Source: Clostridiales bacterium
GTDB taxonomy: Bacteria > Bacillota > Clostridia > Clostridiales > Caloramatoraceae
Length of the DNA stretch: 32,575 nt
Direction: 5' to 3'
Assembly (NCBI GenBank): GCA_029240935.1
Contig: JARDZI010000004.1
Location: 1 to 32,575 of the forward strand
Shown here: piece by piece, positions 1 to 32,575 of the stretch
Layout of the letters: each line of letters starts with the position of its first letter
Position numbering within the stretch: position 1 is the first letter of the stretch
Made by a program: the position numbers and the translations under genes
Notes under the pieces: model-generated
What the model was told of the DNA's origin: nothing
The model's database searches: none
Seen by the model: the letters and a program-made list of their open reading frames with translations, nothing else

Positions 1-1
1 G

Positions 2-367
2 AAAATATCTGACGAATTACCAGATATTTATGTTAATAAGATTAGAATAGCAAGAGCCATTATCAATATTTTAGAAAACGCAATCATTGTGCCCCACAAA
101 AAATTATACAAGCATATAATTTTTGAGGTAAAACCTGTTGATAATGGAATAAGTATAATTGTTGAGGACAATGGAATAGGAATAGAGGAATTGGATCTTC
201 CACTCATATGGGAGGTTGGCTTTTCTAAGAACAATACATCAGGATTAGGACTTCCATTTGCAAAGCAAATTATAGAAGACAATGAAGGTACTATAGGTGT
301 TAAGAGCAAGCCTAATCAAGGAACAACTTTTACTATATTTCTACCTTCAAACAGTGGTGTGGCATAA
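2..367 (+). CDS. Sensor histidine kinase, C-terminal ATPase domain (partial, 5' end outside window)
   Basis: Open frame from the window edge; N-box-like RAIINILENAI, G1 box VEDNGIGI, G2 GLGLPFAKQI, ending TTFTIFLP. The track start at 89 is an internal GTG. Confidence 0.85.
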   Translation, partial: KISDELPDIYVNKIRIARAIINILENAIIVPHKKLYKHIIFEVKPVDNGISIIVEDNGIGIEELDLPLIWEVGFSKNNTSGLGLPFAKQIIEDNEGTIGVKSKPNQGTTFTIFLPSNSGVA

Positions 368-385
368 CTCCATAAAATGCTTGTG

Positions 386-477
386 GTAGTGGCAGGTCTC
401 TGAGCCTGTCATTCTGAACTTAGTGAAGAATCTTGCCTAGGAATCACAAAAGATCCTTCACTACGTTCAGGATGACA
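386..477. repeat. Dispersed hairpin repeat: partial GTAGTGGCAGG element (386-397) followed by TGTCATTCTGAACTTAGTGAAG...CTTCACTACGTTCAGGATGACA inverted repeat (407-477)
   Basis: Inverted arms visible by eye; related copies at 16834-16910 and, for the GTAGTGGCAGG part, 7674 and 16554. Confidence 0.8.
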
Positions 478-579
478 CTGACGCTGGTATTGAATTTCAT
501 AACAATGACATGGCACTGTAACAGATTTTATTTTTATATTATAATAAAGAATAAATATTATATTCCAGAGGTGATCAGT

Positions 580-1227
580 GTGAATGAAGCAAGAAAAAAA
601 ATTGTTATAATAGATGATGAACCAGACATCCAATATACAATTAAAGAAATATGTATTCATGGAGGATGGGAACCAATTGTTGCAATAAACGGAAGACAGG
701 GTGCGGATATGTGTAAACTGCACAGCCCTAATCTAGTTATAGTAGATTATCATATGCCTGATTGGGACGGGTTGACTACCGTTAAAAAAATTCGGGAGTT
801 TGATAGTGTTGTATCAATACTAGTGCTTACTGTTGATGAGACACAGGAAATTGCAGAAAAGTTCATAGCAGCTGGAGCTACTGATTTTGCCATAAAACCT
901 ATTAGATCACCTGACCTTATTTCTAGAATAAAAATCAACCTGAAAATAAATGAAATTCAGCAAGGGTATGTTAATGAAAAAAAGCAAGTGTTTATTGATA
1001 AGGGAATAAGTCCTGCAACATTAAGTATTATTTGTGATTTTCTAAGGGAAAAGTCAGATGGACTTACAATAGAAGAAATCACAAAGGGCGTGAACCTTGC
1101 ATATCAAACAGTACACAGGTATGTACAATACCTGGTAGAAAAAAATCATATTGAAATCATACCCATTTATGGGCAGCTCGGAAGACCAAAAAATAAGTAT
1201 AGATTACCTTTTAAAAAAACTAGCTAA
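580..1227 (+). CDS. Response regulator, CitB/DcuR-like (receiver + C-terminal HTH)
   Basis: Receiver motifs IIDDEPD, VIVDYHMPDWDG, IKPI; C-term LGRPKNKY typical of the CitB/DcuR family. GTG at 580 preceded by gaggtgat; the track ORF start (433) runs through a repeat and is too long. Confidence 0.85.
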   Translation: MNEARKKIVIIDDEPDIQYTIKEICIHGGWEPIVAINGRQGADMCKLHSPNLVIVDYHMPDWDGLTTVKKIREFDSVVSILVLTVDETQEIAEKFIAAGATDFAIKPIRSPDLISRIKINLKINEIQQGYVNEKKQVFIDKGISPATLSIICDFLREKSDGLTIEEITKGVNLAYQTVHRYVQYLVEKNHIEIIPIYGQLGRPKNKYRLPFKKTS

Positions 1228-1243
1228 TTAGCTAGTTTTTTTT
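1213..1243 (+). terminator. Rho-independent terminator overlapping the response-regulator stop
   Basis: AAAAAAACTAGCTAATTAGCTAGTTTTTTTT. Confidence 0.85.
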
Positions 1244-1455
1244 ATTGCTGTCAGCGTAATGAAACACGTCTCCTGTTTTTGAAAAACATTCAGAGAAATA
1301 TGTTATAAAAATAGGATAATTTTATTCTACTGCGAAATATATAAAGAACAATTGAATATAAATATAATAGCCTTTGCAGTAGTGATCTAATAAGTTTAGT
1401 TTTAGAAAAGCTCAGCTTTTCATACTAATATAAAAAATCTAAGGAGGGGAACTAT

Positions 1456-2658
1456 TTGAAAAGATTACTAGCTTTAATTATGGCAGGATTAATGATTTTT
1501 GGAACAGTTGGATGTTCAAAATCAGGTACTGAAGGAGATGACAAACCTCACATTGGTATTGTAACAGGTACAGTATCACAGGGGGAGGACGAACTTAGAG
1601 GCGCTGAAGCATTCATAAAGGAATACGGCAGTGTAGCAGATGGTGGAATAGTACAACACGTTACATACCCAGATAACTTTATGACTGAACAGGAAACAAC
1701 AATTGCAATGATCGAAGGTCTTGCAGATGACCCACAAATGAAGGCTATAGTTGTAAACCAGTCAGTTCCTGGAACATCAGCAGCCTTCGCAAAAATAAAA
1801 GAAATAAGACCTGACATACTTTTATTAGCAGCATCACCACAGGAAGATACTAACATGATTGAAGCTGCAGCTGATTTAGCTGTTGATGTTGACAATGTTA
1901 AACGTGGATATTTAATGATTCTTGCTGCTAAGAAAATGGGAGCAAAGACATTTGTTCATATTTCCTTCCCAAGACACATGAGTATTGAGCTTTTATCAAG
2001 AAGAAAAACAATAATGGAAGAAGCTTGTAAGGATTTAGGACTTACATTTGCAATGGAGACTGCCCCAGATCCAATGAGTGACGTTGGAGTACCAGGTGCA
2101 CAGCAGTTCATACTTGAAAAAATGCCATCATGGATAGATAAATATGGTAAGGACACTGCTTTCTTCTGTACAAATGATGCACAGACTGAACCACTTTTAA
2201 AGATGGTTGCACAGCTTGGAGCAATATTTGTTGAACCAGACCTTCCATCACCTATAATGGGATACCCTGGAGCATTTGGTATCGACCTTAAGGAACAAGC
2301 TGGAGATTGGCCTGCAATACTTAAGAGGGTTGAAGAAACTATAGTTGAAAAGGGTGGATCCAAGAGAATGGGAACATGGGCTTTCTCTTATGGTTATACT
2401 TCTACACTTGCACTTGCTGAATTTGGTAAGCAAGTAGCTGAAGGAACTGCAAAGAAGGATTCGTTTGAAGACCTAATGAAGTGCTTTGAAAAATATACTC
2501 CTGGTGCAGAATGGAATGGTTCATACTTTGTTGACGTTGCAACTAGTACAGAAAAGAAGAACCATGTAATGATATATCAGGATACCTATGTATTTGGCCA
2601 AGGTTTCCTTGGACAGACAAAGGAAACAATTCCTGAAAAATATAATAGCATAAAGTAA
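1456..2658 (+). CDS. DUF3798-family substrate-binding-like lipoprotein
   Basis: TTG start with aaggagggg RBS; lipobox MIFGTVGC; periplasmic-binding-like fold sequence; directly upstream of ABC ATPase and permeases. Confidence 0.8.
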   Translation: MKRLLALIMAGLMIFGTVGCSKSGTEGDDKPHIGIVTGTVSQGEDELRGAEAFIKEYGSVADGGIVQHVTYPDNFMTEQETTIAMIEGLADDPQMKAIVVNQSVPGTSAAFAKIKEIRPDILLLAASPQEDTNMIEAAADLAVDVDNVKRGYLMILAAKKMGAKTFVHISFPRHMSIELLSRRKTIMEEACKDLGLTFAMETAPDPMSDVGVPGAQQFILEKMPSWIDKYGKDTAFFCTNDAQTEPLLKMVAQLGAIFVEPDLPSPIMGYPGAFGIDLKEQAGDWPAILKRVEETIVEKGGSKRMGTWAFSYGYTSTLALAEFGKQVAEGTAKKDSFEDLMKCFEKYTPGAEWNGSYFVDVATSTEKKNHVMIYQDTYVFGQGFLGQTKETIPEKYNSIK

Positions 2659-2731
2659 TTAGATGGTTTATGCATTAGGAACAGCCTATAATTGACTGTT
2701 CCTAATGCAATTATTATAAGAGGCGGGTATT

Positions 2732-4384
2732 TTGACTTATAGATTAGAGGTGAAGCAATTGTCAAATGAAAATATATTACTAAAGGTTCAAGGTGTTGGA
2801 AAACAATTTGATGGAAACAGAGTATTAAAGGATATCAACTTTTCCCTTGAAAAGGGTAAAATACTAGGGCTAGTTGGTGAAAATGGTGCTGGTAAATCAA
2901 CATTGATGAAAATACTATTTGGAATGAAGGATATATCTGAAACTGGGGGCTATGAAGGTGAGATTTATCTTGAGGATGAGAAGATAAATTTCAAGAGTCC
3001 TCTGGATGCACTAAATGCAGGAATAGGAATGGTTCATCAGGAGTTCTCGCTTATACCAGGTTTCACAACAACTGAAAATATATTATTGAATATGGAAAAA
3101 ACCAAGTCAAGTATAATGTCAAAGGTATTAGGAAAAAGACTTGAAACCATTAATATGAAAGAAATGAAAAAGAGTGCTCAAAAGGCAATAGATACACTTG
3201 GGGTACAGCTTGATCCAGACATGCTTGTTTCTGAAATGCCTGTTGGCCATAAGCAGTTCATAGAAATAGCTCGTGAGATAGACAGGGAAAAGGTAAAATT
3301 GCTTGTTTTAGATGAACCTACAGCAGTTTTGACTGAATCAGAAGCAGAAATACTTCTCAAAGCCATGAGAAAACTTGCTAATATGGGTGTTTCAATTATT
3401 TTTATTTCACATAGACTCAATGAGATTACAGAAGCATGTGACAAAATAGTAGTACTTAGGGATGGAGTTATTGTAGTAGAAAAGCCTAACCAGGGAATAA
3501 ACGTAAGGCAGATTGCTGAATGGATGGTTGGAAGAGATATTGGTAATAAAAAAGAAGCAAATGTAAAAATAGTTGATGTTACTGAAGACAATAAAGATGT
3601 TATTCTTGAAGTAAATAATCTTTGGGTAGACATGCCTGGAGAAACTGCAAAGAATGTATCCTTTAAGGTTAAGCGTGGAGAGATATTTGGAATAGGTGGC
3701 CTTGCTGGACAGGGAAAGCTGGGAATTCCTAATGGAATTATAGGCTTGTTTCCAGCAGGTGGAGAAGTTATATTTAATGGAAAACCACTGAAGCTAAACT
3801 CAACTCATAATGCATTAAAAAGTGGGTTAGCATTTGTTTCAGAGGATAGAAGAGGTGTAGGTCTTTTATTGGATGAATCTATTGACCTGAATATTGCCTT
3901 TAATGCAATGCAGGTTCATGAGAAATTTTTGATTAAGCCACTAGGTGGATTATTTAAGTTCCGTGACGAAAAGGCAATGAAAAAATGTGCAAATGAGTAT
4001 ATTAATGCATTAGAAATAAAATGTACAAGTGAGAAGCAGCTTACAAGACAGCTTTCAGGTGGAAACCAACAAAAGATATGTCTTGCAAAAGCTTTTGCTT
4101 TAGAACCAAGCCTTTTATTTGTATCAGAACCTACTAGAGGTATAGATGTTGGAGCAAAAAGCCTTGTACTTGATGCATTAAGACGTTATAACAAAGAAAA
4201 TAATACTACAATAGTAATGGTTTCATCAGAGCTTGAGGAGTTAAGATCCATATGTAACCGAATTGCTATTGTCAGTGAGGGAAAGGTAGCTGGTACACTA
4301 CTACCAGGGGCTGAAGCAGCAGAGTTTGGACTACTTATGTCTGGTATAAATCATTTGAGTGAAGAAGGTGAAAAGCATGAGTAG
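2732..4384 (+). CDS. ABC transporter, tandem ATPase (RbsA/MglA/BmpA-associated type)
   Basis: Walker A GLVGENGAGKST, Walker B LLVLDEPTAVL, second signature LSGGNQQK. A TTG at 2759 with gaggtg RBS is an alternative start. Confidence 0.9.
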   Translation: MTYRLEVKQLSNENILLKVQGVGKQFDGNRVLKDINFSLEKGKILGLVGENGAGKSTLMKILFGMKDISETGGYEGEIYLEDEKINFKSPLDALNAGIGMVHQEFSLIPGFTTTENILLNMEKTKSSIMSKVLGKRLETINMKEMKKSAQKAIDTLGVQLDPDMLVSEMPVGHKQFIEIAREIDREKVKLLVLDEPTAVLTESEAEILLKAMRKLANMGVSIIFISHRLNEITEACDKIVVLRDGVIVVEKPNQGINVRQIAEWMVGRDIGNKKEANVKIVDVTEDNKDVILEVNNLWVDMPGETAKNVSFKVKRGEIFGIGGLAGQGKLGIPNGIIGLFPAGGEVIFNGKPLKLNSTHNALKSGLAFVSEDRRGVGLLLDESIDLNIAFNAMQVHEKFLIKPLGGLFKFRDEKAMKKCANEYINALEIKCTSEKQLTRQLSGGNQQKICLAKAFALEPSLLFVSEPTRGIDVGAKSLVLDALRRYNKENNTTIVMVSSELEELRSICNRIAIVSEGKVAGTLLPGAEAAEFGLLMSGINHLSEEGEKHE

Positions 4385-5411
4385 TGTTAGGAGCTATATA
4401 AATAAATTTGGATTACCCCGTATTATTATAGGCTTGTTCCTAGTGTCATTGTTCGTTGCAGGACCATTTTTTGGCGTAAGAACTGACATGTCAATCAATG
4501 ACGTTTTGGTACGTTTTGGAATGAATGCAATTCTTGTTCTCTCCATGGTACCTATGATACAGTCTGGCTGTGGCTTGAATTTCGGTATACCTGTTGGACT
4601 TATTGCAGGACTTATAGGTGCTGTAATGAGTCTTGAGTTCAACCTTACAGGTATGACTGGCATTGCTGCAGCTATGGGAATAGCTATTGTGGCAGCAATA
4701 ATCCTGGGATATGGATACGGACTGTTGCTAAACAGGGTTAAGGGCGATGAAATGATTATAGCTACATATGTCGGTTATTCTATTGTATTTTTTATGAATG
4801 TTATGTGGATAATACTTCCCTTTAGGAATCCTTCCAGCGTACAAGGCTTTAAAGGGGAAGGACTTCGTGCAACAATAAGCGTAGAGGATTACTGGATTCA
4901 TGCAATCAGTGATATATTAAAAATTAAAATAAATGATAACTTTACAATTCCTCTTGGAATGTTCTTGTTCTTTGCTTTGATGAGCTTAATAGTTTGGGGA
5001 TTTTTTAAAACAAAAATTGGTACGGCTATAACTGCTGTTGGCTCAAATCCTGAATATGCAAGAGCTTCAGGTATTAATGTTAATAAGATGAGGACAATAT
5101 CTGTAATTTTATCAACAATAATTGCAGCTATAGGAATGATTGTTTACCAGCAGAGCTTCGGTTTTATACAAATGTTTGGTGCTCCTTTGGCATTTATGTT
5201 TCCATCTGTAGCCGCTGTACTTCTTGGTGGAGCATCTGTAAATAAAGCGTCTATAACCAATGTTGTTATAGGAACACTGTTGTATCAGGGAATAGTTACG
5301 ATGACACCTTCTGTAATTAACAGTGCAATCAATATTGACGTTTCGGAGACATTAAGACTTATAGTATCAAATGGTATGATTGTATATGCACTTACAAGGA
5401 AAGGGAGGTAG
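4377..5411 (+). CDS. ABC transporter permease (BPD_transp_2-like), subunit 1
   Basis: ATG overlaps the preceding stop by 8 nt; hydrophobic multi-TM protein with AVGSNPEYARASGINV motif. Confidence 0.88.
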   Translation: MSSVRSYINKFGLPRIIIGLFLVSLFVAGPFFGVRTDMSINDVLVRFGMNAILVLSMVPMIQSGCGLNFGIPVGLIAGLIGAVMSLEFNLTGMTGIAAAMGIAIVAAIILGYGYGLLLNRVKGDEMIIATYVGYSIVFFMNVMWIILPFRNPSSVQGFKGEGLRATISVEDYWIHAISDILKIKINDNFTIPLGMFLFFALMSLIVWGFFKTKIGTAITAVGSNPEYARASGINVNKMRTISVILSTIIAAIGMIVYQQSFGFIQMFGAPLAFMFPSVAAVLLGGASVNKASITNVVIGTLLYQGIVTMTPSVINSAINIDVSETLRLIVSNGMIVYALTRKGR

Positions 5412-5415
5412 AAAC

Positions 5416-6516
5416 ATGAAGCTTGACAATAAAAAGTTTAAAAGGTTTTTGACAGGTAGTGCGGTGCCAATTCTCTTCCTATTTATAAGTGCCATAGCAA
5501 TACCTCTCTCAAAATTTTCTGGAACATACTTAATTAGAGAGATAGTGACACGTCTTTCTAGAGATTCCTTCCTAGTATTGGCGTTATTACTGCCTGTAAT
5601 GGCTGGGATGGGAATTAACTTTGGAATGGTTTTAGGAGCTATGGCTGGTCAGATAGGGCTTATATTTATTACTGACTGGGGTGTTACAGGTGCTCCAGGT
5701 CTTATATTAGCTATGATAATCAGTACTCCAATTTCCATACTTTTAGGCTATTTCGGAGGTGCTGTTTTAAACAGAGCAAAGGGACGTGAAATGATTACTT
5801 CTATGATGTTAGGTTTTTTTGTATCAGGTATATATCAATTTTTTCTACTTTATCTTTGTGGTTCTATAATACCTGTAAAAAGTCCAAAACTGCTTCTATC
5901 TAGAGGCTATGGAATTAGAAATGCAATTACTTTGGATGTTGCCCATGGGTTTGATAATTTAATCAAGCTTAAAATAGGGGCGATACCTATACCAATTAGC
6001 ACCTTCCTAATAATTGTTTTGATTTGCATATTTACAGTATGGTTCAGAAAAACAAAATTAGGACAGGATATGAGAGCTGTAGGCCAGGATATGGTTGTTT
6101 CAGACACAGCAGGAATAAAGGTAGATAAAACTCGTATACAATCAATAATAATTTCTACTGTTTTAGCGGCTTTTGGCCAAATTATATTCCTACAAAATAT
6201 TGGTACTTTAAATACCTATAATGGACAAGATCAGGCAGCACTATTTGCAGCAGCAGCTCTTCTTGTAGGTGGTGCTACAGTAAGTAAAGCTACAATACCA
6301 AATGCAATAATTGGTACTGGTTTGTTCCATTTAATGTTCGTAGTTATGCCTATGGCAGGTAAAAACCTTACAGGTTCTGCAATGCTTGGAGAATACTTCA
6401 GAATGTTTGTATCCTATGGAGTAGTTACATTAGCATTAGTTCTTCATGCATGGAAGAGGCAAAAGGATAAGGATAATGACAGAGCTTATCTGCGAACAGG
6501 AAACACAGGGCAGTAA
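5416..6516 (+). CDS. ABC transporter permease (BPD_transp_2-like), subunit 2
   Basis: aagggaggt RBS before ATG 5416; multi-TM; AVGQDMVVSDTAGIKVDKTR motif parallel to subunit 1. Confidence 0.88.
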   Translation: MKLDNKKFKRFLTGSAVPILFLFISAIAIPLSKFSGTYLIREIVTRLSRDSFLVLALLLPVMAGMGINFGMVLGAMAGQIGLIFITDWGVTGAPGLILAMIISTPISILLGYFGGAVLNRAKGREMITSMMLGFFVSGIYQFFLLYLCGSIIPVKSPKLLLSRGYGIRNAITLDVAHGFDNLIKLKIGAIPIPISTFLIIVLICIFTVWFRKTKLGQDMRAVGQDMVVSDTAGIKVDKTRIQSIIISTVLAAFGQIIFLQNIGTLNTYNGQDQAALFAAAALLVGGATVSKATIPNAIIGTGLFHLMFVVMPMAGKNLTGSAMLGEYFRMFVSYGVVTLALVLHAWKRQKDKDNDRAYLRTGNTGQ

Positions 6517-6535
6517 GCAGAGTAGTAGGATTGTA

Positions 6536-6578
6536 AAAGGTTGATCTAGTTTTTAACTAGATCAACCTTTTGTTTTTT
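6536..6578 (+). terminator. Rho-independent terminator of the ABC operon
   Basis: AAAAGGTTGATCTAGTTTTTAACTAGATCAACCTTTTGTTTTTT. Confidence 0.9.
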
Positions 6579-6591
6579 CTTTACATCTACT

Positions 6592-6686
6592 GTAGGGGCG
6601 AACAGTGTTCGCCCGTTATTGCGCATCATCATATAATGTAAAGCCTAGAAACAGAGTACATTCGGGCGAACACTGTTCGCCCCTAC
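6592..6686. repeat. GTAGGGGCGAACA...TGTTCGCCCCTAC hairpin repeat, copy 1
   Basis: Terminal inverted arms, each arm itself palindromic (GGGCGAACAGTGTTCGCCC). Confidence 0.9.
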
Positions 6687-6720
6687 GTTTGGGGCTGTCC
6701 ATTTTCTCATAGCCTTGTTT

Positions 6721-7635
6721 TTAGTATACAGGAGTGCAGTACTTAATATGTTTTTGACAGTCTCCACTTGCTAGTGACATATATTGTTCCTTAAGCATTT
6801 TTGTTATGGTTCCTATTTTTCCGCTGCCTATAACTCTTCGATCAACTGAAACTATAGGGGTAACCTCCATGGCTGTTCCTGTGAAGAACAATTCATCTGC
6901 GCCGTATAATTCAACTCTTGAAATACTTCTTTCAACTGTATCTATTCCGAAATCTGACTTAGCAATCTTAATAACAGTGTCTCTGGTTATCCCCTCTAAT
7001 ATGTTGTCGCTTGGTGGAGGGGTTATTAGCTTTCCGTCCCTGACCATGAATATATTTTCTCCAGAGCCTTCACATACATTACCTTCCCCTGTCAAAAATA
7101 TTGCTTCGTCAAAGCCGTTTTGGCAAACTTCGAGATGTGCAAGTGCGGAGTTCAGGTAGGCTGCGGTTGCCTTTGTTCTTCCTGGTATCATGTTGTTGTT
7201 AACCCTCTTCCAGGAGGTAACAGATACATCAAGTGCTTCCTTTGATGCATATCTTCCGAATGGCTGACAGTATACAGCAAGCCCATTCTCATTATCTAGG
7301 AGTGTTGGAGAAATTGCATTGGAGCTTTTATATGCTAATGGTCTTATATATACTGTTGTTTTATAATTGTTTTTTTTCAATAATTCAACAGTTAAATCAC
7401 ATAATTCCTGACAGGTATATTGGATATTTATATTTAAAACCTTGCAGGAGTTTAAAAGCCTTTTGTAATGATCGTAAAGTCTGAAAACATATAATTGGGA
7501 AGCTTCCTCATTCCAGTAGGCTCTTATTCCTTCAAAGCAGCCAAGCCCGTAATTGAATGCTTTGTTTCGGATGCCTGGGTTTACAATATTTTCATCAACT
7601 ATTTGTCCTTTATAATATACATATGTTTTGTCCAT
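6721..7635 (-). CDS. ilvE: Branched-chain amino acid aminotransferase
   Basis: MDKTYVYYKGQIVDE...; GLGCFEGIRAYWNEE, PLAYKSS, EGSGENIFMV. ATG 7635 has an AAGGAGGA RBS; the track extension to 7851 is spurious. Confidence 0.93.
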   Translation of the reverse strand: MDKTYVYYKGQIVDENIVNPGIRNKAFNYGLGCFEGIRAYWNEEASQLYVFRLYDHYKRLLNSCKVLNINIQYTCQELCDLTVELLKKNNYKTTVYIRPLAYKSSNAISPTLLDNENGLAVYCQPFGRYASKEALDVSVTSWKRVNNNMIPGRTKATAAYLNSALAHLEVCQNGFDEAIFLTGEGNVCEGSGENIFMVRDGKLITPPPSDNILEGITRDTVIKIAKSDFGIDTVERSISRVELYGADELFFTGTAMEVTPIVSVDRRVIGSGKIGTITKMLKEQYMSLASGDCQKHIKYCTPVY

Positions 7636-7673
7636 AAGTTTCCTCCTTAAATTAGTGGGTATATGCCCACCTT

Positions 7674-7737
7674 GTAGTGGCAGGCCGAGCTGCTTCTGCA
7701 TGGGAACCTGGGTAGGCATGGGAGCCTGCCACTGTAG
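7674..7737. repeat. GTAGTGGCAGGC...GCCTGCCACTgTAG hairpin repeat
   Basis: Inverted ends; second copy 16554-16618, partial copy 386-397. Confidence 0.75.
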
Positions 7738-7769
7738 TGACATGTTTATTTTATATATTGATTTATGGG

Positions 7770-9440
7770 CTAACCTACATGCTTGCAATTCGAAAGTCCG
7801 CTGCCAAGAGGAACCATTGGGGTTGCCATGTTGTCCTCGTGGATTATACATTCAATTAAAACTGGTTTTTTCATAGATAATGCCTTGGATAAAACCTCTT
7901 CAACATCCTCATTTCTTGTAAGCTTCATTGAAAATATTCCAAATGCAGCAGCAAGGGTTGTAAACTCAACATCTGGTGTTACATCTGTTTCGGATATTCT
8001 GTTGTTAAAGAAGAGCTTTTGCCATTGCTTGACCATTCCAAGGGAGCTGTTGTTAAGTACAATCTGTATTAGAGGTATTTGATATTTTGATATGGTTGCC
8101 AGCTCCTGCATGTTCATTTTAAAGCTTCCGTCACCAGCAATATTTATAACCTGCTTGTCTGGCCTTCCAATTGCACTTCCAATTGCTGCACCGAGTCCAA
8201 AGCCCATGGTACCAAGGCCTCCAGAGGATATAAAGGTTCTTGGCTCGTTAAAGCTGTAATATCTTGCAGTCCACATCTGATTCTGTCCAACCTCTGTGCA
8301 TATTATTGCCTTGCCATCTGTTAATTCTTTAAGCTTCTTAAGCAAATATTCAGGGCTAAGACTTCCATTATAGGGAGATTCACAATCAAGATTGTTTTTC
8401 CAATTCTCCACATTCTTGTTCCAGGTTGAGTACTCTTTAGGTTTAACACCCTTTAAGAGCCTCTCTAATATGCTTTTTAAATCTCCACAAAGTGATAAAT
8501 CAGGATTAATGTTTTTATCAAACTCCTCAGGATCGATATTTATATCTATTATTTTAGCCCTTGGTGCAAATTCATCTGTCTTACAGGTAACTCTGTCATT
8601 AAACCTTGTTCCAAGTCCTATAATCAAATCCCCATGGCTAAATGCATAATTGGAACAAAAGCTTCCGTGCATTCCCTCCATTCCCATAAATAAAGGATGA
8701 TCCCCAGGAAAGCTTCCAAGTCCCATTAAGGAACAGGACACAGGTGCATTTATTCTCTCTGCAAGAGTTTTAAGCTCAGCATGGGAACCTGAACTTATTA
8801 CTCCACCACCTGCATAAATAACTGGACATTTACTTTCATTTATATATTTCAGTGCTTTTTCTATATCATCATCACTATATGGGTTGCTTTCAGGTGAATT
8901 TGTATTATCTTCAATAGATATTGGAGTATACTCCATATCAAATTGCTGGACATCTTTTGGTATATCAATAAGTACTGGACCAGGTCTTCCTGATCTTGCA
9001 ATTCTAAATGCTTCCCTAACAATATCAGGCAGGGACTCTGGTTCCATTACAAGAAAATTATCCTTTGTTATACCCTTTGTAATTTCAGTTATATTAATCT
9101 CCTGAAAACTATCCTTTCCTATAAGGTGCCTGGATACTTGTCCTGTCATTATAACCAAAGGTATAGAATCTCTAAATGCAGTTGCAATTCCAGTAACAGT
9201 ATTTGAAGCTCCAGGACCGGAGGTGACTAGTACAACACCCACCTTTCCTGTTGCCCTGGCATAACCGTCTGCAGCATGGGTCGCACCCTGTTCATGTACT
9301 GTTAGGATATGCTTCAAAGCCTTTTCATCATATAATTCATCATAAATATTAAGAACAGTTCCCCCTGGATATCCGAATATTGTATCTACACCCTGTTCCT
9401 TTAAACATTCAACAAGTACTCTTGCACCTTTCATTTTCAT
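7770..9440 (-). CDS. ilvB: Acetolactate synthase, large (catalytic) subunit
   Basis: FGYPGGTVLNIYDEL, VTSGPGASNTVTGIATA, TPD-binding GDGSFKMNMQELATI...NNSSLGMVKQWQ. Confidence 0.95.
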   Translation of the reverse strand: MKMKGARVLVECLKEQGVDTIFGYPGGTVLNIYDELYDEKALKHILTVHEQGATHAADGYARATGKVGVVLVTSGPGASNTVTGIATAFRDSIPLVIMTGQVSRHLIGKDSFQEINITEITKGITKDNFLVMEPESLPDIVREAFRIARSGRPGPVLIDIPKDVQQFDMEYTPISIEDNTNSPESNPYSDDDIEKALKYINESKCPVIYAGGGVISSGSHAELKTLAERINAPVSCSLMGLGSFPGDHPLFMGMEGMHGSFCSNYAFSHGDLIIGLGTRFNDRVTCKTDEFAPRAKIIDINIDPEEFDKNINPDLSLCGDLKSILERLLKGVKPKEYSTWNKNVENWKNNLDCESPYNGSLSPEYLLKKLKELTDGKAIICTEVGQNQMWTARYYSFNEPRTFISSGGLGTMGFGLGAAIGSAIGRPDKQVINIAGDGSFKMNMQELATISKYQIPLIQIVLNNSSLGMVKQWQKLFFNNRISETDVTPDVEFTTLAAAFGIFSMKLTRNEDVEEVLSKALSMKKPVLIECIIHEDNMATPMVPLGSGLSNCKHVG

Positions 9441-9504
9441 TCCGATTCTCCTTTCCTCTGGTTTATTTATGTTCTATGTTAAACAGATTGTATCAAGATA
9501 TGTC

Positions 9505-9625
9505 TGTAGTGTCTCCTTTTCCCACAGCAGACAGGGTATTTGCGGGATTGTGGAACCCATCTGTTGATGGGGTTCCTGGGTGATAATGATACCTGGGTCA
9601 GCCCTAGGCGGCCGATGCTACAGTT
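9505..9625. repeat. GC-richer intergenic block with internal hairpin, possible degenerate repeat element
   Basis: Short terminal inverted match (CTGTAG...CTACAG), internal GGAACCCATctgttgATGGGGTTCC stem. Only one copy in the window. Confidence 0.4.
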
Positions 9626-9675
9626 TTCAGTTATGCGAGTATCGATTGCTCCTATCATGCAGATAGCTATTTATA

Positions 9676-10749
9676 TTACTTATAGATCTCGGCAGCAATT
9701 AAATCTCCCATTTCCTCAGTGCCTACTCGAATCATACTTGGCATCATAATATCTGCACATCTGTAACCCTTGTCCAAAACATTTGATACAGCATCATATA
9801 TTTTATTTGCAGCTTCATTTATTTTGAAGCTGTACTGCAGCATCATTCCACAGCTTAGAATGGTTGCTATTGGGTTTGCTATATTCTTGCCTGCTATATC
9901 AGGAGCAGAACCATGTATTGGTTCAAATATTCCCTTGCCATTTTCATTTAAGCTGGCTGATGGAAGCATTCCAAGTGAACCTGTAAGCATTGAAGCCTCG
10001 TCGCTTAATATATCACCAAATAGGTTTTCAGTAACAATAACATCAAACTGACTTGGATTTCTAATAAGCTGCATAGCGGCATTGTCAACATACATACAAT
10101 TAAGCATTACATCTGGATATTCTTTGGCCATCTCTGTTACTGTCTCTCTCCAGAGCCTTGAACTTTCCAGAACATTTGCTTTGTCAACAAGTGTTAGCTT
10201 GTTGTTTCTTAATCCTGCTATCTCAAATGCAACTCTGGAAACCCTTTTAATCTCGACCGTGTTGTATATCATTAGGTCCCAGGCTGACATACCATTTTCT
10301 GTTTCACGTCTTCCCTTCTCTCCAAAATATGCACCACCTGTAAGTTCCCTGACTACCATTATGTCAAGGCTTTCCCCTAGTACCTCTTCCTTTATTGAGG
10401 AGGAGGAAATAAGCTGTGGTTGAAGTTTGGCCGGTCTCAGGTTAGCAAATGCATTTAGAGATTTTCTTAACCTTAATAGTCCGCTCTCTGCTCTTTTTGA
10501 GGCTTCAACATTATCCCATTTTGGACCCCCAACAGCACCAAGCAGTACACTATCAGCTTCAAGACAAGCTTTTTCAGTGACCGGTGGATATGGATTGTCA
10601 TATTTGTCAATTGCACATCCACCCATTAGATATTCTTCAAATTCCATTTCTACACTGTACTTCTCAGATATTGCCCTAAGTACCTTAAGCCCCTGCTTCA
10701 TTGTTTCGGGACCTATTCCATCTCCAGGCAGTACGACTATTTTCTTCAT
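9676..10749 (-). CDS. leuB: 3-isopropylmalate dehydrogenase
   Basis: [54 protein letters not shown]. Confidence 0.96.
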
Positions 10750-11240
10750 AATGTCACCCTTTTCTTCGTGTATTCTACAAGACCCCCTGCATTGATTATT
10801 TCCTGCATGAATTCTGGAAATGGGATTATGCTATATGTTTTACCCTTTGTTTTATTTGTTAAAATACCCTTTTTAGGATCTGCTGAAAAAACATCCTCAT
10901 CATCTGCTTCTAAGACAGCCTTAGGACATTCTATAATAGTAAGTCCTATATTTATTGCATTTCTATAGAATATCCTTGCAAAGGTTTCTGCAATAACAAG
11001 CTTTATTCCTGATTCCTTAATTACTAGTGGTGCATGCTCCCTTGAAGAGCCGCAGCCAAAGTTTTTCCCTGCAACTATTATGGATGAACCACCTTTAAGT
11101 TTATTGAAGTATTCAGAATCAAGGTCCTCCATACAGTGAGTTGTAAGCTCCCAAGTATCACTTATGTTTAAATACCTTGCAGGTATTATTACATCAGTAT
11201 CAACGTTATCACCATATTTTATTGTTTTTCCATCTATCAT
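10746..11240 (-). CDS. leuD: 3-isopropylmalate dehydratase small subunit
   Basis: [30 protein letters not shown]; overlaps leuB and leuC by 4 nt. Confidence 0.95.
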
Positions 11241-12502
11241 TTTAAAACCTCCTCAGGTGAGGATATTTTTCCTGTTATTGCTGAAGCAGCAGCTATGGCT
11301 GGGCTTGCTAGATATACTTCACTTTCAGGATGTCCCATTCTTCCAACAAAATTCCTGTTGGTTGTTGCAATGGCTCTCTCTCCCTTTGCTAGTATTCCCA
11401 TGTGTCCTCCAAGACAGGGACCACAGGTAGGAGTGCTGACAGCAGCACCTGCTTCTATAAAGGTTTCAATTAAACCTTCCCTCATTGCTTCCAAATATAT
11501 TTTCTGTGTGGCAGGGAATATTATTAACCTTACATCAGGATGGACTTTGTTGCCCCTAAGAACCTCTGCTGCAGTTCTTAAATCTTCAAGTCTCCCGTTT
11601 GTACAGGAGCCTATTACCACTTGATCAATTTTCACCTTGCCAACCTCATCAATTGTTCTGGTATTTGATGGAAGATGTGGGAAGGCAACTGTTGGCTTTA
11701 TTTGTGACAGGTCTATTTCATAAATCTTTCTGTATGCTGCATCTTCATCTGCTTTAAAAACCTTGTATTCCTTATTTGAATGGGCTTTTACATATTCAAT
11801 GGTTTTATCATCAACCTCAAATATTCCGTTTTTAGCTCCTGCTTCAATTGCCATGTTTGCTACTGTAAAGCGGTCATCCATGGATAGGTAGTTAAGTCCA
11901 TCTCCTGTATATTCCATAGATTCATATAATGCACCGTCCACACCAATCATACCAATGATATGAAGTATTACATCCTTACCGCAAACCCATTTGGAGGGTT
12001 TTCCCTTAAGTATAAATTTTATTGCCTCAGGAACCTTGAACCATGCTTCACCTTCTGCCATTCCAACTGCCATATCTGTACTACCAACTCCAGTTGAAAA
12101 GGCACCAAGTGCACCATAGGTACAAGTATGTGAGTCAGCACCGATAATCACATCTCCTGAAACCACAAGTCCCTTTTCAGGAAGGAGTGCATGCTCTATT
12201 CCCATCTGGCCTATTTCAAAATAGTTTTTTATTTTATGATGCTTTGCAAATTCCCTTATTAGCTTGCAGTTTTCTGCTGATTTTATATCCTTGTTTGGAG
12301 CAAAGTGGTCAGGGACTATTGAGATTTTTGAGGTATCAAACACCCTGTCCATATTTATTTTTTCAAACTCCCTTACTGCAACTGGAGTAGTAACGTCATT
12401 ACCAAGTACCATGTCAAGCTTTGCTTTGATAAGCTGACCGGCAACTACTTTATCTAAACCTGCATGGGCTGCAAGTATTTTCTGTGTCATTGTCATTCCC
12501 AT
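11237..12502 (-). CDS. leuC: 3-isopropylmalate dehydratase large subunit
   Basis: [62 protein letters not shown]. Start 12502 fits the aaggagg RBS better than 12508. Confidence 0.95.
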
Positions 12503-12569
12503 TGGCATCGCCTCCTTTATGTTTTCTATTATTTCTTTATCTGTTTTATATGCCTTACCTATTGTAACT

Positions 12570-12665
12570 GTAGGGGCGAACAGCGTTCACCCGTTTTTGC
12601 GTATCATCAATTAAGGGTTAACTATAATTGATAGTGGGTTGCGGGCGAACACTGTTCGCCCCTAC
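12570..12665. repeat. GTAGGGGCGAACA...TGTTCGCCCCTAC hairpin repeat, copy 2 (ilvC-leuC gap)
   Basis: Inverted arms as in copy 1. Confidence 0.88.
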
Positions 12666-12713
12666 AATAACCCTATTTTTGAAGGTTCAATTGATGATTT
12701 TGAGACACATAGT

Positions 12714-13715
12714 TTATTTCTTTGGAATCCAGGACATCATGCCCCTTAGCTCCTTACCTACTTTTTCTATTTGGTGCTCTGATTCTATTCTTCTTTTTGC
12801 ATTGAAGCCTGGTCTTCCTACTTGATTCTCAAGAAGCCAGTTTTTAGCGAAGGTTCCATCTTGAATTTCACCAAGTACCTTCTTCATTTCCTTTCTTGTA
12901 TCATCTGTTATAATTCTCTTTCCAATGCTGTAGTCGCCATATTCTGCAGTGTCGCTTATAGAGTATCTCATAAATGCAAATCCACCTTGATTAATAAGGT
13001 CAACTATAAGCTTCATTTCATGACAGCATTCAAAATATGCATTTTCTGGTGCATAGCCTGCTTCAACAAGTGTGTCAAAGCCTGCCTTCATAAGTTCTGT
13101 AACTCCTCCACAAAGAACAGCCTGCTCTCCAAAAAGGTCAGTTTCTGTTTCGTCCTTGAAGGTTGTTTCTAAAACTCCTGCTCTTGATCCACCAATTCCC
13201 TTGGCATAGGCAAGTGCATATTCCTTTGCCATACCTGAATAATCTTGATAAACTGCTATAAGACATGGCACACCTTTTCCTTCTTGGAATTGACTACGAA
13301 CTGTATGTCCTGGACCCTTTGGAGCTACCATGAACACATCGCAATTTTGAGGTGGTACGATTTGACCATAATGAATGTTGAAGCCATGGGCAAACACCAA
13401 AGAGGCTTCAGGTTTAAGATTTGGTTCTACAGATTCTCTGTACAACTTTGCTTGCTTTTCATCAGGAACTAGTATCATTACAAAGTCTGCTTTTGATACA
13501 GCCTCCCCAGTTTCATATACAGTCAATCCCTGCTCCTCTGCTAATTTCCACGACCTGCTGCCTTTATAAAGCCCAACACATACGTCAACACCGCTTTCCT
13601 TTAAATTCAAGGCGTGTGCATGTCCCTGGCTACCATAGCCTATAACAGCAACCTTTTTTTCTTTAAGCAATTCTAGATTTGCATCACCATCATAATACAT
13701 TTTTACATTTGACAT
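12714..13715 (-). CDS. ilvC: Ketol-acid reductoisomerase
   Basis: [42 protein letters not shown]...; start 13715 with GGAGGA RBS; track extension crosses a repeat and is spurious. Confidence 0.96.
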
Positions 13716-13760
13716 AATTAAATTCCTCCATTCAAATTTTATATATTTTTTGAATTCTCC

Positions 13761-13856
13761 GTAGGGGCGAACAATGTTCGCCCGTTTTTTGGCATTATCA
13801 ATTAGGTGTAAATCTAAATGCTGGGTGGGTTGCGGGCGAACACTGTTCGCCCCTAC
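13761..13856. repeat. GTAGGGGCGAACA...TGTTCGCCCCTAC hairpin repeat, copy 3 (ilvC 5' region)
   Basis: Inverted arms as in copy 1. Confidence 0.88.
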
Positions 13857-13933
13857 GGTTATACGGGTTATACGGGTTATATGAGCTGTAAATATCCGCT
13901 TTAGCGCTTTATTAGAGTAAATCGTAAGTGATA

Positions 13934-13967
13934 TAAAAAAAGAATACTTCCCATTGGGGGAGTATCC
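13934..13967 (-). terminator. Candidate rho-independent terminator/attenuator upstream of ilvC
   Basis: Minus strand: AAAGGATACTCCCccaatGGGAAGTATTCTTTTTTT. Confidence 0.7.
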
Positions 13968-14041
13968 TTTGAAACCCAAATTTATATAAACTCATTTTAT
14001 ATAACGGCATTGCCGCACATCTAAATATTTTAGGTGTGTGA

Positions 14042-14284
14042 CTAGGGTAGAGTAAGGCAGGCCCTTTTAGTTAGGCCAGCTTGAGGTGCAGCAAAGCTAA
14101 ACCTTACTCTATTCCTCGTCATCTTTAGCATTATTAATTTTGGTCTGAAGTGGCTAATAATAATTATTGCCACGATAATAATGACGCTAAGGAGTAGGAG
14201 GTTGAGTATTAGGCCTAGGCTAATTATAATATTATTTAGTTTTTGAATATTTATTGGAATATAACTACCCAAAAGATTAAACAT
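14042..14284 (-). CDS. Leu/Ile/Val-rich 80-aa leader ORF (candidate BCAA leader peptide; alternatively a small membrane protein)
   Basis: cgaggtg RBS 5 nt before ATG 14284; residues 19-43 IIISLGLILNLLLLSVIIIVAIIII; located between the divergent promoter region and the ilvC operon. Confidence 0.65.
   Translation of the reverse strand: MFNLLGSYIPINIQKLNNIIISLGLILNLLLLSVIIIVAIIIISHFRPKLIMLKMTRNRVRFSFAAPQAGLTKRACLTLP
14048..14111 (-). promoter_or_regulatory. Structured RNA element (possible three-way junction) at the 3' end of the leader ORF
   Basis: 10-bp closing stem TAGAGTAAGG/CCTTACTCTA enclosing AGCTT...AAGCT and GGCC...GGCC mini-hairpins. Confidence 0.55.
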
Positions 14285-14329
14285 AATTGCACCTCGTATG
14301 TATTTTTGAATTTTTAAATATTAAAATCT

Positions 14330-14358
14330 AGGTTAACAGGTATTTTTTATAAAGTCAA
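14330..14358 (-). promoter_or_regulatory. Candidate promoter for leader-ilvC operon
   Basis: Minus strand TTGACT-17 nt-TAACCT with TGT directly upstream of the -10. Confidence 0.4.
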
Positions 14359-14396
14359 TAACTTTTTTAAAAAGTAATAAGAAATTTTTTTAAATA

Positions 14397-14426
14397 TTGA
14401 CATTATTCTCAAATTAGGAGTATAGT
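14397..14426 (+). promoter_or_regulatory. Candidate promoter for ilvD
   Basis: TTGACA-18 nt-TATAGT, ilvD ATG at 14460. Confidence 0.65.
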
Positions 14427-14459
14427 AATTTTTAAAAACAAAATACTGGGAGTGATAAA

Positions 14460-16127
14460 ATGCGAAGTCATGAGGTTACACAGGGAGTGTCTAGAGCACC
14501 ACATAGATCTTTATTTTATGCAATGGGGTATTTGCCTGAAGACTTAGAAAAACCAATAATAGGTGTTGTTAATGCTGCTAATGAAATAATTCCAGGACAT
14601 TTTCATCTTGATACCATAGCAAGTGCTGCAAAGGCTGGAATATATGCTGCAGGAGGAACTCCTGCTGAATTCCCATCAATAGGCATATGCGATGGAATTG
14701 CTATGAATCACAGTGGTATGAAATATCCACTGGCAAGTAGAGAGCTTATAGCGGATTCTATTGAGGCAGTTGCAGAGGCTTATAAATTTGATGGACTGCT
14801 TTTAATAGGTTCCTGTGATAAAATCGTACCAGGAATGCTAATGGCTGCTGCAAGGCTTAATATACCTGCTGTTTTTATTGGAGGAGGTCCCATGCTGTCA
14901 GGTAATCATAATGGAGAACCAACGGATTTAGTTAGTGGAGCCTTTGAAGGGGTTGGTGCATATGCAAGCGGTAAGATAAGTGCAGAGGAACTAAAGGAAA
15001 TAGAAAGTAATTGCTGCCCGACCTGTGGGAGCTGTGCAGGACTTTTTACAGCTAATACAATGAATTGTCTTGCAGAGGGACTGGGAATAGCACTTCCAGG
15101 CAATGGAACAATACCAGCACCCTATGGGAAAAGACTTCAACTGGCAAAAAAAGCTGGTGCCAGTATAGTTGAGATGGTTAAAAGGGACATAAAAGCAAGG
15201 GATATATTAACTCTTGAAGCATTTAGAAATGCTGTGACTCTGGATATGGCAATAGGAGGCAGCAGTAATACAGTACTCCATCTTCTTGCAATTGCAAGGG
15301 AAGCAGAGGTTGAACTAAGGTTAGAGGATTTTGATGAAATCAGTAGAAAAGTTCCTAATATAACTAAACTTTTACCCTCTGGAAGTCATTCAATGGAGGA
15401 TCTAGACAGGGCAGGTGGAATACAAGCAGTAATAAAGGTACTGCTGGATGCAGGTTTGTATAATGGAGGTTGCATAACTGTAACAGGAAATAATCACATT
15501 TCCAACACAACCTACTCAAATGTAAAGGATTGGAATGTTATAAGAAGCATTGAAAATTCATATAGTCCTCAGGGTGGAATTGCAGTATTAGGTGGGAATT
15601 TGGCACCTGATGGAGCTGTTGTAAAAGCAGCAGGAGTAAAGCCTGAAATGATGGTACACAAGGGTCCTGCAAGAGTTTTTGAATCTGAGGAGGATGCATA
15701 TGCTTCAATTATGGAGGGAGCTATAAAACCAGGAGATGTTGTTGTAATCAGATATGAGGGTCCTAAGGGATGTCCAGGAATGCGGGAAATGTTAAGCCCC
15801 ACAGCAGCAATTATTGGTATGGGACTTGAGAAATCTGTTGCGCTTATTACTGATGGAAGATTCTCTGGTGGTACAAAGGGACCCTGCATTGGTCACATTT
15901 CTCCAGAGGCCAGTGAAGGTGGTCCTATTGCAATATTGCAGGATGGGGATATTATTTCCATCAATATTCATGAAAGAAAAATAAATGTTGAGCTTAGCAA
16001 CCAGGAAATATCAAGAAGATTAGAAAAATGGCAGGCTCCAGAATCTAAGGTAAAGAAGGGGACATACTTATACAGGTATAGTAAATTAGTATCCTCTGCC
16101 AGCAAGGGTGCCATACTGGAGATTTAA
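14460..16127 (+). CDS. ilvD: Dihydroxy-acid dehydratase
   Basis: [77 protein letters not shown]. Confidence 0.96.
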
Positions 16128-16144
16128 AAAGTAAACCCTATAAT

Positions 16145-16239
16145 GTAGGGGCGAACAGTGTTCGCCCGCTATTATCTACCACTGTTTAAAGTGAATGCTA
16201 GATTTGAGGTGTCTTCGGCAGAACACTGTTCTTCCCTAC
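16145..16239. repeat. GTAGGGGCGAACA hairpin repeat, copy 4 (degenerate right arm)
   Basis: Left arm intact; right arm CGGCAGAACACTGTTCTTCCCTAC diverged. Confidence 0.8.
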
Positions 16240-16553
16240 AAAAGGAATAATAAATAATATTTTAAAAAATAAAAAATCACCTATTGACAAGTAATGAAAT
16301 GGGAAGTAATATAAATATTAAAATTCGAAAAATTCTAAAAGTTGAAAGATGATGATAGGGAACAGTAAAATGGTTAATAGCTTTCACAGAGAATGGGATG
16401 CAGAAATGTCTTGAAGAGTTGATTTTATAAATTAGACATGCAAGCAATGCTGAAAACCCACAGGCTTTATCATTTGAAACTCACCCTTGAATTGCAGGTT
16501 GAAAAAATTATTTATTGAAAAAACTATATATAACATATTAAAAAATTCCTATT

Positions 16554-16618
16554 GTAGTGGCAGGCTTCCACGCCTGCAGAAGTCAATTTCAAGCAGAAGC
16601 AGGTCAACCTGCCACTAC
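16554..16618. repeat. GTAGTGGCAGGC...CCTGCCACTAC hairpin repeat inserted within the T-box leader
   Basis: Inverted terminal arms GTAGTGGCAGG/CCTGCCACTAC; matches the family at 7674-7737. Confidence 0.85.
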
Positions 16619-16734
16619 ATATGGAATGTGATTTTATTATGGAAATATGTTATAGTCCTAGATAATAATTTTAGTAAGCTTTGCCGGTGTATTGCCGTTA
16701 TTTAAATTGAGTTATAAATTTGGATGGTACCGCG

Positions 16735-16775
16735 AACAGATTCCGCTCCATGGGTTGGGCAGAATCTGTTTTTTT
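16735..16775 (+). terminator. T-box terminator
   Basis: AACAGATTCcgctccatgggttgggcaGAATCTGTTTTTTT. Confidence 0.85.
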
Positions 16776-16833
16776 ATTTAGCAATTTCTATTTGGTAAAA
16801 TTGAGTTAGTTATTGTTGTTTTGAAGGCCTATT

Positions 16834-16910
16834 TGTCATCCTGAACCTAGTGAAGGATCTTATGTGATACCTAGGCAAGATCCTTCGGGAGTACCTCCCT
16901 CAGGATGACA
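16834..16910. repeat. TGTCATCCTGAACCTAGTGAAGGATC...GATCCTTC...CAGGATGACA hairpin repeat
   Basis: Second copy of the 407-477 element; core appears in the opposite orientation. Confidence 0.8.
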
Positions 16911-16963
16911 GGGCAGGAAAGAGTTCATAGAAATACTATTATTGCAGAAGTGGAGGTGATGTT

Positions 16964-18472
16964 TTGAAAGGTGTATACATTTTTGATACAACCCTAAGGG
17001 ATGGAGAACAAACTCCTGGAGTTAACTTGAATAAAATTGAGAAGCTTGAGATTGCAAAACAGCTTGAGAAACTTGGTGTTGATGTAATTGAGGTTGGATT
17101 TCCCGTAACCTCAAGTGGAGATTTTGAGGCTGTGAAGCTAATTGCACAAAGCATAAAGGGACCTGTTATAACAGCACTTGCAAGGGCTGTAAAAAGTGAT
17201 ATAGATACTGCATGGGAAGCAATAAAATATTCAGAAAAGCCTAGAATTCACACATTTATTGCAACCTCTGAAATTCATATGAAGTATAAGCTTAACATGA
17301 CAAGGGAAGAGGTACTTAATAAGGCAGCAGAAATGGTTGCATATGCAAAGGGACTATGCCGGGACATTGAGTTTTCTCCAGAGGATGCTACGAGAACTGA
17401 TGTAGAGTTCTTATACAGTATTATAGAAACTGTTATTGATGCAGGTGCAACTGTTATTAACATACCAGACACTGTAGGCTATAGTACACCAAAGGAATTT
17501 GGAGGTTTAATTGCTGGAATTAAGAAAAATGTTAAAAATATTGATAGGGCAATAATAAGTGTACACTGCCATAACGATTTGGGACTAGCTGTCGCAAATT
17601 CACTAATGGCAATAGAAAATGGTGCTGCCCAAATAGAATGTGCTGTTAATGGACTTGGTGAAAGGGCAGGCAATGCAGCCTTAGAGGAGGTAGTTATGGG
17701 ACTTAAAACTAGAAGGGATTGCTTTGGAGCAACAAACCATATAATTTCAGAAAATATTTATAATACAAGCTTACTGGTAAAGAGATTAACAGGAGTAGAT
17801 GTTCAGCATAACAAAGCAATAGTTGGAGCAAATGCATTTGCTCATGAATCAGGAATTCACCAGCATGGGGTATTAAATTTCAGTGGAACATATGAAATAA
17901 TGACACCTGAGTCAATCGGGTTAAATAGAAATTCTATAGTTCTTGGAAAACACTCTGGGAATCATGCATTTAGACAAAGAATAAAGGACCTTGGTTTTGA
18001 AAATATAAGTGAAGAAGCAGAAAATAAAGCATTTAAGAAGTTTAAGGAATTAACAGATAGGAAAAAAGAAATATATGATGAGGATATTAAAGCACTCATA
18101 AACGATGAATTGTTAATATCAGAGGAGGGGTATAACCTCCAATATTTCCATATATCAAGTGATAGCAAGCCATCAGCAGTGTCAAGGGTCAAGCTTACCT
18201 TAGAGGACAAAAGCTTTGAGGGTGAAGCCAATGGTGATGGCCCAGTGGATGCGTTATTTAATGCAATAGAGAAAGCACTTGGAATGGATTTATGTCTTAA
18301 GGATTATTCATTAAAATCTATAACACATGGAAGGGATGCCATGGGTGAGGTTCTAGTTAGAATTGAAAACCAGGACAAGATATATACTGGAAGAGCCGTA
18401 AGTACTGATGTTATTGAGGCAAGTGCAAAGGCATATGTAAATGCAATTAATAAAATACTAGAAAAAATTTAG
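16964..18472 (+). CDS. leuA: 2-isopropylmalate synthase
   Basis: [64 protein letters not shown] start with tggaggtgat RBS. Confidence 0.94.
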
Positions 18473-18484
18473 GAGGAAAATATT

Positions 18485-18619
18485 ATGGAAAAAAGAGAAT
18501 ATTCATATGAAAATGAGAATATGGGGCTTGAAGGAGGTTATTTCGAATTTTTACACAACTTGAAAGATGAAAATCCCTGGGATGAAAGAGACTTTAACTC
18601 AGTTTTTATGTATCTCTAG
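18485..18619 (+). CDS. 44-aa ORF between leuA and cimA (possible upstream part of a frameshifted cimA)
   Basis: aggaggaaaa RBS; MEKREYSYENENMGLEGGYFEFLHNLKDENPWDERDFNSVFMYL*. Confidence 0.55.
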   Translation: MEKREYSYENENMGLEGGYFEFLHNLKDENPWDERDFNSVFMYL

Positions 18620-18675
18620 GAAATGTTTTTAAAATAAATTCAGAGGAGTGGTTCCCTAATGGGGATTTAAATAAG

Positions 18676-20283
18676 TTATCGAGGGTATATATTTACGACA
18701 CAACTTTAAGGGATGGCTCCCAGGCTGAGGGAATATCCTTTACAGTGAAAGACAAGCTTAAAATAGTAAAAATGCTAGATGAATTTGGAGTGGATTATAT
18801 AGAAGCCGGAAATCCAGGCTCTAACCCAAAGGATTTGGAGTTCTTTAAAAGTGCAGTAAACTTAAAGCTTAAGCATTCTAAGCTTACTGCCTTTGGTAGC
18901 ACTAGAAGAGCAGGTGTTGATGTTTCAAAGGATTCAAATATAATTTCCATACTTGAAGCAGATACAAAATCAGTAGCAATATTCGGAAAGACATGGGATT
19001 TTCATGTGGTTGAAATAATTAAAACAACATTAGAAGAAAATTTATGTATGATAAGTGATACTCTTAGTTACTTAAAAAGTAGGGGTAAGGAAGTAATATT
19101 TGATGGTGAGCATTTCTTCGATGGTTATAAAAATAATAGGGAATATGCAATGAAGGCAATAAAAACAGCGGAAGAAGCCGGAGCTGATTGTATAGTTTTG
19201 TGTGATACAAACGGTGGAACAATGCCAGAGGAAATAGCCGAAATAGTACAAGCAGTTGGAAAAGAAATAACTGCTCCCCTTGGAATACACTGTCATGATG
19301 ATTGTGGAGTAGCAGCTGCAAATTCAATTATTGCAATTAAAAATGGTGCAAATCAGGTTCAGGGTACTATCAATGGTTATGGAGAAAGATGTGGAAATAC
19401 TAACCTGTGCATAGTCATCCCAAATTTGCAGTTAAAAATGGGAATACACTGTATTCCGAAGGAAAATATAAGGGGGCTAACAGGGTTATCAAGATATATA
19501 AGCGAGCTTGTTAACCAGTCACATAATGAACGTGCCCCATATGTCGGAAACAGTTCTTTTGCACACAAGGGTGGCATGCATATTGATGCAGTTCTCAAAA
19601 ACAGCAAATCCTTTGAACATATTAATCCAACTACTGTGGGAAATGAGAGAAGAATACTCATGTCTGAGGTTTCAGGAAGAAGTGCAATTTTAAAGAAAAT
19701 TAAGGCGGAGGCACCTTGGGTTACAAAGGACTCTCCTGAAGTCAAGCTTGTAATAGAAAGACTTAAGGAGCTTGAATTTGAGGGTTACCAGTTTGAGGGT
19801 GCAGAGAGCTCCTTTTCCTTAATGATAAAAAGAGCACTTGGACTTGGAAGAGAATTTTTTAAGGTTAAGGACTTTAGAGTATTTGAGGACAAGTTTAGTG
19901 AGGAGTATACATCACTATCACTAATAAGAGTGGAGGTTGATGGAAAGGAAGAACTCACAGCAGCAGAGGGTGATGGACCAGTTAATGCAATAGATAAGGC
20001 TCTAAGAAAAGTCTTGGAATTATTCTATCCCAGTATTAAAAGGATGAGATTAACTGATTATAAGGTACGTGTTCTAAACACAAATGATGCAACAGGCGCC
20101 AAGGTGAGGGTTCATATTGAATCAACAAATGGTGAGAGGGTTTGGGGTACCGTTGGTGTATCCACAAATATTATTGAAGCCAGTCTACAAGCCCTTATTG
20201 ATTCGATTGAATATTTTTTCTATATGGAATCAGAAGAAACTGTTCCAGAGATTGAGTTAACTGGTTCCAGTATTGAAATATGA
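18676..20283 (+). CDS. cimA: (R)-citramalate synthase (LeuA-like family), start codon unresolved
   Basis: SRVYIYDTTLRDGSQAEGISFTVKDKLKI encoded upstream of the track start (GTG 18745); HCHDDCGVAAANSI, NGYGERCGNTNL, HKGGMHIDAVLK. Frame is open back to 18598 but has no ATG/GTG/TTG before 18745. Confidence 0.85.
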   Translation, partial: LSRVYIYDTTLRDGSQAEGISFTVKDKLKIVKMLDEFGVDYIEAGNPGSNPKDLEFFKSAVNLKLKHSKLTAFGSTRRAGVDVSKDSNIISILEADTKSVAIFGKTWDFHVVEIIKTTLEENLCMISDTLSYLKSRGKEVIFDGEHFFDGYKNNREYAMKAIKTAEEAGADCIVLCDTNGGTMPEEIAEIVQAVGKEITAPLGIHCHDDCGVAAANSIIAIKNGANQVQGTINGYGERCGNTNLCIVIPNLQLKMGIHCIPKENIRGLTGLSRYISELVNQSHNERAPYVGNSSFAHKGGMHIDAVLKNSKSFEHINPTTVGNERRILMSEVSGRSAILKKIKAEAPWVTKDSPEVKLVIERLKELEFEGYQFEGAESSFSLMIKRALGLGREFFKVKDFRVFEDKFSEEYTSLSLIRVEVDGKEELTAAEGDGPVNAIDKALRKVLELFYPSIKRMRLTDYKVRVLNTNDATGAKVRVHIESTNGERVWGTVGVSTNIIEASLQALIDSIEYFFYMESEETVPEIELTGSSIEI

Positions 20284-20343
20284 CAATTACAATTCCATAT
20301 GAAATGTTGTATTATAGGGAGATTACAAAATACTGACAAATTT

Positions 20344-20390
20344 AAAAAGAGATACTGCGGGCATAAAGCCCTCAGTATCTCTTTTGATTT
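20344..20390 (+). terminator. Rho-independent terminator after cimA
   Basis: AAAAGAGATACTGCGGGCATAAAGCCCTCAGTATCTCTTTTGATTTTT. Confidence 0.85.
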
Positions 20391-20487
20391 TTAAGTTTAT
20401 TCTGCTCTAATTGTCATGCAACAGTCTCTTTTTTATAATTTAGATATTTCGTGACAAATATTGCATATTTATCTATCCAATACTTAC

Positions 20488-21678
20488 CTAGCCTGTTTTT
20501 GAAAGGGGGTTATAGGCATTCATAAGATCTCTCCCCTCCAAAGCCAGGAGGTATTGGGTAGCCAGAGAACTTATAATTGCTGAGGTTGCCATAAATATTA
20601 ACCCGGATTGTGGGGCAAGCATTGTAAAGTCAACAAGTCCATGGCCAATTATCAAGGCTTGAATTCCAGTTAATAAAGGAACTAGCTTAGAACCCTGAGT
20701 ATATAGTACCCATAAGCTCTTAAAAAGATAAAATTTCATATACATATATATGGATAATCCAACAATACCAAGGGTTGCGATGAAGTTAATCCAGGTATTG
20801 TGAGCATGATATACAAGTCCATCATAACTAATAAAATTTGCACCTGATTCTAATATACCAAAAAGACCCCAGCCCTTAATTGGTTTCATCTTTATCATAT
20901 CTAGACATCCATCCCATATCATATCACGGGTTACAATTGACCTGTCAAGGAGATGACCAGTGATATTTTTTATGTTTGATGCTTGAGGAGGCATAAAGGT
21001 AAGGATTATTATTGGGATGGTTATAAAGATTAAAAATACACTATCTCTTTTATCCTTATTTAAAAAGTAATATACGGGAAGGCCTGCCAAAAACCCAATA
21101 TAGGCACCCCTAGACCCTGTAAGAGAAAGAGCTATGACAAATAGTATCGTAATATATTTATAAAACCCTCTGTTCTTTTCTGCTGCAGTACTTGTAAAAT
21201 ATAGGCTTAAAAGAATCATTACAGCAAACCAGTGACCTGCAATATTTGGATTTCCAAAGGTACTGTAAATTCTATGCCCTATAGTTGCCTTGGAAGCTAC
21301 TCCAAGGAGTAGGGTTAAAATATTGTCATTACTCTTTATAAAAACTAATTTCTCAACTATTCCAAAAACAGCAGAGAATATAGAAAAATACATAATATAT
21401 CTAAATAGCTTTTCAACTTTGTTTTCATCCTTAAAAAAGTTTTGCATGAATATACTCAAGCACAAATAAACCAAGATCCCAATTGATGCCAGAGTTGATA
21501 AAATACTTTTGTTTAAAATTCCTACGATGAATGACCATACAAAAAGCAAAAGTAAACCCATATTCCACGGATTTTTATATATAGTTACTTTTTTTAATAA
21601 GACCTTATACACCATGTATATGGTAGGTAGAAAAGCGGTATAAGGAGATAAAACTATTAGAAAAATTGCAATTAGCAT
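20488..21678 (-). CDS. O-antigen ligase/polymerase-like multi-TM membrane protein
   Basis: Multi-TM; LTGSRGAYIGFLAGLPVYYF and GWGLFGILESG...HAHNTWINFIATLGIVGL typical of Wzy/O-antigen ligase family. Confidence 0.75.
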   Translation of the reverse strand: MLIAIFLIVLSPYTAFLPTIYMVYKVLLKKVTIYKNPWNMGLLLLFVWSFIVGILNKSILSTLASIGILVYLCLSIFMQNFFKDENKVEKLFRYIMYFSIFSAVFGIVEKLVFIKSNDNILTLLLGVASKATIGHRIYSTFGNPNIAGHWFAVMILLSLYFTSTAAEKNRGFYKYITILFVIALSLTGSRGAYIGFLAGLPVYYFLNKDKRDSVFLIFITIPIIILTFMPPQASNIKNITGHLLDRSIVTRDMIWDGCLDMIKMKPIKGWGLFGILESGANFISYDGLVYHAHNTWINFIATLGIVGLSIYMYMKFYLFKSLWVLYTQGSKLVPLLTGIQALIIGHGLVDFTMLAPQSGLIFMATSAIISSLATQYLLALEGRDLMNAYNPLSKTG

Positions 21679-22045
21679 AAGAGCAAGACTCCTTTTTCGC
21701 TATTATTATACTTCAATAATAATTAAGTCTAATCAATACTTCAATAACAATTCATAAATATTAATACAATGTTTATAAACTATATGTAATTAGTGTCTAA
21801 TGTCACGTGATAATATATAACTAATGAATTTAGTACCATTAAAATTTACTCAAAGAATTTATACCATTAATAATAGTAACACATATTGTGAAAAAAGAAA
21901 AATGAATTTAATCCATATTTAATAAATGGTTCGAACAATATTTATTCAATAGTTATCTTTTATTATTGCACATTTTTTATAATAAATTAGGAAAGTCTAT
22001 ATTTATACTATATATATTCATTAATTTGAAAAATGGAGTGACAAT

Positions 22046-22942
22046 ATGGATTGGTTTAAATGTTATAACCTAATTAAGGATGGAGACGGATATGTACTCG
22101 AAATATACTTAAATCCACATGCTTCAGAATTCTCAAAGGAATTGTGCTCAAGCTTTAAGGAAAACATACTGGGATTGGATGAACAAATCAGATATTTGGT
22201 TAAGAAAAAATTTTCTGATATAAAAATAAATGTTGTAAAGCTTTTACTTGGAACTCTTGCAGTAGCAACCATACCTTTTACCGCACCATTCAATGTAAAG
22301 GCATCTGCAGCAACCACCTCAGGGGCTCAACATACAACTACTGCAAGCACAATGACTGTGCTAAATACAACAGGTGTAGTAACAGCAGGCTGTTTAAATG
22401 TAAGGCAAGGTCCATCAACAAATTATGGTGCGATTCATAGACTGTGGAATAGTAACAGAGTAAAAGTTATAGGTAAGCTTAATCAGTGGTATAAGATACA
22501 ATTATCAGATGGTAGAACAGGCTGGGTAAGTGGGACATATTTACGTGTAAATGCCAAACAGCAGTTAGTAAGCACAGTTGTTTCTACTGCAAAATCTCTT
22601 CTGGGAACTCCCTATGTTTGGGGAGGAGAGTCTCCAAGAGAGGGTGGCTTTGACTGTTCAGGACTTACCCAATATGCTTTTAAACAGGCAGGGTATTCCT
22701 TAAACCGTGTTTCCGTTGATCAGGCTAAGCAGGGTGTATATGTTTCAAGAGCAAGCTTACAGCCTGGAGATCTTATATTTTATTCATTTAAAGGCAACGG
22801 AGTTATTGATCATGTGGGAATATTTATTGGAAATGGCAGAATGATTCATTCTCCAAAGCCTGGTGATGCTGTAAAAACCACATATGTTGGAACCTCCTAT
22901 TGGCAAAGCAGGTATGTAACTGCAAGGAGGATTATTAGATAG
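22046..22942 (+). CDS. SH3-domain NlpC/P60 peptidoglycan hydrolase with atypical N-terminal extension
   Basis: SH3: GCLNVRQGPSTNYGAIHRL...GRTGWVSGTYL; NlpC/P60: TPYVWGGESPREGGFDCSGLTQYAF...GDLIFYSF...IDHVGIFIGNGRMIHSP. Confidence 0.88.
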   Translation: MDWFKCYNLIKDGDGYVLEIYLNPHASEFSKELCSSFKENILGLDEQIRYLVKKKFSDIKINVVKLLLGTLAVATIPFTAPFNVKASAATTSGAQHTTTASTMTVLNTTGVVTAGCLNVRQGPSTNYGAIHRLWNSNRVKVIGKLNQWYKIQLSDGRTGWVSGTYLRVNAKQQLVSTVVSTAKSLLGTPYVWGGESPREGGFDCSGLTQYAFKQAGYSLNRVSVDQAKQGVYVSRASLQPGDLIFYSFKGNGVIDHVGIFIGNGRMIHSPKPGDAVKTTYVGTSYWQSRYVTARRIIR

Positions 22943-23136
22943 GCCAAGTTATTTGGCTAATGCAGACGCAAAGCCACACTATTATAAATCTGGGTTACCT
23001 GTCAAAAAATTGCTTAATAGTTTATTCATGAGTTTGACATGTGATAAACAAAATAAATATTTATAATAAAAATAGAAGTTAAATATCAAACACAAATGGC
23101 AATAACTTATTCAAATAGATAACCCCCCATTAATAT

Positions 23137-23166
23137 AAGGAAGAATATTTTTATTCTTCCTTTTTA
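23137..23166 (+). terminator. Rho-independent terminator
   Basis: AAGGAAGAATATTTTTATTCTTCCTTTTT. Confidence 0.75.
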
Positions 23167-23248
23167 CATTTCTAAAATAATCTATATTTTAAAACCCAAT
23201 AATATATTATAATAAAAGAAGTTAATAATTTGAAAAAGGGTGAGGGCT

Positions 23249-25024
23249 ATGAATTACAGCTGCGAGCTTAAATGTATACATGATACACTTAAAAGTGTAT
23301 GCAATGCAATTGTGAGTGTAATAAATGTAGATATTACTATTGTTGATAATGAATTGAATAGAATAACCGGTACTGGAAGGTATGTTGGTAGTATAGGTGA
23401 GCAGTTAAATTCTAACTGTAGCTTTGCTTATGCTCTTCAAAGGGGCGAAAGCTTTATAATAGAAAACCCAAGGCTTCATGAAGCCTGTAGCAACTGCATT
23501 AATAATGATGGCTGTAAGGAGTTTGCTCAGGTATGCTGTCCAATAAAGGTGGATGATAATATTGTTGGTATTATGGGGCTTATTGCATTTAATGAGAAGC
23601 AAAGGGACATAATTTTGGAAAACAAGGAAAACCTACTAGAGTTTTTGAGCAGAATGTCTGAATTAATTGCATCGAAAATTAAGGAAAATAGAAAAACTAA
23701 GAACGTAAATTTAATGGCAAGAGAACTCGAGATTTTGGTAAACTCAATGGATTCAGGGGTTATATCAACTGATGAGAACGGTATGATATTAAGGTACAAC
23801 CTAATAGCTGGGGAAATGTTTAATATAAATCAGGAAACAGGCTTAGTAAAGAATGTTTCTGATATAATTGAAGGTATTGCAATTCAAAAAATAAAAGAAA
23901 ATAAGTGCCATATATCCAATAATGAATTTTTATATACTACAAAGGGGATTAAATACAGAGGATATTATAATGCAAAGCCTATTATGGTTGAAAATAATGT
24001 TACTGGATTTATATTTACCTTTAATAAGATTAATGAACTAATAAAGGTAGTAAATGATATAGCTAGTACAAATATGATAATAACCTTTGAGGATATAATA
24101 GGTAATAGCAATGAAATCGATACTGTAAAGGATTACTCTAAAAGAATTGCCAAGGGAAGGTCCACAGTACTAATTCAGGGAGAAAGCGGCACAGGTAAGG
24201 AGCTCTTTGCAAGGGCAATACATTATGAAAGTGATAGAAGAAATCGTCCATTTGTTGCAATAAACTGTACAGCAATACCGGAAAACCTTATTGAAAGTGA
24301 GCTTTTTGGATATGAGGAGGGTGCTTTTACAGGAGCAAGAAAGGGAGGTAAAATAGGCAAGTTTGAGCTTGCAAACAAGGGAACCATTTTTCTAGATGAA
24401 ATAGGAGATATGCCCCTAAACCTTCAGACGAAACTCCTGAGGGTACTTCAGGGAAATGTGATAGAGAGGGTTGGAGGTAACACTTCAATACCTGTAGATG
24501 TTAGAATAATTGCTGCTTCAAACAAGTTACTTGAGGAGAAGGTTAGAGAAAGGGAGTTTAGGGAGGATTTATTTTATAGACTCAACGTAATACCAATTCA
24601 CCTTCCACCATTAAGGACAAGGCTCCAGGATATTGAAATATTATCACATGTATTCTTAATAAAATTCAATCAAAAGCTTGATAGACATATAGAAGAAATA
24701 GACCCTTCTGTATTAGAGCTTTTTAAAAATTATAAATGGCCAGGGAATGTAAGGGAGCTGGAGAACGTTATTGAGTATGGGGTTAATATGTCAGCTGATA
24801 GGATAATTAAAATTGGAGATTTGCCAAGAAGACTTAAGGAAAATGAAGCAATTCAAGAAACCTTAAGGGAGGAGACATTAACACCAATAAAGGAACTTGA
24901 AAGAGTAGAAATAGAGAAGGCATTGAAATTGTTCGGAGATAACAGTGAGGGAATAGAAAGGGCAGCAGAGGTTCTCGGAATAAGCAGAGCAACAATATAT
25001 AGAAAGATAAAGGCATATGAATAA
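23249..25024 (+). CDS. Sigma-54-dependent transcriptional activator (sensor/PAS + AAA+ + Fis HTH), CdsR-like
   Basis: GESGTGKELFARAIH, ELFGYEEGAFTGARKGG (GAFTGA loop), FLDEIGDMPLNLQTKLLRVLQ, C-term Fis HTH AAEVLGISRATIYRKI. ATG 23249 has gggtgagg RBS. Confidence 0.93.
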   Translation: MNYSCELKCIHDTLKSVCNAIVSVINVDITIVDNELNRITGTGRYVGSIGEQLNSNCSFAYALQRGESFIIENPRLHEACSNCINNDGCKEFAQVCCPIKVDDNIVGIMGLIAFNEKQRDIILENKENLLEFLSRMSELIASKIKENRKTKNVNLMARELEILVNSMDSGVISTDENGMILRYNLIAGEMFNINQETGLVKNVSDIIEGIAIQKIKENKCHISNNEFLYTTKGIKYRGYYNAKPIMVENNVTGFIFTFNKINELIKVVNDIASTNMIITFEDIIGNSNEIDTVKDYSKRIAKGRSTVLIQGESGTGKELFARAIHYESDRRNRPFVAINCTAIPENLIESELFGYEEGAFTGARKGGKIGKFELANKGTIFLDEIGDMPLNLQTKLLRVLQGNVIERVGGNTSIPVDVRIIAASNKLLEEKVREREFREDLFYRLNVIPIHLPPLRTRLQDIEILSHVFLIKFNQKLDRHIEEIDPSVLELFKNYKWPGNVRELENVIEYGVNMSADRIIKIGDLPRRLKENEAIQETLREETLTPIKELERVEIEKALKLFGDNSEGIERAAEVLGISRATIYRKIKAYE

Positions 25025-25128
25025 AAAAATAGTACTGTTAAAAAATTACATTTAAAATCTATGAGAGAACAGTGTCATTCCTATAGTGTAATTAGTCAAA
25101 ACCAATGATATTTAAAAATTCGGACACA

Positions 25129-25227
25129 AATAAAGTCAGTCTCATATTGAGAACACTATCTCAGTATGAGACTGACTTTATATATTTTTCATTGTAAGTG
25201 AGACTAAAGGTCTAAAATAAAGGTATT
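25129..25227. repeat. Copy 1 of ~100-bp repeat carrying TCTCA-N3-TGAGA dyads
   Basis: Closely similar to 27072-27171; dyads at 25140-25152 and 25159-25171; third dyad degenerate. Confidence 0.85.
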
Positions 25228-25250
25228 TATAGTCAGCTATTTTACTAATA

Positions 25251-25391
25251 AAAGACTCAATAGTTTTACCAGGTACAGGAATAATTGGCGAAGATGCTGA
25301 GAAAACCATAATGAACCCAGGAACTCTTAACAAAGAGTAATGAATATTACTGTTAGGATTATATTGATATAGTGAAAAATATGGGCTAAAT
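25251..25391 (+). pseudogene. Remnant of the 3' end of a cdsB (L-cysteine desulfidase family) paralog
   Basis: Translates to KDSIVLPGTGIIGEDAEKTIMNPGTLNKE* then, in another frame, MNITVRIILI*; aligns with intact C-terminus NDSIIPSGTGIIAVSAEETIMNLGTLSKEGMNITDKVILDIMKKMA. Confidence 0.8.
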
Positions 25392-25553
25392 AGGTATTAT
25401 TAGAGAGTAATCAATGAAAAATATAAAAACAAATTTTGGTTAAGTATGTAAAAAAAGGTGCGATAATATAGGTAATATATTATTAAAAAACAATCTATAA
25501 TAGTATATTTTTAAATTCCGTTACTTAATCTAAAATTTGCTGGGGGTGTAAAT

Positions 25554-27053
25554 ATGGATAAAGATTTAGGAACAATTTATAATGTCAAAAGGGTGCATCT
25601 TGTAAACCTAATCAGCATATTAACAATTGCTGTTATATTAGGAATTTTAGCAATAACATCTCTTGGATGGGTAAAAGGTATGCCTACACTATACCAAGTA
25701 GTTGGTACTTGTTTAGTTCTAACAATATTGTTTTTTATTCCAATAAGGGATGGAATTAAAGCCATAATTTTTAGTTTAGTTCCTACTATTGTAGCAGTTT
25801 CTAGAATCCTAACAAATGGTGCTTTTCCATTGGGAAATCATTACTTTTTTTTAATTTCAATTGTAATGATATCTCTATATTTTGACAAAAAATTGATTCT
25901 TATGTATGGCGTTTTTGTAAATATAATAATAATTACTTTATCTTTTGTGGCATTCCAGAGTCTTTTTATCGAACAAAATTCTAAGCTTAGTGTAGTTATT
26001 GCATTATTAGTTTATATAAATGTTATTATAAGTATTTTGTATTTTCTTACAAAATGGGGTAAATCACTTGTTGATAATTCTATTGAAAAAGAAAAAAGGA
26101 CAACAGAACTTCTTGAAAAGCTAAAGCAGACCATGGATGAAATAGATAGAGACTCTGACAAGTTAAATGAAGGAGTTATTGTTTTTAAAGATAATATTCA
26201 AAATACAAAGGAAGGCATGGCAAATATCAATTCTGCTATGCATGAAATGGCAAAGGGAGTAACTGATCAGGCTCAAGGAATAAGCGGTGTAAATGAAAAT
26301 ATATCATTGATAAGCACTGATTTAAATGTAAATCTGAGAATGTCTAAGGAAATATCTAAAAATGCTGAAGAGATAACAGATTATGTTTTAAAGGGATCAG
26401 AAAAAGTAGAGCAGATGAATACACAAATGGGAATAATATATCAAGCTGTTAACACATCTATGATAACAGTTAATGAGTTAAATGAAAATATTTCCAGTAT
26501 TAATAAATTCCTTGATGGGATAACTCAAATTGCAGAGCAGACCAATCTTTTGGCTTTAAATGCATCTATTGAAGCTGCCAGGGCTGGTGACCAAGGAAAG
26601 GGGTTTGCAGTCGTTGCTGGTGAAGTGGGAAAGCTTGCAGCTCAGAGTTCTCAAATTGTAAGTGATATTAATAATATAATCAATGATATAAATACGAAAA
26701 CTAACATCGTTGTTGAAAAAGTTAAACTTGGAGACGATGCAGTAATAGCTGGAAATGAAATAATAAACAGTGTAAATGAAAATTTCAAGACAATTAAAAA
26801 TGCTTTTGATAGGACAAGTATTACTTTAGATGAAGAAGCCCAAAGGGTAGCAGAAATGGTTGATAAGTTCACACATGTACAGGGAGCAATAGAGAATGCT
26901 GCATGCATTTCTGAAGAGCAGGCAGCATCTATTGAGGAAATTACTGCAACAATTGATAGTGAGAATAATGAGATTATAAACATAAGTAATTTAATTGATA
27001 AAATTCAAGAATTGAGCGAACAATTAAAAACCGTGTCAAAGCAAACCTTATAG
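25554..27053 (+). CDS. Methyl-accepting chemotaxis protein with multi-TM N-terminal region
   Basis: Signalling hairpin [39 protein letters not shown]; about six hydrophobic N-terminal segments, no obvious extracellular domain. Confidence 0.93.
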
Positions 27054-27071
27054 TAAAAAAGCACCAGCAGG

Positions 27072-27171
27072 AATAAAATCAGTCTCATATTGAGAACGCT
27101 ATCTCAGTATGAGACTGATTTTATATACTTTTCATCTCAAAGTGAGATTGAAGCTCTAAAATAGAGGTATT
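27072..27171. repeat. Copy 2 of ~100-bp repeat (cdsB upstream activator region)
   Basis: Closely similar to 25129-25227. Confidence 0.85.
27083..27147 (+). promoter_or_regulatory. Candidate upstream activator sites: three TCTCA-N3-TGAGA dyads
   Basis: TCTCATATTGAGA 27083-27095; TCTCAGTATGAGA 27102-27114; TCTCAAAGTGAGA 27135-27147. Confidence 0.8.
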
Positions 27172-27176
27172 CTCAG

Positions 27177-27193
27177 TTGGCACATATGTTGCA
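27177..27193 (+). promoter_or_regulatory. Sigma-54 (-24/-12) promoter of the cdsB-like gene
   Basis: TTGGCAC-ATATG-TTGCA, close match to YTGGCACGN4TTGCW with correct spacing; gene ATG at 27234. Confidence 0.9.
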
Positions 27194-27233
27194 TCTATAT
27201 ACTTAAGAATAATTATTGGGAAGGTGATTATAT

Positions 27234-28520
27234 ATGTGTTTAAAGGAAGAGATTAAATATATATTAAAAAATGAAGTTGTGCCTGCCATGGGCTGTACTG
27301 AGCCAGTTGCAGTTGCTCTTGCATGTGCAAAGGCTAGGGAAGTATTAGGCAGCACTGATATAGACAGGTTGCAAGTAATTGTTAGCCCTAATATTTATAA
27401 AAATGGCCTTGGAGTAGGGATTCCTAACACTAGCGAGATAGGACTGAAAATAGCAGCAGCATTAGGTATCGTTGCAGGTAATTCGGAAAAGTCCTTAAGG
27501 GTTTTAGAGGGTATAAATAGTCATCATTTAGCATTAGCTCATGAATTACTTAATAATAATAAGGTGGAGCTATTTATAGGGGACACTGAAGAAAAAATAT
27601 ATATTGAAGTAAAACTTCAATCCAAAAATCATAGTTCAAGGGTAATAATAAAAAATAAACATAACTGCTTTACGCTAATTGAGAAGGATAACCTAGTTTT
27701 ACTAGAAGGTATAAGTCAAAATGAAGGTAATGATAAAAATATAGAGGTTATTTATAAATCTAAAATAAGGGATATTATAAAAGCTGTAGAAACCATGGAT
27801 TCTGTGGATCTGAATTTCCTTATTGCAGGAATTGACATGAATGAGAGTATTGCACTAGAAGGTTTGGATAAAAAGCTTGGACTGGGAGTTGGGTACAGCA
27901 TAAAGAAGTCCATGAAGAAGGGAATAATAGCAGATGATCTTACAAATAACTGTATGATGATGACTGCAGCAGCTGCTGATGCAAGGATGTCAGGCATAAG
28001 CATGAATGTAATGAGTTCAAATGGAAGTGGCAACAATGGGCTTACTGCAATACTTCCACTGGCAGTTTATAGAAGGATGTTTAAAGTTGAGGATGAAAGA
28101 ATTGCAAAGGCTCTGGCTATTAGCCATACTATTAATTGCTATATTAAAAAGCAAATAGGCCGTCTTTCTGCCCTATGTGGCTGCGGGGTTGCAGCAGCAA
28201 CAGGTGCAAGTGCAGCAATAGCCTGGCTCATGGGAGCCAGTTATGAGCAGATTGATGGTGCCATTAAAAATATGATTGGAAACCTAAGCGGCATGATATG
28301 TGATGGAGCAAAGGGAAGCTGTGCACTCAAGGTATCAACAGCAGCCTCAGCAGCAGTCCAGTCAGCAATTCTAGCAATAAACGATTCAATAATCCCATCA
28401 GGTACAGGCATAATCGCAGTCAGTGCAGAGGAGACGATAATGAATCTGGGGACACTTAGTAAAGAGGGAATGAATATTACTGACAAGGTAATATTGGATA
28501 TAATGAAGAAGATGGCCTAG
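27234..28520 (+). CDS. L-cysteine desulfidase / UPF0597 (CdsB/YhaM) family protein
   Basis: VPAMGCTEPVAVALACAKA, MSSNGSGNNGLTAILP, LCGCGVAAATGASAA, MICDGAKGSCALKVSTAA. Confidence 0.9.
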   Translation: MCLKEEIKYILKNEVVPAMGCTEPVAVALACAKAREVLGSTDIDRLQVIVSPNIYKNGLGVGIPNTSEIGLKIAAALGIVAGNSEKSLRVLEGINSHHLALAHELLNNNKVELFIGDTEEKIYIEVKLQSKNHSSRVIIKNKHNCFTLIEKDNLVLLEGISQNEGNDKNIEVIYKSKIRDIIKAVETMDSVDLNFLIAGIDMNESIALEGLDKKLGLGVGYSIKKSMKKGIIADDLTNNCMMMTAAAADARMSGISMNVMSSNGSGNNGLTAILPLAVYRRMFKVEDERIAKALAISHTINCYIKKQIGRLSALCGCGVAAATGASAAIAWLMGASYEQIDGAIKNMIGNLSGMICDGAKGSCALKVSTAASAAVQSAILAINDSIIPSGTGIIAVSAEETIMNLGTLSKEGMNITDKVILDIMKKMA

Positions 28521-28530
28521 TAAAGCAGCT

Positions 28531-28600
28531 AAAGGGTGCCAGCCACATGAGATTATGAGCTTTTATTAAAACTCATAATCTCATGTGGCTGGCACCCTTT
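28531..28600. terminator. 29-bp perfect inverted repeat after cdsB-like gene; probable terminator or mobile hairpin element
   Basis: AAAGGGTGCCAGCCACATGAGATTATGAG-cttttattaaaa-CTCATAATCTCATGTGGCTGGCACCCTTT. Confidence 0.8.
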
Positions 28601-28682
28601 CCTTTTACCCCCTTTTAATTTGATAACCAATAAAGTAAAATATAGCTATGTGTACAATATTTACTTAGTAAGGAGATTAATT

Positions 28683-29654
28683 ATGGGTATTATGAGTCTC
28701 AGTGAAATTATGGATAGGGCTGTTGATTTTTTAAGAAAGTATATAAAAGGTATTGTCTTATATAGCTTGTGTTATGGATTAATATATGCTGCAGGAGTGT
28801 TTTTCCTAATATTTGGTGGAGGTATATTTATAGCTTTATCTGTAGCTATTTTACCTAATGTTGTAATCCCAATTATATTTTTCACCATAATAGTCATAAT
28901 TATAGGGGTTATGGCTCTGGCTTCAAAAATAGGGGTCATAAAGATAGCAAGCCAAGCTTTTAGTCATGAAAATATAGGATTCGGTGAGGCTTTGGGAGCA
29001 TCCTTTAAGAATTTGCATAAAGTAATAGGAATATTTTTGATTGAGCTTCTTTTACTTATACCTGTATTATTAGTATTTGGATTAATATTTTATTTTATAT
29101 ACAATCTTCTTGATACATCTATTATGTTTAATGGAAGTTCTGGGGCTGGTGAAATTGTATTAATAATTATAGCAATATTAACAGGACTTGCATTTTTGCT
29201 TGTTATTTTGATGTATTCCACAATGTTTTCATTTACTCTTCAAGCAGCAGTTATTGAGAGGATGAAGGTTTTTTCAGCTATTAAGAGAGGCTTTAGTTTG
29301 ATAAGAAGAAATTTCTGGAGGATATTTGGCACAACACTTTTAATTGGACTTACAATATACGCAATACAATCTTCCCTTTCAAGCTTTTTAACGGGAATTT
29401 TAAGCTTACTATTTCTATTGCTTAAGCTTTTAAACCTGCCATTAGATTATTTAACATTTCTAAATCTAACTATTTCTCTGACAAGTTGGCCTCTTGAAAT
29501 TCTGTCATGGCTTATTATTACACCTATAGGAACCATAATGACTACACTTTTATACTACAATCAGAGATTTAAAAAGGAAGGCTATGATATGGTTATAAGG
29601 CTGAAGGATATACAAAAAAATGATGAAAGGAAGCAATCAAGTGAGCTTGTTTAG
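28683..29654 (+). CDS. Multi-pass membrane protein of unknown function
   Basis: aaggagatt RBS before ATG 28683; about six hydrophobic segments; first gene of the MoxR-type operon. Confidence 0.75.
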   Translation: MGIMSLSEIMDRAVDFLRKYIKGIVLYSLCYGLIYAAGVFFLIFGGGIFIALSVAILPNVVIPIIFFTIIVIIIGVMALASKIGVIKIASQAFSHENIGFGEALGASFKNLHKVIGIFLIELLLLIPVLLVFGLIFYFIYNLLDTSIMFNGSSGAGEIVLIIIAILTGLAFLLVILMYSTMFSFTLQAAVIERMKVFSAIKRGFSLIRRNFWRIFGTTLLIGLTIYAIQSSLSSFLTGILSLLFLLLKLLNLPLDYLTFLNLTISLTSWPLEILSWLIITPIGTIMTTLLYYNQRFKKEGYDMVIRLKDIQKNDERKQSSELV

Positions 29655-30315
29655 TATAACAATTCCACCTAAACCTATTTTTGATGAAACAATTAAGGAA
29701 ATACTAGGTAGACCTGAATATAAGCACTTAACAGGTGGCCTTGGCGATTTTATAGAGAGAATGAAGGATATGATAGGGGAATGGTTAGAAAAAATACTTA
29801 AAAAAACTTTTTCTAATCTTGCAAATGCTCCTGCAATATCAGATAAACTTGCTACAATATTTATGATTATTGGTCTTTTAATTATTATAGCAATTATTGT
29901 ATTGGTTATTATAAGAATAAGCAAAACCTTTGATAAAAAAGCAAGGGTAGGAGAGATTTTGGGAGAAAAAATAACTGATAGGGTTACTCCAAACAGTTTA
30001 AGAAGCAGGGGTGCTGGTTTTACTAAGCAGGGGGATTTCAGGCAGGCTATTAGATATGATTTTATTGCTGTTTTATTGCTTATGCATGAAAAAAATATTC
30101 TTTATCTTGATGAAACCAAAACAGGAGAAGAGATTTATAATTATTTAAAAAGAAATAAATTTGAAATGGTTACTGTATTTAAAAAACTAGTTAATATGTT
30201 TAACGCATCCTGGTATGGGCACAAAGCCTCTGATCAGGAGCTGTATGATGAGTGGAACAGTACTATAGAAATTATATGGAATGAGGTGATAAGCTATGAA
30301 GAAAAGAATCAGTAG
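29641..30315 (+). CDS. DUF4129-domain protein
   Basis: Single TM plus C-terminal GDFRQAIRYDFIAVLLLMHEKNILYLDETKTGEEIYNYL; start may be GTG 29641 or ATG 29620. Confidence 0.7.
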   Translation: MSLFSITIPPKPIFDETIKEILGRPEYKHLTGGLGDFIERMKDMIGEWLEKILKKTFSNLANAPAISDKLATIFMIIGLLIIIAIIVLVIIRISKTFDKKARVGEILGEKITDRVTPNSLRSRGAGFTKQGDFRQAIRYDFIAVLLLMHEKNILYLDETKTGEEIYNYLKRNKFEMVTVFKKLVNMFNASWYGHKASDQELYDEWNSTIEIIWNEVISYEEKNQ

Positions 30316-31294
30316 AGATTTGATAATTTTCATCATTCTTATTCCAATATTTTTATGGGTGACCTTCCAATTATCAAGTAGTATGGGTAACCGGCTTCCA
30401 AGCTATTCTATAGTGAATAAATCCAAAATGGGACTTAGTATTTTAAATGAGACATTAAGATCCCTTAACTACCCAGTTGGGAGAAGCTTGGGAGCCTTAA
30501 CTTCAGAAAATGAGGGGACAGTCCAGATAGCTGTAATTGGAGGAAGCTTTAATATAAATGAGCCTAAGGTAAAGGAATGGATTGGAAGGGGAGGAACCCT
30601 TATATACCTTACAAATGAGAAATTTCCGAATATAGATTATGAGGTTAATCCAGAAATAAATGGAAGTCTATCACTGTATAAATACACTATGGGAAGGCTT
30701 ATTGTTGCTAATGTGGATAACTTAACTAACAAGGCACTTATGAAGGATACAGGGAATGCATATGAACTTTTTGAGATAATCCATACTTATAGGGACAATG
30801 GGATATATTTTAATGAAGCACATTTATATTCAAGCTCCAGCAGTAGATCCCTCTGGGAGGCTATACCAACTAAGTTTAAATACATTGTTTATCAAATTAT
30901 AATGGTTTTAGCAGCCTACATTTATTATAAGGGCAAAGGCTTTGGAAAGCCTATTCCCTTTTATGAAGAGGTGGAGAGGACTGAAAATGAATACTTATAT
31001 TCGGCTGCTGCACTTTATAGAGGGGCAGGGGCATGGGATTTAATGCTTGATAATTATTATAAAAATTTTTTAAAGGTAATAAATTGCAGTGATGAGGATT
31101 GGCTTGAGTATTGGGAGATGGAAAAGCTTCCAGCCTTAGATAAGGCCAAAGGAGTATATGACTTTATAAACAATAGGAAAACAAAGGTAAAAGCAAAGGA
31201 GTATATTCAAGTTGTTAGTACTTTGGAAAAGCTTAATAAGATTTTTGAGAAAAGGAGAGAAGCATATTGGAAAACCTTGAAAAAAACCAAGTAA
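30296..31294 (+). CDS. DUF4350-domain protein
   Basis: N-terminal TM, SYSIVNKSKMGLSILNETLRSLNYPV, gene context DUF4129-MoxR. Confidence 0.75.
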   Translation: MKKRISRDLIIFIILIPIFLWVTFQLSSSMGNRLPSYSIVNKSKMGLSILNETLRSLNYPVGRSLGALTSENEGTVQIAVIGGSFNINEPKVKEWIGRGGTLIYLTNEKFPNIDYEVNPEINGSLSLYKYTMGRLIVANVDNLTNKALMKDTGNAYELFEIIHTYRDNGIYFNEAHLYSSSSSRSLWEAIPTKFKYIVYQIIMVLAAYIYYKGKGFGKPIPFYEEVERTENEYLYSAAALYRGAGAWDLMLDNYYKNFLKVINCSDEDWLEYWEMEKLPALDKAKGVYDFINNRKTKVKAKEYIQVVSTLEKLNKIFEKRREAYWKTLKKTK

Positions 31295-32232
31295 ACAATC
31301 TTGTGGAAAGAATAACTAAAGAGCTAAAGAAAGTTATAGTTGAACAGGATGAACTTATAGAATATTCATTAATAAGTCTTATTTCAGGAGGACATGTACT
31401 ATTAGAGGGAGTGCCGGGACTTGCTAAAACCTTGATGATTAGAGCACTTTCGAAAACCATGTCCCTGGACTTTAAAAGGGTTCAATTCACCCCTGACCTA
31501 ATGCCTGCAGATATTACTGGCACAAAGGTATTTAACATGGGGACAAGGGAGTTTGAATTAAAGAAGGGGCCAATATTTACAAACTTTTTATTAGCTGATG
31601 AAATCAATAGAACTCCTCCAAAAACTCAGGCAGGGCTGCTTGAGGCCATGGCTGAAAGTACAGTATCAATAGAAGGGGAAATGCTGCCACTTCCATCTCC
31701 CTATATGGTATTTGCAACCCAAAACCCATTGGAATATGAGGGAACCTATCCCCTCCCAGAGGCATTGGTAGATAGATTTTTAATGAAAATTATAATAGAT
31801 TATCCATCAGCTTCAGGAGAAGCTGAAATTTTAAAACGCCATCATGAAGGTTTCTCCAGTGTTGAATTGGACAAAACAGATATAAAGTCAGTTTGTACAG
31901 CTCAGGATATTTTAGAATGTAGAGAAGCGGTTATGGAAATTAAAGTGGATAATGTGTTAATGGACTATATTGTAAATATAATTTCAGAAACAAGAAAAAA
32001 TCCTGCAATCGATATAGGAAGTTCACCTAGAGGCTCTATTGCACTGCTTCAGTGTGCTAAGGCATGTGCAGCATTTTATGGAAGGGATTATGTTATCCCA
32101 GAGGATATAAAAAGGATGGTAATACCAACCCTAAGGCACCGAATTATATTAAAGCCAGAACTTGAACTGGAGGGAGTTAAACCAGAACAGGTTATTAGGG
32201 ACATACTTTCTAAGGTGAAAGTACCAAGATAG
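31267..32232 (+). CDS. MoxR-family AAA ATPase
   Basis: HVLLEGVPGLAKTLMIRAL, RVQFTPDLMPADITG, LLADEINRTPPKTQAGLLEAM, FATQNPLEYEGTYPLPEALVDRF. Confidence 0.95.
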   Translation: MENLEKNQVNNLVERITKELKKVIVEQDELIEYSLISLISGGHVLLEGVPGLAKTLMIRALSKTMSLDFKRVQFTPDLMPADITGTKVFNMGTREFELKKGPIFTNFLLADEINRTPPKTQAGLLEAMAESTVSIEGEMLPLPSPYMVFATQNPLEYEGTYPLPEALVDRFLMKIIIDYPSASGEAEILKRHHEGFSSVELDKTDIKSVCTAQDILECREAVMEIKVDNVLMDYIVNIISETRKNPAIDIGSSPRGSIALLQCAKACAAFYGRDYVIPEDIKRMVIPTLRHRIILKPELELEGVKPEQVIRDILSKVKVPR

Positions 32233-32314
32233 AGAGTAAGCTCCTGAAAAAGGGTCTATTTGTCATTTCTATGAAAGTCATCCCTGCATGTCGGTACGAA
32301 AAATTATGAAACTT

Positions 32315-32407
32315 GTAGGGGCGAACAGTGTTCGCCCGAGGGCATTATGAATTTAGGCTATCCCTGTATCATAGTGCGTAAAACGGGCGAACACTGTTTG
32401 CCCCTAC
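32315..32407. repeat. GTAGGGGCGAACA...TGTTtGCCCCTAC hairpin repeat, copy 5
   Basis: Inverted arms as in copies 1-3. Confidence 0.88.
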
Positions 32408-32505
32408 GGTTAGACTGAATGTAGGGAGTTTCATAGTTTCATATTAATGACACAGTAAAGAAGATTAGTTTTTCAGTGGTCTCATAGAAAGTAGGGTGAT
32501 TTTAA

Positions 32506-32575
32506 TTGAGAATTGCTATAACTAAACCTTTTATATATCTACTTTCATTTGGAGTAGTATTACTTGGAATATCCA
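32506..32575 (+). CDS. N-terminus of a membrane protein, probably DUF58 family by operon context (truncated by window end)
   Basis: agggtgat RBS, TTG start, (M)RIAITKPFIYLLSFGVVLLGIS... Confidence 0.5.
   Translation, partial: MRIAITKPFIYLLSFGVVLLGIS

What the first reader, a model, noticed from the sequence alone, without database searches (positions are those of the whole stretch)
13934..14284. Candidate BCAA transcription attenuator: Leu/Ile/Val-codon-saturated leader ORF with hairpins and terminator before ilvC
Seen: minus-strand ORF (14284-14042) with a good RBS encodes a 25-residue run IIISLGLILNLLLLSVIIIVAIIII (14230-14156; 20 of 25 residues are Ile, Leu or Val). All seven Leu codons in the run are CTN (cta, cta, ctc, ctc, cta, ctc, ctt) with no TTA/TTG, although TTA is expected to be common in an AT-rich genome; the Val codons are gtc and gtg. 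Downstream come a 10-bp-closed structure spanning the ORF's 3' end, further hairpins, and a U-tract terminator (13967-13934), then ilvC. Established: leader-peptide attenuation (ilvL/leuL type) is classic in Enterobacteria, while Clostridia mostly use T-boxes for these genes. Inference: ribosome-stalling attenuation of ilvC-leuCDB-ilvBE. Competing explanation: a small single-TM membrane protein, whose hydrophobic segment would also be rich in Ile, Leu and Val.
Basis: partly seen in the sequence, partly recalled or inferred. Interest (0 to 1): 0.78.

Follow-up and report, generated by a model that had tools for sequence, protein, structure and literature searches.

The report
Decayed T-box with BCAA leader ORF
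The RNA stretch in front of this bacterium's ilvC (branched-chain amino acid) operon is a broken-down T-box, a tRNA-sensing switch that has lost its tRNA-reading parts, and a short leucine/isoleucine/valine-rich reading frame in front of it has probably taken over as the amino-acid sensor, which would make it a rare snapshot of one gene switch replacing another.

Summary
Minus-strand ORF 14284-14042 has a good Shine-Dalgarno site, 20 of 25 residues Ile/Leu/Val (0 of 5000 shuffles), strong hairpins and a U-tract terminator before ilvC. Tools add two things. (1) The leader's 3' half (about 14028-13974) is homologous to T-box RNAs (z about 11). Of 24 other ilvC-first loci in the order, 20 carry a T-box there, and this genome's own leuA has one. 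Here the TGGTACCGCG core and recognisable Stem I sensing motifs are gone, while stem III, linker and terminator persist. (2) Six of seven Leu codons in the run are the rare CTA/CTC (17% of Leu codons; p about 1e-4); leaders of apparent classical attenuators before spirochaete ilvN-ilvC also favour CTA. Best reading: a T-box relic whose terminator is now controlled by ribosome stalling on a new BCAA (mainly Leu) leader peptide. T-box origin is near certain; peptide function is likely but unproven: folding shows no antiterminator for any ribosome position, and the peptide has no relative in the collections searched. Leader peptides replacing T-boxes in Firmicutes are known (S. aureus ilvD; Bacillus hisS paralogues), so this is a variant with a visible relic, not a new kind.

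The parts
14330..14358 (-). Possible promoter TTGACT-17-TAACCT for the ilvC leader transcript (inference; weak -10)
   Evidence: Read from the sequence; not listed by the consensus scan
14290..14295 (-). Shine-Dalgarno GAGGTG, 5 nt before the ATG of the leader ORF
   Evidence: Sequence
14042..14284 (-). Leader ORF, 80 aa, MFNLLGSYIPINIQKLNNIIISLGLILNLLLLSVIIIVAIIIISHFRPK...
   Evidence: 0 of 5000 shuffles give such an ILV run; no homologue
14156..14230 (-). 25-codon Ile/Leu/Val run; Leu cluster 14218-14189 is CTA CTA CTC CTC CTA CTC CTT
   Evidence: rare CTA/CTC 6 of 7 against 17% in genes and 15% in TM-like segments
14039..14121 (-). Stem I-like hairpin (UGAC/GUCA, AGG/CCU, UAGAGUAAGGU/GCCUUACUCUA) in the place of T-box Stem I; its 5' strand can pair instead with the Leu-codon stretch
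   Evidence: sequence similarity only to own leuA T-box, p = 0.005 as a selected pair, not significant over all references
13974..14028 (-). T-box relic: 3' arm of stem III, CGGC..GCCG hairpin, TGCCGTTATATAAAATGAG linker, AAATTTGGGT; the TGGTACCGCG core that should follow is missing
   Evidence: z = 10.9, 0 of 400; alignment; 0 of 5000 against L145; above all 214 control tiles; nhmmer 14026-13974
13934..13967 (-). Intrinsic terminator GGAUACUCCCCCAAUGGGAAGUAUUC + U7
   Evidence: -11.3 kcal/mol; resembles T-box terminators, p = 0.0025
12714..13715 (-). ilvC, first gene of ilvC-leuC-leuD-leuB-ilvB-ilvE
16343..16753 (+). T-box before leuA (specifier read as CUC, Leu), 51.7 bits, used as own-genome reference

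Best explanation
The ilvC leader descends from a T-box, probably Leu-specific, that has lost its tRNA-reading parts (the UGGN/ACCGCG acceptor-binding element and recognisable specifier-loop and apical Stem I motifs) but kept the stem III, linker and terminator chassis. A translated leader ORF upstream now most likely senses charged Leu tRNA (also Ile and Val). With amino acids plentiful the ribosome runs through and the terminator at 13967-13935 stops transcription; when Leu is scarce the ribosome stalls on the CTA/CTC cluster, the RNA ahead refolds, and transcription continues into ilvC-leuCDB-ilvBE. Shown: T-box homology, loss of the core, terminator, ORF and its codon bias. Inferred: translation, stalling and antitermination. 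No antiterminator was identified.
For: T-box homology of 14028-13974 with the core absent; 20 of 24 other ilvC-first loci of the order have a T-box there, confirmed by Rfam for L145, L148, L149; own leuA has a T-box. ORF with SD and ILV run not due to chance, denser than TM segments of the window. Rare CTA/CTC Leu codons, as in spirochaete leaders (CTA 20 of 61 against 6 of 241 in their ilvC genes). Terminator kept.
Against: No ribosome position changes terminator formation in equilibrium folding. The ILV run lies mid-ORF, 38 codons before the stop, unlike short classical leaders. No relative of the peptide, so no conservation evidence. One fragmented genome only. The C-terminal flank of the run is basic, which also fits a small single-TM protein.
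Confidence: 0.55

Rival explanations
1. Decaying T-box with no working sensor. The leader is a relic in progress; the terminator gives constant partial attenuation, expression is set by the promoter or a repressor, and the ORF is incidental or weakly used.
For: Core lost; no antiterminator found; same-family L147 keeps only a T-box-like terminator before ilvC, so T-boxes do decay at this locus.
Against: The ILV run with SD is not expected by chance and has a codon bias that relics should not have; an intact terminator with no relief would silence a biosynthetic operon.
Confidence: 0.22
2. The ORF is a small single-pass membrane protein, expressed from the ilvC leader, unrelated to attenuation.
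For: 25-residue hydrophobic run followed by a basic segment, the usual shape of a small TM protein.
Against: No homologue in 114 genomes of the order, phages, plasmids or viral contigs, and no Pfam family; rare Leu codons differ from TM segments of the window (15% CTA/CTC against 6 of 7, p = 8e-5); the 3' third of the ORF lies in the Stem I-like hairpin.
Confidence: 0.13
3. A still working but divergent T-box that reads tRNA by a non-standard bulge.
For: Module order Stem I-like, stem III, linker, terminator is kept; a weak UUGGG/CCCAA helix sits where the T-box antiterminator would be.
Against: TGGNACCGCG absent; no T-box or other riboswitch match even at E 10; the place of the specifier is closed into a continuous helix.
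Confidence: 0.1

Closest known systems
Staphylococcus aureus ilvD leader with leucine-rich attenuator peptide (Kaiser et al. 2018, PMC5794164)
   Same: Firmicute ilv operon; Ile/Leu-rich leader ORF with SD followed by a terminator; leader that loosely resembles a T-box but lacks Stem I motifs
   Different: 26-aa peptide conserved across staphylococci and supported by mutants; here 80 codons, one genome, a statistically clear T-box relic, no experiment
Leu-specific T-boxes before ilv/leu operons (B. subtilis ilv-leu; here L145, L148, L149 and own leuA)
   Same: Homologous stem III, linker and terminator at the same place before ilvC
   Different: Acceptor-binding core and Stem I sensing motifs lost; added leader ORF
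Enterobacterial ilvL/leuL attenuators and Corynebacterium ilvB-II uORF (PMC10272879)
   Same: BCAA codon run in a leader ORF before ilv genes and a terminator; rare Leu codons
   Different: No identified antiterminator here; run is far from the stop codon; T-box ancestry
Bacillus hisS*/hisZ histidine leader peptides replacing a T-box (Naville and Gautheret 2010, PMC2965389)
   Same: Switch of sensing system in a Firmicute from T-box to leader peptide
   Different: Different amino acid and genes; no T-box relic within the leader-peptide element is described in the passages I read
B. subtilis rtpA (anti-TRAP) leader (from memory, not checked here)
   Same: T-box and amino-acid-specific leader ORF in one transcript
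   Different: There the T-box works and the leader peptide controls translation; here the T-box has lost its sensing parts

Membership tests
T-box (RF00230) | Conserved T-box sequence TGGNACCGCG in the antiterminator | tested here: not met
   Absent with one mismatch allowed; sequence reads GGG|TTTCAAAGG
T-box (RF00230) | Covariance model match | tested here: not met
   No T-box match up to E 10; own leuA T-box does match
T-box (RF00230) | Stem I with specifier loop and apical AG-bulge/distal-loop motifs | tested here: not met
   A hairpin is in the place of Stem I but continuous pairing closes the specifier region; no significant sequence similarity over all references
T-box (RF00230) | Common ancestry of the 3' chassis (stem III, linker, terminator) | tested here: met
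BCAA leader-peptide transcription attenuator | Short ORF with SD in the leader of a BCAA operon | tested here: met
BCAA leader-peptide transcription attenuator | Run of regulatory-amino-acid codons beyond chance | tested here: met
   codon bias
BCAA leader-peptide transcription attenuator | Intrinsic terminator between the ORF and the first structural gene | tested here: met
BCAA leader-peptide transcription attenuator | Antiterminator mutually exclusive with the terminator and governed by ribosome position | tested here: inconclusive
   Not found in equilibrium folds; the Leu-codon stretch and the Stem I-like hairpin are alternatives but neither is shown to reach the terminator
BCAA leader-peptide transcription attenuator | Codon run conserved while the rest of the peptide diverges | not testable with these tools
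   No other genome of the genus held; no peptide relatives
BCAA leader-peptide transcription attenuator | Amino-acid-dependent read-through | not testable with these tools
   Needs Term-seq or reporters

The most novel reading that the evidence does not exclude
A T-box caught in replacement: the old RNA keeps its chassis and terminator as expression platform, while ribosome stalling on a new BCAA leader ORF, reading through the former Stem I, replaces direct tRNA binding as the sensor of the same tRNA pool.
Probability: 0.45. Interest if true: 0.65.

Novelty: new variant of a known kind. Interest (0 to 1): 0.5.

Why it matters
T-boxes and leader peptides control the same genes in different bacteria, and swaps between them are inferred mostly from distribution. 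A leader with a clear T-box relic behind a BCAA leader ORF would show one route: the terminator chassis is kept and only the sensor changes. It also shows that covariance-model searches miss such leaders: none of the 4227 Rfam families reports it.

Tried and rejected
Known riboswitches (including ppGpp types): no Rfam match. Peptide relatives in phages, plasmids, viral contigs and 114 genomes of the order: none credible; hits at E 3e-4 to 1 look like hydrophobic-composition matches, several with internal stops. Leader as a repeat element: unique in its genome, unlike the inverted-repeat element between terminator and ilvC. Leader peptides in other ilvC-first loci of the order: none comparable. 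Antiterminator by sliding the ribosome edge: none. Stem I homology over 15 references: not significant; only against own leuA p = 0.005.

Full report
What is there. The window is contig C53 of a fragmented 3.9-Mb genome, 82.7% complete with 6.3% contamination, the only genome of its genus found here; its closest ilvC relatives by name are Clostridium and other Clostridia. ilvC starts a minus-strand operon ilvC-leuCDB-ilvB-ilvE, divergent from ilvD (gene names from the translations). Between them lies a leader with an 80-codon ORF (14284-14042), SD GAGGTG, strong hairpins and a terminator at 13967-13935. The ILV run (20 of 25) is not a chance product (0 of 5000 shuffles) and is denser than any other protein segment in the window (17 of 25 at most).

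The codon bias. 'All CTN' is only mildly unusual, because CTN makes up 60% of Leu codons in the window's genes. CTA plus CTC make up 17%, yet 6 of 7 Leu codons in the run and 10 of 15 in the ORF (p = 1.4e-4 and 2.6e-5). Transmembrane-like segments of the same window have 15%. While surveying ilvC orthologues I met short ILV-rich ORFs upstream of ilvN-ilvC in contigs mostly labelled Spirochaetes, most of them followed by CCACGG/CCGTGG-type pairing and many by a GC-rich hairpin with a T-tract; these look like classical attenuators. Their Leu codons are 20 of 61 CTA, against 6 of 241 in the adjacent ilvC genes (summed). So rare CTA codons mark such leaders, and the window ORF shares the mark.

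The T-box relic. The 3' half of the leader (14028-13974) aligns with T-box RNAs from stem III through the CGGC..GCCG hairpin and the TGCCGTTATATAAA-TGAG linker to AAATTTGGGT, and stops exactly where TGGTACCGCG should follow. Against 15 T-box references the mean score is 10.9 s.d. above shuffles. Against L145 alone 0 of 5000 shuffles reach it, and all 214 control tiles from other intergenic stretches of the window score lower on the mean of eight references; two weaker single references were reached by 42 and 265 of 5000. The terminator also resembles T-box terminators (p = 0.0025). The upstream hairpin folds in the place of Stem I, but its sequence supports homology only against this genome's own leuA T-box (p = 0.005 as a selected pair). 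No T-box model match is obtained even at E 10.

Context. Among 25 loci of the order with ilvC first (the window included), 20 have a T-box core before ilvC; the five without are the window, L146, L147, L211 and L214, and only the window has a strongly BCAA-rich ORF with SD there. L147, of the same family, keeps only a T-box-like terminator. T-boxes are common in this genome: 29 matches, 26 above the Rfam cut-off, before genes that I read as leuS, valS, an ilvB paralogue and leuA among others. So the T-box system as such is not lost; the ilvC copy is.

How it probably works. The T-box lost its tRNA-contacting parts but the terminator is kept, so some other antitermination input is expected. The BCAA ORF is the obvious candidate: stalling at 14218-14189 on scarce Leu-tRNA would keep the Leu-codon strand from pairing with the 5' strand of the Stem I-like hairpin, so that this hairpin could form. 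How this reaches the terminator is not shown. In equilibrium folding the terminator forms equally for every ribosome edge tested, and the only competing helix is a weak UUGGG/CCCAA pairing in the T-box antiterminator position. In S. aureus ilvD the terminator stem also stays intact in the proposed antiterminated fold, where the U-tract is sequestered instead (PMC5794164), so this absence is a gap rather than a refutation.

Against what is known. BCAA leader peptides are known in enterobacteria, Corynebacterium, probably Leptospira and others (PMC10272879) and in S. aureus, whose leader 'loosely' resembles a T-box. Replacement of T-boxes by leader peptides in Firmicutes was stated by Naville and Gautheret (PMC2965389). 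What is added here is a statistically clear T-box relic joined to a BCAA leader ORF in one leader. Literature coverage is limited to the open papers searched.

Verdict. Observation confirmed; interpretation partly supported. T-box ancestry about 0.95, a functional BCAA leader peptide about 0.55. New variant of a known kind, interest 0.5.

Noticed in passing
L070, L068, L072, L078, L080, L079, L085, L050, L087, about 620-920 nt upstream of ilvC: Short ILV-rich leader ORFs (17-82 aa) before ilvN-ilvC in contigs mostly labelled Spirochaetes, most followed by CCACGG/CCGTGG-type pairing and many by a terminator; no Rfam family matches at gathering threshold. Look like classical BCAA attenuators rich in CTA.
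   Followed up: partly
16343-16753 (+): The leuA T-box (CUC specifier by my reading) is stretched by an inverted-repeat element (about 16550-16625; 48 matches in this genome) between Stem I and the antiterminator, so it scores only 51.7 bits.
   Followed up: partly
13750-13865: Inverted-repeat element with GGGGCGAACA.TGTTCGCCCC ends between the ilvC terminator and the ilvC start; 100 matches listed in this genome, also at 12570-12665 and 6592-6690.
   Followed up: partly
L147 (same family), 0-200 nt upstream of ilvC: ilvC leader reduced to a terminator that resembles the T-box terminator of L145, with an intact T-box on the opposite strand for the divergent gene.
   Followed up: partly
L148, L149, L158, L211, L214: Tandem T-boxes: before ilvC in L148, L149 and L158, elsewhere in the locus in L211 and L214.
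   Followed up: no
L146, about 200-60 nt upstream of ilvC: ilvC leader without T-box, Rfam match or ILV-rich ORF but with a terminator-like hairpin; its regulator is unknown.
   Followed up: no
14202-14230 (+): Promoter-like TTGAGT-17-TATAAT on the opposite strand inside the leader ORF; could give an antisense RNA over its start, but such sites are as frequent in shuffles.
   Followed up: no
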